From Solitalea longa (GTDB lineage Bacteria; Bacteroidota; Bacteroidia; Sphingobacteriales; Sphingobacteriaceae): a stretch of 64,000 bases of DNA. The stretch spans positions 124,001 through 188,000 of the forward strand of contig NZ_PQVF01000007.1 in NCBI RefSeq assembly GCF_002920915.1. The letters are read 5' to 3'. Below are positions 1-64,000 of this stretch, in pieces. The stretch's first letter is position 1. Every line of letters begins with the position of its first letter. Below the pieces are notes generated by a model. That model saw nothing but the letters and a program-made list of their open reading frames with translations, was not told where the DNA came from and ran no database searches. The translations under genes were made by a program, and so were the position numbers.

Positions 1-1122
1 GCGATCTATTTTAAAAAAGGAGATAAAGCAGAGGTCTCGATTTATAATAAATCCATGAAATTTGTAGGCAAGCAAACTCCAGAAAACACCATTCTGTCAT
101 CATGGATTCAACAGACGGAAAGCCTGAAGAATAAATCCCTTCACTTTGCCAACAATAGCACTTATCGTGATTTCTTTCCGGAGTTTACTAACGTTGCGGC
201 CAAAGCCGAAGAGTTCAGAAAAACCATCAATACCAAAAATGCCGGCTTCAATGAGTTAATGAAAAAGGTGACGGGTTATGATCTGGACCTTTACGCATTG
301 AACTTTATGCGATCACCGCGTTTTGAATATCCTAAGAAAGAAGAGCTTATCCCTTATTACAATACCATTGTTTCTAAGGATAAATTTAACAATGACGAGG
401 TATTGCGAATGCTTTATGGTAAGCGTTTCATGGACTTGTATGCTGATTATGCGGTGCAAGGCAGGTCAACCTTAGACAATAGATTGACCTTCTTTAATTC
501 AGACAAGGTAAAAGGTGCATATGTTCTGAGCACTGGCTTAGCGATGAAGCAAGTGAAAAACTATGCTCAGTTTCAAGCGATAGTGGAGACATACGGTAAG
601 TACTTTCAATCTGAATATCAAAAAAAGGCAGTTGAAAAACTGAATACGAAATACTATACCGCTGAAACCGGAGCCAAGCCGGCGGCCAATTTCACTTATG
701 CTGATCAGAACGATAAAATGGTTTCATTGAGCGATTTTAAAGGAAAAGTGGTATTAGTAGATGTGTGGGCCACTTGGTGCGGTCCCTGCAAACAGGAGAT
801 CCCTCCATTAAAAGAGCTGGAAAAAGAATTCCATGGAAAAGATATTGTCTTTATTTCAGTATCGCTTGACGAAGAAAAAGACAAACAGAAATGGAAGAAT
901 ATGGTGAAGGACATGAACTTGGAAGGCGTTCAACTTTTTGCAAGTGGATGGAGCAAAATCACCCAGGATTATGACATTAAGGCAATTCCAAGATTCATGG
1001 TATTCGACAAAAAAGGAAACGTGGTAACAGTTGATGCTCCTCGTCCTTCGAATCCTAAACTGAAAGAGTTATTGCTTTCTGAATTAAGCAAGAACCCGGA
1101 AGCCGTTTTAGGAACCAAATAG
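1..1122 (+). CDS. TlpA-like thioredoxin-fold protein, 5' partial
   Basis: The reading frame is open from base 1, so the gene starts upstream of the window; the ATG at 55 is probably internal. The last ~150 residues form a TlpA/AhpC-TSA thioredoxin domain with the WCGPC redox motif (cysteines in codons 260 and 263 of the visible frame) and the cis-proline region KAIPRF. The preceding ~200 residues are a helical domain, as in many exported Bacteroidota TlpA-like proteins. It probably acts outside the cytoplasm in disulfide reduction or exchange; the signal peptide would lie off the window. It is followed after about 34 bases by the trypsin-like gene, likely in one operon. Confidence 0.85.
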   Translation, partial: AIYFKKGDKAEVSIYNKSMKFVGKQTPENTILSSWIQQTESLKNKSLHFANNSTYRDFFPEFTNVAAKAEEFRKTINTKNAGFNELMKKVTGYDLDLYALNFMRSPRFEYPKKEELIPYYNTIVSKDKFNNDEVLRMLYGKRFMDLYADYAVQGRSTLDNRLTFFNSDKVKGAYVLSTGLAMKQVKNYAQFQAIVETYGKYFQSEYQKKAVEKLNTKYYTAETGAKPAANFTYADQNDKMVSLSDFKGKVVLVDVWATWCGPCKQEIPPLKELEKEFHGKDIVFISVSLDEEKDKQKWKNMVKDMNLEGVQLFASGWSKITQDYDIKAIPRFMVFDKKGNVVTVDAPRPSNPKLKELLLSELSKNPEAVLGTK

Positions 1123-1156
1123 ATTTATCAGTAACCTTTTGCAATTGACGAACCAC

Positions 1157-2860
1157 ATGAAAAAGCTATTTGCATTTTTAATTTGCCTGCAAATTTTGAA
1201 GCCAGCATTTGCTCAAAATAACAGTTTGAATGTTGAGCAATTGCAGGCCGAAGTTAAGCAAGGCATTAAACAGGCCTATAATGCATCAGTGCGCATCATC
1301 GCGTATAATTCCGAATTACAAACCGGAGTTGGCGGCAATTTCAGTGGTGTGGTGGTGGATAAAAAGGGACATATTCTTACTGCAGGACATGCTGTAACAC
1401 CAAATGCCATTTACCTGGTAAATTTCCCTGATGGTCGGCAAGTTAAAGCCAAAGGTTTAGGTGTGATCGTTAGTGCTGATGCCGGCATGCTGGTAATTAC
1501 CGATAAAGGCAAATGGCCGACTGCGAAAATGGGCTGGTCTTCACTACTTGAAAACAATGTACCCTGCCTCAGTATAGCTTGTCCCGGTAATTTGGGACTC
1601 AATAATCCTACGGTGCGATTTGGATATATTTCTAACAAGCTGCATGAAAATGGGTATATACAAAACACTTGTTTAATGGAGCCAGGAGATTCCGGCGGGC
1701 CACTTTTTGATCTACAAGGAAGGGTGATTGGCATACATAGCCGCATCAGAGATGGCCAAGAGGAGAATTTCGAAACCCCTATAGATGTTTTCAGAAAATA
1801 CTGGACAGCATTGCAGTCTCCGCAAAATCATACCGCCTTTATTCCTGAAGATAAGTTTTCACCGGATAAGAAAGCGGAGATGCTAAAACCTGTTCCTGAA
1901 ATAGCAGCATTAAGTTCAAGCTTTAAGGCACAGGCTGCAGAATTTCAGCAAACAGTATTTGCGGTAAAAGATTCGGTTCAAAAGGTGTCGATATTGAGTA
2001 CCCTGGTCAATTTGAAGGGCTTATTTCCCGAATCAGACTTAAAGGGCAAAAGTTTCTTCATTACCAAAAGTTCTGAATTAAGCGAGCATCCGATTATTGA
2101 AGTGGTTTCAGGGAAGTTTGTTAGTGCCAAAGTGCTTAATCGTGATGAAAAGAACGACTTGGCCCTTTTGGAAGTTTCCATGGAAATAAATGGCGGCGTT
2201 ACTCTTCAGTCAATCAATACCGATTCGGTTTCTTTTGAAGAAGTTGGCAACTTTTTAATTTCACCTAGACCGAAAAATGAAGGTATAATGAGTGTTCTGG
2301 GCAACTGTTTTTTAGCAATACCCAAGTCGCCCGCCGCTTTTTTAGGTATTGGAGTCAATTTCAATACGGATACGCGCAAGATTTCAGTTACCGCGCTTTA
2401 TCCTGAAAGGACAAACGCTAAGACTGAAAATGCGAAGGGAGGTGAAAATGATATAGCGATCGGCGATGTGTTAACCAGGATAAATAACGAGTCGATCCTA
2501 ACTGTGGATGGCTTGTCGAAGGAATTATCTAAGTATGATATTGATCAATCGGTCAGCCTTCAATACACTAAAAAGTCAGGCAGCACTTATACCAGGGATG
2601 TTGTTCTTAAACATTATTACGTAGCGCCTAACGTTTCTTTTGATCACTTTAGAGAAGGAAAAAGCCAAAGACGCGATAATTTTAAAGAGGCTTTGGTTCA
2701 TGATGGAAAATTAAATCCTGCCGATTGTGGAGGGCCTTTATATGGTGCCAATGGAGTTTTCTACGGAATAAACATTGCCAGGTTTTGCCGTACTACAACC
2801 TTAGCTATACCGGCTAAAGTAATTGTACAATTTGTTAAAGAGTCTAAAATAATTTTATAG
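1157..2860 (+). CDS. Exported two-domain trypsin-like protease with PDZ; second catalytic domain degenerate
   Basis: The ATG at 1157 gives 567 residues starting with a signal peptide ending near AFAQ; an in-frame TTG at 1139 is less likely. The first trypsin-like domain (~35-215) has a full triad: His78 in TAGHAV, Asp108 in VSADAG, Ser179 in GDSGGP. A second HtrA-like half (~265-567) keeps the Asp (Asp334 in NDLALLEV) but lacks a histidine at the expected place (TKSSEL) and has Cys524 in ADCGGP instead of serine. A PDZ-like segment (~394-484) sits inside this second half, before the nucleophile loop. Likely role: exported peptidase or chaperone whose second domain binds rather than cuts (inference). 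Adjacent thioredoxin genes suggest envelope protein quality control. Confidence 0.82.
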   Translation: MKKLFAFLICLQILKPAFAQNNSLNVEQLQAEVKQGIKQAYNASVRIIAYNSELQTGVGGNFSGVVVDKKGHILTAGHAVTPNAIYLVNFPDGRQVKAKGLGVIVSADAGMLVITDKGKWPTAKMGWSSLLENNVPCLSIACPGNLGLNNPTVRFGYISNKLHENGYIQNTCLMEPGDSGGPLFDLQGRVIGIHSRIRDGQEENFETPIDVFRKYWTALQSPQNHTAFIPEDKFSPDKKAEMLKPVPEIAALSSSFKAQAAEFQQTVFAVKDSVQKVSILSTLVNLKGLFPESDLKGKSFFITKSSELSEHPIIEVVSGKFVSAKVLNRDEKNDLALLEVSMEINGGVTLQSINTDSVSFEEVGNFLISPRPKNEGIMSVLGNCFLAIPKSPAAFLGIGVNFNTDTRKISVTALYPERTNAKTENAKGGENDIAIGDVLTRINNESILTVDGLSKELSKYDIDQSVSLQYTKKSGSTYTRDVVLKHYYVAPNVSFDHFREGKSQRRDNFKEALVHDGKLNPADCGGPLYGANGVFYGINIARFCRTTTLAIPAKVIVQFVKESKIIL

Positions 2861-2888
2861 GAAGCCAACCAATTTTAAATTAAGAAAA

Positions 2889-4277
2889 ATGAAAAAACAT
2901 ATTTTAAGTTTTCTGCTAGTAATTAGTGCGATGGGCGCTTGGGCTCAAGGCATTGAGTTTGAACATACATCATGGAAGGAAATTGTTCAAAAGGCAAAAG
3001 AACAAAATAAGCCCATTTTTGTGGATGTTTATACCAGTTGGTGCGGTCCCTGTAAAGCAATGGCTTCAACAGTGTTTACTAAACCCGAAATTGGAGAGAA
3101 ATTCAACAAAGGATTTATAAACGTAAAAATTGATGCCGAAAAGGGTGAAGGGATTGATATTGCCAAGAAATATAAGGTTGGCTCTTATCCTACCTATTTA
3201 TTCATTAACCCTAAAGATGAGTCCCTTATTGGGCAATCGGGTAGTTCTATGCCAGTTTCAATTTTTGCAGAGTTAGGCGACAAAATGCTAAATAAGTTTG
3301 CAGGCAAAGTCGAAATCAGCACAAAGGAATTAACGGCCAAATTTGATTCGGGCAATTATGATGAAGCTTTCCTACAGACCTATATAAAACGTTTAAAGGT
3401 TGAGAAGTCTGTAAGTAAGCTTTTAGAGTTGTACCTGGATAAATACATGTCAGCGCATCCAAGCAATGAGCAATTGTGTTTTTTAGCGGAAAACTTTAGC
3501 GGAAATGATAATATGTTTAATTATCTGGTTAATGCCAAGGTATATGATTATCTGATTAAAAACTATAAAACGATTGATGCTTTGCTGTGCAAAAAGGATG
3601 GCTTTGCAGCCGCAAATCTCGACCGTGAATTAATGAAGGAGACCAGTAATCTAATCGAGGTGGCAACAGGACCTAAGCTCCCGAAAGCTGAAAAGGAAGC
3701 GCTGTTTAACAAGTGTTTAGGTAACATAGCTATTGTTGTTTCAAAGGATTGGAAAAGAGATAAAAATATTTTGGATGCTAAACTAAAATTCTCTTATGCA
3801 AATAGGGATAGTATTCAACTTTTACAGGCAAAAAGGGAATATATAACCAGGTTCATTTTACCGTCTGATCAGACTACGTACATAGGTCGTAGTTTTATTA
3901 TCATTGATAAAAATGCTCCTGAACCTGTTGGTCCAATCGATTCGACTTTTGTAGCAAATACCTGTTTATCTCATGCTTCCGGCCTTTTAAAGCTGTCTAC
4001 TCAAAAGCAGGATAAAGAATTAGCAATAAAGGTGTATAAAAAAGCTCAAACCCTAAGCCCGGCTACTTTCTATTATACTAGCGCTATGAATATGGCATTG
4101 TATAACCTTGGAGATAAAAAGGCAGCGATAAAACAGCAAACTGCCGTTATCAAAGAGATGAAGAAGAATAATGACGAATACCTGGCCGATGCCGAAACTT
4201 TACTTCAGAAAATGAAGAATGATGAAGCCAAGGTTACATTCGTGTCTTATAAAATGAAAAAGAGAGTTGGCCATTAA
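2889..4277 (+). CDS. Exported thioredoxin-domain protein (tandem copy 1)
   Basis: A 462-residue protein with a signal peptide ending at AWAQ, then a thioredoxin_7/DsbD-C-like domain (~22-130) with redox motif WCGPC (Cys52, Cys55) and cis-Pro in GSYPTY. The remaining ~330 residues are helical and end in a TPR-like stretch (ATFYYTSAMNMALYNLG). Likely a periplasmic thiol oxidoreductase with a partner-binding helical tail (inference). It starts 28 bases after the protease gene, in the same probable operon. The adjacent gene is a near copy: first ~100 codons and last ~80 codons are almost identical in DNA, while the middle has diverged. Confidence 0.85.
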   Translation: MKKHILSFLLVISAMGAWAQGIEFEHTSWKEIVQKAKEQNKPIFVDVYTSWCGPCKAMASTVFTKPEIGEKFNKGFINVKIDAEKGEGIDIAKKYKVGSYPTYLFINPKDESLIGQSGSSMPVSIFAELGDKMLNKFAGKVEISTKELTAKFDSGNYDEAFLQTYIKRLKVEKSVSKLLELYLDKYMSAHPSNEQLCFLAENFSGNDNMFNYLVNAKVYDYLIKNYKTIDALLCKKDGFAAANLDRELMKETSNLIEVATGPKLPKAEKEALFNKCLGNIAIVVSKDWKRDKNILDAKLKFSYANRDSIQLLQAKREYITRFILPSDQTTYIGRSFIIIDKNAPEPVGPIDSTFVANTCLSHASGLLKLSTQKQDKELAIKVYKKAQTLSPATFYYTSAMNMALYNLGDKKAAIKQQTAVIKEMKKNNDEYLADAETLLQKMKNDEAKVTFVSYKMKKRVGH

Positions 4278-4308
4278 TTATATGCAAATCACTTTTGAAA
4301 TTAAAAAA

Positions 4309-5682
4309 ATGAAAAAACAGATTTTAAGCTTTCTACTATTAATTAGTGCGATGGGCGCTTGGGCTCAAGGCATTGAGTTTGAACATACATCATGGAAGGA
4401 AATTGTTCAAAAGGCAAAAGAACAAAATAAGCCCATTTTTGTGGATGTTTATACCAGTTGGTGCGGTCCATGTAAAGCTATGGCTTCAACAGTGTTTACT
4501 AAACCTGAAATTGGAGAGAAATTCAACAAAGGATTTGTAAACGTAAAAATTGATGCCGAAAAGGGTGAAGGGATTGCTATTACCAAGAAATATATGGTTG
4601 GTTCTTACCCTACTTATTTATTCATTAATCCGGCGGATGAATCCCTTGTTGGGGAATCGAAAAGTTCCATGCCAGCTTCAATGTTTGCAGATTTAGGCGA
4701 CAAAATGCTAAATAAATTTTCCGGCAAAACCGAACTCAGCCTAAAGGAAATGACGGCCAGATTTGACTCGGGAAATTATGATGAGGCCTTCCTACAGACC
4801 TATATTAAACGTTTAGTGGCTGAAAGGAATAATAATATGGTAAGCCGGCCTTTAGAGCAGTACCTCAATAAATATATCTCACAACAGCCTACCAATGATC
4901 AATTGTGTTTTTTAGCTGAAAACTTTAAGGGAGGTGCTAAAGTATATGATTACCTGGTTAAAAACTATAAAACAATTGATGGGCTGCTGTGCAAAAAGGA
5001 TGGTCTTGCTGCTGCAGATTTCGACCGTGAATTAATGAAGGAGTTCGATAAGTCATTCGATTATATAGGCGGTGGCAAATTGTCGAAAGCTGAAAAGGAA
5101 GATCTGTTAAACAAGAGAATTGCTGAACTGGGCGCTATTGTGTTGAACGAATCGAAAAGAGATAAAAAGATTTTGGAAATCAAAATGAAAGTCTATTCTG
5201 CAACAAACGATAGTAGTCAACTTTTACAGGCAAGTCGTGAATTTATTACCAGGTTCGTTTTGCCCGCAGATCAGACTTCATCCATAAATAAGAGTCTTAT
5301 TATCATCGATAAAAATGCCCCTGAACACGTTCCTTCACTCGATTCTGTCCATGCCGCAAATGCATGTGCAAGTTATGCTGCTGTACTTTTAAAGCAGTCT
5401 ACTCAAAAGCAGGATAAAGACTTGGCGATGAAGTTGTATAAAAAGGCTCAAACACTCAGTCCGGCTACTTTCTATTATACTAACGCCATGAATACGGCAT
5501 TGTATAACCTTGGCGATAAAAAGGCAGCCATAAAACAGCAAACTACCGTTCTCAAAGAGATGAAGAAAAACAATGACGAATACCTGGCCGATGCCGAAAC
5601 TTTACTTCAGAAAATGAAGAATGATGAAGCCAAGGTTACTTTCGTGGCTCTTAAAACGAAAAAGAGAGCTGCAGCTCATTAA
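4309..5682 (+). CDS. Exported thioredoxin-domain protein (tandem copy 2)
   Basis: Paralogue of the preceding gene. The ATG at 4309 is chosen because it aligns with the start of copy 1 and opens the same signal peptide; the in-frame ATG at 4267 overlaps copy 1 and adds 14 unlikely residues. From 4309 it has 457 residues. The WCGPC motif is again at Cys52/Cys55, followed by the same helical tail, with a short deletion and many substitutions around residues 140-300. A hairpin terminator follows at 5716. Sequence pattern suggests tandem duplication with later homogenisation of the ends. Confidence 0.85.
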   Translation: MKKQILSFLLLISAMGAWAQGIEFEHTSWKEIVQKAKEQNKPIFVDVYTSWCGPCKAMASTVFTKPEIGEKFNKGFVNVKIDAEKGEGIAITKKYMVGSYPTYLFINPADESLVGESKSSMPASMFADLGDKMLNKFSGKTELSLKEMTARFDSGNYDEAFLQTYIKRLVAERNNNMVSRPLEQYLNKYISQQPTNDQLCFLAENFKGGAKVYDYLVKNYKTIDGLLCKKDGLAAADFDRELMKEFDKSFDYIGGGKLSKAEKEDLLNKRIAELGAIVLNESKRDKKILEIKMKVYSATNDSSQLLQASREFITRFVLPADQTSSINKSLIIIDKNAPEHVPSLDSVHAANACASYAAVLLKQSTQKQDKDLAMKLYKKAQTLSPATFYYTNAMNTALYNLGDKKAAIKQQTTVLKEMKKNNDEYLADAETLLQKMKNDEAKVTFVALKTKKRAAAH

Positions 5683-5715
5683 GAAGATTTTTCAATACTA
5701 TTTTAGCTTTAATTA

Positions 5716-5740
5716 CCCAGACTACAGGTCTGGGTTTTTA
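5716..5740 (+). terminator. Rho-independent terminator after thioredoxin operon
   Basis: Perfect 7-bp stem cccagac/gtctggg (5716-5722 with 5728-5734), 5-base loop tacag, then a T-rich run. It ends the TlpA-protease-thioredoxin transcript. The aspartyl protease gene begins only 17 bases later, so read-through or a promoter in the short gap is needed for that gene. Confidence 0.8.
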
Positions 5741-5757
5741 CTTTTTATTTTTTCAAC

Positions 5758-7008
5758 ATGCTAGTGAACAGAATAATTAAACGAGTTTTAGCACTTATTT
5801 TATTTGTTGCTTTTGCCTTTAATGGTATTGCCGGGGAAAATCCTAAATCAATAATTAAGGGAATAAAGCAAGCATTTAAAGAAAAGAATACCGATTTGTT
5901 CAAAACAAGACTGTCAAAATCCTTCGCTATCGGGATTTTTTCATCACCACAATTTACTGACAACATGCTAGCCGGCATATTCAACAACCATTTGGTTGAT
6001 CAGTTGGAGTTGGTTAAGGTGAAACGGGATAAAAATGGAAGTAAGCTGATCGTTAAATGTAGCTATCCTAATGAGCAGCTTTTTGAATCTACTATTTACC
6101 TGGATGCGGAGGGCAAAATCGAAAGAGTTGGCTTCTTTGATAAATTATATGGCGTTGATCTGAGCCAGGAATCAAAATTGGTTGCCGAACTTCCTTTTGT
6201 TTTAGACAGGAATCGGATCGTCATAAAGGTAAAAGTAAATAATAGCGATCGCGAATTGCGCATTATGTTTGACACCGGAGCCGACGGGATGGGGATGAAA
6301 AAGGCAGTTGCCGATGAAATAGGGTTGAAGGTCGCTCGACAGCAGCAAACCAATGTTGTTGGGGGCGGGTATGAGATCAACATATCATCCGGAAATGAGC
6401 TGAAATTTGGTTCAACCTCAATTCCCAACCAAAACATAGGTCTATTCCCTTCTTTTATGGACGATCTGGATGGCTTATTGGGAGGTAATTTACTTCGAAA
6501 ATTTATCACCGAAATTGATTTTGACCGCTCAGTGATCAAATTGTCAAGTTTTGGATCCTACCAATATCCCGAAAATGGAGCCATCATCCCATTAGATTAT
6601 TCTCTTGGTATTCCTTCTATAACAGCTGATTTAGAACTCAATAACGGAAAGAAGTTTGAAAGCAAACTGCATTTTGATACCGGTGCCGGTTATCCGGTGA
6701 TTTTATACGGACCTTCTGTAAAGCAGCTGGAATTGTTGAAAGACTTTAAAGTGCTTTATAAAGGAATAAACAACAGTATGGGACACAGAACTCCGTCTGT
6801 CCAAGGTGTATTTAACCATCTTAAGCTAGGTGATAAACAAATTAACAATTTCCAGGGTACCATTCAGGAATTCAGGGATGGAGATGAAAAATGGTCGAGA
6901 GAAGGGGATGGGAGTTTAGGAATTGAGATCATCAAGCAATTTAACTGCATTATTAATGTGGCTGCAGGTCAATATTATCTAACTCCAAATAAGAATTTCA
7001 AAAATTAA
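5758..7008 (+). CDS. Exported aspartyl protease family protein (retropepsin-like, two DTG lobes)
   Basis: 416 residues with an N-terminal signal peptide (hydrophobic to about residue 25), then a ~115-residue NTF2-like/DUF3887-like region. Two pepsin-like lobes follow: first catalytic motif FDTGAD (Asp172), flap and hydrophobic-Gly segment LDGLLGGN (238-244), second motif FDTGAG (Asp307). This pattern fits the bacterial aspartyl protease family with PDZ-less C-terminus. Likely periplasmic or outer-membrane located. It follows the thioredoxin pair but is separated from it by a terminator. A strong terminator lies downstream at 7127. Confidence 0.75.
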   Translation: MLVNRIIKRVLALILFVAFAFNGIAGENPKSIIKGIKQAFKEKNTDLFKTRLSKSFAIGIFSSPQFTDNMLAGIFNNHLVDQLELVKVKRDKNGSKLIVKCSYPNEQLFESTIYLDAEGKIERVGFFDKLYGVDLSQESKLVAELPFVLDRNRIVIKVKVNNSDRELRIMFDTGADGMGMKKAVADEIGLKVARQQQTNVVGGGYEINISSGNELKFGSTSIPNQNIGLFPSFMDDLDGLLGGNLLRKFITEIDFDRSVIKLSSFGSYQYPENGAIIPLDYSLGIPSITADLELNNGKKFESKLHFDTGAGYPVILYGPSVKQLELLKDFKVLYKGINNSMGHRTPSVQGVFNHLKLGDKQINNFQGTIQEFRDGDEKWSREGDGSLGIEIIKQFNCIINVAAGQYYLTPNKNFKN

Positions 7009-7126
7009 GAGTTTTATTGGTTGATGTTATTGTCAGCAACTCATTTAAAGAATGCTTTATTGAGTGGTTTAAATACGGATAGAATTAAAATCTTTCTTCA
7101 TCAACTACAATTTTAGAACTTGTGCT

Positions 7127-7154
7127 AAAAGGCTCCTTATTAGGAGCCTTTTTT
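7127..7154 (+). terminator. Terminator after aspartyl protease gene
   Basis: An 11-bp perfect stem, aaaaggctcct (7127-7137) with aggagcctttt (7142-7152), 4-base loop and T-run. It lies 118 bases after the plus-strand stop and is symmetric enough to work in both directions. Confidence 0.85.
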
Positions 7155-7287
7155 ATACTAAATCCAGATAGTTATCACGACATCTAATAACCGTTCAAGA
7201 AGAATTATGCTGAAAATCGTGTGCTTTTTTCTTGATTTTTAACCCAGCTCATGTTGTGCGTTGTAATTAATAGTCGCCCTGCGTTAC

Positions 7288-7689
7288 TTATCCATTAAAG
7301 CCATGAACCGTCCATCCTTTTTGGGTTTTGTTAAACCAGATCGTAATCTCAACTAATTTATTTTTGAAACTTAAGTTGTAGCTACGTCTTAAAACATCTA
7401 AGTCCAGTTTTTCACCAACATATTTATAGGAAATCACCCTTCCATTTTCCTTAGTGATATTTTGTAAATAGGCAACAAATGATTGTTTGCTTCTTTGTTT
7501 TTCAGTTCCGTGCTCAATCCAATAATTCATAAGATAATTTGTGGCGTTTTGCACGTCATTCGCTTTTAAATGGGTAAGAAATGTTTGACAAAATGAGTCA
7601 ATTTCTTTTTTCGATTGGAGCTGTTTCGTTTGTCCAAAAACTGTAATTGAAAAAACTGTAAATAAGAGTCCTAGTAAAACTTTTTTCAT
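7288..7689 (-). CDS. Small secreted hypothetical protein
   Basis: 133 residues with a clear signal peptide (MKKVLLGLLFTVFSITVFGQ). The mature part is about 113 residues with mixed helices and strands; the layout (helix-rich start, then SYKYVGEKL, VEITIWFNKTQKGWTVHGF) resembles NTF2-like/DUF4864-type small domains, but no family is certain. It is followed upstream on the same strand by the CorA-type gene; no overlap and no shared function is obvious. Confidence 0.55.
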   Translation of the reverse strand: MKKVLLGLLFTVFSITVFGQTKQLQSKKEIDSFCQTFLTHLKANDVQNATNYLMNYWIEHGTEKQRSKQSFVAYLQNITKENGRVISYKYVGEKLDLDVLRRSYNLSFKNKLVEITIWFNKTQKGWTVHGFNG

Positions 7690-7753
7690 GATATTGATTG
7701 TTTCGGTAAATTATTATAGTGCATAACGTTTTGGCAATTGTTAGCCGCTGCTA

Positions 7754-8713
7754 TTAGAACCATTTTTTTCGTTTGAACCAGATTAAAGGGACGGAAAAAC
7801 TCAAAACCATTAAGATGATCACATAGAAGTAACCCCATTTCCACTCTAATTCAGGAATGAATTTAAAGTTCATTCCATAAATTCCTGCCACTAACATGGG
7901 CAGTGAAATACATACGGTTATGATAGTAAGTGTCTTGAATATCTTGTTTTGTTCCAGGTCAATTTTACTTGATATGTTTTCTTTTATGTCATCCAATCTT
8001 TCAAAATTGTTTTGGATGTATTCATTTATTACCGACAAATCATTAAGCTCAAAATATAACCCTTCCTTAATTTCGTTACTTAATTTATTGCTCTTTCTGA
8101 ATAAATGCAGAATCCTTCTAAACTCGTTTATAGATTCTTTAATTATTAAGTTGTTGAAACTATAGGTTGTTATCTTGTCTAATTCTTGTTCAGAAAAATT
8201 TTTCTTCTGTAGAATATCCGAATAATTTGTTTTTATTTTTTTTGACACGATTTCAGTCAAATCTGCAAAGTAGTCTGATATAAAGCCTATCAATAATAAT
8301 AGGTAGGAATCACCTGGAATTTTAAATCCGCTAAATTTTTCAAAATAAGATTTTCTTTGTTTCTCGGGTATAAATTCATCGAAGTCAACAGCTATAAATG
8401 TGAATAATGTTTTGTCTTTAAGTATTAAACAAATCATCTCTTCATTGATGTGGTTTTCTAAATTAAAATATGGAATAGAAAAATTAACTGCGATTTGTTT
8501 TTCATTTTCTAAATAATGAGAACTAATTTCAATGTCATTTCCCCTATTGAGTATAGTGGCATCTATTTCAAAAAGTTTCTCTATTAATCTAATATCTTCT
8601 TCAGAGTAGTTTATGAATTGAATATTCACAATTTCAGCAATGTTGTAAGTAATCTCAGTGAGACTATTTATTCTTACAACTGTTTTGTCTTTGTATATTA
8701 GTTCAATATTCAT
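7754..8713 (-). CDS. CorA-like divalent cation (Mg2+) transporter
   Basis: 319 residues. The C-terminus has two membrane helices (about 255-278 and 288-308) separated by the family signature GMN in AGIYGMNF, and ends in a basic tail (WFKRKKWF). The large N-terminal part is the cytoplasmic funnel with long helices, as in CorA. It likely transports Mg2+ or another divalent cation across the inner membrane. The gene is more AT-rich than core neighbours and sits between segments with unusual folds, hinting at an acquired patch (inference). Confidence 0.8.
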   Translation of the reverse strand: MNIELIYKDKTVVRINSLTEITYNIAEIVNIQFINYSEEDIRLIEKLFEIDATILNRGNDIEISSHYLENEKQIAVNFSIPYFNLENHINEEMICLILKDKTLFTFIAVDFDEFIPEKQRKSYFEKFSGFKIPGDSYLLLLIGFISDYFADLTEIVSKKIKTNYSDILQKKNFSEQELDKITTYSFNNLIIKESINEFRRILHLFRKSNKLSNEIKEGLYFELNDLSVINEYIQNNFERLDDIKENISSKIDLEQNKIFKTLTIITVCISLPMLVAGIYGMNFKFIPELEWKWGYFYVIILMVLSFSVPLIWFKRKKWF

Positions 8714-8767
8714 TCCTTGTCGCTTGTATTATTGTAACTCAATGCGCTTTTATGGTTGTTGGTAACA

Positions 8768-8873
8768 TTTATCACGGCTGCGGTTTTCTAAACGCGTCTT
8801 TGTCCCACGTGGCAGAACGAAATTAGGAAAACTAAACTTCAAACCTACCCATCACCCGCAGCTGACATAAACT
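8768..8873. repeat. Imperfect long inverted repeat in intergenic segment
   Basis: The arms tttatcacggctgcgg (8768-8783) and ccgcagctgacataaa (8858-8873) match in 13 of 16 positions as an inverted repeat. They enclose ~75 bases that can partly pair (gttttctaa with ttaggaaaac). The nearby words ttgttggtaac (8757) and ttttgttgg (8875) flank it. Segments of this style often border small accessory genes in Bacteroidota and look loosely like integron attC folds; no integron integrase is nearby, so the meaning is open. Confidence 0.35.
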
Positions 8874-8924
8874 TTTTGTTGGATTAGTAACTATCTTAGA
8901 ATAATCTAACTAATCAATATTATT

Positions 8925-9134
8925 ATGAGATACAAAATATCAATCTCCGTTCCAGCGATACTAACTATCACATTATTTGTCTTCGGTTTGATTTCTGTAT
9001 TTTATTATTATTTGAATGTTATTAATGGCAAGTTTAAAATCAGCGTAGCTGTTCCAACAATTGGAGCGTACCTGGTCGGTTTGTTTATTTTAGCAGCTTT
9101 CGCATTCATCTTTTTCAAGCGAAGGAACAGATAA
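8925..9134 (+). CDS. Small two-helix membrane protein
   Basis: 69 residues. Two hydrophobic helices (about 8-30 and 41-64) are joined by a short polar loop (NGKFKIS) and followed by a basic tail (FKRRNR), so both ends are probably cytoplasmic or oriented by the positive-inside rule. No family is recognised. It sits alone between the fold at 8768-8873 and the 386-base gap before fhs. Confidence 0.45.
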   Translation: MRYKISISVPAILTITLFVFGLISVFYYYLNVINGKFKISVAVPTIGAYLVGLFILAAFAFIFFKRRNR

Positions 9135-9520
9135 ATTCCTTAACAAACGAATCCCCTGACTAATTACACTTAATGACTGGCCAGTACTTAAAGTCCAAGT
9201 TGTCCCGAGGCCGTTCCCTTGTCTACATGGGAAAACCTTTGTTAGTAGAGTAATTCTCCATGAATAAACCGAAGGCATAACCTAACTAAATAGCTAGTAA
9301 CGAGCAATTTATTGATTTAAATCAGTTCATAACAGCCTCTACTCCAATAGCTTTGTCTTGTAAAGTTCTCAAACCCAATGCTGTTTTCGCACACCTCATA
9401 CGTGTGCTTAGGAATATCAGGTGAAAGGTGACATTTGTCAACTTTTTTTCGGGATTGATTAACTAAAGTTGCTATTACCAATTTTTAACCAATTTATTTT
9501 TTGATAAACCTTATTTTTTG
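9135..9520. other. Intergenic region upstream of fhs
   Basis: About 386 bases without a credible gene. A 6-bp hairpin gcacac-ctcatac-gtgtgc lies at 9389-9407. No canonical TAnnTTTG box and no known riboswitch architecture could be recognised; the fhs promoter is presumably in the last 150 bases. Confidence 0.3.
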
Positions 9521-11188
9521 ATGAAAGCCGATATCCAAATTTCTCGTGAAGCTGACTTAAAACATATTAATGTCATTGCTGAACAAGTTGACATTGATTC
9601 TGATAATCTAATCCAATTTGGAAAATACAAAGCCAAAATCTCATTGGATGAGTTAAACGAAGGTCAAGCTAAAAATGCTAATCTAATCTTAGTTACTGCA
9701 ATTACACCAAATAAAGCCGGCGTGGGTAAAACCGTTACTTCCGTTGGGCTTTCACTAGGTTTGAATAAAATAGGTAAGAAATCAATTGTTGCTCTACGCG
9801 AACCATCGCTAGGACCTTGTTTTGGAATGAAAGGTGGTGCTGCTGGCGGCGGTTTTGCGCAGGTATTGCCAATGGAGGATATCAACCTTCATTTTACCGG
9901 AGATTTTCACGCTATTACTTCTGCAAATAATATGATTGCGGCCTTATTGGATAACTACCAATATCAAAACCGCAATACAGATAAAGCATTGTCGCAAATT
10001 GTATGGAGACGCGTTTTAGATGTGAATGACCGTTCGCTCCGTCAAATTGTTACAGGTCTTGGTGGTTCTACCAATGGCCTTCCACAGGAAGCGGGCTTTG
10101 ACATTACGCCTGCATCAGAAATTATGGCCTTATTATGCTTATCCACAAGTGTTGAAGATCTGGAAGAACGCATTAACAATATATTATTAGGTTATCGAAT
10201 GGATAAATCGCCTTTTTATGTGCATGATCTGGGTATTGGAGGAGCGATTGCCGTATTATTGAAAGATGCCATTCTGCCTAATTTGGTACAAACAACTGAG
10301 AATACTGCTGCTATTATTCACGGTGGGCCATTTGCGAATATCGCCCACGGCTGTAACTCCGTTATTGCAACTAAAATGGCACTATCTCATGCCGATTATG
10401 TAGTGACTGAAGCTGGTTTTGGAGCTGATCTCGGCGCTGAGAAATTCCTCGATATCAAATGCCGATTAGCCGGTTTACAACCCAAAGCAACGGTAATTGT
10501 TGTGACTACACTGTCATTGAAATTGCATGGTGGCGTTGCTGAAAAGGATATCAAATTACCAAATATGGAAGCTTTGAAGGCAGGCTTACCAAATCTTCAG
10601 CGCCATATAGAGAATATGAAAAATTTTGGCCAAAGTGTTATAGTTGGCTTGAATCGTCATACATCTGATGTAGATGAAGAAATTGAATTTATTGAGGATT
10701 GGTGTGAAAAGCAAAATGTAGCCTTTGCGGTAAATAACTGTTTTGCATATGGTGGTGATGGTGCGTTGGAACTAGCTGCGGCAGTGGTGAATACCGTTGA
10801 AGATACACCTTCAAAGCCTATTAATTTCACCTATGATCTTGAAGATGATACCAGGCTGAAAGTTGAAAAGATTGTAAAAAACATTTATCGGGCAAACTAC
10901 GTAGAGTTTAGCACTAAGGCACAAAGTAAATTATTGGCTATCCGCAAAAACGGTTGGAATACATTGCCGGTATGTATTGCTAAAACGCAGTACTCCTTTG
11001 CTGATGATCCTAAAATGGGTGCTGCACCTAGTGGATTTACCATTACCATTCAGGATTTAGTGGTTAACTCAGGAGCAGGCTTTATTGTGGCTATCGCAGG
11101 TGATATTATGCGGATGCCCGGTTTACCAAAAGATCCTGCAGCAATGCAAATAAAAATTGAAAATGGATTCATTGAAGGATTGAGTTAA
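9521..11188 (+). CDS. fhs: Formate--tetrahydrofolate ligase
   Basis: 555 residues, typical for the family. It makes 10-formyl-THF from formate, THF and ATP in cytoplasmic one-carbon metabolism. Visible motifs: P-loop-like PNKAGVGKT (~64-72), the following [18 protein letters not shown] segment, and the [13 protein letters not shown] folate/ATP region. The ATG at 9521 is preferred over the adjoining TTG at 9518. The gene appears monocistronic: 386 bases upstream and 341 bases downstream have no convincing genes. Confidence 0.96.
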
Positions 11189-11529
11189 GCAGCTGAATCA
11201 AAGAAATTAATTCAAAAAAAGGTGTTTATGAAAACACCCTATAAATGAAGATCTCAACCTAATGGCGGTTGTTCAGAAATGGACGGCCGCTTTTTTTATG
11301 CAATTACAGTAGTCGAGTTCTCAATACTGTGTTTAAAAGAACCATTTGAGAAGATGTTAGTTGAGATAATCCCCATGGAATGCTGCTTGATAGTAAAGAC
11401 AAAAAGGGTTCAAACTACAACTTTAAACAGGATGGAAAATAAATCAAAGTCTTCGACCGAATGAAAGCAAAAAGTCTATAAGCAGCAAAAATGATTTTTA
11501 TTACTTTGCATGAAATTTATTTAACTTCT
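11189..11529. other. Intergenic region between fhs and the MG2/plug gene
   Basis: A 7-bp hairpin ggtgttt/aaacacc lies at 11221-11237 preceded by an A-run, so it would terminate minus-strand transcripts. A weaker GC stem at about 11265-11288 is followed by a T-run and may end fhs. A 61-codon open frame at 11279-11464 has no start signal or recognisable content and is not called. A TTACTTTG box at 11501-11508 may be the -7 element of the next gene. Confidence 0.35.
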
Positions 11530-13920
11530 GTGAAAATTAAATACCTGATTATAACTATTGTCCTTTTTGCCTCTGTTACCGCTTTAGCAGATGATCCAAT
11601 TGTTGACCTCTTTAAGTTGAAAGTAGTTAAACCATATACTCAGTATTTTGAGCAAACACGCGAACGGGTATATGTACATACAAATCGCTCGGAATATTTT
11701 GCCGGAGACAATATCTGGTTTAAAGCTTATGTATATGATGCATTATATGCCCATCCAGTGAATGAAACCAGTAAATTGTATGTCGAGCTATTTAATCCTC
11801 TGGGAAAACTTATTGAACGAAAAATCTTGTTTGTTCGAAACGGAGTAAGCAACAATTCCTTTCATATTGAAGAAGACTTAGAAGCCGGAGAATACACACT
11901 GAGAGCGTATACTAACTGGATGAGAAATTTTAAAGATCAATCGTTCTATAGGCAAACGATTAAAGTCCTCAATTCCGATCTGCAAAAAAAACCTATATTA
12001 AAAAATCAAAAAGAACTTCCAGACGTACAGGTTTTTCCTGAGGGAGGTTCGTTTGTAGAGGGGGTTAAAACCCGCTTCGGAATTAAAGTTACTCTTCCTG
12101 ATGGACACGGAACCCAGGCAACCGGCTTTATAGTTAACTCAAAAAATGATACGCTTCAAACTTTTTTAACTAATGTTTTTGGTTTAGGAGATTTTACCAT
12201 TACCTCCGAAGGAAATGATTCTTGCCGTATTATAACACAATTTGGGAAAGGGGAACAAAAAGAAATTGGTATGCCAATGCCTCAGAAAAAAGGAATTGGA
12301 CTTGCAGTGAATAATCTGAATGAGAGTAAGTTAATAGTTGAATTAAGTTGCAATGAAGCCACCCTGTCTGAAGTAAAGGATAAGCCTCTCTGTTTACTGG
12401 TTCATAATAATGGGAATGTGTACCAATGTATCTATTTTAATTTCAATTCAACACTGAATTCCTGTTTCTTAAATCCTAAGTTAATGGGGCCTGGCATTAA
12501 TTACATTACTGTGTTTAATGCCGATGCCCAGCCTATTGCCGAACGTTTGGTATTTAATAAGGCTATTAACATAAAAGGGAGTATAGATTTTAAGTATCAG
12601 CTTGCAAATGACTCTTTACTTTTTGAAGTAAGCACTGCTGATAGTTCCCAAAAACCTGCAATCGCAAATTTGAGTTTTTCTGTTTTGCCTGCTAAAACTA
12701 CCGGAAATAAATTCAAGACTTCTTTATATGCTGATGTCTTATTGCTCTATTCGCTGAAAGGCACCGTTGAGTCACCGGAATATTATTTAGAAAGTAATGA
12801 TTATGAGCGTAGGTATCAGCTTGATAATTTGTTATTAACCCAAGGATGGAGACGCTACAATTGGCAGGAAATTACAGCGGGTAGCACCCCAAAACTGAGA
12901 TATGCTTTTGAGAGTGGTTTCGAAATAAATGTTAAGGCAATTAATGCATTTAAAAATAAAGCAGAAGCTAAATCAACCTTTACACTTTTTTCACCCGAAA
13001 ACAACCTCATACTTGCTGTTGAAGCTGATTCAAGCGGTAAGGCTTCTTTTAAAAAACTGTATTTAAAAGATAGCAGTAACGTCACCATAAACGCTTCAAA
13101 CCTGGAAGGAAAGGTTAAAAACAGGGTGATAGAAACACAGATTGTTACCCAGCATTTAGATAGTACTATTATCGTTAATTCTTCAAGGTCGTTTCAAACA
13201 GATAGTGTAATCCTTCAGAATCCATTTGGGGGTAAAACCATCAAGTTAAAAGAAGTTGTAGTCAAAGCACAAAAAAAGAAAGACCCATTTGAAGGAAATA
13301 TATTCAGTACTATGGATGATCGAACAATAACGATCACCAAAGAGAATTATTTTCTCTATAATTCATTGGAAAATTTATTACTTATAGAGTTCAATGCATT
13401 TACCGCTCGCGATGGTGATGGAAATTTAACAATTAATCTTGGAGCAAGCACTTCTGGTAGTCCGGCACTTATTGTGGATGGTTTTACCGAGAATCTAACA
13501 TCTTACTTTGATCGTGCCCGGATAGAAGATATTGAAGCAATTGCGATAAATAGGTTTAATCCCAAGCTTGGCATGAATGGCTCAAATGGTTCAATAAATA
13601 TTATTACTCGAAAAGAACCTGTTGACTGGTGGGATAGTAATAATTATTCTCATTTAAGCACTTTACTAGTTAAAGGTTATGCCGCTCCTGTTCAATTTTT
13701 TCAGCCTAAATATGTCTTAAAACCCGAAACGACAGATTATCAAAAGTATGCTAGTGTCTATTGGAATCCCAATGTGCAAACTGATTCCAAAGGGAAGGCA
13801 ACGTTTAAGTTTATGGTTCCTAAAGAAATAAAAGAATTGATCATTAGGTCAGAAGGAATTTCTCAAAATGGAACTGTTTATTTTGTGGATCGAAAAATAA
13901 ATTTAGATACAGATTTGTAA
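11530..13920 (+). CDS. Exported MG2-domain protein with embedded TonB-plug-like domain
   Basis: About 796 residues from a GTG at 11530, which directly opens the signal peptide (KIKYLIITIVLFASVTALA); an upstream ATG at 11491 overlaps a -7-like box and is less likely. The N-terminal region reads as a macroglobulin MG2 domain (VYVHTNRSEYFAGDNIWFKA). Around residues 575-690 there is a TonB-receptor plug-like domain (VDGFTENLTSYFDRARIEDI, then GSINIITRK), but no barrel follows. The end returns to an A2M-like strand (DSKGKATFKFMVPKEIKELI). Such proteins are common in Bacteroidota and probably work at the outer membrane; the exact role is unknown. Confidence 0.75.
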   Translation: MKIKYLIITIVLFASVTALADDPIVDLFKLKVVKPYTQYFEQTRERVYVHTNRSEYFAGDNIWFKAYVYDALYAHPVNETSKLYVELFNPLGKLIERKILFVRNGVSNNSFHIEEDLEAGEYTLRAYTNWMRNFKDQSFYRQTIKVLNSDLQKKPILKNQKELPDVQVFPEGGSFVEGVKTRFGIKVTLPDGHGTQATGFIVNSKNDTLQTFLTNVFGLGDFTITSEGNDSCRIITQFGKGEQKEIGMPMPQKKGIGLAVNNLNESKLIVELSCNEATLSEVKDKPLCLLVHNNGNVYQCIYFNFNSTLNSCFLNPKLMGPGINYITVFNADAQPIAERLVFNKAINIKGSIDFKYQLANDSLLFEVSTADSSQKPAIANLSFSVLPAKTTGNKFKTSLYADVLLLYSLKGTVESPEYYLESNDYERRYQLDNLLLTQGWRRYNWQEITAGSTPKLRYAFESGFEINVKAINAFKNKAEAKSTFTLFSPENNLILAVEADSSGKASFKKLYLKDSSNVTINASNLEGKVKNRVIETQIVTQHLDSTIIVNSSRSFQTDSVILQNPFGGKTIKLKEVVVKAQKKKDPFEGNIFSTMDDRTITITKENYFLYNSLENLLLIEFNAFTARDGDGNLTINLGASTSGSPALIVDGFTENLTSYFDRARIEDIEAIAINRFNPKLGMNGSNGSINIITRKEPVDWWDSNNYSHLSTLLVKGYAAPVQFFQPKYVLKPETTDYQKYASVYWNPNVQTDSKGKATFKFMVPKEIKELIIRSEGISQNGTVYFVDRKINLDTDL

Positions 13921-13937
13921 AAATTAATAATTAGAGA

Positions 13938-13967
13938 AAAGGGCTGTTCGTAGGAACAGCCCTTTTT
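13938..13967 (+). terminator. Terminator after MG2/plug gene
   Basis: A 12-bp stem aaagggctgttc (13938-13949) with gaacagcccttt (13954-13965), loop gtag, then T-run, starting 18 bases after the stop codon. Confidence 0.9.
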
Positions 13968-14025
13968 ATTTAAATATCAGTTGAAGAATAAACCTATGTT
14001 ATTCGAAGTGTTCAACGTATCAATG

Positions 14026-14097
14026 TCCTTCAACATCCTGACCCAACACAGCAAGGATTGCGATGACCACACCGATGATGCCATAAAGTACACCTTT
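14026..14097 (-). pseudogene. Decayed fragment of a second pntB copy
   Basis: Read on the minus strand this ~72-base stretch encodes [24 protein letters not shown], which matches residues ~34-58 of the intact PntB at 16058-17458 ([20 protein letters not shown]). At DNA level I count about 8 mismatches and one 3-base in-frame gap over ~70 bases. Similarity stops abruptly on both sides: right after the TlpA-like stop at 14104 and at about 14026. It is a short remnant of a duplicated pntB, not an active gene. Confidence 0.75.
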
Positions 14098-14103
14098 TAC
14101 TTG

Positions 14104-15702
14104 TTATAAATTTTCATTTAAGAGTGCAATAATATCATCCTTTAGTGCTGCTTCGCTGGGTCCTTTGGCATCTTCATCGCGCACTCGTCCTTGTTTATCC
14201 AATAAAACATAATGTGGTATGCCGGAAATTTGAAATCTGGCAGCTAAAGCATTGTAATCATTATTGTTTAGCAGGAAATGTTCTCCTTCAATTTTGAGTT
14301 CGGCGATGTTAGTTTTCCAGACATTTTCCTCCGATTGAACACCAAGATAAAGGAACACTACACCTTTTCCTTTAAGCTCATCGTGCAGTTTCTTTGAATT
14401 GGGCATTTCAGCTTTACAAGGGCCACACCAGGTAGCCCAAAAATCGACATAAATGACTTTGCCTTTATATTTCTCTATAATCTTTTGAAAGGTGCTGTCT
14501 GCAGAATTTGCTGATTTATTATTATTGTTAGCTTGTGCGGGAAGTTTTAATCTATTGATCCTATCTAACTCATGCTGGTATTCAGCCATGATTTTTTGTT
14601 TGATGTTTTCATCCGATACCAGTTTTTGAAATACGGCTATTTGAGTAGATATTGCGCTGTGTTTACTTTTTATGTTTTTGTAAACATAGTTTGCTAACAA
14701 AATATTGCGTAGGTAGCCCTCGCTTTTGGAAGCTATATAATCAAAATCGTTTAAGGTTTTAAGCAGGTCGGTATTTCTTTCCAAAACTTTTTTTAGAATT
14801 AGGGTGTCGCCATCAAAAACGGCTGAACTGTCGGTGTGTTTGAAATCATGCAGTACATTTTTTTCTTCATCAGTAATGTCCTTATCGTAAGAAAGTGCTG
14901 CTTCAACTAGGTCAAGGGTGAACGTATGATAAGTTCTTCTGGATATTATGTAATTAATATATTCATGGGTGTAGCGGCCATACATGTGACATATGGTAGC
15001 ATCTGGATTATTTAAGGTAAAACGGCCAAAAAAGTCAAAATAATCAGCCTTTAAGCTAAACGCAGGTTGTTGTATCCAATCATAACGCATCAAATCATCA
15101 GCACACCTGTATTCTATAAAATATTTTGCCCATCTGTTAAATAAATCAGTGGTTTTGTTTTTTTTAATAAAGCTGTTGTAAAAGTTCATTTCATCTTTTA
15201 ATAAGCTGTAGCGGAATTTTTTAAAAGCAACGGCTGAGCTGTCACTTTGATAGCTTCTTAAAATATCATTTGTGGACTTATTGTTAACTTTTGAGTCAAG
15301 GTACTGATTCAAAAAAATATTTAGAACGCTATTCGTTTTGGCCTCAAAACCTGAAAATACTAAAGAGTGACTTATATCGTCAGCATCCATTGAAATTACC
15401 AGTTTTTGTCCAGAGGATACTATTAACCCAATTGGCCGATTCATGAAAACAAAGACAATGTCTTGCAGTACGTCAATTGGTAACTTAATGGTAAAGGATC
15501 CATCGGGTTGAATGAGGGCGTTGTACACCAACTGTTCATCAAAAACAATATCACGCTTAATGAACATAATACTGTTATTCTCTTTTAAATACTTTTCAAC
15601 GTTTTTTATTTTTCCCGAAACGGTAACACTGTCTTGCGCAAATGCGGCAATGGGTAATAATAACTCTAGGCACAGGGCAATTAAAAGGAATTGTTTTTTC
15701 AT
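14104..15702 (-). CDS. Exported TlpA-like thioredoxin-fold protein
   Basis: 532 residues with a signal peptide ending at AAFAQ. A DUF4369-like/beta-rich N-terminal part (~25-120) is followed by a long helical region and a C-terminal TlpA domain (~405-532) with WCGPC in DFWATWCGPCKAEMP and cis-Pro in SGIPHYVLLD. Probable role: periplasmic thiol reductase. It has its own promoter: TATATTTG on the minus strand at 15738-15745 with TTTG 17 bases upstream. A pntB remnant abuts its 3' end. Confidence 0.85.
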   Translation of the reverse strand: MKKQFLLIALCLELLLPIAAFAQDSVTVSGKIKNVEKYLKENNSIMFIKRDIVFDEQLVYNALIQPDGSFTIKLPIDVLQDIVFVFMNRPIGLIVSSGQKLVISMDADDISHSLVFSGFEAKTNSVLNIFLNQYLDSKVNNKSTNDILRSYQSDSSAVAFKKFRYSLLKDEMNFYNSFIKKNKTTDLFNRWAKYFIEYRCADDLMRYDWIQQPAFSLKADYFDFFGRFTLNNPDATICHMYGRYTHEYINYIISRRTYHTFTLDLVEAALSYDKDITDEEKNVLHDFKHTDSSAVFDGDTLILKKVLERNTDLLKTLNDFDYIASKSEGYLRNILLANYVYKNIKSKHSAISTQIAVFQKLVSDENIKQKIMAEYQHELDRINRLKLPAQANNNNKSANSADSTFQKIIEKYKGKVIYVDFWATWCGPCKAEMPNSKKLHDELKGKGVVFLYLGVQSEENVWKTNIAELKIEGEHFLLNNNDYNALAARFQISGIPHYVLLDKQGRVRDEDAKGPSEAALKDDIIALLNENL

Positions 15703-15737
15703 TTTGAATTGTAACTAACGTGGCAATACTTATGTCG

Positions 15738-15766
15738 CAAATATATCCCTTTCCATCTTACTCAAA
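15738..15766 (-). promoter_or_regulatory. Bacteroidota-type promoter of the TlpA-like gene
   Basis: On the minus strand TTTG (15763-15766), 17-base spacer, TATATTTG (15738-15745), about 35 bases ahead of the ATG at 15702. This fits the TTG-N17-23-TAnnTTTG pattern known for Bacteroidota sigma factors. The rest of the gap to 15924 shows nothing further. Confidence 0.6.
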
Positions 15767-15924
15767 AGTTAAATTTCATAAACAAATAGTTCTTTCTATT
15801 GCTTGTTTAATTCTATGCAATTAATTATAGTTACATTACTTTTAAGAAAAGAACCTCTATTCTCGCAAATCAAATGGTTCGTAAGTAATTAAAATCGTTC
15901 TCTTGATCTGACTAATACAAAAAA

Positions 15925-15961
15925 CAAAAAGTGTTCAAAATATAATTCTGAACACTTTTTG
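15925..15961 (-). terminator. Terminator of the pntAB operon
   Basis: A 13-bp stem caaaaagtgttca (15925-15937) with tgaacactttttg (15949-15961), 11-base loop, T-run on the minus strand. It lies ~100 bases beyond the pntB stop. Confidence 0.75.
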
Positions 15962-16057
15962 TCTTTTAAATCAGTCCCTCTTTAAAACTATATACATCAT
16001 CAGAGAGACTGTTTTATAATAAAATTTGAAAGCAAGGACAAAACCTTGAATTTCAAC

Positions 16058-17458
16058 TTAATCCTTTAACGAAGCAAGGATCTTCTCCATGCTTTCTGTG
16101 GCATCGCCGTACAACATATCGGTATTGGATTTATAGAAGAGCGGGTTCTCAACGCCAGCGTATCCAACCGACATTGAGCGTTTCATTACAATAACTTCAT
16201 CTGCTTTCCAGGCTTCAATAACTGGCATGCCATAGATCGGACTGGCAGGATCGTCTTGCGCGCCTGGATTCACTACGTCGTTTGCACCGATCACCATCAC
16301 CAAATCGGTATCCGGAAGATCTTCATTGATCTCATCCATCTCCAGAACAATATCATATGGTACATTAGCCTCGGCCAAAAGCACATTCATGTGGCCAGGC
16401 AAACGTCCGGCAACCGGATGAATGGCGAACCTCACTTTTTTGCCTGACTTACGTAAGCGCTCAACAAGGTCATGAATAGGATACTGTGCCTTGGCCACCG
16501 CCATACCATAACCCGGAACGATCACTACTGATTTTGCCTCTCTCAAAAGATTGGCAACTTCTTCGTGAGTCATAGCAGTTACTTCTCCTTCCATGGCTTG
16601 TGCAGAACCTGTGGCTGCAACCTCCCCAAATCCACCGAAGATCACTGAAAGGAAGGAGCGATTCATAGCTTCACACATGATGATGGAAAGAATAGCTCCT
16701 GAACTTCCTACCAGCGCACCGGTAACAATCAGCAGATCGTTTCCCAACATAAACCCCGCTGCCGAAGCCGCCCATCCAGAGTAGGAATTAAGCATAGACA
16801 CCACAACAGGCATATCCGCGCCGCCAATGGCCATTACCAGCATCACACCAATAAAAGCCGAAATAGCTGTCATGATGTAGAGATACATCATGCCGTCAGT
16901 TCCTTCAGCCTTTACAAATAAAACCCCAAGAACAACGCAAATAAGTAGCAACACAATGTTCACTGCATGTCGGCCCGTATATAAAAGTGGTTTACTACGG
17001 ATCTTTCCTTCCAGCTTACCCCAGGCAACAATGGAACCGGTGAATGTAATTGCACCAATAAAAATTCCAACGAATACTTCAACTAAGTGAATAATATGTT
17101 CGGTAGGAGGAAGCGTATGCGAAGCAGGATCCATATAAGAACCAAAGCCCACCAGGACGGCAGCAAGTCCCACAAAGGAGTGAAGGATAGCTACTAACTG
17201 GGGCATCGAGGTCATTTCTACTTTTGCAGCCAGAAATACGCCAATCACCGAAGCAATAGCGATAGCGGCAATGATATAAGTATGACCTTCAACACCCTGA
17301 CCCAGTACCGTGGCAAGGATAGCGATGGCCATACCGATGATGCCGTAAAGTACACCTCGTTTTGCAGATTCCTGTGAGGAAAGTCCGCCCAGACTGAGGA
17401 TAAATAAAATACTGGTGAACAGATAAGCTGCTGTTTGTATTTCTTTTGCGATCATCAT
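16058..17458 (-). CDS. pntB: NAD(P) transhydrogenase subunit beta
   Basis: 466 residues, full length for PntB. The first ~265 residues hold the membrane helices of domain II; the C-terminal third is the NADP(H)-binding domain III with [16 protein letters not shown], the [18 protein letters not shown] segment and the end region [14 protein letters not shown]. Together with PntA it couples proton transfer across the inner membrane to hydride transfer between NADH and NADP+. The start is 3 bases from the pntA stop, so the two are translated from one transcript. A decayed second copy of its N-terminal coding region lies at 14026-14097. Confidence 0.97.
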
Positions 17459-17461
17459 CTT

Positions 17462-19003
17462 TTATTTTTTGAACATTTTCAACATACGGTGAGTAACGAG
17501 GAATCCGCCTACAATATTAATGCTGGCCACAAGAATTGCGACAAATGCCAGAATGGTAAGCGGACTAGAAAGATCATTAGTTGTTTGCAGAAGCCCACCG
17601 ACAATGATAATACCGCTTATGGCGTTGGTTACAGCCATAAGTGGAGTGTGCAAGGAGTGAGATACATTCCAGATCACTTGCCAGCCAACGAATACGGCGA
17701 GCACAAACACGGTGAAATGCTGCATGAATTCAGCAGGAGCAAACTGGCCAATGAGTAGTAAAAACAACCCAATCACCGTCAAACGAATGAACATTGAGGT
17801 TGCTTGTTTTTTGGCAAGCTGTTGTTCATTTACTTTCTTTTCTTCTGCTTTCTCAGCGGCAGATTCAGTTTTCGGTTTAGCAGGACTAACTGGCAGCGGC
17901 TGTGGTGGCCAGTTGATCGAGCCATTATAAGTTACCATCGCACGCGATACTACCGCATCTTCCATATCAATCTTAAAATGCTCTGCCTTGCCCATATCAT
18001 CAAGCAAATGGCAAAGGTTATTGCCATAAAGCTGTGATGCCTGGTTAGGGAGCTGATTGAGCTTACCAAGAATAGTTACTCCGTTTGTAGTAGTATAAAC
18101 TTCACCGGGTTTGGTAAGTACACAATTACCGCCTGTAGAGGCAGCAAGGTCAACGATCACCGACCCGGGTTTCATAGCTGCAACGTGATAATCGAGGATC
18201 AGTTTTGGAGCTTCCTTTCCCGGAATCTGTGCGGTTGTAATGATGATATCCGCATCTTTGGCTTGTTCAAGAAAAAGCTGCATTTCTGCATCAATGAATT
18301 CCTTGCTCATTTCTTTGGAATAACCCGAAGCTGTAGCGCCATCTTCATTGATGTTAACAGTTAGGAAAGAGGCACCCATTGATTCGATCTGCTCGGCCAC
18401 TTCTTTTCGGGTATCAAAAGCCCTTACAATAGCACCGAGTGAATTGGCAGCGCCGATAGCGGCAAGACCGGCCACTCCAGCGCCGATCACCAGTACTTTG
18501 GCGGGTTCAACTTTTCCCGCTGCTGTGATCTGTCCGTTTAAAAAACGTCCGAAGTGATAGGAACCCTCAATGACAGCGCGATAACCTGCAATGTTAGCCA
18601 TGGAAGAGAGCACATCCATTTTCTGCGCCCTTGAGATACGCGGGATGGCATCCATAGCCACCGCATTTACTTTTTTCAAGGCCAGTTTTTTAAGGAGCTC
18701 TGGATGCTGTGCTGGCCATAAATAGCTGAGAAGAACGAGGCCTCCCCACATCATGTCCACTTCATCAACGCTTGGCTCTTTAACTTTTAATACAATGTCT
18801 GATTGGCCGTAGATCTCCGTGGCCGTTTGAACTATTTGGGCGCCGGCTTCTTCAAATTCTTTGTCGGTAAAATTTGCCTTAGCTCCGGCATTTTGTTGTA
18901 TGCATACATGGAAGCCTTGTTTTATCAGGCGCTTCACTGTTTTAGGAGTTGCCGCTACCCTGAGTTCGGTAGGGGATACTTCCGTTGGAATTCCAACTAT
19001 CAT
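17462..19003 (-). CDS. pntA: NAD(P) transhydrogenase subunit alpha (fused alpha1-alpha2)
   Basis: 513 residues. The N-terminal ~375 residues are the NAD(H)-binding domain I (alanine dehydrogenase-like) with the dinucleotide motif GAGVAG (174-179) and the RQD-type loop region. A charged linker rich in Ala/Lys/Glu (~380-405) joins it to ~105 residues of membrane helices. So this is the single-chain alpha form as in E. coli rather than split PntAA/PntAB. First gene of the pntAB operon. Confidence 0.97.
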
Positions 19004-19212
19004 AATAATTTGATTGGTATATCAAATAACCGAAAATGATTGAGTAATTAAAAATGACATTACTCATGTTCCGGTTTTTATCCTGGGTACCTGCCACATG
19101 ATTTTAAATGGAAAAATTAAAAAGGAAGTGGCTGAACGTGATTAATTTAGGGGGTGTTTTCATTGCAACTGCTTTCAGCAATTTTTGTCTCAAGCAGCGG
19201 GTTGATCTATAA

Positions 19213-19248
19213 CAAAAGGAGATCACTGTTAAGCAAGATCTCCTTTTG
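19213..19248 (-). terminator. Terminator after the 163-residue secreted protein gene
   Basis: A 12-bp perfect stem caaaaggagatc (19213-19224) with gatctccttttg (19237-19248), 12-base loop. It follows the minus-strand stop at 19296 by about 50 bases. The flanking 19004-19212 holds the pntA upstream region with no clear promoter box. Confidence 0.75.
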
Positions 19249-19295
19249 CTATAAGTGGTTTATCAATAAACTTTCGGTATGGGGCTGGAGGAGTT

Positions 19296-19787
19296 TTATT
19301 GCTTTTTAGAAGCTCGCACCAATTCTCCATACGTTGGAATTTGCTGCATAATAGAAGCCCTTAGCTGAGTAAGCAAATAGGTTTCGGCCTGATAAAACTC
19401 AAAGGCAACAACGGCATTGGTGGCAGCCTTAATTTTCTTGTAATAAGTCTCGAGACTTTTCTCCTGTTCTACACGATTGGCAAAATATTTTAATGATAAA
19501 GAATCAGCAATGGCTGGTGTCATGTTGGAGTAAGCTTGGGCAGTCCGTTCGTATAACTGGATCCGCGATTTTATAGTGCTTTTATTTGATTGTTGGTACT
19601 CATCATAAATTTTCCAGAAAGCAATAGAATCTTTCCCTGAAACCGGCACCAATTTACTTACCGCTTCTCTCTTCTGAACTCCTAATAAGTTAACCATTGC
19701 TTCGGCCTCTGCATCAGAGGTTTGTGCCTGTACGGAGATTGAGCAGAGCGTACCAAATACAGCAATTAAAGTAATTTTTAATTTCAT
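19296..19787 (-). CDS. Secreted helical hypothetical protein
   Basis: 163 residues with a signal peptide ending at SVQAQ. The mature chain is almost entirely helical, with many Gln/Glu/Lys and no cysteines, in the manner of small periplasmic helical proteins such as Spy/CpxP; no LTxxQ motif is visible, so that assignment is not made. Monocistronic, with its own terminator. Confidence 0.6.
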   Translation of the reverse strand: MKLKITLIAVFGTLCSISVQAQTSDAEAEAMVNLLGVQKREAVSKLVPVSGKDSIAFWKIYDEYQQSNKSTIKSRIQLYERTAQAYSNMTPAIADSLSLKYFANRVEQEKSLETYYKKIKAATNAVVAFEFYQAETYLLTQLRASIMQQIPTYGELVRASKKQ

Positions 19788-19982
19788 ATTATTAATTATT
19801 AGATACTAATCAATATACTGAAAATAAATAGGTTATGCTTTAAGCCAATAAATAATTATTGATAACTATTTGATGTAATTTTTAGATCGATATCGGGTTA
19901 ATCTGATAAACCTTTTCAAAGAGAATTTATTACCCTTTAGTCAAAAGTATGAGGTTCTCAGTTATTCCTTTTATCAGTATTT

Positions 19983-21464
19983 TTAATTACTCTTTGGTTC
20001 AACGCCAAGTTCTTTAATTTTTGCTTCAATTCGTTTGTTGTAATCTTCTATCTGTGTTCTGTATTGATCTGTATCTTCTGAAATTGCTTTGTAAAGTAAT
20101 TCATAGCTTTTTATCCGGAGCTCACAATATTCTTTTAAAAGGGTATTCCTGGTTTTGATTTCAAGAGGCAATTCTAAGTCTTTGAAACTGTCAATAAGTT
20201 TTATGTTTTCGTTCCAATAGTAAATCCCTCTGTCTTTAATTTCGTAAAGTAATTTGTCGTTAGGGGTGTCTTGTGGCAAGTTATAAACTTCTAATGCCAT
20301 GGCTTCCATTGACACAAACGACTTAATTTTAGTATCGTATATTCCAAAGTCATTTGGGATTTTTTTGTACACTCCAAACGATGAAACAAGAATTACAATT
20401 GACAATAAACCAATTGTTCCGAATTTCAATTTGACCTCCTCTGGTTTTTTAAGGCTAGGGATCAAAGCATAACCAATAACCAATCCGCCAACTAAGCCTC
20501 CAATGTGGGCAGCATTATCAATACCGGCTCTGAGGCCGTTTATTAAATTATAGGCAACGAAAACTCCAATACTTGTCAATAAAGCCTTTCTTGCTGTCTT
20601 TTCAATTAGATTAGTTGTTAGCATAGCGAGAAAGACACCATACATACCAAATACTGCACCTGATGCACCTGCGCTAATTGTTAGATCGTGCCACCATAAA
20701 CTTGCAATACTTGCAGTAATTCCTGTAAGCAAGTAGGCAGAAATAAATCTTGTTTTACCCAAAAGAGGTTCTAATAAAACACCAATATTAAGCAGAGCAT
20801 ACATATTCATTAAAAGGTGGAAAACTCCTATATGTAAAAAGCAATTGGTTATTAATCGCCACCATTGGCCTTGTAAAGTCATTGGACGGAAGTTTGCACC
20901 CCAATTCAGTAAACTTTCATTGTCCGGCAACATAATATTCACCCCACAAACAGCCATTAAAATAAAGATCAGAATATTTAAGTCGATAAGAATTGGCGTA
21001 ATGAAAAAACCTTTAACCGGCTTGAAGATAGAAAAGAAGCTTGTGATTTGTTCGGTGGTTGTTGCGGGTGGCAACGTTAAAATATCGTCTTTAGCTGAAA
21101 CAAGTTGATCTTTTAGTTCCTGATATTTTTCCTCAAGTTGTTCTATTGTTAAGGTCGATTTTAGTTCTTCGAAATTGGCAATGACATTGGTAACATTTTT
21201 CTTGTTTCTGCCCAAATCCATCATCTCATTTCCTATCGATGCGCTTTGAATGTTAGCAATTCCGTTTTCTATTTTGATTTTAATTTCTGCATTCCAAGAA
21301 AAGGTACCGTTATCTGTATAAGCAATAAGGCCGTTGTCACTAAGGTAACTAACATTCCAATTTAATTGCTTTATCGTTTCAGTTGCAAGCACAAGAAACT
21401 GTTGTTGTGTCAAATCGTTAAGCGAAAAATCTTCACTGTGCTTAGGGCTAAATCCTACGGCCAT
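19983..21464 (-). CDS. Rhomboid-family intramembrane serine protease
   Basis: 493 residues. A soluble N-terminal region (~1-145) precedes six or more membrane helices (~155-345). The catalytic serine is Ser268 in SAGASGAVFG; the partner histidine is His320 in NAAHIGGLVGG; the HLLMN motif (216-220) gives the oxyanion residues. It cleaves membrane-embedded substrates in the inner membrane. A soluble, Lys/Glu-rich C-terminal tail (~370-493) is longer than usual for rhomboids. Substrate unknown; standalone gene. Confidence 0.88.
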   Translation of the reverse strand: MAVGFSPKHSEDFSLNDLTQQQFLVLATETIKQLNWNVSYLSDNGLIAYTDNGTFSWNAEIKIKIENGIANIQSASIGNEMMDLGRNKKNVTNVIANFEELKSTLTIEQLEEKYQELKDQLVSAKDDILTLPPATTTEQITSFFSIFKPVKGFFITPILIDLNILIFILMAVCGVNIMLPDNESLLNWGANFRPMTLQGQWWRLITNCFLHIGVFHLLMNMYALLNIGVLLEPLLGKTRFISAYLLTGITASIASLWWHDLTISAGASGAVFGMYGVFLAMLTTNLIEKTARKALLTSIGVFVAYNLINGLRAGIDNAAHIGGLVGGLVIGYALIPSLKKPEEVKLKFGTIGLLSIVILVSSFGVYKKIPNDFGIYDTKIKSFVSMEAMALEVYNLPQDTPNDKLLYEIKDRGIYYWNENIKLIDSFKDLELPLEIKTRNTLLKEYCELRIKSYELLYKAISEDTDQYRTQIEDYNKRIEAKIKELGVEPKSN

Positions 21465-21639
21465 ATTTTTATTATTGTTTTTGTTGTGTTGTTTACAATT
21501 TCAGACTAACGGTTTTCATCTTCAGAACTTCAGTTTTTGTTCCTTAGCAAAACCAAAGCGTAAGTATATAATTCCTTTAAATCAGGAGGGTTGCCTACTA
21601 ACATTTCAGTAAACTCTATTACGTGTAGATTCATTTTTG

Positions 21640-22050
21640 CTAATCCTGATTCTCTAAATACTTAAAGCTGATTCTATACTTCCTCTTTTCTTTATTCATT
21701 ATTGCATAGGTTATAGCGTAATAATCTAATTCCGTACAGGTTACATCAGAATTAACCCAATAAAACAGATCTAATGAATCTTCCTTGATTTTAATGCTCC
21801 CTTTATACGAAGCACACCCAGCTCCTGGAAATTCTATATATACCAATAGAGTGTCTCCCTTTTGAGAAATAACAGGGCTGACTTTAAAGTTATTATTAAG
21901 GTAGCCTTCTGATTCTTTCTCTGTTTGTTCTCTGAGAAATTTGTAATCATATGAGATCAGCTCTTTATTAAAAACCAATGGAGCCTGCCCGAATACGTTC
22001 GCGCTCATAATTAAAAATAAAGCAGTTAAAGCTGTTTTTTGAAAAGTCAT
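21640..22050 (-). CDS. Secreted hypothetical protein
   Basis: 136 residues with a signal peptide (about residues 1-21, ending NVFGQ). The mature part is predicted beta-rich and has two cysteines (in GAGCAS and VTCTEL) that could form a disulfide. Not recognised as a known family. Convergent or shared transcription with neighbours is not evident. Confidence 0.5.
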   Translation of the reverse strand: MTFQKTALTALFLIMSANVFGQAPLVFNKELISYDYKFLREQTEKESEGYLNNNFKVSPVISQKGDTLLVYIEFPGAGCASYKGSIKIKEDSLDLFYWVNSDVTCTELDYYAITYAIMNKEKRKYRISFKYLENQD

Positions 22051-22246
22051 TTTGAAATGATACTAATGCAATTTTAGTTGGTTAATTGATTTTATTCTGG
22101 TTTATCCAAGTAAAAATGCTTAACTATTAATTTTCTAAAATAAATATTCCGTTTATTTCTCCAAATTTAAAACGTAACTGAATCAGACCTGAAACAGGAG
22201 GGAGGGAATGGATATTTTCCGGCTTTTAATACTATAGGTTTTAGCT

Positions 22247-22597
22247 TTATAAAAGATCTAAAATAGCCTTAAGGCTATTAACTAGTTGATACCTTTGATT
22301 ATCATTTATCGCGCCTAACTTCTTAATAAATCGCTTATTATCGATTGCCCTAATTTGGTCAACCATTATATCACTTTCGGTATCTAAATTACCTTTTGGC
22401 AAATGTACGCGCAGCACATCAGCACCTTTTTGTACATTGGTAGTTATAGGACAAATAATCGTACTAGGATGCTCAAATTCATTTAATAAATCAGTTTGAA
22501 CTATAACCACCGGTCTTGTTTTGCCAGCTTCCGTTCCTTGTTTAGGGTTTAAATCAGCAAGCCAAATTTCAAATCTTTTAATGGTCAAATTCATCAT
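22247..22597 (-). CDS. MazF/PemK-like toxin
   Basis: 116 residues, the usual size. Family features: FEIWLADLNP near the start, the substrate-loop sequence GTEAGKTRPVVIVQ, CPITT, and MVDQIRAIDNKRF. MazF/PemK toxins are mRNA interferases of type II toxin-antitoxin systems. The first codons overlap the end of the antitoxin gene by 20 bases, so translation is coupled. A second ATG follows the first directly. Confidence 0.9.
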   Translation of the reverse strand: MMNLTIKRFEIWLADLNPKQGTEAGKTRPVVIVQTDLLNEFEHPSTIICPITTNVQKGADVLRVHLPKGNLDTESDIMVDQIRAIDNKRFIKKLGAINDNQRYQLVNSLKAILDLL

Positions 22598-22814
22598 TTA
22601 ATGCTTCAAATTCAGATAATACCTTTATTGATTCGCTACGTACTAAGGCAGATTCTTTTTTAAATTTTTCCTTTAATAAATTACGCTTCTGTACTTGGTT
22701 ATACGCATCTAAAGCTTCATTTATATATCTATTTCTAGGAATATGTAAAGCTTCCGTTATTTTTTCCACATCAGAAAAAATACCCGTTTCCAGTTTTAAA
22801 GATAAAGTTTTCAT
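22578..22814 (-). CDS. Ribbon-helix-helix-type antitoxin
   Basis: 78 residues. The N-terminus (KTLSLKLETGIFSDVEKITEALHIPRNRYINEAL) reads as a beta strand followed by two helices, i.e. a ribbon-helix-helix DNA-binding fold; the C-terminal half is charged and helical and should bind the toxin. It precedes the MazF-like gene, overlapping it by 20 bases, as in type II systems. Likely represses its own promoter through the repeats at 22841-22866. Confidence 0.8.
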   Translation of the reverse strand: MKTLSLKLETGIFSDVEKITEALHIPRNRYINEALDAYNQVQKRNLLKEKFKKESALVRSESIKVLSEFEALNDEFDH

Positions 22815-22839
22815 AATCGTTCAGATCGTTTGCCTTTCG

Positions 22840-22870
22840 CAAAAGTATACACAAAAAGTATATACTGCAA
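22840..22870 (-). promoter_or_regulatory. Promoter and probable operator of the toxin-antitoxin pair
   Basis: Minus strand: TTG (22868-22870), 20-base spacer, TACTTTTG (22840-22847), 25 bases ahead of the antitoxin ATG. The spacer contains two 13-base direct repeats starting aaaagtata (22841 and 22854); the second carries the perfect palindrome agtatatact (22857-22866), and gtatac (22845-22850) overlaps the -7 box. This is the expected design for autorepression. The region from 22871 to 23080 shows nothing else. Confidence 0.6.
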
Positions 22871-23080
22871 GTATTTAATTTGGTGCTTAATTCAGCTATT
22901 GGCTGGAATGCTTCTATTGGTTATTTATACTAATCTTAACGTTTACTAAATGGGCACTACTTTGGTTTTGTGTGTAGTATGTGAATAATCGTTTAACATG
23001 GTGTAACGGTCTTTTATCTTATTGCACTTTTAACCGTTCAAGTTGTGGATAGAGGACGAATCATAGAAATGCTATAAAAC

Positions 23081-23110
23081 AAAAAAGCACCCTTTTGAGG
23101 TGCTTTTGTT
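23081..23110 (-). terminator. Terminator of tRNA-Ser
   Basis: A 9-bp stem aaaagcacc (23083-23091) with ggtgctttt (23099-23107) followed by a T-run on the minus strand, ten bases after the tRNA 3' end. Confidence 0.8.
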
Positions 23111-23117
23111 TTTTCCG

Positions 23118-23202
23118 CGGAAAGTGAGGGATTCGAACCCCCGGACCTGTTACAGTCAACGGTTTTCAAGACCGCCGCATTCGACCACTCTGCCAACTTT
23201 CC
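23118..23202 (-). tRNA. tRNA-Ser (anticodon UGA)
   Basis: 85 bases forming a complete type II tRNA: acceptor stem GGAAAGT/ACTTTCC, D arm with TGGCAGAGTGG, anticodon loop CTTGAAA (anticodon TGA), long variable arm, T arm GGGGGTTCGAATCCC. Discriminator base G; the CCA end is not encoded. It reads UCA and other UCN serine codons. Confidence 0.96.
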
Positions 23203-23207
23203 GGAGG

Positions 23208-23238
23208 CAAAAGTACAAATTCGGAGGTTACTGCCAAA
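23208..23238 (-). promoter_or_regulatory. Promoter of tRNA-Ser
   Basis: Minus strand TTTG (23235-23238), 19-base spacer, TACTTTTG (23208-23215). Only 5 bases separate the -7 box from the mature tRNA 5' end, so transcription likely begins at or next to the tRNA itself. Confidence 0.65.
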
Positions 23239-23261
23239 TAAAATTTTCAAAAAAACGCTAA

Positions 23262-24263
23262 TCAGCTGGTTTTAAGCCTGTTTTTTTCTCCTGATGGATT
23301 TTTGCGGCGCTTCCAGTCGGGTATTTCGCTCTCTTCAGCAATAATTAAGCTCCGTTTTGATAGCTCAATACTTGCGTTTAATTCATAACCGATGAGAATG
23401 ATCATCGAATTAATATACAACCAGATCATGATAACAATTAAGGTACCTATAGAGCCGTAGAGCTTATTATAATTACCAAATCGGTTAATATAAAAAGCGA
23501 AACATATAGAAACAATTATGGCCAGGAACATGGCCAAAACCGAACCCGGCGTTATAAAGCGCTTAGATCGTGTTGTAGACGGTCCATAGTAATATAATAT
23601 GGAGGTGGCAAACAAAAACAGGAGAGAAATAACCAGCCAGCGAAACGACTGTAATAAGAAAACTAAAAACCAGCCTTTAATTAATCCTTCTGATTCGAGA
23701 AAATTAATGATGAACTCACCGGCAATTAAAAAGGTGATACCTACCACCAACGAAATTGCAATGTAAAGGGTAAGCAACAGGGCAATGGTTCTTTTGCGGA
23801 TAAATGTTCGTCGCTCAGCCACTAACGAAGCCTTATTGAACGCTCTCATCAGAGAGTTAACACCATTTGTTGAAAAGAACAAAGCCGTTATAAAACCGAA
23901 TGAAAGCAAGCTGACGTTCTGGTTTTTAATAATGTCGAATAAGGTGTCTTCAGCTGCTTTGTAGGCATTATAGGGGAGGATCTGCATCAGCAGTGACATC
24001 AAATGATCCTGAAATCCCTCAATAGGTATATAGGGGATAAGCGTAAACAAAAAAATGATAGCCGGAAATATAGCCAATAAGAAGCTGTATGCCAGCGATG
24101 ACGATTTGGTAACCAGTGACTCCTTACCCAGTTCGTGGAAAAAGAAAACAGCCACCGTATAAATTGGCAATTGTTGAAATCCGGGTAAAGCAGTGCGCTT
24201 GGTCCACAAAATGAACCCACGGTATAACCTGAACTTATTTAATAAATGTTCTACTTTTCCCAT
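23262..24263 (-). CDS. YihY/BrkB family inner-membrane protein
   Basis: 333 residues. Six hydrophobic helices, with family hallmarks in AYSFLLAIFPAIIFLFTLIP, STNGVNSLMRAFNKA, and the conserved WLYINSMIILIGYELNA near the end. Formerly mis-named 'ribonuclease BN'; actual function is unknown. A Lys/Arg-rich cytoplasmic tail closes the protein. It lies 36 bases downstream of the thioesterase gene on the same strand, possibly in one transcript. Confidence 0.9.
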   Translation of the reverse strand: MGKVEHLLNKFRLYRGFILWTKRTALPGFQQLPIYTVAVFFFHELGKESLVTKSSSLAYSFLLAIFPAIIFLFTLIPYIPIEGFQDHLMSLLMQILPYNAYKAAEDTLFDIIKNQNVSLLSFGFITALFFSTNGVNSLMRAFNKASLVAERRTFIRKRTIALLLTLYIAISLVVGITFLIAGEFIINFLESEGLIKGWFLVFLLQSFRWLVISLLFLFATSILYYYGPSTTRSKRFITPGSVLAMFLAIIVSICFAFYINRFGNYNKLYGSIGTLIVIMIWLYINSMIILIGYELNASIELSKRSLIIAEESEIPDWKRRKNPSGEKNRLKTS

Positions 24264-24299
24264 TTAAATTCTTCCGAAGTATAAAACTACCATTTAAAA

Positions 24300-24707
24300 C
24301 TATTCAAAGTAGGTTTTTAGTTTGTCCATAAACTCTTGTGGTGCATGGCAGGGTTTATTGGTTTTCATATCCACAAACACCAGTTTAGTATGTGCAATGG
24401 TAATAAGCTCTCCTGCTTCATTAAATAACTCGTAATCGAAATGAATGCGAATAGCCGGTTTATGTTTTACCGAAGTTTTTATAGTGATCTCATCATCATA
24501 CCGGGCCGGTTTAATGTATTTAACGTTGAGTTCTAAAACAGGCATCATAATACCCGATTCTTCAAAACTTTTATAGCTAAGCCCCATACTTCGAAGCATC
24601 TCTACACGGGCAACTTCCAGAAATTCGGCATAATTTCCGTAATACATATAACCCATTTGATCTGTTTCGCCGTATCGAACGCGTAGTTTGGTTTCGTGTG
24701 TAAACAT
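24300..24707 (-). CDS. YbgC-type acyl-CoA thioesterase (hotdog fold)
   Basis: 135 residues, typical of 4HBT/YbgC enzymes. The N-terminal catalytic segment is RVRYGETDQMGYMYYGNYAE, with the Asp in ETDQMG as the likely general base; the KYIKPARYDDEI strand follows. It hydrolyses acyl-CoA thioesters in the cytoplasm; substrate unknown. A long imperfect hairpin lies just upstream of its start. Confidence 0.85.
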   Translation of the reverse strand: MFTHETKLRVRYGETDQMGYMYYGNYAEFLEVARVEMLRSMGLSYKSFEESGIMMPVLELNVKYIKPARYDDEITIKTSVKHKPAIRIHFDYELFNEAGELITIAHTKLVFVDMKTNKPCHAPQEFMDKLKTYFE

Positions 24708-24727
24708 GTTTTTAATTGTAATGCAGT

Positions 24728-24767
24728 GTTATGAATAAAACCCAAGAGTCTGGATTTCATTCATAAC
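24728..24767 (-). other. 17-bp hairpin between DPP-IV gene and thioesterase gene
   Basis: The arms gttatgaataaaaccca (24728-24744) and tggatttcattcataac (24751-24767) pair over 17 bp with two wobble pairs and a 6-base loop. It fills most of the 83-base gap. No T-run follows on the minus strand, so it may attenuate or protect the mRNA rather than end it. Confidence 0.5.
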
Positions 24768-24790
24768 GATTTTATTTAGTGGTTTGATTT

Positions 24791-27052
24791 TTATTTAGCT
24801 CCCGGAGGGCAATGTTCTAACAAGTAATTGGTTAGTAGATTGAACAAATGCTCATCGGTTCCTTTGCCTTCATTAATTGAATGAGAGCGGTTAGGATATA
24901 CCATCATCGTAAATGGCTTTCCGGCTTCAATTAAGGCATTTACCAGCATTTCGTGGTTTTGGTAATGAACATTATCGTCACCACTTCCATGAACAAGCAA
25001 TAAATTGCCTTTTAATCCCTTTACAAAATTGATAGAAGAACCTTGTTTATACGCTTCTGTTGATTGTGGAATTAAGCCCATGTAACGTTCTTCATAAATA
25101 TTGTCGTAGGTCAACAGGTTAGAAACTCCCGCTACGGCCATTCCGGTTTTAAAGATATCAGGATATTTAAACATCAGGTTTTGGGTGGATGAACCGCCGC
25201 CACTCCAACCCCAAACAGCAATTCGCTCACTGTCAACCCAAGGCCATTTTAAAATCTCTTTGGCAGCCATAGCCTGATCCTTAATATTCAGGTTGCCAAT
25301 GTTTTGAAAAATAGCTTTCCTCCAGGCGCGTCCCTTGGCCACGGGCGTTCCACGGTTATCCAAAGAAATAATTACATAACCTTTACTTGCCCAAGCCTGG
25401 TGCCAGCTATTTGGCGAGAAACTATCTTTTACCGTAGCTGCTGCCGGTTCGCCATACAAATCAAATAAAACAGGGTATTTCTTGCTTTCGTCGAAATTAG
25501 CCGGTTTTATCACCCAACCGTCAATGGTAACACCATCGCTAGTGCTAACCTGGAAAAAGCTTTTAGGGTTGGGCAAATATTGCTTTAGCTGTTCCGCGGT
25601 CAGGTTATAGCTATGACCTTCTCTTAATCGTTTTTTAGTAGTTAAACTAATGAACTCTTCTGTTGGAGCAGTTTGATAATTTGAAAAGCCATGAACCGCA
25701 TATTGGGCATCAGGCGAAATGTTATACTTGTGTGTGCCTTTTTGTGCTTCAGAAGAAACAGAAATTAGTGTACCTGTTCCATCCAGTTTAGTAGCGTATA
25801 AATATTGCTGCGTTGCATTTTGAGTCGATCCATAGAAGTATAACAGGCCTTTCTTCTGATCAATACCTACCACATCCATTACATCGTAATTTCCTTTAGA
25901 AATAAGGCGTTCGTTTGATCCATCACGGTTAAGGCGATAAACATGGCGCCATCCGTCTTTTTCGGTCGTCCATAAAAACTCTTTACCACTATTGATAAAA
26001 TCCCAACCTACACGATCATATTGCCAGAAATAATTCAGATCGATCCAGGCAACATCACTTTCTTCATAAATATTTTTAGCCAAGCCTGTTTGGGAATTAA
26101 CCAGGTATAGTCGACAGGTATCCTGTTTTCGGTTTAATTGCTGGACCATTAGCTCATTGCTGTTTCCGGCCCAATCCATGCGTGGAAGGTAGTTTTTTAC
26201 CGGATCGCCCGGGATATCCAACCATTTGATTTGAGCCGATTGAACGTTGACCACTCCAATTTTCGCCCTTGATGGATCATAGCCCACTTTAGGATATTCA
26301 ACCGGAACATTAAAGGAGTAAATAGAATCCGTAGTATTCAGCATCAGGTAATTGCCAATTTTAGAGGCATCAATTTGCCAAAATGCGATCGATTGCCCAT
26401 CAGGGCTCCATCTAAAGCCATCGCGACAAAATAACTCCTCTTCATAGACCCAATCAAAAGTGCCGTTTATAATCCGGTTAGTGCCATCAGTTGTTAGTTG
26501 TTTGATGGTTCCACTTTTTAAGTCTTCTACGTAAATATTATGTTTACTTACATAAGCGGCTTTAGATCCATCGGCCGAAAGTTTGGCAAATTGAAGCGAT
26601 GATTCGGGAAGGGAGTTACCCAACTTTTTCAACGATTTACTATTCAGATCAAAGAGCCAAAAATCGCCACGAGTATTTTCGCGCCAAACCCTTTTGGAAT
26701 TGGAGAAGAGGACTATTTTTTGAGTCCCAGGGTACCAGGTATAGGCTTCAACCGGAAGTGTAGCATTATTAACAATTAAGCTTGATGAAGCCACCAGCAC
26801 TTTTCGCGAAAAATTGTTGGCGGGATCATATTCTGCTATTTCATAACCACCCGAAACTTCTTCCATATTGGTAAACAGATGACCCGTTTTATTCCATTGG
26901 ATATCTCCAAAGCTCATGTTTTGATCTTGAGCTGGCAAAGTAAGATCAAATTTTAGTGCAAGCTGTTTGGGAAGCGGCTGACCGTTGGCGATAAGAGAAG
27001 AGCTTCCCAATAAAAACAGGGCAAGAAAAATCTTATTGATGCTACATTTCAT
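24791..27052 (-). CDS. Dipeptidyl-peptidase IV-like serine peptidase (S9B)
   Basis: 753 residues with a signal peptide ending near SLIANGQ. The N-terminal ~480 residues are the DPP-IV beta-propeller (with the double-Glu type stretch DWVYEEELF that binds substrate N-termini). The C-terminal hydrolase has Ser617 in GWSGGG, Asp692/693 in GSGDDNVHYQ and His724 in NRSHSI. It should remove X-Pro/X-Ala dipeptides from peptides in the periplasm. Confidence 0.93.
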   Translation of the reverse strand: MKCSINKIFLALFLLGSSSLIANGQPLPKQLALKFDLTLPAQDQNMSFGDIQWNKTGHLFTNMEEVSGGYEIAEYDPANNFSRKVLVASSSLIVNNATLPVEAYTWYPGTQKIVLFSNSKRVWRENTRGDFWLFDLNSKSLKKLGNSLPESSLQFAKLSADGSKAAYVSKHNIYVEDLKSGTIKQLTTDGTNRIINGTFDWVYEEELFCRDGFRWSPDGQSIAFWQIDASKIGNYLMLNTTDSIYSFNVPVEYPKVGYDPSRAKIGVVNVQSAQIKWLDIPGDPVKNYLPRMDWAGNSNELMVQQLNRKQDTCRLYLVNSQTGLAKNIYEESDVAWIDLNYFWQYDRVGWDFINSGKEFLWTTEKDGWRHVYRLNRDGSNERLISKGNYDVMDVVGIDQKKGLLYFYGSTQNATQQYLYATKLDGTGTLISVSSEAQKGTHKYNISPDAQYAVHGFSNYQTAPTEEFISLTTKKRLREGHSYNLTAEQLKQYLPNPKSFFQVSTSDGVTIDGWVIKPANFDESKKYPVLFDLYGEPAAATVKDSFSPNSWHQAWASKGYVIISLDNRGTPVAKGRAWRKAIFQNIGNLNIKDQAMAAKEILKWPWVDSERIAVWGWSGGGSSTQNLMFKYPDIFKTGMAVAGVSNLLTYDNIYEERYMGLIPQSTEAYKQGSSINFVKGLKGNLLLVHGSGDDNVHYQNHEMLVNALIEAGKPFTMMVYPNRSHSINEGKGTDEHLFNLLTNYLLEHCPPGAK

Positions 27053-27075
27053 AAGGTTAATTTTTCAATGGATAA

Positions 27076-27108
27076 ACAAAAAATGCAGCGTAATTTACAA
27101 CGCTGCAT
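27076..27108 (-). terminator. Terminator of the PASTA-rhodanese-mltG operon
   Basis: A 9-bp stem atgcagcgt (27083-27091) with acgctgcat (27100-27108), then a T-run on the minus strand, 26 bases after the mltG stop. Confidence 0.8.
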
Positions 27109-27133
27109 ACAAGTTTTTATATCAAAAGGTAAT

Positions 27134-28162
27134 TTACTTAATTCCTCTTGCATCTAACGCCTGTTGGAACTTTTTAGCATTTATCCGATGCTGTTCCATC
27201 GTTTCGGCAAAGGCATGGCGCCCCGAAAAATCATCTTTAGCACAAAAATAAATGTAGTTGTGTTTCTGATAATTCAAAACCGCATCAATAGCTGTTACCG
27301 AAGGCATTGAAATAGGGCCCGGAGGCAAGCCTGTATGCATATAAGTATTGTAAGGCGATGGATTGCTCATCATCCTTCCGCGAACGCGGTTAATGGTAAA
27401 ATCGCCTTCAGCAAATATTACGGTTGGGTCAGCTTCCAGTTTCATGCCTTTTTTCAAGCGGTTTAGATAAACACCGGCAACCACTGGCATTTCATCGCTT
27501 TTCTTGGTTTCCCAATAAACAATTGATGCTAAAACGCTTACTTTTTCAGGACTTAGACCTAACTCTTCCGCTTTTTTCTTGCGTTCCGCAGTCCAAAATT
27601 TTTGGTATTCATCGTACATCCGGCTAAAGAATTTTTGCTGATTGGTATTCCAGAACAATTCGTAGGTATTGGGAATGAATACGGTGAAAACGGTTTCAGG
27701 AGTAAATCCAAACTTACCCACAAACTGCTCATCGTTAAGCATCGTTAAAAACTTAACAGAGTCTATTTCCAACTTTCGGGCAACATAACCGGCAAATTGC
27801 GATTTGATGCGAATATTATTAAACGTTAAACGAACAGGCTCCTGGTTGCCAGCTTTCAGCATATTAACAAGCACGCGGTTGCTTATGCCTTTTGAAATAC
27901 GGTATCGACCCGCCCTTATGTTGCTGTCGTTGTATTTCATAAAATTGGCACTCCATTTAAAGCTTTCAATATTCTTCAGCAGTTTATTCTTTTCCAGGCT
28001 GTCGATCACATTTTTAAATGTTCCGCCAGTAGGAATATAGAGGTAAGCCTTCTGCTCAAAATCGCCAGTATTAGGCTTTAATAGTTTAAGGTAGAAATAG
28101 CCACCTACTGATAAGATGCCAATTAAAACAATGGCAACAATTGTTAAAATAATCTTTTTCAA
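27134..28162 (-). CDS. mltG: Endolytic murein transglycosylase MltG
   Basis: 342 residues. One N-terminal membrane helix (~5-27), then the LysM-like/YceG domain. Catalytic-domain signatures: ASIVYWETKKSDEMPVVAGVYLNRL with the essential Glu, LEADPTVIFA, and SPYNTYMHTGLPPGPI. It cleaves nascent peptidoglycan glycan strands in the inner membrane. It shares a strand and tight spacing with the rhodanese and PASTA genes, and all three face ddl, giving a cell-wall neighbourhood. Confidence 0.95.
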   Translation of the reverse strand: MKKIILTIVAIVLIGILSVGGYFYLKLLKPNTGDFEQKAYLYIPTGGTFKNVIDSLEKNKLLKNIESFKWSANFMKYNDSNIRAGRYRISKGISNRVLVNMLKAGNQEPVRLTFNNIRIKSQFAGYVARKLEIDSVKFLTMLNDEQFVGKFGFTPETVFTVFIPNTYELFWNTNQQKFFSRMYDEYQKFWTAERKKKAEELGLSPEKVSVLASIVYWETKKSDEMPVVAGVYLNRLKKGMKLEADPTVIFAEGDFTINRVRGRMMSNPSPYNTYMHTGLPPGPISMPSVTAIDAVLNYQKHNYIYFCAKDDFSGRHAFAETMEQHRINAKKFQQALDARGIK

Positions 28163-28190
28163 TTTGCTGTGGATTGGTTTAGCTGATTGA

Positions 28191-28490
28191 TTAACTATTT
28201 AGTTTTCTGATGGATAAAATTCCACCTTTAAGGTTTCGTACGTTGGTAAAACCTGATTGCTCGAGCACCTGAACAGCTGTTTTGCTGCGTATGCCATGGG
28301 CGCAAATGAGAATTAACTCATCTTCTTCATCAAATTCCAAATCGTCAATACCGGTAGTAAGTTTACCCAAGGGGATATTCACTCCACCAATATTAAACGT
28401 ATGATATTCGAGTTGATCCCTCACATCAATTATGTGCAAAGCTTCCCCTTTATCAAGCCGCTCTTTTAATTCGTTTGCACTGATATCCAT
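28191..28490 (-). CDS. Single-domain rhodanese-like protein
   Basis: 99 residues forming one rhodanese domain. The active-site loop is CAHGIRS with the catalytic Cys, the usual six-residue type. It has no signal peptide, so it is cytoplasmic; likely a sulfurtransferase or thiol-shuttling protein. It starts 8 bases after the PASTA gene stop, so the two are cotranscribed. Confidence 0.88.
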   Translation of the reverse strand: MDISANELKERLDKGEALHIIDVRDQLEYHTFNIGGVNIPLGKLTTGIDDLEFDEEDELILICAHGIRSKTAVQVLEQSGFTNVRNLKGGILSIRKLNS

Positions 28491-28498
28491 TTCAATTA

Positions 28499-29269
28499 TT
28501 ATTCCTGGTGTAAAAAGATATTGATCATTGATCCCTGCTGAATTGTGGTGGTATCTCCAACTACATAAACGGGGTCTTGTCTGTACACTTTAGCTTGCGT
28601 TGAATCGGTTATTTCACCTTCGTAAGTAACTTTGCCCAATAACAACGAGTTTCCTCTGATAGTGAAAATAGCCTCTTGTAGGGTTAAACCAGTTAAATCA
28701 GGGATATTGATTGACGCCGCTCCAAAACCGTTTCCTAAAACAAGGCCCACAGTGGCTCCTTTAGGCAAACCTGTACCGGCATTAATGGTCATGCCGCGAT
28801 AAGTTATACCTAAAACCACATCTTTGGCTATATCTGATTTATAGATCATTTCACCCATTTTCAGGCCATAACCTTCTAACACAGCACGAGCTTCAGTTAA
28901 GGTTTTACCTTCTAAATCGGGTAGTTTTATTTCAGGGGGAGTAAAGGACTGGATCAATAAATATACCGTACGGCCTTCTTTAACTTCTGTTTTAGGGTCA
29001 GGATCTTGCTGAACGATAGTGCCAGGAGTTTTTCCCTCAATAAATACGGTATCAACCTTAAATTCAATATTTCCGGCGGTCATCATATCTTCAGCTTGTT
29101 TAACCGTTAATCCGGATAGGTCTGGAAGCGTTAAACTTTCACCATGTTTGGTAAACACTCGTAACGAAAATATAGTGATGAATACTAGCAGAAATAGTAA
29201 TAATGCTGCAAATAATAGGTTTTTACGAAATTCTGGAGTAAGTAAAAAGGCAAATAGTTTCTTCAACAT
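28499..29269 (-). CDS. Membrane-anchored protein with three PASTA domains
   Basis: 256 residues from the ATG at 29269 (MLKKLFAF); an upstream in-frame ATG at 29293 is less likely. One membrane helix (~17-38) is followed by three PASTA domains (~45-110, ~115-185, ~190-256) each opening with a Pro-Asp-Leu type strand (LPDLSG, LPDLEG, IPDLTG). PASTA domains bind peptidoglycan stem peptides. There is no kinase or transpeptidase domain, so it is a stand-alone sensor or scaffold in the envelope. Confidence 0.88.
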   Translation of the reverse strand: MLKKLFAFLLTPEFRKNLLFAALLLFLLVFITIFSLRVFTKHGESLTLPDLSGLTVKQAEDMMTAGNIEFKVDTVFIEGKTPGTIVQQDPDPKTEVKEGRTVYLLIQSFTPPEIKLPDLEGKTLTEARAVLEGYGLKMGEMIYKSDIAKDVVLGITYRGMTINAGTGLPKGATVGLVLGNGFGAASINIPDLTGLTLQEAIFTIRGNSLLLGKVTYEGEITDSTQAKVYRQDPVYVVGDTTTIQQGSMINIFLHQE

Positions 29270-29510
29270 GTAGTACTGGTCTAAAGTCTTCAAACTTAAA
29301 CAAAGTTTTATAAAAACCTAAACGAACAAAACTAACAAAATGTGTACAAGCACAGGGTTAAAAGGTTCTTTTTAAAATGGGAACGATAGGGTAGATAGGG
29401 TTAATTTCAAGATAAAGATGATAAGAAGGCTGCGGATAAAGGGTTATTTTACTGCCCATAAAATTAACAGCAGTTTTTGCTGATAAAGCTGGTTAAATGG
29501 GTAATTGGTT

Positions 29511-29518
29511 TATATTTG
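29511..29518 (+). promoter_or_regulatory. -7 promoter box of ddl
   Basis: TATATTTG matches the Bacteroidota -7 consensus, 35 bases ahead of the ddl ATG. No TTG at the expected upstream distance was found. Confidence 0.5.
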
Positions 29519-29553
29519 CTCAAGCCAAAAACAATCATAGAATTTAATCATCC

Positions 29554-30537
29554 ATGAAAAAAACGATTGCTTTACTTGCCGGAGGTTATTCGGGAGAACA
29601 CGTGGTTTCCTTAAAATCGGCAGCGCAAATTGAAAAAAGCATACCAGCAGACAAATACAATGTCTATAAAATTATTATAACACGCATGGGCTGGACCTAT
29701 ACCGATGCTTCGGGACAGTCGATTGAGGTGGATAAAAACGATTTTTCATTAACAGTTAACGATCAGAAAATAACTTTTGATTGTGCATTTATTGCGATCC
29801 ATGGAACACCAGGAGAAGATGGAATGTTGCAGGGCTATTTTGAAATGCTACAGATACCCTACACTACCTGCGATAGTTTTACCTCGGCCTTAACCTTCAA
29901 TAAAAGTTATACCAATTGCGTTGTAGGTTCAGCGGGGGTTAATGTGGCCAAATCATTACAGTTGTTCAGCGAACAAAAACATGATGTGGCCGATATTCTC
30001 TCGAAGCTTAAACTTCCTGTATTTGTTAAACCAAACAATGGCGGATCGAGTTTAGGAACATCAAAAGTGAAAATTGAAGCCGAACTGGAAGAAGCTATTG
30101 AACGTGCCTTTAAAGAAGATAACCAGGTGTTGGTTGAAGAGTTTATTAAAGGTCGTGAGTTTACCTGCGGAGTGGTTAAACGAAACAATGAGATCACGGT
30201 ATTGCCGGTTACTGAAATTAAAAGTTCTAAGGAGTTTTTTGATTTTGAAGCCAAGTATACTCCGGGAATGACCGAAGAGATTACACCGGCTGATATTGAC
30301 CCGGAGACCTTAAAGGTTGTTCAGCAAAACCTTAAACGTTCGTATGCCCGTTTAAACTGCAGGGGCGTGGTTCGAATCGATTTCTTCTTGCAGGAAGATA
30401 CTAACGAGTTTTATTTCCTTGAGGTAAATACCGTTCCTGGACAAACGGAAACCAGCTTAATTCCACAACAAGTGGCAGCTATGGGTTGGGACATCAGCGA
30501 ATTTTACGCTTCGTTAATTGAAGAAGCAATCAAGTAA
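29554..30537 (+). CDS. ddl: D-alanine--D-alanine ligase
   Basis: 327 residues with the ATP-grasp fold: the N-terminal GGYSGEHVVSLKSA, KPNNGGSSLGTSKV, the metal-binding region FYFLEVNTVPGQT and the end HGTPGEDG loop typical of Ddl. It makes the D-Ala-D-Ala dipeptide for peptidoglycan in the cytoplasm. It diverges from the PASTA-rhodanese-mltG genes and converges on the LytTR operon. Confidence 0.95.
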   Translation: MKKTIALLAGGYSGEHVVSLKSAAQIEKSIPADKYNVYKIIITRMGWTYTDASGQSIEVDKNDFSLTVNDQKITFDCAFIAIHGTPGEDGMLQGYFEMLQIPYTTCDSFTSALTFNKSYTNCVVGSAGVNVAKSLQLFSEQKHDVADILSKLKLPVFVKPNNGGSSLGTSKVKIEAELEEAIERAFKEDNQVLVEEFIKGREFTCGVVKRNNEITVLPVTEIKSSKEFFDFEAKYTPGMTEEITPADIDPETLKVVQQNLKRSYARLNCRGVVRIDFFLQEDTNEFYFLEVNTVPGQTETSLIPQQVAAMGWDISEFYASLIEEAIK

Positions 30538-30549
30538 TTTTAAAATTTT

Positions 30550-30590
30550 GATTGTAGATTTTAGAACCGTCATTTCTAAAATCTACAATC
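30550..30590. terminator. Bidirectional terminator-like hairpin between ddl and LytTR gene
   Basis: A perfect 17-bp stem, gattgtagattttagaa (30550-30566) with ttctaaaatctacaatc (30574-30590), 7-base loop, between two convergent stops. A related word (cgattgtag) forms the hairpin at 34544-34593. Confidence 0.65.
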
Positions 30591-30602
30591 TAAAATCTAA
30601 AA

Positions 30603-31346
30603 TCATTTCACCTGCTTCGCTTTTAAAAGCTTGTTGATTTCATGCTGATACATCCGACCAATCGGTAATTCTTTCTTTTCAATTTCAATATCATCAGCAG
30701 TAAACGAATCAATTTTGTCAATTGCAACTAAATACGAGCGATGAATTCTGATGAACTGATCTTCGGGGAGCATCGATTCGAGTGCAGAGATGGAAAGTTT
30801 AGTGATAATTTGTTTTGAACGTGTGATTACCCTGATGTAGTCCTTCAAACTTTCAACAAAAAGAATATCTTTCAGCAACACCTTAATCATCTTACGATCG
30901 GCCCGGAAATAAATAAATGCTTCGTTTTTATTGTTTGAACCATTATTGTTGATTTCGGAGTTACCACCATTTGATGGCAATTGGGTTTGCATCACCTTAT
31001 TCACCGCTTTAATAAAGCGATCAAATGAAATAGGTTTCAGTAAATAATCTACAGCATCTAACTCAAACCCTTCAACGGCATATTTTCTGAAAGCAGTGGT
31101 GAAAATAATTTTTGGCGGATTTTTTAATGTTCGCACAAAATCGGTCCCTAAGAGCTGCGGCATTTTTATATCCAAAAATAGAAGATCCACTTTTTCACCC
31201 TGTAAATAGCGAAGTGCCTCCACACAATTTATACAACTGCCTGTAAGTTGAAGGTTGGGAACAGCCTCAATGTATTTTTGTAAAACATCAAGTGCAGGAG
31301 GCTCGTCATCCACTATTAAACAGTTTATTTTAATTTCTGATAACAT
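30603..31346 (-). CDS. LytTR-type response regulator
   Basis: 247 residues. The receiver domain (~8-125) has the acidic pocket Asp13/Asp14 (IVDDEP), phosphoacceptor Asp59 in LLFLDIKMP, and a Lys in YLLKPISF. The C-terminal LytTR DNA-binding domain (~145-245) includes DILFVESLKDYIRV and IRIHRSYLVAI. It is the regulator partner of the two upstream kinases, starting 12 bases after the second one's stop. Targets unknown; the divergent gene at 34015 is one candidate. Confidence 0.92.
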   Translation of the reverse strand: MLSEIKINCLIVDDEPPALDVLQKYIEAVPNLQLTGSCINCVEALRYLQGEKVDLLFLDIKMPQLLGTDFVRTLKNPPKIIFTTAFRKYAVEGFELDAVDYLLKPISFDRFIKAVNKVMQTQLPSNGGNSEINNNGSNNKNEAFIYFRADRKMIKVLLKDILFVESLKDYIRVITRSKQIITKLSISALESMLPEDQFIRIHRSYLVAIDKIDSFTADDIEIEKKELPIGRMYQHEINKLLKAKQVK

Positions 31347-31358
31347 GTCTGGTCAACA

Positions 31359-32573
31359 TTAGGTAAACGCCTGATGTGTAGCAATTAATTCATCCTCTTC
31401 AGTATAGTTGATAGTTTCTAAATCAATTTTAAGAGAGGATACGTAGACGTTACCTTCAGATACTGAATTGAATTTGTGTTTTTCTGGGTATACCGTCTCC
31501 AGGCGTCTTCTCAAGTCAATTAAGCTTGCAGTTTCCTCCATTGCGGGCGATTTTACGGAATGACTTCCTGTAAGCTTAAAATGAAGCTCAGATTCAGAAA
31601 TGTTGAGGTTTATATTTATCCATGGCTGCTCAATAGAAGGATCATCACAGTTGTTTATGCAATTCTCCATCAGCGGCAACAATAGCAAGGGGGCTATTGA
31701 TTTATTTTCCGCATTGCCGGTTACTTGTAAAAAGATATCTATACGACCATCATACCTCAATTTTTCAAGGCCAACGTAATCTTTTAATAGATGTAATTCT
31801 TTTTCTAATGGAACTTGAGATTGATCGCAATCATAAAGCATATAACTCAGCACTTCAGAAAGTTTTAATACCATATTTGCAGCTTTATTGGTTGCAGTTA
31901 GCGAATAGGTATAAATTGTGCTTAGTGTATTGAATAGAAACCGGGGATGCAACTGCGTTTTTAATAAAGCTAATTCTGTTTTAACTTTTTCTCTTTCAAT
32001 AAGCTCATTTTCTTGTTGTTTTTGCAACCATCTTTTAAAAAGTGTAATTACACTGGCACCACCTATGACTTTTAATAATGAAAATAAGCCAAACTGAAGA
32101 CTGTACATTAATTGACTGCCTTCTTTTTCTAAGCCAGGAGGGGTAAAAAGACCGTATCGCCATACAGATAGTAATGTATAACCTTTAGCGGGTACATCCT
32201 TATCCAAATTGAATATAGAATATTGCTGTCCAACCGGAATTAGCCAGAGTATGTAATTAACAAAGGCAAAAAAACAAGTAAACAAAAGGATTCCTATTAC
32301 AGAACGTATACGTCTTTTTTTAAGAATATATTCAGGTAATAAAAAGTAGATAAATAAATAGCAACCAGGAATATGTATTGTTAAAATGTTTAACAAAATA
32401 TTACAATAAAAAAACTGAATAGGGTGATTTACCAATGTGTTACTGCTCATTTCTTGCATGAGTGAAGATCCCATTGTGAGAGAAAAAAACGCAGTCCATA
32501 TCAACCAGAAAAACAGATGACGTAGTAAACGAATTGATGATTTCTCTGAAAATATGAATTCATGAAGTGTCAT
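31359..32573 (-). CDS. LytS-like sensor kinase homologue, catalytically degenerate
   Basis: 404 residues: four or five membrane helices (~15-180), a coiled linker, then a His_kinase/HATPase module. In the His box HPHFLFN of the family the phosphoacceptor is replaced by Arg211 (HPRFLFNT; codon CGG at 31941-31943). The N-box is altered (PLMENCINNCDD) and the G-box glycines are absent (TASLIDLRRRL). So autophosphorylation should be impossible; it is probably a pseudokinase. It lies between an intact paralogue and the LytTR regulator in one operon. Confidence 0.85.
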   Translation of the reverse strand: MTLHEFIFSEKSSIRLLRHLFFWLIWTAFFSLTMGSSLMQEMSSNTLVNHPIQFFYCNILLNILTIHIPGCYLFIYFLLPEYILKKRRIRSVIGILLFTCFFAFVNYILWLIPVGQQYSIFNLDKDVPAKGYTLLSVWRYGLFTPPGLEKEGSQLMYSLQFGLFSLLKVIGGASVITLFKRWLQKQQENELIEREKVKTELALLKTQLHPRFLFNTLSTIYTYSLTATNKAANMVLKLSEVLSYMLYDCDQSQVPLEKELHLLKDYVGLEKLRYDGRIDIFLQVTGNAENKSIAPLLLLPLMENCINNCDDPSIEQPWININLNISESELHFKLTGSHSVKSPAMEETASLIDLRRRLETVYPEKHKFNSVSEGNVYVSSLKIDLETINYTEEDELIATHQAFT

Positions 32574-32603
32574 AAAAGACCAATTTTGTTGTTTATAGAT
32601 TCA

Positions 32604-33764
32604 TTATGCTGTTTGAATCAATGGAAAATAAGATTCCATTAATGCATCAGTTTCAGGGCTAAATTCTTTCTCTAAAGCTACTTCTAAATAAATACTGAAA
32701 ATTTCCGGATCGGAGTTAATGCGTAAAGTGTGCTCATTAGGATAAAGCAACTGCAAGCGTTTTTGAACATTTACTAAACCAATTCCGCTGTTTTTAGTAA
32801 TGAGTTGGTCTGAATCTAAAGGCTTACTATTGATCAGCTGCATTGTTAAATGCTGGTCAGAAATCAATAATTCAAGCTTTATCCAAGGATTTTCTAACAG
32901 GTTACTTGCCCCATGCTTGAAACTATTTTCGATAAAAGGTAATAATAGCAGTGGTGGAATTGATCTATGTTCCAGATTGCCAACAATTGAAATATCAAGG
33001 TTTAATCTTTTTCCATACCGAATTTTTTCTAATTCTAAATAACTCTCAATCATCTCTATTTCATGGGCTAACAGAACTTTAGGATGGTTGCATTCGGTAA
33101 TAATGTAATGCATAAGGTTTGACAATTTCAATGTCAAATCGGGAGCAATGGGGTTGGATGTGAGAATAAAAGAATAAATATTGTTTAATGTATTGAATAA
33201 GAAATGAGGGTGGATTTGTGCTTTGAGTAATTGTAATTCAGCGTTTAATTTTTCTCGTAGCAATAACTCATTCTCTTTCTGCTTTATAGCTAAATGCTTG
33301 CCCAATTTAATCGTAGCAGCTATTACAAAAAGGGCGAATACGTTATAAGTCAGATCTCGTAAAATTTCAACCCTGATTACCCGCCATGAATTGAAATCTT
33401 GAAAATAATTGACCAACCCAAAGTACATCCTGGTTACTGGGGCTAAACTTCCTAGTAGGAGATTGGCTATCATGGCTATAAAAAAGCCACTAATGGCAAA
33501 GGTGATTTTTCTTCTTAAACTACCATTGGCAATTAAGAAATTATAAAAGATATAAAAAACAACAGCATGACGTAGCGTAATTAAGAAAGCAGTGATCAAC
33601 AATTGCTTATACTGTTCATCAGTGTATATCTGTTTGAATTGGCTGTACCAAGGTGTGAAAATATAAACAATGAGAATATAGAAGTACCACACTCCCCAAA
33701 ATGCAGTATGACGAAGTAGTTGATTTGAAAACCTTTCGGAAAATATGAAATCATAGGCTTTCAT
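32604..33764 (-). CDS. LytS-like sensor histidine kinase, intact
   Basis: 386 residues: about four membrane helices, coiled linker (~160-178), His box IHPHFLFNTLNN with His187, N-box PFIENSFKHGAS, and G-box SGIGLVNVQKRL. All parts of the PF06580-type kinase are intact. Its N-terminus (FIFSERFSNQLLRHTAFWGVW) is clearly related to that of the next gene, so the two arose by duplication. First gene of the kinase-pseudokinase-regulator operon. Confidence 0.92.
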   Translation of the reverse strand: MKAYDFIFSERFSNQLLRHTAFWGVWYFYILIVYIFTPWYSQFKQIYTDEQYKQLLITAFLITLRHAVVFYIFYNFLIANGSLRRKITFAISGFFIAMIANLLLGSLAPVTRMYFGLVNYFQDFNSWRVIRVEILRDLTYNVFALFVIAATIKLGKHLAIKQKENELLLREKLNAELQLLKAQIHPHFLFNTLNNIYSFILTSNPIAPDLTLKLSNLMHYIITECNHPKVLLAHEIEMIESYLELEKIRYGKRLNLDISIVGNLEHRSIPPLLLLPFIENSFKHGASNLLENPWIKLELLISDQHLTMQLINSKPLDSDQLITKNSGIGLVNVQKRLQLLYPNEHTLRINSDPEIFSIYLEVALEKEFSPETDALMESYFPLIQTA

Positions 33765-34014
33765 TTTTCTATGATTTTAGAGCTATAAATTTAAAGATTG
33801 GTTTTATAAAAACAGCTCTTTCAGTAAGTTATTCGACCAATGACGGTTTTTGGATGACGAATTATCTTTTTTATCGACCAACGGTAATAATTGTTCAAAA
33901 TAAGGATAGTATATGCCGGAGGCTTGTATTAGGCTAGTTAATAAATGACGCGATTTAGTGAACAATATCTTTATAATGATTAAAAAGTATTGTATAACTC
34001 TAAAACGTATTGCT

Positions 34015-34530
34015 ATGAAAAAATTAGTGATTTCATTAACCGGAGGGCTCTTTTTCTATCTCAGTTTGATAAACAGCTCTAATGCCCAGGTTATTTTACC
34101 AGAAGTAACTGTTACAGGCTCAAACAGCTATATTACTTTAAATGAAAAATTGTATAAGACGTTTAATCACATATTTAAAGAAGCTTCGGATATTAAATGG
34201 TATGGGGTTGATAAGAATTTCGTTGCCAAGTTTATGATGAACGAGCAAAAAAATCAGGTAGCTTTCACTAAAAACGGTACGATGATATACCATCTGACTT
34301 ATGGATTTGAAAAAAATTTGCCCAAGGATGTCAGAGCACAGGTAAAAAGAAGATATTTCGATTATACTATTATGTCTGTTGTAAATTTAAAACAGGACAA
34401 TAGGAATATCTGGTTGATAAATTTGCACGATGCAGTAAATATAATCGGTCTAAGAGTTGAAGATGGTAGTATGGATGAAATGGAAAAGTACTTTAAACAA
34501 ACTAATGAAGCTGTTGCAGCCTATAAATGA
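34015..34530 (+). CDS. Secreted hypothetical protein, possibly PepSY-like
   Basis: About 171 residues from the ATG at 34015, which gives a good signal peptide (MKKLVISLTGG...SSNAQ); the ATG at 33958 would add 19 unlikely residues. The mature part (strand-helix patterns around IKWYGVDKNFVAKFMMNEQK and FTKNGTMIYHLTYGF) recalls the BLIP/PepSY-like small secreted proteins of Bacteroidota; this is inference. It is divergent from the LytS/LytTR operon. Confidence 0.5.
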   Translation: MKKLVISLTGGLFFYLSLINSSNAQVILPEVTVTGSNSYITLNEKLYKTFNHIFKEASDIKWYGVDKNFVAKFMMNEQKNQVAFTKNGTMIYHLTYGFEKNLPKDVRAQVKRRYFDYTIMSVVNLKQDNRNIWLINLHDAVNIIGLRVEDGSMDEMEKYFKQTNEAVAAYK

Positions 34531-34543
34531 AAGAATTTTAGAT

Positions 34544-34593
34544 TTACGATTGTAGGTTTGGGAGAATTGTACTCTTAAATTCTACAATCGTAA
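34544..34593. terminator. Hairpin between secreted-protein gene and thioesterase gene
   Basis: A 12-bp stem ttacgattgtag (34544-34555) with ctacaatcgtaa (34582-34593), 26-base loop with little pairing, between two convergent stops. It shares the core gattgtag with the hairpin at 30550-30590. Confidence 0.5.
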
Positions 34594-34606
34594 TTCAATA
34601 ATTCCC

Positions 34607-35026
34607 CTAAATAGCGTACTTCTCAATGATCCAATCAGGAATAACTTCTGACCTTCCGCTTTTTGTGTTTACCATAGTATAGTCGAACCATCCGCTTGAG
34701 CACAATTTGCCGGTTTTATTACGATGAATTTCAAACCCAACTTTCAAATCCTTTTTTGCAATACTGATGATCCAGGTTTTAACGGTAAAAACATCCCCAA
34801 GTAATAAAGGACGTTTGTACTCAACATAAGCAGTATTTATTACCCAACCGTAGTTCAAAGCCAGAAACTCTTCCATGGGCATTTTATAAAATCGTTCCAT
34901 CTGATCATAACGGGCAGCCAATACATAATCGAAATATTTGCTGTTATGAACGTGATTGTTCATATCGATATCATCAGGACGGACCTTCAGTTCACTTTCA
35001 AAGGCTGAATATTGTTTTTCACTCAT
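34607..35026 (-). CDS. Acyl-CoA thioesterase (4HBT hotdog family)
   Basis: 139 residues. The segment VRPDDIDMNNHVHNSKYFDYV carries the family's Asp/Asn catalytic region and EYKRPLLLGD the central strand. Cytoplasmic thioesterase of unknown substrate. Distinct from the YbgC-like enzyme at 24300 and the C-terminal-extended one at 63292. Confidence 0.85.
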   Translation of the reverse strand: MSEKQYSAFESELKVRPDDIDMNNHVHNSKYFDYVLAARYDQMERFYKMPMEEFLALNYGWVINTAYVEYKRPLLLGDVFTVKTWIISIAKKDLKVGFEIHRNKTGKLCSSGWFDYTMVNTKSGRSEVIPDWIIEKYAI

Positions 35027-35185
35027 GGTTCAATTTTTCTGAATTGCAAAATTAAGGGAAAAGCAGGAGAGAATTTTTGACTTTGGAATTTTATTAATGA
35101 GAATGTTTTTTTAGAACAATTACTAGTTACAATAAAGGTTAATATTATTTGGTTGAGAGCTTAAATAAGTAGTTATCCCAAAAAG

Positions 35186-35213
35186 AAGTCCGATCTTAAA
35201 AGGTCGGACTTTT
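35186..35213 (-). terminator. Terminator near the 35-kb intergenic segment
   Basis: A 10-bp stem aagtccgatc (35186-35195) with ggtcggactt (35202-35211), one wobble, 6-base loop, with U-rich flank on the plus strand and A-rich on the left, so it may work in both directions. It lies past the FkbM gene stop (minus strand). Confidence 0.7.
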
Positions 35214-35304
35214 GTAGTTATTATTGGGTATAAGCCTGTTTCGCTTTGGTAGCTCATCGTATTGAGCTGATGGATTAGGATTTAGACGACATCAGTCAAT
35301 GCGA

Positions 35305-36249
35305 TTAAATTGGTTGTAACATGGCTTCCATGGTGTTACTATGCTTTTTATTAGTTGGTTTTACGGAGTAATGATCTATTGATTTGGGTATGAATAAGTA
35401 ATTGCATGATTCTAATGAGAGTGATAATTCTTCAACCTGTTGTATTGTCCGTTTATTAGCGATATTGTATACTGAATAATCTAGATCGGATAAAATTTCA
35501 AATATTTTTTGTGCAGAAAGTATCCGGAAATTTTTAACATCCTCAGCTTTGGAAGCTAAGGGAAGTATTTCGCATATAATATAGGGCTGATAGATACGGA
35601 TGCTATCAACTAATCCGGCCAACACTTTGTATTCACCACCTTCAACATCTATTTTTATTAAACTTATTTCTTTGAGGTTTTCTTTAGCTATTAAATGATC
35701 GCCTGTTGTTGTTGGTACAACCACTTTCGAAGAATATTTGGTGTATTTCCTAAAAGAAGGTGTGGTGGTTGCAAGCAAATCATCCTGATATCTCATGAGT
35801 AACTCTGTTTCTCCTACTACGTCTGATAGTGCATAATTTATAATTTTTACACGTTTAAAATTATTCACCTTACATAGTGATTCTAAATAGTCAACACAAG
35901 ATTTGTTTGGCTCAATTGCATAATACTTAACTTCAGGGTAGTAAGGTAAAGTTTTTAGTAATGTTTGGCCCACATTGGCTCCAATATCAATAAAAACACT
36001 ATTGGGAGAAGATAATACCTTGGGGATAATTTCGTCAAACCATTTTTCATAATCATCGATGAAATTCATAGTCCCAATGCCATTTTTTAATAACACTGTA
36101 AAGCTGACGCCATTTTTTGTGATAGTTTTGGAATAATTTATTTTCTTAAACAGGCCATATAAAAATTTAAATGGTAAGAAACTTTCTGTTAGGAGGTTCC
36201 TCCCTAAAAAATGTGAAAATCTAAATTTGTGAAAAAAACTATATATCAT
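35305..36249 (-). CDS. FkbM-family methyltransferase
   Basis: 314 residues. The SAM-binding motif I is VFIDIGANVGQT; later family features are ALSDVVGETELL and SLIKIDVEGGEYKVLAGL. FkbM-type O-methyltransferases modify sugars, lipids or natural products; the substrate here is unknown and no polysaccharide cluster adjoins. More AT-rich and isolated: 278 bases to the previous gene and 596 to the next. Confidence 0.85.
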   Translation of the reverse strand: MIYSFFHKFRFSHFLGRNLLTESFLPFKFLYGLFKKINYSKTITKNGVSFTVLLKNGIGTMNFIDDYEKWFDEIIPKVLSSPNSVFIDIGANVGQTLLKTLPYYPEVKYYAIEPNKSCVDYLESLCKVNNFKRVKIINYALSDVVGETELLMRYQDDLLATTTPSFRKYTKYSSKVVVPTTTGDHLIAKENLKEISLIKIDVEGGEYKVLAGLVDSIRIYQPYIICEILPLASKAEDVKNFRILSAQKIFEILSDLDYSVYNIANKRTIQQVEELSLSLESCNYLFIPKSIDHYSVKPTNKKHSNTMEAMLQPI

Positions 36250-36845
36250 ATGAAATTTTTAGTTGAAAGTCATCCTTAAATTTTAATCTCGTTAGCGACT
36301 TTCAACATTGCCTTTGTTTTTCTTTTATATCAGTAATTAATCTTTTTTGCAAGGCTGCGAATGTACGTAAATTTGGATTGTTCTGTTATTTATTTGGCGA
36401 CTACTCCTATCCATGAAAGGTTTGCAGTGCTAATGCTTTTGAGAACTCTAGTTTAAAGTGGTTTTTTTAGCAGAGATTTCCATTAAAGCTCTTGGATAGA
36501 CTCTAGTTTTACTTACAATCCGTTTTTAAAATTTTCATGCCCTCAAATAATGATAATTATCATAAATACATGTATTTGATGGTTTTATTTTTACACTATT
36601 AAACTTAACCATTATAAACATGCTTATTCCCACAACAATAACCTGAAAAAAATGGCGGTTTTGAGCTCCATAAAAAACGAAAACAAGAACGATTAATTTC
36701 TAAGGATTAAACTAATATTTCGCTAACTTAATTTCTCACCCAATGCTTAGATCTCCATCCTCCAGACACGAGCACGAACAGTTATAATAAACAAAATCAA
36801 ATTTTCATTGCATTACATCTTAAAACAGCCTAAAAATTCAATACT
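36250..36845. other. 596-base intergenic region upstream of the AspT-like gene
   Basis: No gene seen. The notable content is a pair of abutting perfect palindromes at 36550-36577 (separate entry). The rest is AT-rich; no clear TAnnTTTG promoter was recognised. Confidence 0.4.
36550..36577. promoter_or_regulatory. Two abutting 14-bp perfect palindromes, probable operator
   Basis: atgataattatcat (36550-36563) is followed directly by aaatacatgtattt (36564-36577); each is a perfect palindrome. The first resembles Fur/Zur-type boxes and also the form ATGA-N6-TCAT, which recurs as atgatttttgtcat at 38656-38669 ahead of the porin gene. A regulator binding both sites is an inference. Confidence 0.5.
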
Positions 36846-38510
36846 ATGGAATGGTTTGAAACATTATTATTTAAAGATTCAGTTGCCCACAATGCCTTAG
36901 TTTTCAGTTTAACAATAGCTGTAGGAGTATTGTTGGGTCGCATAAAAATATTTGGAATTTCACTTGGGGTGACCTGGGTATTGTTTTCTGGTATATTTTT
37001 CTCGCATTGCGGTTTACTGGTTAATAAAGAGGTTGAACATTTTGTGAAAGAATTTGGCCTCATTTTATTTGTTTATACAGTTGGTCTTCAAGTGGGCCCG
37101 GGTTTTTTCTCTTCATTAAAAAAAGAGGGCCTAACGTTTAATTTACTTGCACTTAGCATAGTATTACTCGGAGGCCTGGTTACACTTGGTTTACACTTTC
37201 TAACAGGTCAACCATTACACGTGTTAACCGGTATCATGTCTGGGGCAGTAACCAATACACCCGGTTTAGGTGCCGCACAACAGGCCATAAGGGATGTACA
37301 CGAAGCTGCAGCGCCAGAAATGATCAATAAACTTAACCTTGGCTATGCAGTGGCTTATCCGTTTGGGGTAATTGGATTAATTTTAGTCTTGATATTTATT
37401 CAAAAGGTCACAAGAGTCAACTTAAAAAAGGAATACGAAGATTATAACCAAAAAGTGGCCGACCATGCCGAGGCGTTAACCACTTTACATGTTAAACTAG
37501 AGAACCCTAATTTCTTTAATAAACCGCTTAGCACCTTGTTTAAACTTTTAAACCTGCAATTTGTAGTTTCAAGGCTCAAACAAGGGGACGAGGTCATTAC
37601 GCCAAACATTACCACCATATTGCACGAAGGGGATGTGTTAATGATCGTTGCTTCAAAAGTTGATTTACCCCGCCTATCGCTTATTGGTACCCAGGTGAAT
37701 GAAGATCTTAAACAGGTTAAAAGCAATATGGTTGCCGAGCGTATTGTTGTTACCCAAAAGGAAGCCACTCATAAACCTATTAAAGAACTGGTTTTAAAAG
37801 AAAAAGGCTATTACAATATTACCCGTATCAACAGGGCCGGAATAGAATTTATTGCAACCGGCAGCTCAACCCTGCAAATGGGTGATGTTTTAACGGTAGT
37901 AGGAGATGCCGCCTCCATTAGTAAGTTCGGTAAGCTGCTTGGTAATTCTTTAAAACGACTCGATCATCCAATGCTTGCACCGATATTCTTTGGTATTTTA
38001 TTGGGTATAATAGTTGGAAGCATCCCATTTGCCATTTCGGGTATGCCTGCTCCTATAAAAATAGGTCTTGCCGGCGGACCACTTATCATTGCGCTGATAC
38101 TTAGCCGATTTGGTGCACGTTTTCACATTGCCACCTACGTTACTCATAGTGCCAATCTGATGTTACGCGAAATTGGAATTGTGCTCTTTCTTGCCAGTGT
38201 AGGATTATCTTCGGGTGAACATTTTGTTGAAATACTTTCGGAAGGGGATGGTTTAGCTTGGATGGGCTATGGCGTCATTATTACCGCTGTTCCTTTGCTT
38301 ATTGTGGGTTTAATTTCAAGATTTATATTCAAGAAAAGCTTTTTTGAAATTTCGGGATTGCTGTCAGGTGCATCAACTGATCCTCCTGCATTAGCGTTTG
38401 CATCTCATACCGCACGATGCGATGCTCCGGCTGTAACATATGCTACTGTTTACCCGCTTACAATGATTCTCCGCATTTTAGTTGCACAGCTTTTAATTGT
38501 ATTATTCTAA
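36846..38510 (+). CDS. AspT/YidE/YbjL-family transporter with two TrkA-C domains
   Basis: 554 residues. Membrane helices in the first ~180 and last ~180 residues flank two RCK_C/TrkA-C domains (~205-280 and ~290-365). Duplicated motif segments GAVTNTPGLGAAQQA (near 135) and SGASTDPPALAFA (near 515) are the family's pore-type repeats. In bacteria such proteins exchange amino or dicarboxylic acids (AspT is an aspartate:alanine antiporter); the substrate here is not known. Single gene with upstream palindromes and its own terminator. Confidence 0.88.
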   Translation: MEWFETLLFKDSVAHNALVFSLTIAVGVLLGRIKIFGISLGVTWVLFSGIFFSHCGLLVNKEVEHFVKEFGLILFVYTVGLQVGPGFFSSLKKEGLTFNLLALSIVLLGGLVTLGLHFLTGQPLHVLTGIMSGAVTNTPGLGAAQQAIRDVHEAAAPEMINKLNLGYAVAYPFGVIGLILVLIFIQKVTRVNLKKEYEDYNQKVADHAEALTTLHVKLENPNFFNKPLSTLFKLLNLQFVVSRLKQGDEVITPNITTILHEGDVLMIVASKVDLPRLSLIGTQVNEDLKQVKSNMVAERIVVTQKEATHKPIKELVLKEKGYYNITRINRAGIEFIATGSSTLQMGDVLTVVGDAASISKFGKLLGNSLKRLDHPMLAPIFFGILLGIIVGSIPFAISGMPAPIKIGLAGGPLIIALILSRFGARFHIATYVTHSANLMLREIGIVLFLASVGLSSGEHFVEILSEGDGLAWMGYGVIITAVPLLIVGLISRFIFKKSFFEISGLLSGASTDPPALAFASHTARCDAPAVTYATVYPLTMILRILVAQLLIVLF

Positions 38511-38539
38511 AGAAAACCCAAACTACTATAACATAGAGT

Positions 38540-38578
38540 GGCCCGACCAGTTGTATTACAATTGGCCGGGCTGTTTTA
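38540..38578 (+). terminator. Terminator after AspT-like gene
   Basis: A 14-bp stem with one mismatch, gcccgaccagttgt (38541-38554) with acaattggccgggc (38558-38571), then tgtttta. About 30 bases after the stop. Confidence 0.7.
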
Positions 38579-38655
38579 TAATGTCTTCAATAATTTAACT
38601 TGTATCACCTTTTTTACGCCTATAACCATTTCAATTCCAATCAAATAATTCAATT

Positions 38656-38669
38656 ATGATTTTTGTCAT
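38656..38669. promoter_or_regulatory. ATGA-N6-TCAT site upstream of porin gene
   Basis: atgatttttgtcat shows the same outer halves as the palindrome at 36550, 65 bases ahead of the porin start codon. Candidate operator. Confidence 0.35.
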
Positions 38670-38734
38670 AGGTCGAAAATATATGTAGCGCTATTTTTAG
38701 CCTATCTAATTATTGATTACTAAACTCATTAATA

Positions 38735-40054
38735 TTGAAGAAGGTTTTTACACTTATCTTTCTTATTGGCGGAGCATTAACGGTACAAGCTCAAAATATT
38801 CAACTTTCGGCAGAATATCGCCCACGTTTTGAATACAGAGACGGTGCATGGAAAATGCGTCCGGCAAATGATGTTGCAGATAACCCGGCAGCTTTAATTT
38901 CGCAACGGGCTCGTTTAAATTTCAACTTTACTGATAAAAGTTCGAAACTGAAACTAGGAGCTTCTCTGCAGGATGTGCGAACCTGGGGAAGTGCAGCCCA
39001 ATTAAATGTGAATAATCCGAATAGCTTTGATATTCATCAGTTTTGGGGGGAGATCCTATTTACAGAACGTTTCTCTTTAAAAGTAGGCCGACAAGAATTA
39101 GCGTATGACAATCAGCGGATCATTGGAGCCGTAGATTGGACACAGCAAGGACGAGCTTTTGATGCAGCTGTTTTAAAATATGAAGACAATACGAAGAACT
39201 TTAAAGTGCATGCGGGGCTTGGTTTAAATACAAAAGCCGACACATCCGCTATAAAACAATCGTATACAGGTATCAATAATTATAAAACGATGCAATATCT
39301 GTGGGCGGGTAAAAAATTCTCTGATAAACTAAACGCCAGCTTTCTCTTTTTAAACAATGGGATGGAATATACCCGTTCCGGAGGTTCTGAATTAGTAGCC
39401 GATGACCGTAGGGTGGCTTACAGTCAAACTACAGGTTCGAGGATTGAGTTTCGGCCAGCCAAATTTGGCGTTAATTTAGAAGGATACTATCAAAGCGGTA
39501 AAAACAGTAAAAACATTAGTCTTTCGGCATGGCAGTTAAATCCCGAAGCGTTTATAAAACTTAACAATGATTGGTCGATGGTAGGCGGAGCAGAATGGCT
39601 ATCCGGTACCGACCAGGATAATACCGATGGAAAGGATCATTCATTTAGCCCATTGTACGGAACTAATCATAAGTTCAACGGGTACATGGATTATTTTTAT
39701 GTGGGTAATCGCTTATTAACAGGTAAAACAGCTGTTGGTTTGGCTGATTACTATTTGGGAGCAAGATATGCTAAAAATAAATTCAATACGGAGTTAACCT
39801 TCCATCAGTTTAATGCGATGGCCACTGTTTTAGATCCCTCATTACAAAAAATGGAAAGTAATTTAGGTATTGAGGGAGATTTAGCTTTAGGTTATAAATT
39901 AACTGAGGCTATAGCATTCCAAGGTGGATTATCGTTCTATTCGGGAACTTCAACCTTGCAACAATTACAGGCAGGAAGCGATCATACTAAACTCAACTCC
40001 TGGGGATGGTTGCAAATTAATATCAAACCAACATTGTTTAACTACAGCAAATAA
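38735..40054 (+). CDS. Alginate-export-type outer-membrane porin
   Basis: 439 residues beginning with a TTG codon; no closer ATG gives the signal peptide (KKVFTLIFLIGGALTVQAQ). The mature protein is a chain of amphipathic beta strands ending in aromatic/Lys (FNYSK) and contains the alginate_exp signatures RPRFEYRDGAW, QRARLNFNF, WGEILFTERFSLKVGRQEL. It likely forms an 18-stranded porin in the outer membrane; substrate unknown, and an alginate pathway is not nearby. Confidence 0.85.
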   Translation: MKKVFTLIFLIGGALTVQAQNIQLSAEYRPRFEYRDGAWKMRPANDVADNPAALISQRARLNFNFTDKSSKLKLGASLQDVRTWGSAAQLNVNNPNSFDIHQFWGEILFTERFSLKVGRQELAYDNQRIIGAVDWTQQGRAFDAAVLKYEDNTKNFKVHAGLGLNTKADTSAIKQSYTGINNYKTMQYLWAGKKFSDKLNASFLFLNNGMEYTRSGGSELVADDRRVAYSQTTGSRIEFRPAKFGVNLEGYYQSGKNSKNISLSAWQLNPEAFIKLNNDWSMVGGAEWLSGTDQDNTDGKDHSFSPLYGTNHKFNGYMDYFYVGNRLLTGKTAVGLADYYLGARYAKNKFNTELTFHQFNAMATVLDPSLQKMESNLGIEGDLALGYKLTEAIAFQGGLSFYSGTSTLQQLQAGSDHTKLNSWGWLQINIKPTLFNYSK

Positions 40055-40078
40055 AAACAGCCAGATATATAACAGAAA

Positions 40079-40104
40079 AGAGGTTCCTAAGGGAACCTTT
40101 TTTA
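40079..40104. terminator. Terminator after porin gene
   Basis: A stem aggttcc (40081-40087) with ggaacct (40092-40098), 4-base loop, then a T-run; ~25 bases after the stop. Confidence 0.8.
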
Positions 40105-40124
40105 TTTATTTCTTATCGGAATAA

Positions 40125-40319
40125 TTAGCATCCAATCAGCGACATACTTTCATATTTTGATAATTCCTTTTTTTGAACAGCTTCGAAACCGTTGTCAGGT
40201 TTGTTTAAAACGCCATGTTGTATGGTATTGATAAGATGTTTTTCACTGTATTTAAGCCATAAATACCTCCCATTCAAAAAAATAGGCTCAACAAATCCGA
40301 TATTAATTAAAAAAAACAC
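40125..40319 (-). CDS. Possible small hypothetical protein
   Basis: About 64 codons from a GTG at 40319; no ATG start exists. The composition is protein-like (NGRYLWLKYSEKHLI) but no family or signal was recognised. It could be a remnant. Convergent with the porin gene. Confidence 0.22.
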   Translation of the reverse strand: MFFLINIGFVEPIFLNGRYLWLKYSEKHLINTIQHGVLNKPDNGFEAVQKKELSKYESMSLIGC

Positions 40320-40321
40320 CA

Positions 40322-40372
40322 ATGAAATATCAAAATGAAATTACGCCCGTAAAGGATATGAAAAAATCATGA
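40322..40372 (+). CDS. Possible 16-codon leader or remnant ORF
   Basis: The frame MKYQNEITPVKDMKKS ends in TGA at 40370-40372 and is followed 17 bases later by a strong terminator. It might be a leader peptide or the stub of a truncated gene. Nothing proves translation. Confidence 0.22.
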   Translation: MKYQNEITPVKDMKKS

Positions 40373-40389
40373 TAAAACCTGGTAGTTTT

Positions 40390-40428
40390 AACAGACTTTC
40401 ATGTTTTACCAAAGGAAGTCTGTTTTTT
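40390..40428 (+). terminator. Terminator or attenuator ahead of the TauE-moaDE genes
   Basis: A 9-bp stem aacagactt (40390-40398) with aagtctgtt (40416-40424), 17-base loop, then eight T. It has no annotated gene of its own upstream on this strand other than the 16-codon frame. Confidence 0.65.
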
Positions 40429-40484
40429 TTAAGAAATATCGATTTATAATTATAAATTTCAATTCACAAACTGCATCAGAATAC

Positions 40485-40492
40485 TAGATTTG
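40485..40492 (+). promoter_or_regulatory. -7 promoter box of the TauE-moaD-moaE operon
   Basis: TAGATTTG, only 4 bases ahead of the ATG at 40497, predicts a leaderless mRNA. The upstream TTG element is not obvious. Confidence 0.5.
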
Positions 40493-40496
40493 TGAT

Positions 40497-41249
40497 ATGA
40501 ATTATCAATTATGCTTACTTTTTTTCATTGTTGCCTTGGTTTATTCAACAGCAGGCTTTGGCGGCGGTTCCAGTTATATTGCCATCCTAACATTGTTCGG
40601 CATTAATATGTACCTGATGAAATCAACAGCCTTGCTATGCAATATTGTTGTAGTAACCGGAGGGGTCATTACCTTTTATAAACAAGGATTTTTACCCTTA
40701 AAAAAGGCATTCTGGCTGGCAATAGTAAGTGTTCCGCTGGCCTTTTTAGGTAGCTGTATTCCTTTAAAAGAACACGTTTTCTTCTTGATTTTAGGAACGG
40801 CCCTGATAATTTCAGCCACTTTAATGTTCTATCGTTTATTTCCTATAGCTCAAAGGAATGAAGCGCCAAGTGACGACCATTCTATCGCAAAATTTAGTAT
40901 TGCAGGTGGTTTTATAGGAGGTTTAAGCGGGATGACCGGAATAGGAGGAGGGATCTTCCTCTCTCCATTATTAAAACTTGCCAATTTCGACACGGCAAAA
41001 AACATAGCCGGATTGAGCAGCTTCTTTATCCTGGTAAATTCAGCAGCAGGATTATTGGGCCAGTTTTCAAAGAATCAGTTAAATTTTAATGCTTCTTTTA
41101 CCGTACCATTGCTTTTTAGCGTTATTGCAGGTGGACAAATTGGAACACAGCTAAGCGCAAAAAAATTCAGCGAAAAATGGGTAAGTGTGGTAACGGCTTT
41201 ATTGGTTGCTTATGCAGGAATTAGGTTGCTGATGAATGCAAAAGCGTAA
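40497..41249 (+). CDS. TauE/SafE family sulfite exporter-like membrane protein
   Basis: 250 residues with about eight membrane helices and the repeated Gly-rich family motifs GFGGGSSYIA (near 20) and GMTGIGGGIFLSPLL (near 150). Members move sulfite, sulfonates or related anions across the inner membrane. It heads a run with moaD (10 bases later) and moaE (2 bases later), so it may be linked to a molybdoenzyme of sulfur or nitrogen metabolism (inference). Confidence 0.88.
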   Translation: MNYQLCLLFFIVALVYSTAGFGGGSSYIAILTLFGINMYLMKSTALLCNIVVVTGGVITFYKQGFLPLKKAFWLAIVSVPLAFLGSCIPLKEHVFFLILGTALIISATLMFYRLFPIAQRNEAPSDDHSIAKFSIAGGFIGGLSGMTGIGGGIFLSPLLKLANFDTAKNIAGLSSFFILVNSAAGLLGQFSKNQLNFNASFTVPLLFSVIAGGQIGTQLSAKKFSEKWVSVVTALLVAYAGIRLLMNAKA

Positions 41250-41259
41250 ACTTGAAATT

Positions 41260-41499
41260 ATGGATCAGCATATTTTACTATTCGGTGCCACCAAAGACAT
41301 TATTGGCTCATCAATCTATTCTATAAATGATTCTTTTAAAACTGTCGGAGAATTAAGAGAGCATTTGTACAAGCAATTCCCATCATTGGAAAAACTCAAT
41401 TCACTAATGATCGCAGTAAACATGAATTATGCAGAAGATCTGCTTGAACTTAAAGCAGGAGATGAAATTGCATTGATCCCACCAGTTAGCGGAGGTTAA
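41260..41499 (+). CDS. moaD: Molybdopterin synthase small subunit MoaD
   Basis: 79 residues from the ATG at 41260; an ATG at 41236 overlaps the previous gene. A ubiquitin-like beta-grasp protein that ends in the obligatory double glycine (PPVSGG), whose C-terminus is activated as a thiocarboxylate. It donates sulfur for molybdopterin formation with MoaE, which starts 2 bases after its stop. Confidence 0.92.
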   Translation: MDQHILLFGATKDIIGSSIYSINDSFKTVGELREHLYKQFPSLEKLNSLMIAVNMNYAEDLLELKAGDEIALIPPVSGG

Positions 41500-41501
41500 G
41501 T

Positions 41502-41909
41502 ATGATCAAAATTGAAGAAAACATCAACGTTGAACAAGTAATCCAATCAGTGAGTAAATCTCAGTATGGAGGCACAACCGTTTTTATTGGAACTGTACGG
41601 GTTCATACCAAAGGCCAAAGAGTATTAAAACTTCATTTTGAATGTTATGAGCCAATGGCTTTACGGGAAATGGAGAAAATTGAAAGACAGGCTAAAGAAA
41701 AATTCGACATTCAGGAAATGAGCATTCACCATGTTGTAGGTGAAAAATTACCGGGCGAAAAAGTAGTGGTTATCGCGGTTGCCGCTTTTCACCGTAAGGC
41801 TGCATTTGAAGCTTGCGAATATGCAATTGATACCCTGAAAGAAACCGTTCCGATCTGGAAAAAAGAGTTCTTTGAAAACGGAAGCGTTTGGGTGGCAGCC
41901 CATCCCTAA
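41502..41909 (+). CDS. moaE: Molybdopterin synthase large subunit MoaE
   Basis: 135 residues. Family segments: GGTTVFIGTVRVHTKG, LHFECYEPMALREME, HHVVGEKLPGEKVVVIAVA, HRKAAFEACEYAIDTLKETVPIWKKE, with the catalytic Lys in the last. It converts precursor Z (cPMP) to molybdopterin with MoaD. Its stop overlaps the end of the convergent mobA by 4 bases. Confidence 0.96.
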   Translation: MIKIEENINVEQVIQSVSKSQYGGTTVFIGTVRVHTKGQRVLKLHFECYEPMALREMEKIERQAKEKFDIQEMSIHHVVGEKLPGEKVVVIAVAAFHRKAAFEACEYAIDTLKETVPIWKKEFFENGSVWVAAHP

Positions 41910-42514
41910 TTCAACATTTTGATCACTTGCTGCATTTCTTCAGGTGTATTGGCGTTTAATTGTTCATCCGGCATTTGATTAACCAATAATTCAATTTCGG
42001 TCGACAGAAGCGTTTTCCGCGGACAGTTCAATCCATCAGCCACGTTTTCAGTAAGCAGGTTTAATCCCGAAGGCTCCCAAATGGCAATTAAGGGTTCAGG
42101 TAAATTGTTTACCGGGCTGATGAAGGAAGTAGCACTTTTTTGTTGATCTCTCTTTTCAATCAAATAACGTAGCGATTGATCGGTTAAAAGTGGCAGATCA
42201 CAAGCAATTACCATCCAAGCCGCATCAGGCAACAGTTGATGAGCACTGATAAGGCCAATACTGGGTCCGCTGCCTTCAATAGCATCTTCGATCAATTTAT
42301 AATCACCTAAAAAAACCTGTTTTTGATCAGTCCGGCATGAAATGTAAACATCATTAACCAAAGGTTTTACCAAATCATATAAATACAGCCATTGAGGGAT
42401 ATTTTGATGGTAAGAAATCACGAACTTATCCATTTGCATTCTACGGCTATACCCCCCACAAAGGATAAGCGCGTTTAAAGGAGTTTTATTTTCGTTCAAA
42501 ATCATTTTTTCCAC
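41906..42514 (-). CDS. mobA: Molybdenum cofactor guanylyltransferase (MobA-like)
   Basis: 202 residues with the nucleotidyltransferase signature LCGGYSRRMQMDK near the start and the metal-binding IACDLPLL (~100). It attaches GMP to Moco to make the guanine dinucleotide form, needed by DMSO-reductase-type enzymes. The start overlaps the end of moaC by 29 bases (translational coupling); an alternative ATG lies three codons in. Confidence 0.85.
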   Translation of the reverse strand: MEKMILNENKTPLNALILCGGYSRRMQMDKFVISYHQNIPQWLYLYDLVKPLVNDVYISCRTDQKQVFLGDYKLIEDAIEGSGPSIGLISAHQLLPDAAWMVIACDLPLLTDQSLRYLIEKRDQQKSATSFISPVNNLPEPLIAIWEPSGLNLLTENVADGLNCPRKTLLSTEIELLVNQMPDEQLNANTPEEMQQVIKMLN

Positions 42515-42971
42515 CGGTTTTACCCATAAGTTTTGTTTCTTTTATGATCATATCATGCGAAAATGCCTTGCACATATCATAAATGGTTAATGCCGCCACG
42601 CTCGCGCCTGTTAATGCTTCCATTTCAACACCCGTTTTTCCGGTTGTTTTCACAGTGCAGTTAACAATTGCTTCATTTTCTTCGACATGGATAGTTATTT
42701 TACAGTTTTCGAGCAACAAGGTGTGACAAAGCGGAATTAAATCGGGAGTTTTTTTGGCAGCCATTATCCCAGCAATGATCGCTGATTGAAAAACCGCTCC
42801 TTTTTTTGAAATAATATCTCCGTTTGTAAAATGAATCAGCACTTCTTCGGGTAAAAAAACTTTTGATTGGGCTGTTGCAATACGAGTGGTTATGTTTTTG
42901 GATTCAATATCGACAATGGTTGCCTGGTTATTTTCATCCAAATGGGTGAATGTTTTTGTTTGCGTTGTCAT
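42486..42971 (-). CDS. moaC: Cyclic pyranopterin monophosphate synthase MoaC
   Basis: 161 residues from the ATG at 42971, which opens the normal MoaC N-terminus (FTHLDENNQATIVDI); a longer open frame upstream to 43187 only overlaps the divergent moeA. Signatures: LIPLCHTL, and KTGVEMEALTGASVAALTIYDMCKA near the C-terminus. It works with MoaA to make cPMP. MoaA itself is not in this window. Confidence 0.96.
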   Translation of the reverse strand: MTTQTKTFTHLDENNQATIVDIESKNITTRIATAQSKVFLPEEVLIHFTNGDIISKKGAVFQSAIIAGIMAAKKTPDLIPLCHTLLLENCKITIHVEENEAIVNCTVKTTGKTGVEMEALTGASVAALTIYDMCKAFSHDMIIKETKLMGKTGGKNDFERK

Positions 42972-42974
42972 CGA

Positions 42975-42986
42975 TGTAAATTTACA
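42975..42986. promoter_or_regulatory. 12-bp palindrome in the moaC/moeA divergent promoter region
   Basis: tgtaaatttaca is a perfect palindrome in the 49-base gap between the divergent moaC and moeA starts, 3 bases upstream of moaC. Candidate shared operator. Confidence 0.35.
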
Positions 42987-43020
42987 ACTCTCATTTTTAA
43001 TAAATAGAAATTCATAATAT

Positions 43021-44208
43021 ATGTTATCCGTATCCGAAGCCTTTAATATTGTTTTAGAAACCGTAGTTGATTTTGGAACTGAACACGTTGAAATTACGCA
43101 GGCAAATGGCCGGATTTTAAGAGAGAGCATAATTGCTGATCGTCCTTTTCCTCCGTTTGACAGGGTTACTATGGACGGAATCGCCATCAGTTTCAGCGAT
43201 TATGAAAGAGGTAAAAAAGTATTTAACATTGAAGCTTTACAGGCTGCAGGCATGCCTGCTAAAACACTCCGTAATGGATGTATTGAGGTGATGACTGGAG
43301 CCATATTGCCCGAAAACACCGATACCATTATTCCTTATGAAGATATTTCGCGGCAAGAAAATTCCTTTGTTATCGACAAACCCATTAAAAAAGGGCAAAA
43401 TATCCATTTAAAAGGTAGTGATGTGGTGATTGACGCCATTATGCTACTTCCGGGTATTAAAATCACAGCAGCTGAGATAGCTGTTTTGGCAACAGTAGGG
43501 AAGACCAAGGCACTTGTAAGTCGCTTGCCCAAAGTTGCTTTGGTTGCCACCGGTGATGAACTTGTTCAAATAGACCAAACACCATTGCCACACCAGCTGC
43601 GTATGTCAAATGTTTTTGCAATGCATTCCTTGCTTTTAAATCTGGGAGTAAATGCCAGTATCCATCATTTAATAGATGAAAAGGAAGTATTACAAAAATC
43701 GTTTACCGAATTGTTCGCCTCAAATGATATGATCATTTGCTCGGGCGGGGTTTCGGCGGGCAAGTTTGATTACATACCGGAAGTATTAAAGGGATTAGGA
43801 GTAGAAACTCGGTTTCATAAAGTAAAACAACGCCCCGGTAAACCGTTGCTATTTGGCGTTTCAGCTCAAAAGGTTCCTTTTTTCGGATTGCCGGGAAATC
43901 CGGTATCTGGCTTTATGTGCATGTGTCGTTATGTATTACCGTGGATCAAGAAATCCATGAAAATGAATTTAGAAAAGCCTACTCATGCAATTTTAAACAT
44001 CGATTTTAAGTTTGATAAGCCACTGACTTTTTTTCTACCTGTTAAAACAGAAACTTCAAATGATGGTTATTTACTGGCTGATCCGGCAGCCACCAATGGT
44101 TCGGGTGATTTTGCCACTTTAACCAGTGCCAATGCATTTATGGAATTACCCGAGGATAAGGACGAATTCAAGGCAGGAGAGGTCTATTCTGTTTGGTTTT
44201 ATAAATAA
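43021..44208 (+). CDS. moeA: Molybdopterin molybdenumtransferase MoeA
   Basis: 395 residues, full length. Visible: PPFDRVTMDGIAI at the N-terminal domain, ATGDELV, CSGGVSAGKFDYI and GLPGNPVSGFMC in the molybdenum-insertion domain. It inserts molybdate into adenylated molybdopterin. Divergent from the moaC-mobA pair. Confidence 0.96.
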   Translation: MLSVSEAFNIVLETVVDFGTEHVEITQANGRILRESIIADRPFPPFDRVTMDGIAISFSDYERGKKVFNIEALQAAGMPAKTLRNGCIEVMTGAILPENTDTIIPYEDISRQENSFVIDKPIKKGQNIHLKGSDVVIDAIMLLPGIKITAAEIAVLATVGKTKALVSRLPKVALVATGDELVQIDQTPLPHQLRMSNVFAMHSLLLNLGVNASIHHLIDEKEVLQKSFTELFASNDMIICSGGVSAGKFDYIPEVLKGLGVETRFHKVKQRPGKPLLFGVSAQKVPFFGLPGNPVSGFMCMCRYVLPWIKKSMKMNLEKPTHAILNIDFKFDKPLTFFLPVKTETSNDGYLLADPAATNGSGDFATLTSANAFMELPEDKDEFKAGEVYSVWFYK

Positions 44209-44396
44209 ATTTTGGAAGGAAATAAACGGGTTTATCAAGAGAAATAATAGATGCGGTAAAGGCATAGGCGAAATTTGTTTAGTTTTTTAAGCCACACTGG
44301 TAACACTTTTTTTCATCCAAAAATCCTGTTTAAATGGCCTAAATTCATTTTTACCAAAAATTGACATTAGAAATACCAACGTATATATTTTATACC

Positions 44397-44404
44397 TACA
44401 TTTG
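44397..44404 (+). promoter_or_regulatory. -7 box upstream of pckG
   Basis: TACATTTG followed by C matches the -7 consensus, but no TTG lies at the usual spacing. It is 279 bases ahead of the pckG ATG. Confidence 0.35.
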
Positions 44405-44491
44405 CGCTCAGTCGATACATACCTATTTAGATCCTTCCAGTTAGTTTCATTCGTTAGAAAATTATCATTTTCACAACATAGATCCTTTGCT

Positions 44492-44590
44492 ATGAATTTG
44501 TTTGAAACGAAAATATCCAAAGATATAATCATCCCCGTTACTATAATTTATTGTTTAATAATTATCACCTATATCCGTTCACCGATGTAA
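44492..44590 (+). CDS. Possible 32-residue single-helix membrane peptide
   Basis: Frame MNLFETKISKDIIIPVTIIY... ends with SPM. One hydrophobic helix (about residues 12-27) is preceded by a charged start. It lies in the presumed pckG leader and could also be chance. Confidence 0.2.
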   Translation: MNLFETKISKDIIIPVTIIYCLIIITYIRSPM

Positions 44591-44683
44591 TTCTTCAGAC
44601 CTCAATTTTTCACACTTAAAACGATTCTTAAAATTTCCATTGCACAATCATTAAATAATTTCACAAGTAATTATTATAGAAAA

Positions 44684-46525
44684 ATGAACTTCAAATTATC
44701 TAATATCAATCATGAGGAATTAAAAAAATGGGTAGATGAGATCATCACGCTTGTTGAACCAGAAAGTGTTTACTTATGTAACGGTTCTGCTGAAGAGTAT
44801 GATTTAATGTGCAAGACACTCGTTAAGAAAGGGTCATTTATAAAACTTGACGAGAAAAAATGGCCAAATAGCTATGCTTGTTTTTCTGATCCAAGTGATG
44901 TGGCACGTGTGGAAGACAAAACATTTATTTGCTGCCGGACAAAAGAAAATGCAGGTCCTACCAACAATTGGATGGACCCAAGAGAAATGAAGGAAACCCT
45001 AAACGGTTTGTTAAAGGGATGCATGAAGGGACGTACGATGTATGTAATTCCATTCTGCATGGGCCCATTGGGCTCTCCTATATCAAAAATTGGAATTGAA
45101 ATAACTGACTCTGAATATGTTGTTGCCAATATGCATATTATGACCCGGGTAGGGGAACAAGTATTGCAGCAATTAGGCACTGATGGTGAATTTGTAAAAT
45201 GTTTGCATACGGTTGGAGCTCCTTTAGAAAAAGGTCAGGAAGATGTTAAATGGCCATGTAATCCTACAACCAAATACATAGTACATTATCCTGAAGAAAG
45301 ATCTATCGTTTCTTACGGTTCGGGATATGGAGGTAATGCATTATTAGGAAAAAAATGCCTGGCGCTTCGCATTGCTTCAGTAATGGGTAAAGAAGAAGGC
45401 TGGTTGGCTGAACATATGTTGATCTTAGGTTTAGAAGATCCTAAAGGTAGGAAAACCTATGTTGCGGCTGCTTTCCCAAGTGCATGTGGAAAAACCAATT
45501 TCGCTATGCTTATTCCACCGGTTGAGTTTGAAGGTTGGAAAGTAACCACCGTGGGCGATGATATTGCCTGGATAAAACCTGCTCCTGATGGCAAACTATA
45601 TGCTATAAATCCAGAATATGGATATTTTGGAGTTGCTCCGGGAACGAACAATAAAACCAACCCGAACGCGATGAAAGCACTAGGCAAAAATGCTATTTTC
45701 ACTAACGTTGGGGTTACACCGGATGGTGATATTTGGTGGGAAGGTTTAACAGAAACTGCGCCTGATGGGGTTATTAACTGGCAGGGACAAAAGCATGATC
45801 CTTCTAGTGGCAAACCGGTGGCGCATCCAAATGCCCGTTTCACGGCTCCTGCATCACAATGCCCTTCAATTGATCCAGATTGGGAAAAACCGGAAGGCGT
45901 TCCTATTGCAGCCTTTATTTTTGGAGGTCGCAGGGCTTCAACTGTTCCTTTAGTTTACCAAGCCTTTAACTGGAATTTTGGAGTTTATCTTGCTTCAACT
46001 ATTGGTTCTGAAATGACTGCCGCTGCTTTCGGTGAAATTGGAAAGGTTCGTCGCGATCCTTTTGCTATGCTTCCTTTCTGCGGATATCATATGGGCGATT
46101 ATTTTAATCATTGGTTACAACTTGGCCGTAGTTTACCTAATGCTCCTCGCGTTTTCTGCGTAAACTGGTTTAGAAAAGATAAAAATGGCAAATTTTTATG
46201 GCCGGGATTTGGCGAAAATATGCGTGCTCTTAAATGGATAGTTGACCGTGTAAACGGTGACGCAAGTGCTGTTGAAAGTCCTATTGGATGGATGCCTCGC
46301 TATGAAGACATGGATTGGCAAGGTTTAGATTTCTGTCGGCATGATTTTGAAGTGATTATGGAAGTCGACAGGGAAGCCTGGAAAAACGAAATTGCACAAC
46401 AAGAAGAGTTATTCCTGATGATGTACGACAAACTTCCTAAAGAGTTTATCTTCATGCGAGAACTGCTATTGTCGCAATTATGGCGTTCACCTGAACATTG
46501 GGGATTACAGCCAGAAGTGGTTTAA
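44684..46525 (+). CDS. pckG: Phosphoenolpyruvate carboxykinase (GTP)
   Basis: 613 residues, matching the GTP-dependent family rather than the ATP type. Motifs: CGSAEE-like NGSAEEYD near the start, [14 protein letters not shown] (kinase-1a/P-loop with reactive Cys), GDDIAWI, and [23 protein letters not shown] near the C-terminus. It converts oxaloacetate and GTP to PEP and CO2 in gluconeogenesis or anaplerosis. Monocistronic with a terminator. Confidence 0.98.
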
Positions 46526-46549
46526 GTTTTATATTTTAAAATAGAATTG

Positions 46550-46582
46550 AGAGCCGGATGAAATCATTCGGCTCTTATTTTT
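46550..46582 (+). terminator. Terminator after pckG
   Basis: A 9-bp stem agagccgga (46550-46558) with ttcggctct (46567-46575), one wobble, then a T-rich run, 24 bases after the stop. Confidence 0.8.
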
Positions 46583-46767
46583 TGCTTTTTTCAACCTGAT
46601 TAAACTCAAAATGAAATAAATAGGTTGAAACATCAGAAAAACACCATCTGATGATCAGGATATATTATTTTTGGGACCGGAAGTTTGGTTGAAATACGTG
46701 GGGCAGATTGAAATTATACCCCATCTTCTAATCGTACTATCAAACGACTTTGAATTAAATTAAATAG

Positions 46768-47562
46768 ATGAGTAATAATCAACCCCATTTACGAACCGTT
46801 AACGTTACCCGTTATATTGCGCCGCTGAGGGAGGGGGGCTCCCTGCCTGCAATTGCCGAGGCCGACGATGACTTTTTGTATGTATTGAAGTTTAAAGGAG
46901 CCGGACAAGGCCCCAAAGCGCTTATTGCCGAATTAATTGGTGGCGAAATTGCTCGTTTATTGGGCTTTAAAGTACCGGAGCTGGTTTTCGCCAATTTAGA
47001 TGAAGCATTTGGTCGTACTGAACCCGATGAAGAAATTCAGGACCTGTTAAAAGCCAGTGAAGGTTTAAACCTGGCCTTGCATTATCTTTCGGGAGCCATT
47101 ACATTCGACCCAACTGTAACAACCATCGATTCAAAACTGGCCTCTCAAATAGTATGGCTCGATTGCCTGCTCACCAATATGGATAGAACCGCCAGAAACA
47201 CCAATATGCTCATGTGGCACAAGGAACTTTGGCTCATTGATCATGGGGCATCACTATACTTCCATCATTCGGGTTTAAACTGGAAAGAACAAGCATTGAA
47301 GCCATTTTCATTAGTAAAGGATCATGTTCTGTTAAACTATGCTTCAGAACTTGAGGAAGTTGATAAAGCCTTTAAATTGATATTAACTGATGAAAAGATC
47401 CATTCCATTATATCTCTGCTTCCTGATGAATGGTTAACCGAACGTTCATTTGAAACCGCAGAAGAACAACGTGAGATGTATTTCCAGTTTTTATCATTGA
47501 GAGTAGCTAATTCCGAAATTTTTATAAATGAAATCAACCATGCAAGAGAAACAGTTATATGA
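46768..47562 (+). CDS. HipA-like kinase (single-domain type, paired with DUF3037)
   Basis: 264 residues. HipA_2-type kinase signatures: Lys41 in YVLKFKGAG for ATP, catalytic loop LTNMDRTARNTNML (Asp139, Asn144/146) and metal-binding Asp158 in LWLIDHGASL. It lacks the HipA N-terminal toxin subdomain, and no HipB is present. The next gene, DUF3037, overlaps its end; this two-gene unit is conserved in other genomes as far as I know, but its role is not established. Confidence 0.8.
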   Translation: MSNNQPHLRTVNVTRYIAPLREGGSLPAIAEADDDFLYVLKFKGAGQGPKALIAELIGGEIARLLGFKVPELVFANLDEAFGRTEPDEEIQDLLKASEGLNLALHYLSGAITFDPTVTTIDSKLASQIVWLDCLLTNMDRTARNTNMLMWHKELWLIDHGASLYFHHSGLNWKEQALKPFSLVKDHVLLNYASELEEVDKAFKLILTDEKIHSIISLLPDEWLTERSFETAEEQREMYFQFLSLRVANSEIFINEINHARETVI

Positions 47563-47932
47563 GTATGCCGTGATTCGCGTGGTTCCCAGGGTAGAGCGTG
47601 ATGAATTTTTAAACGTTGGCCTTATTTTATATTGCGCGAAGCAAAAGTTTTTAAAGGCCAAATTCGAGTTAGATCACAAGCGCTTAGAATCGGCATTTGG
47701 TAAACTCGATTTTGATGAGCTTGAAAACAACTTATGCTCGTTTCAGCGCATTAGTGAAGGAGGAAAAAGCGGTGGACCGATTGCCCTGTTGGATATGCCT
47801 TCGCGTTTTCGCTGGTTAACTGCTAAAAGAAGTACGGTGGTTCAAACGTCGCGGGTTTGTACAGGCCTAACCTTAAACGTTGACAATACCTTTGAGAAAC
47901 TTTATAGCGAACAAATATCAATAGAAAAATAA
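47540..47932 (+). CDS. DUF3037 protein, partner of the HipA-like kinase
   Basis: About 130 residues from the ATG at 47540 (or 47528), overlapping the kinase end by 23-35 bases. Opens with YEYAVIRVVPRVERDEFLNVGLILYC, the DUF3037 signature. The tail contains the SRFRWLTAKRSTVVQTSRV segment. Function unknown; overlap implies the two proteins are made together and may form a complex (inference). Confidence 0.8.
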   Translation: MQEKQLYEYAVIRVVPRVERDEFLNVGLILYCAKQKFLKAKFELDHKRLESAFGKLDFDELENNLCSFQRISEGGKSGGPIALLDMPSRFRWLTAKRSTVVQTSRVCTGLTLNVDNTFEKLYSEQISIEK

Positions 47933-48059
47933 ATAATTGCCCCTATTAATCTTTTCAAGAAGGAGGTTGAAACTTTACTTTTTATTAAAACAAAACTATA
48001 TTCACTTATTAAAACCGAACAAGCTCTTATACGTTAATTAATTAATAATTAGAACTGTT

Positions 48060-48203
48060 ATGCATCATTCATCTCATGATCATAAACCGAAAAACAGTGG
48101 TAATTTTTTGGTAGGTAAAGAATTCAGCGGATCCTTTTTCACCATTTTTATTATTTCATTAATAGTAATTTTTGGACTGGCTTATTTTTTAGGTTGGATA
48201 TAG
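48060..48203 (+). CDS. 47-residue His-rich single-pass membrane protein
   Basis: Frame starting MHHSSHDHKPKNSGNF: four histidines in the first 8 residues, then a hydrophobic segment (about residues 26-46) ending with GWI. Coding looks real because the frame is intact, hydrophobic and surrounded by noncoding AT-rich DNA. A metal-handling or assembly role is possible but unsupported. Short proteins like this fall below typical gene-finder limits. Confidence 0.5.
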   Translation: MHHSSHDHKPKNSGNFLVGKEFSGSFFTIFIISLIVIFGLAYFLGWI

Positions 48204-48246
48204 TTACTGTTTTTTATTTTACTACCAATATTGTGTTTAGCCTGGT

Positions 48247-48254
48247 TATCTTTG
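48247..48254 (+). promoter_or_regulatory. -7 box of the Dabb gene
   Basis: TATCTTTG, 22 bases ahead of the ATG at 48277. The upstream element is not clear. Confidence 0.4.
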
Positions 48255-48276
48255 CGCATCATTAATTAAAGATTAC

Positions 48277-48573
48277 ATGTTAACACATCACGTACTTTTT
48301 TGGCTTAAAGCTGATACTACTGACGAGCAAAAAGCCGCTTTCCGTAAAGGATTAGAATCACTTGAAAAAGTAGAAACTATTAAATCGATTTACATAGGTA
48401 CACCAGCTCCTATAGAGCGTGCGGTTGTTGATACTTCATATACTTTTTCATTAGTAATTGTGTTTGAAGATTTGGCCGGACATGATGTTTACCAGGTTCA
48501 CCCTATACACAAAGCATTCCTTGAAGAATTCAGAGTGTTTTTTGAGAGAGTGGTGATCTACGACGCAGAATAA
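48277..48573 (+). CDS. Dabb (stress-responsive alpha/beta barrel) family protein
   Basis: 98 residues, one Dabb domain: opening THHVLFWLKADTTDEQKAAF, then AGHDVYQVHPIHKAFLEEF with the conserved His-Pro pair. Dimeric ferredoxin-like barrel proteins of this kind are of unknown function in most bacteria. Single gene. Confidence 0.88.
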   Translation: MLTHHVLFWLKADTTDEQKAAFRKGLESLEKVETIKSIYIGTPAPIERAVVDTSYTFSLVIVFEDLAGHDVYQVHPIHKAFLEEFRVFFERVVIYDAE

Positions 48574-48582
48574 AAGATTCAT

Positions 48583-48616
48583 AAAAAAAAGAGCTCCGAA
48601 TTGGAGCTCTTTTTTT
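48583..48616. terminator. Bidirectional terminator between Dabb gene and secreted-protein gene
   Basis: A 13-bp stem aaaaaagagctcc (48585-48597) with ggagctctttttt (48603-48615), 5-base loop. Its right arm overlaps the stop of the convergent gene. Confidence 0.85.
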
Positions 48617-48989
48617 AGTCTCGAACAGCTTTCAAATAAGAAAAGACAAGAAGTTCTGGCTTTAACGTTTTATAATCTACTTTCGACTCATCACTATCTA
48701 AAGTAAATTCCACTTTTTGCTTTTGTGTACCCCCAGCTGGTATATCTTCAAAAAATACAATTCCATTAACACTCTTCTCACCGTTATATTCAGACTGGAT
48801 AGTTAAAACAGCTAAATCATGTCCCGAATTATTGGTAACGGTTACATATCCTTCTGCATAAACGTAAGTAACTCCCTTGACAGTTTCTTTAAAAGTGTCA
48901 TTATTAGGAGGCGGCATATACTTTTGAGCATAAGCCGAACCGGAAATAAACAACAGGATGAAAACGATTTGGAGTAAGTGTTTTTTCAT
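48615..48989 (-). CDS. Secreted hypothetical protein
   Basis: 124 residues from the ATG at 48989, which opens a signal peptide (KKHLLQIVFILLFISGSAYAQ); a longer frame to 49061 overlaps the helicase gene and is unlikely. The mature part is predicted to be an Ig-like beta sandwich (VTVTNNSGHDLAVLTIQ, TQKQKVEFTL). No specific function known. Confidence 0.55.
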   Translation of the reverse strand: MKKHLLQIVFILLFISGSAYAQKYMPPPNNDTFKETVKGVTYVYAEGYVTVTNNSGHDLAVLTIQSEYNGEKSVNGIVFFEDIPAGGTQKQKVEFTLDSDESKVDYKTLKPELLVFSYLKAVRD

Positions 48990-49005
48990 AAAATTCGTTT
49001 TTGGG

Positions 49006-50934
49006 TTATTGCAAATATGATAATTCCCATGCACTTTGGTAAGCATTATTTGTTTGCACATGCTCTAAAAATGCGGCATAAAACGGATGAGAAGAAAGAG
49101 TGGCGCTGTCGCCAATGATCAGTAATTTCTTTTTAGCTCTTGTCATGGCCACATTCATTCTGCGTGTATCACCCAAAAAACCGATCTCATTCTTATCATT
49201 ACTTCTTACTAAACTGATAGCAATCAGATCGCACTCTTGTCCCTGGAAACCATCAACCGTATTGAAACGAATTTTTTCTCTAATTGAACACAGCTGATCA
49301 AAATTCTCGACCTGCTCTGACAAGTAAGCAACCTGCGCTTTGTAAGGTGAAATAATACCGATACGCTTTATCCGTTCAAACTTTTCTGCATCATTCAAGC
49401 TAAACTGCTGCACAAAATCATTTAAATAGCTCAACAGCAATATTCCTTCCTCAGGATTAAAAGCACTTCTTGAATTCTCGATTTTCTCATCAAACCCGCA
49501 TCCGGCAGTGTCTATAAACAACAAGGTGTTTTCATCATTTGCAAATAACCTGTGATCGACAACCGAATCAGCAGCCACTAGTTTACCATGATAAAATTGC
49601 TGGTTCGAAAACTCCATTATTGCTTTGTGCATTCGGTATTGAACATTTAATAAAGAATCAACCTGTTGGCGTTTAATTGTCTTTTCAAATAGGGTAGTAT
49701 TCAATCCCTGCTTACCGGCTTCAAATGATTTTACCGTTGGAGGCAATTGAAAGTGGTCACCGGCCATAATTACCCTTCCGGCTTTCATGATCGGGATCCA
49801 ACAAGCAGGTTCAAGTGCTTGTGCAGCTTCATCAATAAAAACTGTTTTAAAGGTCCGATCTTTTAACGTTTGATTATTAGCACCAACCAAGGTACAGGCA
49901 ATTACCTGCGCTTCCGAAAGTATATCACTTATAATGTAATCTTCCAGTTTTATGGCTTCCTGCTTTAGCGAACGGGCTTCATTAAATAATAGCTGGCGCT
50001 GGCGGCTTTCTTCTTTACCAAAGTTACGCTTGTATTTAAAGGCAAGGCTCCTGAATTCTTCAGCCTTTTTACGGATGTTCTTTATATCATTGAAATACTC
50101 GTGTTGCGTAATTTTATTGTCGATAACCAAATCGGCAAGGTGATCACCAACACGGGCCGGATGCCCAATACGAACCACATTCAGTCCTTCAGCATCTAAA
50201 CGTTCACATAAAAGATCCACGGCTGTATTGCTGGGAGCGGTAACCAAAACCTGTTTTTCCAGTAATGTTACCTGCTTAATTGCTTCAACAAAGGTGGTGG
50301 TTTTACCTGTACCCGGCGGACCGTGAACAATGGCAACATCGTTAGCACTTAAAATTTGCTGAATAGCCAGCTGCTGTGATTCATTTAGCGCATTCTGAAG
50401 AGGAGAGGAGCTGATAGTAGAAAAACCGGCAGGAGAGTGGCCCAGAAGAATCTCCCTTAATTCAGATAGGCGGTTATTTTGAGCATCGGCTACCAGGCGT
50501 AAGGTTTCATCCATTTCCTTATAGGATGTTTCATCAAACAATAAATCGACACCAATTTTACCTTGGTTGATCCATTCTGGTAATTCGTCTGCATTTAAAT
50601 AAATGCGTAATTTATCCTTAACAGCAGTTCCAATAACGCCTTCAGTACGTTGCTTTGAAGCCTGATTATTTACATTTGAAAATAAAGAGGCTCTTTTACC
50701 GGTTTGCAGTTGATGATCGGTTCCTTTAGCTGTGGTTCGTTCAATTTCCACAAAAACCTGCTCACCACGACCATAACCTGTTTGCGTAATAATTACCGGA
50801 TACCAGCTATTGCCATTTTTTACCCGCTCACCAATTTCTGATTCAATCACAAATTTCCGGTATAGCTGTAAATCTTCTTCTTTTTCAATTTTAAGCACTT
50901 TACGCAAATGCTTTAACTCCTCAATGGCCGTCAT
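49006..50934 (-). CDS. UPF1/IGHMBP2-like superfamily 1 helicase
   Basis: 642 residues. Walker A GPPGTGKT (205-212), Walker B FIDEAAQALEPA, Q-motif-like LNESQQLAIQQ, and C-terminal motifs VQYRMHKAIMEF, TVDGFQGQECDLIAISLVRS and NVAMTRAKKKL. It should unwind or translocate on RNA or DNA with ATP. Bacterial homologues are widespread and of uncertain role. The 5' neighbour is divergent across about 244 bases. Confidence 0.9.
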   Translation of the reverse strand: MTAIEELKHLRKVLKIEKEEDLQLYRKFVIESEIGERVKNGNSWYPVIITQTGYGRGEQVFVEIERTTAKGTDHQLQTGKRASLFSNVNNQASKQRTEGVIGTAVKDKLRIYLNADELPEWINQGKIGVDLLFDETSYKEMDETLRLVADAQNNRLSELREILLGHSPAGFSTISSSPLQNALNESQQLAIQQILSANDVAIVHGPPGTGKTTTFVEAIKQVTLLEKQVLVTAPSNTAVDLLCERLDAEGLNVVRIGHPARVGDHLADLVIDNKITQHEYFNDIKNIRKKAEEFRSLAFKYKRNFGKEESRQRQLLFNEARSLKQEAIKLEDYIISDILSEAQVIACTLVGANNQTLKDRTFKTVFIDEAAQALEPACWIPIMKAGRVIMAGDHFQLPPTVKSFEAGKQGLNTTLFEKTIKRQQVDSLLNVQYRMHKAIMEFSNQQFYHGKLVAADSVVDHRLFANDENTLLFIDTAGCGFDEKIENSRSAFNPEEGILLLSYLNDFVQQFSLNDAEKFERIKRIGIISPYKAQVAYLSEQVENFDQLCSIREKIRFNTVDGFQGQECDLIAISLVRSNDKNEIGFLGDTRRMNVAMTRAKKKLLIIGDSATLSSHPFYAAFLEHVQTNNAYQSAWELSYLQ

Positions 50935-51178
50935 TAGCTGGTTTTAATTTAACGGAGGCAAAGATCATGATTTTTCGTTAACCAAGGGTAGAGCTAGTGC
51001 GGTTAATTCAGATCAATACTATTAGAATTATGGTTTCTAAGGAATTTTGAAACAATTGAATATTTAGGTTGAAAAGTTATTTTTGAGGAACAGAAGTCTA
51101 TAATCAACTAAAATTAATGAATAACCGTTCATCTATATTAAAACAGATAGTGACCCAAAACCATTTAATTGAGTTTTA

Positions 51179-51469
51179 ATGACAAAAGAGCAAGCAATAA
51201 AAGAACTAACAATTATTTCAGGGGTTGGTAAGTCATTGGCTAATGACCTTTGGAATATTGGTATTAAATCAATTGCCGACTTGAAAGGACAAAATCCTGA
51301 TAAACTGTACGAACTTTCAAACGCTTATGCAGGAACGGTTCAAGACAGATGTGTTTTATATGTTTTCAAATGTGCAGTTTACTTTGCAAACACACCGATG
51401 GATGAACACGAAACAGAAAAACTAAAATGGTGGAATTGGAAAGACAAGAAAACCGGAACACATAAGTAG
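51179..51469 (+). CDS. Cdd1-family helix-hairpin-helix protein
   Basis: 96 residues. HhH-type segment ISGVGKSLANDLWNIGIKSIADLKGQNPDKL, followed by RCVLYVFKCAVYFANTP and a Trp-rich end. This matches the 'pathogenicity locus' Cdd1 family; role unknown, probably nucleic-acid binding given the HhH fold (inference). Single gene; the strong hairpin at 51615 lies downstream. Confidence 0.75.
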   Translation: MTKEQAIKELTIISGVGKSLANDLWNIGIKSIADLKGQNPDKLYELSNAYAGTVQDRCVLYVFKCAVYFANTPMDEHETEKLKWWNWKDKKTGTHK

Positions 51470-51614
51470 GGGAACCTAAAACTATCAATGGCTTCAAACA
51501 AAATCAACCATATAATAGAGTAAATAATCGAATTGTCAGGTTTTGTTATATTCTATTTAACATAATGTTAATTATAGGAAAAATATAATTTTTTCGCTTT
51601 AGAGGATTATATAC

Positions 51615-51668
51615 ATCTTATAAAACAACAAAACCCCAATTTCTTGGGGTTTTGTTGTTTTATAAGAT
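51615..51668. terminator. Perfect 25-bp stem, bidirectional terminator
   Basis: The arms 51615-51639 and 51644-51668 pair without a mismatch; the loop is tttc. The stem contains AT-rich outer parts and a cccc/gggg core, with T-runs on both strands. It separates the Cdd1 gene from bioB, whose stop is 6 bases away. Confidence 0.85.
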
Positions 51669-51673
51669 TTTAT

Positions 51674-52663
51674 CTAGTTTTCAACCACTTGGGCTTTCTT
51701 GCGTTCTTTAAAAGATTCTCGTGGTGTTAATCCCAACGTTTCGAACATTTGCATGTCTTCATTAAATGTTGGGTTTGGTGTAGTCAATAATTTTTCACCG
51801 GCAAAAATTGAGTTGGCTCCAGCCATAAAACATAAAGCCTGATCAGATAAACTCATTTCGGTACGACCGGCGGATAAACGAACTACAGACTTAGGCATAA
51901 TAATACGTGCGGTTGCAATCATTCTAACCATATCCTGAATTGGAACTCGTGGACGATCTTCCATTGGCGTTCCTTTTACCGGTACCAACGCATTGATTGG
52001 AACTGATTCAGGATGTTTTTTCATTGTCGACAAAGTGTGCAACATTGAAATGCGGTCATCAGTAGTTTCACCTAAACCAACAATACCACCTGAACAAACA
52101 GAAATTTTAGCTTTACGAACGTTTTCAATCGTATTTAAACGATCATCGAAGCTACGGGTGGTAATAATACGTTTATAATCGTCTTCTGAGGTATCTAAAT
52201 TGTGATTGTACGCATATAAACCTGCATCGGCCAAACGCTGAGCCTGGTGTTCGTTTAACATACCTAAGGTACAGCAAACTTCCATATCCATCTCATTTAC
52301 AGCCTTCACCATATCCAATACACGGTCGAAATCACGGTTATCACGTACTTCGCGCCATGCAGCACCCATACATAAACGTGATGCGCCGCCTTCCTTAGCC
52401 TTTTTAGCCGCGTTTACTACCTGATCAACCTGCATTAATGCTTGTACTTCAACATCAGTATGGTAACGTGCCGCTTGCGGACAGTATGAACAATCTTCGG
52501 GACAACCTCCTGTTTTAATCGAAAGCAAACTGCTGATCTGAACTTCTGCGTAATCTTCGTTCTCACGGTGAATGGTTGCCGCGCGATAGATCAGGTCCAT
52601 CAGTGGAGCATTATATATTTCTGCAATTTCTTCTTTCGTCCAGTTGTGTCTAACTTCTGTCAT
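51674..52663 (-). CDS. bioB: Biotin synthase
   Basis: 329 residues. Radical-SAM cluster motif [10 protein letters not shown], then [23 protein letters not shown], and the end [10 protein letters not shown]. It inserts sulfur into dethiobiotin in the final biotin step. No other bio genes adjoin it here. Confidence 0.97.
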
Positions 52664-52765
52664 AATTGAAACTCTTTAGATAAATTTGGTTTATGAAACA
52701 GCCCTTTTAAGCTTATCAGAACTGTTTTTGGTTTATAAAGTTCAGGGTTCAAGTATAATAAAAAT

Positions 52766-53404
52766 CTACCGCTGGTTAAACTTCGATTTACGGATAATCT
52801 CTAAGGCTCGGTTGCCATGGTTAAACAAAAGATCCACTATACTCAGATCCTCTATAAATCCATGTTGAGTTGAAAAAACCTGGTAATATTCTTCCGTAGT
52901 ATATAAGGCTTCGGCTTTAGGATCTAAGGATGAACGCAAATCAGTAACCTCCCCTTGCGGGTCTTTAATAAACTCAGTGGTAAAACTGTGTTTTTTCTCC
53001 AATTTTAAGCTTTTGAACAAAAATTCGCTTAACCCTTCGTTAAAATCTAGCAGATAATCATAGCGTTTTTCATAAAACGGACGCAGATCATCCTCATAAA
53101 ATTCGAAATAAGCCGAACTACGATAACCACTTTCCAATGATTTCCAGTGGATTTTTTGCCAATTGGCATCGTAGCTAATCTTTACATCTTTAACGATCGT
53201 GTGATTTTTTGAACCCTTAACTACAGGAATAGACATGGATAATAATCCATTGGGCGAATACAGGTGTGTACGGTTTCTGTAGGTTTGCTTCGGGAAATGT
53301 TCGAACTTTTCAACTTTAATTTCTTGTCCCTGATGATGTATAAATGCTGCAAACCAGCTTATTGGCGCTAAATAACATGTAGGGAGAATTAATCCTTTTT
53401 CCAT
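52766..53404 (-). CDS. WbqC-family protein
   Basis: 212 residues from the ATG at 53404 (MEKGLILPTCYL), 12 codons into the longer open frame. This start is favoured because a TATTTTTG box ends 5 bases upstream and because the family begins at this motif (LPTCYLAPISWFA). WbqC-like proteins occur with polysaccharide or O-antigen genes; biochemical activity is not settled. Confidence 0.8.
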   Translation of the reverse strand: MEKGLILPTCYLAPISWFAAFIHHQGQEIKVEKFEHFPKQTYRNRTHLYSPNGLLSMSIPVVKGSKNHTIVKDVKISYDANWQKIHWKSLESGYRSSAYFEFYEDDLRPFYEKRYDYLLDFNEGLSEFLFKSLKLEKKHSFTTEFIKDPQGEVTDLRSSLDPKAEALYTTEEYYQVFSTQHGFIEDLSIVDLLFNHGNRALEIIRKSKFNQR

Positions 53405-53409
53405 TGGCT

Positions 53410-53433
53410 CAAAAATAGAAAAAATAGATTTAG
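53410..53433 (-). promoter_or_regulatory. Promoter of the WbqC-like gene
   Basis: Minus strand TTG, 16-base spacer, then TATTTTTG (53410-53417). The start codon lies 5 bases after the box, pointing to a leaderless mRNA. Confidence 0.5.
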
Positions 53434-53496
53434 CAAGCATTTAATAATGGATTTGATCTTTTAATTAATAAATAGCGAATACTATTTGGATTAGTA

Positions 53497-53504
53497 TATA
53501 TTTG
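53497..53504 (+). promoter_or_regulatory. -7 box of acyltransferase copy 1
   Basis: TATATTTG directly upstream of the ATG, spacing 5 bases. The upstream element is not at the usual distance. Confidence 0.45.
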
Positions 53505-53509
53505 ACGAA

Positions 53510-54436
53510 ATGAAATCGCATATGTTGAAAAGATTTGTGTTTACGTTAGCGTTGCCGGTTATATACTTGTTTGCTTTCCTCCCCTTTCCAGTATTGTATT
53601 TACTTTCTAACTTTCTGAAAGTTATTGTTTTTGATCTTATAGGTTATCGAAAACAAGTGATTTTTACCAACCTGCGTAATAGTTTTCCAACCAAATCAGA
53701 AGATGAAATTTTACTGATTGCTAAGCAGTTTTACAGAAATTTTTGCGACTTATTGGTAGAGGCCATCAAACTAAGTGTGATTTCAGAAAAGGAACTGGTT
53801 AAGCGTATCAAGATTATTGGATATGATAAAGTAGAGGCATTTCATCAACAAGGGCGCAGTAGCATTATATCTGTAAGTCATTGTGGAAATTGGGAGTACG
53901 GGCCGCTTATTCAAGGGCATGTTTCATCAGTACCCTCAATGATTGTTTATAAAACAATTAAAAATCAACCTGTTGATGCATTTGTAAAAGGCATTCGCTC
54001 AAGATTTGGGTCCATTTTGGTACCTAAAGAAAATACTTTACGAAAAATTGCCGAGTTAAAAGGGAAACCTTGGCTTTTGGTATTAGCAGGTGATCAAAAA
54101 CCCGGAGGTAAAAGTTCACCTTTTTGGACTTACTTTCTTAATCAGGAAACGAATGTATTTTTAGGGGTTGAAAAAATTGCAAAGTCTACCAATAGTGTTG
54201 TTTTTTATTGTGATATCCGCCGGTTAAATCGAGGTTATTATGAAGCCGAATATTCTTTACTTACCGATTCACCAAAAGAAATGGAAGAATTGGCTATAAC
54301 TAAAATGCATTTAAAGGCATTGGAAGAGGCTATAAAGAAAAACCCATCAAATTGGTTATGGTCACACCGCCGCTGGAAATCAAAACGACCTCAAAATATA
54401 ACTTTAGACACGATGATACCTGAATTTGCATCTTAA
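53510..54436 (+). CDS. LpxL/HtrB-type lipid acyltransferase (tandem copy 1)
   Basis: 308 residues. N-terminal membrane helix (~8-30), then the acyltransferase motif HCGNWE (His124 to Glu129) and the later TSS-like RGYYEAEYS region. Such enzymes add acyl chains to Kdo-lipid A precursor or to other lipids. A TATATTTG box ends 5 bases before the ATG at 53510 (a second ATG at 53522 is also possible). The next gene is a paralogue, and a glycosyltransferase follows. Confidence 0.85.
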   Translation: MKSHMLKRFVFTLALPVIYLFAFLPFPVLYLLSNFLKVIVFDLIGYRKQVIFTNLRNSFPTKSEDEILLIAKQFYRNFCDLLVEAIKLSVISEKELVKRIKIIGYDKVEAFHQQGRSSIISVSHCGNWEYGPLIQGHVSSVPSMIVYKTIKNQPVDAFVKGIRSRFGSILVPKENTLRKIAELKGKPWLLVLAGDQKPGGKSSPFWTYFLNQETNVFLGVEKIAKSTNSVVFYCDIRRLNRGYYEAEYSLLTDSPKEMEELAITKMHLKALEEAIKKNPSNWLWSHRRWKSKRPQNITLDTMIPEFAS

Positions 54437-54505
54437 GAATGCTTCAATATTAATATTGTTACCGTTTGAATTAAATTTAAACGGTTTAAATAATTTGATA
54501 TTAAG

Positions 54506-54534
54506 TTTGAAATAATCGTTTTGCCTTATATTTG
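54506..54534 (+). promoter_or_regulatory. Promoter of acyltransferase copy 2
   Basis: TTTG (54506-54509), 17-base spacer, TATATTTG (54527-54534), then 21 bases to the TTG start at 54556. Confidence 0.6.
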
Positions 54535-54555
54535 CTGCAACAAAAGTTAACAGCA

Positions 54556-55413
54556 TTGAACAAAGTCGCTTATTACATTTCTCTTCCTGTTTTATATTTA
54601 ATCGCACTTCTCCCCTTTCCGGTATTATATCTTTTATCCGATTTCCTGAAAGTTATTTTGTTCGATTTAATTGGGTATCGAAAAAAAGTAATTTTAACTA
54701 ACCTTAGAAACAGTTTTCCTCATAAAAGCGTTGATGAGATCAACCAAATCGCAACGAAGTTTGCAAAAAACTTAAGCGATATGATGCTTGAAGGTGTGAA
54801 AATGCTCACACTTACTAAAAAGCAATTACACGAACGTTTCGTTATAACAAACCCCGAATTACTTTTAAACTACCAGAATCAGGGCAGAAGCGTAATTGGC
54901 GTTGTTGGCCATATGATAAACTGGGAATGGGCCGGTTTTATACAAAGCAGCTCCTCTCCTTTTCCTACCATAATCGTTTATAAACCATTGCAAAACGATC
55001 ATTTTGATCAATTGGTCTATAAAATGCGTGCGCGTTTCGGCGCCGTTCTGGTAGCCATGAAATCTACTTTCAGAAAACTAACGGAATACAAGAATAAACC
55101 CTACATATTGGTTTTGGCGGGAGATCAGTACCCTGGAAAGGGTGATACTAAATATAAAACCACCTTTCTTAATCAACCGACCTATGTTTTTTTAGGCACA
55201 GAACGCATTGCTCAAATGACCAATAGTGTGGTAATTTTTTGTGATATCAGAAAAGTAGCTCGTGGCCGTTACGAGGTTACCTTTATTCCCTTGACCGAAA
55301 ATCCTAAAGAAACTGCCGAAAATGAAATTTCGGAAATGCATATTAAATACCTTGAAAAGGTGATCGGTGAACAGCCTGAGATCTGGCTTTGGTCACACCG
55401 AAGATGGAAATAA
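54556..55413 (+). CDS. LpxL/HtrB-type lipid acyltransferase (tandem copy 2)
   Basis: About 285 residues starting at a TTG codon (54556). The frame runs further upstream to 54532, but that codon lies inside the promoter box, and the alignment to copy 1 begins at 54556. The motif is HMINWE, with the same spacing as in copy 1, and LPFPVLYLLSDFLKV is nearly identical. Copy 2 is likely the partner or a divergent paralogue with different acyl preference (inference). Confidence 0.85.
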   Translation: MNKVAYYISLPVLYLIALLPFPVLYLLSDFLKVILFDLIGYRKKVILTNLRNSFPHKSVDEINQIATKFAKNLSDMMLEGVKMLTLTKKQLHERFVITNPELLLNYQNQGRSVIGVVGHMINWEWAGFIQSSSSPFPTIIVYKPLQNDHFDQLVYKMRARFGAVLVAMKSTFRKLTEYKNKPYILVLAGDQYPGKGDTKYKTTFLNQPTYVFLGTERIAQMTNSVVIFCDIRKVARGRYEVTFIPLTENPKETAENEISEMHIKYLEKVIGEQPEIWLWSHRRWK

Positions 55414-55505
55414 GCTTTTAATATGAAAATTAGTTGATTTGAAAATAAATCAAATTGCTGATTAAATAATCCTTCATCAATCGTAATAACACATAGATTA
55501 TCTTA

Positions 55506-56516
55506 ATGCAACCTAAAGTAGCGGTAGTCATTTTAAACTGGAACGGTCAGCGTTTTCTCGAGCAATTTCTTCCTTCGGTAATTCAATCTACTTATCAAAA
55601 TTTGGAAATTGTTGTAGGCGATAACGCCTCTTCAGATGATTCAGTTGAGTTCGTTAAAGCATATTACTCGCAGGTTACCATTATTGAAAACGATAAGAAT
55701 TACGGTTATGCCGGTGGCTATAATAAAATACTGTCAAGGGTTGAAGCTGATTATTTCGTATTACTAAATTCTGATGTAGAAGTTGTTCCTTCGTGGATTG
55801 AGCCAGTGATCAGCTTAATGGAAGGTGATAATTTGATTGCCGCAGCACAGCCAAAATTAAAGGATTTTAAACGCAAAGATCATTTTGAGTATGCAGGTGC
55901 TGCCGGTGGATACCTTGATAAATACGGATATCCTTTTTGTAAAGGACGTATTTTTGATTCCCTGGAAAAAGATAATGGCCAATACGAAACCGCTGATGAG
56001 ATCTTCTGGGCTTCCGGAGCGGCTTTATTTATCAAAAGAAACTGTTTTGATTTAGTTGGAGGTTTAGATGCTGATCTGTTTGCGCACATGGAAGAAATTG
56101 ACCTCTGTTGGCGCTTGAAGAACCTGGGTTACAAGGTAGTTTATTGCCCTCAAAGTGTGGTTTACCATGTTGGCGGAGGAACCCTGCAAAGTGAAAGTCC
56201 GTTTAAAACCTACCTAAATTTCAGAAACAATCTGGCCATTCTTTGCAAAAACCTGCCTTCGGATAAGGTTTTTTGGATCCTGTTTATTCGATTCTGGCTC
56301 GACTTTTTGGCCTTGTTAAAATTTATTGCCGGTGGAAAGTTTAAAAGTGCCTTTTCAATCAATAAAGCTCATACACAATTTTTATTGCATTTGTCAACCT
56401 GGACAAAGAAACGCAACTCTGTTAAATCGCAAAAGCCCAATACAAATGGCTTATGGGAAGGCAGCATTGTTTGGGCTTATTTTGCACGAAAGAAAAAAAT
56501 ATTTACTGAGCTTTAA
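55506..56516 (+). CDS. GT2-family glycosyltransferase
   Basis: 336 residues with the GT-A start VVILNWNGQRFLEQFLPSV, a DNASSDDS nucleotide-binding patch, the LNSDVEV motif replacing DxD, and HMEEIDLCWRLKNLGY. Similar to rhamnosyl/GlcNAc transferases of envelope polysaccharides. The C-terminal ~70 residues are hydrophobic (WILFIRFWLDFLALLKF), suggesting membrane association. It starts 92 bases after the acyltransferase. Confidence 0.88.
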   Translation: MQPKVAVVILNWNGQRFLEQFLPSVIQSTYQNLEIVVGDNASSDDSVEFVKAYYSQVTIIENDKNYGYAGGYNKILSRVEADYFVLLNSDVEVVPSWIEPVISLMEGDNLIAAAQPKLKDFKRKDHFEYAGAAGGYLDKYGYPFCKGRIFDSLEKDNGQYETADEIFWASGAALFIKRNCFDLVGGLDADLFAHMEEIDLCWRLKNLGYKVVYCPQSVVYHVGGGTLQSESPFKTYLNFRNNLAILCKNLPSDKVFWILFIRFWLDFLALLKFIAGGKFKSAFSINKAHTQFLLHLSTWTKKRNSVKSQKPNTNGLWEGSIVWAYFARKKKIFTEL

Positions 56517-56942
56517 TCAGTGTTTACCGAATTGCTTGTATAAATACTTAATCACATCAGTAGTGGTTACTATTCCACTTAATCCATTTTCATCCACTAC
56601 GGGAAGTGCGTGAAATTCTTCGTGAATAAAAATTTCTGCTATTTCTTTAATTGATGCTGTTGATAATACTGTACGAGGTTTGGAAGTCATTACCTGCGGA
56701 ATGCTGAGCATATCCAAAACTGCCTGATCCGAATCCTCCTGGTTATCGAACAAGGTACCAAACGTTAAACGGTTGATATCTGTTCTACTAATGATCCCAC
56801 TTATCTCTTTTCCATTTTTAACAGGTATATGCCTGATATTATGTTTACGGAGGAGTTCAATTACCCGGCTTAATCCATCTCTTTCATCTACAGTTATAAC
56901 GGTTTTCGTCATAATATGACTGATTGATTCACTTTGATTCAT
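56517..56942 (-). CDS. CBS-pair domain protein
   Basis: 141 residues from the ATG at 56942, chosen because AGGAGG lies 6 bases upstream (rare in this genome's genes); the longer frame to 57008 is doubtful. Two CBS repeats with the motifs MTKTVITVDERDGLSRVIELL and MTSKPRTVLSTASIKEIAEIF. CBS pairs usually bind adenosyl nucleotides. Its stop is immediately adjacent to the convergent glycosyltransferase stop. Confidence 0.85.
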   Translation of the reverse strand: MNQSESISHIMTKTVITVDERDGLSRVIELLRKHNIRHIPVKNGKEISGIISRTDINRLTFGTLFDNQEDSDQAVLDMLSIPQVMTSKPRTVLSTASIKEIAEIFIHEEFHALPVVDENGLSGIVTTTDVIKYLYKQFGKH

Positions 56943-57099
56943 AAAGGCCTCCTTTTTGATACTGCAAAATTGAAGCAAATTGCTAAGCTGATAAATGATT
57001 TTAATCATTTTAATTCTTCAATATTTTTCATTATCTATTGATAATAAATTAATTGCAATAGAATATAGAAAAAATCTATTTTATTATAAAAACTATTGA

Positions 57100-57131
57100 T
57101 TTGATTGATATTTGAACAAACCACACCTTTG
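57100..57131 (+). promoter_or_regulatory. Promoter of the peroxiredoxin gene
   Basis: TTTG (57100-57103), 20-base spacer, CACCTTTG (57124-57131), near-consensus (TA replaced by CA), 40 bases ahead of the ATG. Confidence 0.45.
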
Positions 57132-57171
57132 TGCCATCAAAAAGGAAAACATTTTAAAAAATTAAGAAAAA

Positions 57172-57726
57172 ATGCAAAACAGAATTTTATCAGTAGGTTC
57201 ACAATTCCCAGAGTTTAAAAAACAAGCAGTAGTATCAATTGAAAAAGGCAGCGAATTTTATGACATCACTTCACAAGATCATATCAATGCCAATCAATGG
57301 ATGGTAATGTTTTGGTGGCCAAAAGATTTTACGTTCGTATGTCCTACTGAAATTGCTGAATTCAACAATAAGTACCAGGATTTTAAAGATCGTGATGCAC
57401 AATTGATCGGTGCTTCTACCGATAGTGAGTTTGTTCATCTTGCCTGGAGAAAAAACCATGATGATTTACGCAATTTGAAGTTCCCAATGCTCGCTGATAC
57501 TTCAAAATCATTGGCTGAAGAATTAGGAATTTTAGAGGCTGAAGAAAAAGTGGCCTACCGTGTTACCTACATCGTTGATCCACATGGAACTATTCGTTGG
57601 GTTAGCTTAAACGATTTAAGTGTTGGTCGTAATGTTTCAGAAGTTCTTCGTGTGTTAGACGCTTTACAAACCGATGAACTTTGCCCTTGTAACTGGACTA
57701 AAGGCGAAGAAACCATTAAAGCATAG
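57172..57726 (+). CDS. AhpC/Prx1-type peroxiredoxin
   Basis: 184 residues. Peroxidatic Cys57 in FTFVCPTEI and C-terminal cysteines at 171 and 173 (LCPCNW), one serving as resolving residue. It reduces H2O2 and organic peroxides. An AhpD-like gene follows, forming a two-gene peroxide-defence unit; no AhpF is present, so electrons may come through the AhpD-type partner. Confidence 0.93.
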   Translation: MQNRILSVGSQFPEFKKQAVVSIEKGSEFYDITSQDHINANQWMVMFWWPKDFTFVCPTEIAEFNNKYQDFKDRDAQLIGASTDSEFVHLAWRKNHDDLRNLKFPMLADTSKSLAEELGILEAEEKVAYRVTYIVDPHGTIRWVSLNDLSVGRNVSEVLRVLDALQTDELCPCNWTKGEETIKA

Positions 57727-57760
57727 TTAGTTAGTTAGATAATTATATTTTGTTGCACAT

Positions 57761-57790
57761 AGCACGTTGATTTATATCAACGTGCTTATT
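57761..57790 (+). terminator. Hairpin between peroxiredoxin and AhpD-like genes
   Basis: A 10-bp perfect stem agcacgttga (57761-57770) with tcaacgtgct (57777-57786), 6-base loop, then tattt. It may end some transcripts before the AhpD-like gene. Confidence 0.6.
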
Positions 57791-57831
57791 TCCAACCAAT
57801 TACCACTCATTATTAATTTTCCTCATTTTAT

Positions 57832-58416
57832 ATGATCGCTATACAAAACGAAACACTTGCTTCATTATTTGAGCAATTTAACATTGATCAGGATAATGTA
57901 TCTGTTGAGTTATTGAAACTTGCTGATACTGACAGCCGTTATCTTAAAGATCTTAAGATCAATGTTCAGAATGCACTTAATTACGCTAATTTAAATAAGA
58001 AAGAAAGTGCATTAATTGCTCTTTCAGTTGCCTACAATGAAAAAAACACCGTATTAATTCCGGTATTTGAACAAATGGCCACTGAAAACGGAGCAACTGC
58101 CGAAGAAATTGGCGAAACAGTAGCGGTAGTTTCAATGATGAATGTTAACAATGTATTTTATCGTTTCCGTCATTATACTAACAAAGATTATTACAATCAA
58201 ACCCCAGCCGGTATTAAAATGAGTGTGATGATGAACCCGGTTTTAGGTAAAGAGTTTTTTGAATTGATGAGCCTGGCAGTATCTGCGGTTAATGGTTGCG
58301 AAATGTGTGTTAATGCTCACGAAGATTCAGTTCTTAAACATGGCAGCACCCAAGCCCGTGTTTATGATGCCATCCGCTTAACGGCTGTTATTAAAGGATT
58401 TGCAGCTATTATTTAG
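57832..58416 (+). CDS. AhpD-like carboxymuconolactone decarboxylase-family protein
   Basis: 194 residues of helical AhpD/CMD fold. Redox motif CEMC (Cys156, Cys159) followed by His163 in VNAHED, as in AhpD. Its position after the peroxiredoxin indicates a role in recycling it. A terminator follows at 58445. Confidence 0.88.
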   Translation: MIAIQNETLASLFEQFNIDQDNVSVELLKLADTDSRYLKDLKINVQNALNYANLNKKESALIALSVAYNEKNTVLIPVFEQMATENGATAEEIGETVAVVSMMNVNNVFYRFRHYTNKDYYNQTPAGIKMSVMMNPVLGKEFFELMSLAVSAVNGCEMCVNAHEDSVLKHGSTQARVYDAIRLTAVIKGFAAII

Positions 58417-58444
58417 CATTTTAATTGACAATTATACAAAAGTA

Positions 58445-58480
58445 AAGCGCATTGATTTGAACCAATGCGCTTGTTTTATT
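58445..58480. terminator. Bidirectional terminator after AhpD-like gene
   Basis: A 10-bp stem aagcgcattg (58445-58454) with caatgcgctt (58463-58472), 8-base loop, T-rich run; between convergent stops. Confidence 0.8.
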
Positions 58481-59683
58481 TTAAGCCATTCTTGTTTGCA
58501 TTAACCCGGTATCCAATTCTTCGATGTTTGTGATCTTTTGGTCGCTTTGTTTGGTGAAATGAGCAAGGTCTTCGGGTTTTAAATAAGCCATCCATTCAGA
58601 ATTCCATTCAGTTAAAAGCGGGCAGAATAATGTTTTACGGATAACATTAGTAGTTACATTTTTGGGCTTATAGGTATAATCATATTTGTGCGCATATTCA
58701 AAGCACGAATAATGGATATATTCATTGGTTACCGCTCCTCGTGCCCTGTTTCTATTAATATCCCTAATTTTTTTACGCATCATATGATAAATCCCGGTTA
58801 TGGAATTCCTGACTTTATAATCGCCTTTGAATAACTGGTTCTCTATGTATTGTTCATTAAAGGAGAGTGTGGCTCCTTTGGCTTTTTCGATCATCCATTT
58901 CAAGGTTATATCGCTTAAACCCGATTCTTTATAGCCTCCCCCCACATTGCTATGCACCCCCGGAAACCACACTTGCTCCAATTTTTGGGGATGACTTGGG
59001 TCGTTTGCCACGGTTTTACTTTGTTCCCATAAAGTTGGAGCAAAGGCCTTACGCCTTTCGTCGATAGCCAGCGCATGATAGGCAAATAGCACTTTACTAC
59101 TTAATGTAACGTCATGAAACTCGAGTTTTCTGTTAAACCATTTGAATAGATAGAGTGGAACACCTAAGGCCCCTACTGTATCCCAAATACCGATAAATTT
59201 GATGAAAGGCTCTTCTATGCAGAAATTATTCTTAAAGAAAACAGCATCCTCGCTGTCAGGGTCTTTCTTTTTACTCTTTGACCGATAAAGCTTATATGCC
59301 TCATCCACTTTATTAAAGTATTCGGGCTTTAGTACACCACTATTTCTTACTAAACCGGCAAGACTCCGAGCCGTATAGGCTCCCCTGCTAAAGCCGAAAA
59401 GGTAGATCTCATCGCCTTTTTCATAATTGCCTATCAGAAATTTATAAGCTTCTTTAATATTGTTGTCGATGCCTTCTCCCGTGGCCCCTCCCATTATCTT
59501 GTTAACAAGCCAACCGGAGGTACCCACACCTGAGATATAATACTTTAATTGGGCGATACCACTGTCATCATGTTGGGCAACTGACTCGTAGATCTTTTGA
59601 ACATTGGTTCGTACCGCCTCCCCTTTGTCTACTGTTCCGGGTTCATTCCAGGTCCCATCACAGCAAATAATAATCCGTTTCAT
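58481..59683 (-). CDS. DUF2235 alpha/beta-hydrolase-like protein (tandem copy 1)
   Basis: 400 residues of the T6SS Tle1-like/DUF2235 family: start KRIIICCDGTWNEPG, nucleophile elbow YLFGFSRGAYTAR with Ser99, and later WFPGVHSNVGGGY with the His. Family members act as phospholipases in some effectors, but no secretion genes lie here. The next gene upstream (59785) is a diverged paralogue with the same length, and both are preceded by the same 60-base element. Confidence 0.88.
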   Translation of the reverse strand: MKRIIICCDGTWNEPGTVDKGEAVRTNVQKIYESVAQHDDSGIAQLKYYISGVGTSGWLVNKIMGGATGEGIDNNIKEAYKFLIGNYEKGDEIYLFGFSRGAYTARSLAGLVRNSGVLKPEYFNKVDEAYKLYRSKSKKKDPDSEDAVFFKNNFCIEEPFIKFIGIWDTVGALGVPLYLFKWFNRKLEFHDVTLSSKVLFAYHALAIDERRKAFAPTLWEQSKTVANDPSHPQKLEQVWFPGVHSNVGGGYKESGLSDITLKWMIEKAKGATLSFNEQYIENQLFKGDYKVRNSITGIYHMMRKKIRDINRNRARGAVTNEYIHYSCFEYAHKYDYTYKPKNVTTNVIRKTLFCPLLTEWNSEWMAYLKPEDLAHFTKQSDQKITNIEELDTGLMQTRMA

Positions 59684-59699
59684 AGTAAACTATTATTTC

Positions 59700-59759
59700 A
59701 ACTACTTAAATATCAGTATTTTAAATAATAAAAAACAAGGTATGAATACGTAAAGTCAT
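59700..59759 (-). repeat. 60-bp conserved upstream element, copy 1
   Basis: Differs at 4 of 60 positions from 61003-61062. Contains the inverted repeat acgtat-tc-atacct (one mismatch). Sits 16 bases ahead of the first DUF2235 start. Confidence 0.8.
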
Positions 59760-59784
59760 GTTTTTAGCAAAAATTGACTATGTA

Positions 59785-60987
59785 TTACGGTGTATGAGGC
59801 AATTTATTTAAAATAGAGTTATTTATGTTCCTTGGCTTATATTTGAGATTTAAACGTGGATAATGAAAAATAAATGAATGAATAATTTCATTCTTCGATG
59901 TCTTTCTCCAAGCTAGATCATCTATTCTTCTACTTTTTATTGAATTCAACAGCTTTAAATAAGCTTTTTCTTCATTATGTAATTCGAAATGATCTGCACA
60001 ATTGGCAACTTTATTTATCCAACGTAAATATACCGGACTAAACTCTAATCCCGTTTTCTTAGCTTTATCAATCATCCACAATAATGCAATAAAACTTAGA
60101 CCTTTGGTTTTATATCCTCCTCCGATATCGCTATGAACCCCTGGAAACCAAACCTGCTCAAGAGTTTGTTTCTTCTCTCCATTTTTTATATTTTTTTTGC
60201 TTGTTTCCCAAAGGGTTGGTTTGAAGTTCGTACGTCGCTCATCAACAGCTAAAGCGTGATAAGCATTTTCAATGTAACTGCTTAATTGTACATCGTGAAA
60301 TCTATATTTTTTATTTTTTGAAAATAATGCGAATTGAGTGGGAATTCCTAAAGCGCCTACTGTATCCCAAACCCCAATAAACTTTATGGGAATATTAAAC
60401 TCCTTAGTAAGTTTATCAAAACAAATGCTATTCCTTCTCTTAAAAAGAGCCATAAATCCAGAATCTGGATGAAAAAGAATTTCCTTTTTATTTTCGGCTT
60501 TAAGTTTTTGAGAATACTTTAGAATTAAGGCTTTCAGTTCCTCGCTCTTAATTTTATTGATATTAAATTGGTTATTTGACCTTGCCCGATACAACAAATA
60601 AGCATCTGAAAAAAGATTGAATTTTTGTGGTTTTAATATGCCACAGTTTCTTACCATGCCTGCCAGACTTCTAACTGTATACGCCCCACGACTAAAACCA
60701 AATAAATAAAGCTCATCACCCGGAGAATAGTTACCAATCAAAAATTTATAGGCATCCATAATATTCTCATCAATTCCTTTACCTGTTATGCCGCCTATCC
60801 AACGATCAAACCATCCTGATGTTCCTACACCTTTAACATAATAGGCAAGTTGTGGAATTCTTGTTTCTTTCCCATCGACACATATTGTCGCCTCTGGTAA
60901 GATACCCTCAAATATTCTTTGAACGTTAGTTGGGTAATCGCCTGGTTTATTCCAGGTACCATCACAGCAAATGATAATGCGTTTCAT
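59785..60987 (-). CDS. DUF2235 alpha/beta-hydrolase-like protein (tandem copy 2)
   Basis: 400 residues, again starting KRIIICCDGTWN, with Ser99 in YLFGFSRGAYTV and WFPGVHSDIGGGY. It has an inserted Lys/Glu-rich stretch (~145-175) that the first copy lacks, so coding sequence has diverged well beyond the conserved promoter element. Function unknown; a lipase-type activity is inferred from the motif only. Confidence 0.88.
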   Translation of the reverse strand: MKRIIICCDGTWNKPGDYPTNVQRIFEGILPEATICVDGKETRIPQLAYYVKGVGTSGWFDRWIGGITGKGIDENIMDAYKFLIGNYSPGDELYLFGFSRGAYTVRSLAGMVRNCGILKPQKFNLFSDAYLLYRARSNNQFNINKIKSEELKALILKYSQKLKAENKKEILFHPDSGFMALFKRRNSICFDKLTKEFNIPIKFIGVWDTVGALGIPTQFALFSKNKKYRFHDVQLSSYIENAYHALAVDERRTNFKPTLWETSKKNIKNGEKKQTLEQVWFPGVHSDIGGGYKTKGLSFIALLWMIDKAKKTGLEFSPVYLRWINKVANCADHFELHNEEKAYLKLLNSIKSRRIDDLAWRKTSKNEIIHSFIFHYPRLNLKYKPRNINNSILNKLPHTP

Positions 60988-61002
60988 AGCGAATTGTGTT
61001 TT

Positions 61003-61062
61003 AACTACTTAAATATCAATATTTTAAATAATAAAAAACAACGTATGAATACGTAAAATCAC
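61003..61062 (-). repeat. 60-bp conserved upstream element, copy 2
   Basis: Matches 59700-59759 in 56 of 60 positions. The inverted repeat acgtat-tc-atacgt (61041-61054, read on the minus strand) is intact here. It sits 15 bases ahead of the second DUF2235 start and is a candidate operator/promoter. Confidence 0.8.
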
Positions 61063-61091
61063 GAATTAAGCAAACAAAAGGTTGTTTATTT

Positions 61092-61508
61092 CTATTTTAG
61101 AAAGCTTTCGAGCGCTAAGCGATACCCGTCCATGCCCAAACCAACAATAATGCCTTTGCAGTTTTTCGACAGGTAAGAATGATGACGGAAGCTTTCGCGG
61201 GCATGTACATTTGAAATATGCACTTCAATTACAGGAGTTTTAATCCCTGCAATTGCATCGGCAATAGCAATAGAAGTATGTGTATAAGCACCCGCATTTA
61301 AGATGACCCCATCATAATAAAAACCGATCTCATGAAGCTTATTGATCAATTCTCCTTCAATATTACTCTGATAGTATTCTAAATCGATGATTGAGTATTT
61401 TGATTTCAATTCTTCAAAATACTGTTCAAAGGTTTGGCTACCATAAATTTCGGGTTCCCTTTTTCCGAGCAAGTTTAAGTTTGGGCCGTTGATAATGAGA
61501 ATTTTCAT
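61092..61508 (-). CDS. aroQ: 3-dehydroquinate dehydratase, type II
   Basis: 138 residues from the ATG at 61508 (KILIINGPNLNLLGKREPEIYG), the conserved family start; a longer frame to 61544 is unlikely. Later motifs YQSNIEGELI, NAGAYTHTSIAIADAI and EVHISNVHARESFRHHS give the catalytic region. Shikimate pathway. Divergent from xerD, a usual arrangement in Bacteroidota. Confidence 0.96.
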   Translation of the reverse strand: MKILIINGPNLNLLGKREPEIYGSQTFEQYFEELKSKYSIIDLEYYQSNIEGELINKLHEIGFYYDGVILNAGAYTHTSIAIADAIAGIKTPVIEVHISNVHARESFRHHSYLSKNCKGIIVGLGMDGYRLALESFLK

Positions 61509-61583
61509 GAATAGTGTTAAGAATGATTGTTGAATTAAGGGCAATAATAGTTTTTGACGTTCAATATTACAAAACTACAATTA

Positions 61584-61591
61584 TATATTTG
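61584..61591 (+). promoter_or_regulatory. -7 box of xerD
   Basis: TATATTTG, 27 bases ahead of the ATG at 61619. Confidence 0.5.
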
Positions 61592-61618
61592 CTCAGGATA
61601 GTTTCTGAAACCTGTTAA

Positions 61619-62518
61619 ATGCTCTGGAATTCGCACATAAAATCATATAGATCGTACCTGATGCTGGAAAAATCGCTTTCTCCTAATTCAGTTGAAGCAT
61701 ATGTGAATGATGTAAGTAAACTGGTGCAGTTTATTGTGTTTAAGAATTTGTCGCTTGGCGCTGCCGATATAAAAATACAGCACCTGAAAGATTTTATTGC
61801 CTGGATAAACGAATTGGGTATGGAAGCTTCCACACAGGCAAGGGTTTTATCGGGTTTGCGATCGTTTTTCCAGTTTCTGATCTTAGAGGATGTTATCAAA
61901 GATGATCCTACTTCCCTAATCGAAAACCCAAAAATTGCCAGAAAATTACCGGATACCTTAAGTGTTCACGAGATCAATAAACTTATCGGCGCCATTGATC
62001 TTTCTACTTCTGAAGGTGTAAGAAATAAAGCAATGCTCGAAATGATGTATGGCAGCGGACTTCGTGTTTCTGAATTGATCAATCTGCAGTTATCATCCTT
62101 ATACCTTAATACCGAATTTTTAAAGGTGATAGGGAAAGGCAATAAGGAACGGTTGGTACCCATGAGCTCTTCTTCAATTAAACATTTAACCATTTATCGG
62201 GAAACCATTAGAATTCAACAAACGATAAAACCAGGTAATGAAGATATCATCTTTTTAAACCGAAGGGGAAGTAAACTGAGCCGTGTTATGGTTTTTATAA
62301 TTATAAAAGAACTGGCTGAAAAAGCCGGAATTCATAAATCAATTAGTCCACACACCTTGCGCCATTCATTTGCAACCCATTTGGTTGAAGGCGGTGCCGA
62401 TCTTAGAGCCGTACAAGAAATGCTAGGCCATGAATCGATAACCACCACCGAGATTTACACTCATTTAGACAGGGAGTTTCTGCGACAAACGATCATTGAC
62501 TTTCATCCCAGAGCGTAG
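61619..62518 (+). CDS. xerD: Tyrosine recombinase XerD
   Basis: 299 residues. N-terminal SAM-like domain (EKSLSPNSVEAYVNDV), catalytic domain with GSGLRVSELINL (Arg), HTLRHSFATHL and LGHESITTTEIYTHLD (nucleophile Tyr). It resolves chromosome dimers at dif. Length and context match the housekeeping enzyme rather than a mobile-element integrase. Confidence 0.93.
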   Translation: MLWNSHIKSYRSYLMLEKSLSPNSVEAYVNDVSKLVQFIVFKNLSLGAADIKIQHLKDFIAWINELGMEASTQARVLSGLRSFFQFLILEDVIKDDPTSLIENPKIARKLPDTLSVHEINKLIGAIDLSTSEGVRNKAMLEMMYGSGLRVSELINLQLSSLYLNTEFLKVIGKGNKERLVPMSSSSIKHLTIYRETIRIQQTIKPGNEDIIFLNRRGSKLSRVMVFIIIKELAEKAGIHKSISPHTLRHSFATHLVEGGADLRAVQEMLGHESITTTEIYTHLDREFLRQTIIDFHPRA

Positions 62519-62583
62519 TTCAGTACTCAAAATTCCTTTTCATACTTCTTACCTCTTAAATCCTACTTCCAAAATCTAAAATC

Positions 62584-63279
62584 TTACTTCTTAACTCCCA
62601 TTAGTTCCCTCTCTATCCAATACTCCAAAATTGATTTAATGGGCGGAAAATAACCACCGACAATAAACTCTGTTTTCCCTTCAGGAGTAATAATTAAATT
62701 GGTAGGAAAAGTACCGATTTCCAGATCTTCCAATTGCTGTTCCATACCGGCAACCTGTTGATAGTTGAATGTTTTCTTGGTTAAAAACTGTTGAACCGTT
62801 TCTTTTTTATCTGTTGAAAAAGCCAGAAAAACCACATTTTCATTCGATCTATACTTTTCAAACAGTTCGTTTAAATCAGGCATTTCTTTTAAGCACGGAG
62901 CGCAGGTTGTAAACCAGAAATTAACAACCACCACCTTACCTTTCAACTGTTCAAAACTCAACGATTTACCCTCAATTGTGGTGAATTTTATGTTAGGAAC
63001 GGGCTCCCCTTTTTTAAAAAAGCGATTTGGTGATATAAGCGAGTTCAAAGAGGCTTCTTTCTCAGCAGATGTCGTTTTTAACAGGCGTATTTCCGAAAAC
63101 TCTCCACTATCGTTTTTCACATTCACCATTTTATAATCACCGGTTAACAACAAATAGCTCATCTCTTCATACGAAATAGCTTTGTTATCTTCACTTAAAA
63201 TCATAATCCCAGCTTTTTTAGGCTGTTGACCACAACTTAATAAGGGAAGTAACCAAAGAAACACCAATAGCTTTTTCAT
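62584..63279 (-). CDS. TlpA-like redoxin lipoprotein
   Basis: 231 residues from the ATG at 63279. The signal peptide ends in a lipobox-like LLSC, so it is probably a lipoprotein. The C-terminal redoxin domain has TTCAPC as the CXXC-type motif and cis-Pro in IGTFPTNLI. It likely reduces disulfides in the periplasm. It starts 12 bases after the thioesterase stop. Confidence 0.85.
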   Translation of the reverse strand: MKKLLVFLWLLPLLSCGQQPKKAGIMILSEDNKAISYEEMSYLLLTGDYKMVNVKNDSGEFSEIRLLKTTSAEKEASLNSLISPNRFFKKGEPVPNIKFTTIEGKSLSFEQLKGKVVVVNFWFTTCAPCLKEMPDLNELFEKYRSNENVVFLAFSTDKKETVQQFLTKKTFNYQQVAGMEQQLEDLEIGTFPTNLIITPEGKTEFIVGGYFPPIKSILEYWIERELMGVKK

Positions 63280-63291
63280 CACTCAAAACAG

Positions 63292-63882
63292 TTAAACGTT
63301 TTTGCTGGTTATTATGCTTAACCTGCAACGTTCGTTATCCAACAATCCTATTTGTTCATCCAGGTTTTCCGAACCTTTTACGTTATCAAATTCATCAGCA
63401 TAACGCTTTTTGATCTCTTTACGCTTGATAGCCTCAATAAACCTGCGCAGCTGGTTACGATCTTCTAAAATCAATCCTGGCACCTGTTTAGGTTTTGCCG
63501 TTTGCTCATCTTTAGCCACCATGGTAAAATACGAGGTATTGGTATGTCTAATTTGACGGGTTTTGACATTCTCACTTTCCACCCGAATCCCCACTACCAA
63601 AGAAGTATTACCAACATGGTTTACTGAAGCATGCATTGAAACCAAATCGCCCACTTCTACTGGCGCCAAAAAATTAACCTCATCAACCGATACCGTAACA
63701 CAATAAGTACCGGCATGGCGGGAAGCGCATGCATAGGCCACCTTGTCCATTAATGAAAGTAAAATGCCTCCATGTATCTTACCTCCAAAATTGGCATATG
63801 AAGGTATCATCAATTCGGTAATGGTAGTTTGCGAATACTTTACCGGAAAATAGGTCTCATGGTTTTCAGTGGTTGTGCTCAT
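63292..63882 (-). CDS. Acyl-CoA thioesterase (hotdog fold)
   Basis: 196 residues with HGGILLSLMDKVAYACASRHAG (catalytic region), then SVDEVNFLAPVEVGDLVSMHA and TRQIRHTNTSYFTMVAKDE, as in YciA-type medium/long-chain thioesterases. It has a 60-residue C-terminal extension beyond the hotdog domain. Upstream of the TlpA-like gene on the same strand, so cotranscription is likely. Confidence 0.88.
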   Translation of the reverse strand: MSTTTENHETYFPVKYSQTTITELMIPSYANFGGKIHGGILLSLMDKVAYACASRHAGTYCVTVSVDEVNFLAPVEVGDLVSMHASVNHVGNTSLVVGIRVESENVKTRQIRHTNTSYFTMVAKDEQTAKPKQVPGLILEDRNQLRRFIEAIKRKEIKKRYADEFDNVKGSENLDEQIGLLDNERCRLSIITSKNV

Positions 63883-63967
63883 TATTTATAGTTATGTGTT
63901 TTGTTTGTTAAGTATTATAATCTCCTTCTTCACTAAACACCAAGAGCTAATGACTAATAGCCAACTG

Positions 63968-64000
63968 CTATCTTTTTAAAACGCCTTTTGCCATCCGATC
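63968..64000 (-). CDS. C-terminal end of a gene leaving the window
   Basis: The final 10 codons (DRMAKGVLKR then TAG) of a minus-strand frame continue past the right edge. Too little is visible to name it. Confidence 0.3.
   Translation of the reverse strand, partial: DRMAKGVLKR

Follow-up and report, generated by a model that had tools for sequence, protein, structure and literature searches.

Paired kinase-like membrane proteins that serve a single response regulator have been described before. ComE is a regulator of the LytTR type. In group A Streptococcus, two membrane kinase-like proteins, FasB and FasC, are encoded with one ComE-like regulator, FasA; the accessible part of the report describes an interaction between FasB and FasC in a two-hybrid test, supporting a heterodimer, and proposes that FasC is a pseudokinase in which His246 is required and the ATP domain dispensable (PMC12675982). 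The locus analysed here shares this outline—two kinase-like membrane proteins encoded with one regulator, one of them a proposed pseudokinase—but differs in that FasC, as far as the accessible text goes and likened by description only, needs His246, whereas the protein that we call kinase B has lost its phosphoacceptor His and its ATP-site motifs together. Because this His is lost, B cannot carry phosphate at the phosphoacceptor position, where Arg211 stands in place of the phosphate-carrying His that FasC keeps.

Other relationships between kinase-like proteins are known. RetS and GacS belong to a different kinase family and do not form a tandem LytS pair. They are comparable in that direct contact allows one kinase-like protein to control the other, as stated in the accessible text (PMC12675982; PDB 7n0e). 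DivL, in the available portions of the sources, is a kinase-fold protein without kinase activity that regulates another kinase (PMC4211667, PMC9430884) and, with a pseudokinase variant of ChrS, stands for other modes of pseudokinase action (PMC9491836, PMC4211667); it carries PAS domains and regulates CckA, whereas B is LytS-type and adjoins an intact relative. S. aureus LytSR and E. coli YpdAB, again from partial sources, resemble the present system in combining a LytS-type kinase, a LytTR regulator and direct repeats near the target promoter, and differ in having one kinase with all motifs rather than an A–B pair. In YpdA, all kinase motifs are present. Judged by title, among the matches listed from a literature in which subscription journals lie mostly outside the search, we found no published description of a LytS pseudokinase pair in Bacteroidetes.

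The window is a stretch of 64,000 nucleotides from Solitalea longa (genome G000, contig C34, positions 124001–188000), which was compared with three other genomes of the genus (G001, G002 and G003) and with G023 from the same family. On its minus strand, kinase A (386 residues; 32604–33764), kinase B (404 residues; 31359–32573) and, as the last gene, a LytTR response regulator (30603–31346; Response_reg and LytTR by Pfam) are separated by 30 bp and 12 bp, respectively, such that two kinase-like proteins and one regulator are encoded in a single gene run. Both kinases match PF06580 well above the Pfam cut-off of 25.2 bits (A, 87.7; B, 76.5); NCBIfam has no matching family for either kinase, nor for the small protein encoded divergently from them. 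Kinase A has the motifs HPHFLFNT, with the phosphoacceptor His187 (codon at 33204–33206, minus strand), ENSFKHG and GIGL, and the receiver Asp59 of the regulator lies, by sequence, within FLDIKMP. The original prediction had posited two intact reading frames, a complete set of motifs in A and one LytTR regulator, all of which these features bear out.

Kinase B consists of an N-terminal hydrophobic region, a DHp domain and a GHKL-like CA domain. Its motif at the phosphoacceptor is LKTQLHPRFLFNT (HPRFLFNT), in which Arg211 is encoded by CGG at 31941–31943 of the minus strand (ccg on the plus strand). Our alignment comprised 69 kinases, B included. The 66 loci considered were the window, nine picked from the best relatives of B (L055–L063) and 56 picked through similarity to the regulator (L078–L133), and 64 of them contributed to the alignment; L081 and L103 contain no kinase, and rows scoring below 170 bits against the profile were excluded (one, in L078, with NPHFIFN). 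The phosphoacceptor column holds His in 65 of the 69, Arg in three and Gly in one, the exceptions being B of G000, G003 and G002 and a tandem protein, X, of G023. In the N box, the His and Gly, each kept in 64/69 kinases, are Asn and Cys in B, and the two G2 glycines are Thr and Ser; only the second of these is informative, because the first is kept in just 27/69 (the second, 64/69). The arginine reading and the loss of the G-box glycines, as first called from the window, therefore agree with the frame, the codon and the alignment to PF06580 homologues, with that qualification for the first glycine. The N-box Asn is retained, as is Asn215 (codon at 31929–31931, minus strand), four residues past the phosphoacceptor. 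S. aureus LytS, according to the part of the report available, autophosphorylates at His390, and its phosphatase activity depends critically on Asn394 (PMC8774646); matched by motif, these are the positions of Arg211 and Asn215.

Sequencing error was considered as a source of Arg211 and is unlikely, because Arg, encoded by CGG, recurs in three genomes (G000, G002 and G003). Among the features of a LytS-type histidine kinase, B has the PF06580 domain, the N-box Asn and the DHp and GHKL fold, and lacks the phosphoacceptor His of PHFLFN, the N-box His-Gly and the second G2 glycine. An AlphaFold model built on a six-row alignment (mean pLDDT of 63.2; 79–89 per block across residues 251–390, with 58 at 341–350) predicts a DHp and a GHKL-like fold, with the membrane part poorly predicted, and its best Foldseek matches are the kinase domains of AgrC (6e52) and GanS (6swk/6swj). 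From its motifs, B is predicted to be catalytically inactive and is probably a poor binder of ATP, although the retained N-box Asn may still permit some nucleotide binding. Were B still a kinase, another residue would have to take the phosphate, for example His209, which lies two residues before the Arg and is invariant in B and X. This offers no compensation, because A and many intact relatives (HPHFLFN) have a His there too, and B is also without the N-box His-Gly and the G2 glycine, which leaves continued kinase activity scarcely credible. Judged by motif, B is a retained pseudokinase.

Orthologues of B are encoded in G003 (locus L055; 69% identity) and G002 (L056; 47–48%), where A, B and the regulator stand in the same order as in the window. 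Neither orthologue contains a stop codon, both keep the Arg, and the N-box His-Gly and G2 are lost in each, so that Arg and lost boxes occur together in B of 3/3 genomes; no close homologue of B that keeps the His was found. Searched against 399 genomes of the family, a profile of the three B proteins and X gave four scores above 500 bits, those of its own members, with the next at 250; no more than three B orthologues were recovered from that set. A pattern search of an 84,980-species collection, which may not include the window's own or very near genomes, matched 28 stretches, none of which encodes a relative of B.

The kinases travel with their neighbours. In G001 the block is absent: relatives of the window genes at 34607–35026 and 29554–30537, which enclose the block in G000 and G003, stand 69 bp apart, and the best regulator match in that genome has an E-value of 6e-57, against 3e-119 or better in the other members of the genus. 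G002 has these two genes next to each other, with the block at a distance of about 2 Mb. The four genes of the block, namely the small divergent gene, those of both kinases and that of the regulator, are thus gained or lost together. A short CTAAAAT stretch, present close to either end of the G000 block (window positions 30538–34606), recurs in the G001 gap, and the G002 gap between the flanking genes (L141:8988–9239) holds a run of GGGTTAC repeats.

Between G000 and G003, the kinases have similar pairwise dN/dS values (B, 0.16; A, 0.15) and the regulator has a value of 0.08; synonymous sites are saturated in most of the remaining comparisons. Kinase B combines lost catalytic residues with purifying selection, as expected of a pseudo-histidine kinase, and appears to be preserved by selection rather than decaying. 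Of the original proposal that B was retained after losing activity, the retention holds (Arg in 2/2 orthologues, no stops and a low dN/dS), and the loss of activity is what the motifs predict.

Constraint is unevenly spread over the protein. We divided A and B around the motif into a membrane part, DHp and CA, and compared differences between G000 and G003 using Fisher tests. In DHp, A differs at 8/93 positions and B at 13/93 (p = 0.35), and in the membrane part at 64/146 and 59/175 (p = 0.07); in CA the counts are 24/139 for A and 53/133 for B (0.17 versus 0.40; p = 4.7e-5). For CA, the comparison of A with B gives p = 0.005 between G000 and G002 and p = 0.09 between G003 and G002. The ATP domain of B is thus replaced faster than that of A at the protein level, and the dimerization and docking domain is not. 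Within B alone, identity is 80/93 in DHp and 80/133 in CA (p = 2.5e-5). Conservation of DHp is partly a family trait, because the DHp of A also exceeds its CA (85/93 and 115/139 identical between G000 and G003; p = 0.08, 0.002 and 0.0013). Regional dN/dS between G000 and G003 is 0.108 for the CA of B, a rough ratio given a dS of 2.27 near saturation, and 0.111 for that of A (dS of 0.75); it is 0.064 and 0.047 in DHp and 0.259 and 0.233 in the membrane part, for B and A, respectively. Because dS is also higher in B, its CA shows no relaxation by this measure; the domain is still constrained, which speaks against a dead domain drifting. That B is a decaying duplicate with no present function would accord with the faster protein-level replacement of its CA and with the absence of the block from one of the four genus genomes, but the uninterrupted frames in three genomes, the most distant at 48% identity, the overall dN/dS of 0.16, a regional CA ratio not above that of A, a DHp conserved like that of A and the same Arg codon in all three make this reading very improbable.

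We infer that B is a non-catalytic membrane subunit of a unit formed with A and the regulator, in which an A–B heterodimer lets B set the balance between the kinase and phosphatase activities of A and add a sensor input, a proposal to which we give about an even chance. The regulatory or heterodimeric role first suggested for B fits the conservation of DHp and the existence of further active/dead pairs, with the dimer itself a prediction beside which two other roles have to be weighed. In the first, B would be a dedicated phosphatase of the regulator, having lost the residue that gains phosphate and kept the Asn that removes it, such that A would add the phosphate and B would take it off. A CA domain with bound nucleotide is often required for phosphatase activity. 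In B such a domain is possibly missing, which counts against this role, as does the Gly that X of G023 has at the place of Asn215. On its side are DHp being the most conserved part of B and the presence of Asn215, the counterpart of LytS Asn394 in the accessible part of that study (PMC8774646), in 3/3 B orthologues and in a further pseudokinase, from contig L071; this retention says little, however, because Asn is found in 68/69 kinases, and we consider a dedicated phosphatase rather unlikely. In the second, B would act like DivL as a sensor or sink for the phosphorylated regulator, its DHp docking the regulator and either feeding back on A or titrating the regulator, with no heterodimer. DivL, as described in the available part of the source, has neither kinase nor phosphatase activity and uses the regulator docking surface to bind DivK~P (PMC4211667), and such a role fits the DHp conservation in B; B and A are related and come from the same gene run, however, which favours co-assembly and renders a free-standing sink distinctly unlikely.

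In the heterodimer model, A, B and the LytTR regulator would form one signalling unit expressed from one gene run. Kinase A would autophosphorylate and then phosphorylate the regulator, and B, accepting no phosphate at Arg211, would keep its DHp and the constrained fold of its ATP domain; within the A–B heterodimer, B would tune the kinase/phosphatase balance of A and contribute input from a membrane sensor of its own. Once phosphorylated, the regulator would act at a shared promoter that drives the kinase genes on one side and the divergent gene, for a putatively secreted protein, on the other. If A–B dimers form, the His of A can be phosphorylated only in cis, and therefore B would silence an A that acts in trans and merely tune one that acts in cis; confirmed heterodimers would thus show which of these two routes LytS kinases take in autophosphorylation. 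With adjacent genes, a candidate target promoter within the block and relatives that either have or lack it, the locus is a natural test case for a dead kinase subunit governing a live one.

The divergent small gene (34015–34530, plus strand) encodes 171 residues from its ATG, with a start that is signal-peptide-like by eye. It adjoins the kinases in 4/4 family genomes that have the pair. Pfam gave no convincing match for the window's protein, and its homologue in G023 has a PepSY_like match below the cut-off (21.8 of 28.3 bits). In the upstream region shared by this gene and A lie three direct TTNGTC repeats with a 20/21 bp period (33835–33881, minus strand), a candidate LytTR binding array. 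LytTR sites, in the portion of the source available, comprise repeats of 9–11 nt with spacers of 11–13 nt (PMC4847170), with which, by analogy, the period agrees. The motif was picked post hoc, after the window's sequence had been viewed; the array is exact in G000 and G003 and has one mismatch in G002, the minimum in random sequences being 2–3 mismatches (300 first-order random sequences per region), and it was not found in the G023 promoter, where 42% of random sequences were as good. A 20/21 search allowing up to two mismatches returned one match in the window, the exact one, with at least one match in 14/100 shuffles. Genome-wide, G000 and G003 each have a single exact array, in either case at the shared promoter; at up to one mismatch, the matches per genome (1, 2, 2 and 1 in G000–G003) do not exceed a reversed-pattern control (4, 2, 2 and 2). 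The promoter common to A and the divergent, putatively secreted gene is a candidate target of the regulator. Promoter-like sites numbered 16, against 17.8 in shuffles, and terminator-like sites 4, against 2.0.

Loss of the phosphoacceptor His coincides with tandem arrangement elsewhere too. The four kinases of 69 without it are one member in each of the four tandem pairs. In G023 the order is regulator, X and A, adjoining the homologue of the divergent small gene; X reads HPGFLSG and has lost the boxes. A Chitinophagales contig (L071), detected through an Arg pattern, carries first a degenerate kinase, with the motifs INPRFLFNT and VDNVFEH and without G2 glycines, then an intact one (TNPHFLFNT, ENAFKHG, NIGL) and finally a LytTR-like regulator that by eye resembles the window's; neighbouring frames overlap by 14 bp, and no homologue of the small gene was seen on this short contig. 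A 75-row tree joins the two L071 kinases to each other (100/100) and places B in a separate supported group, which implies that His was lost inside a tandem pair at least twice; L071 is uninformative on how often this happens, because it was found through its Arg. X may be the counterpart of B or a third case. Its position is unresolved in the 75-row tree; in a 28-row tree, built with every second unnamed row among those of at least 350 bits, it joins B at 98/95 on an end branch of more than five changes per column. In that tree A, B and X group at 97/85, A and B without X have a p-AU of 0.056 and X with A of G023 one of 0.077, the groups tested having been named after the first tree was viewed.

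The two separate cases, with X as a possible third, suggest that in Bacteroidota active-plus-dead LytS pairs serving one LytTR regulator could be a three-component design that has arisen repeatedly. One copy would lose the phosphoacceptor and ATP-site motifs and keep DHp, turning a homodimer into an asymmetric A–B sensor with one catalytic half; we put this forward tentatively, as possible rather than probable.

Replacement of the His was also sought by pattern. In the 84,980-species collection, Arg/Ser variants matched nine stretches, five of them in proteins that match the kinase profile (L065, L066, L067, L069 and L071; L066 and L069 are alike around the motif, and L067 is cut by its end); the other four (L064, L068, L070 and L072) gave no kinase-profile match. 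Arg, Leu or Pro at the site occurred in 5/399 family genomes, namely the three with B, G198 and G090, the last without a kinase-profile match there; in a phylum sample that did not contain G002 and G003, Arg or Ser occurred in 1/395, the window itself. Between them these patterns covered replacement by Arg, Ser, Leu and Pro, and X of G023 escapes them all.

Lone LytS kinases with PRF in place of PHF and with intact N and G2 boxes occur at L135:3750–4826, which is the same as L142:12749–13825 (G198), and at L065:2118–3215; that of G198 adjoins a regulator related to the window's. These single kinases are either ATP-competent kinases lacking the His or sequence errors. A protein from Clostridia metagenome-assembled genomes (L069:2070–3365 and L066:7012–8000) has a LytS-like core with NPRFLFN, no recognizable G2 box and an N-terminal part that by eye is not membrane-like, and is a candidate LytS pseudokinase.
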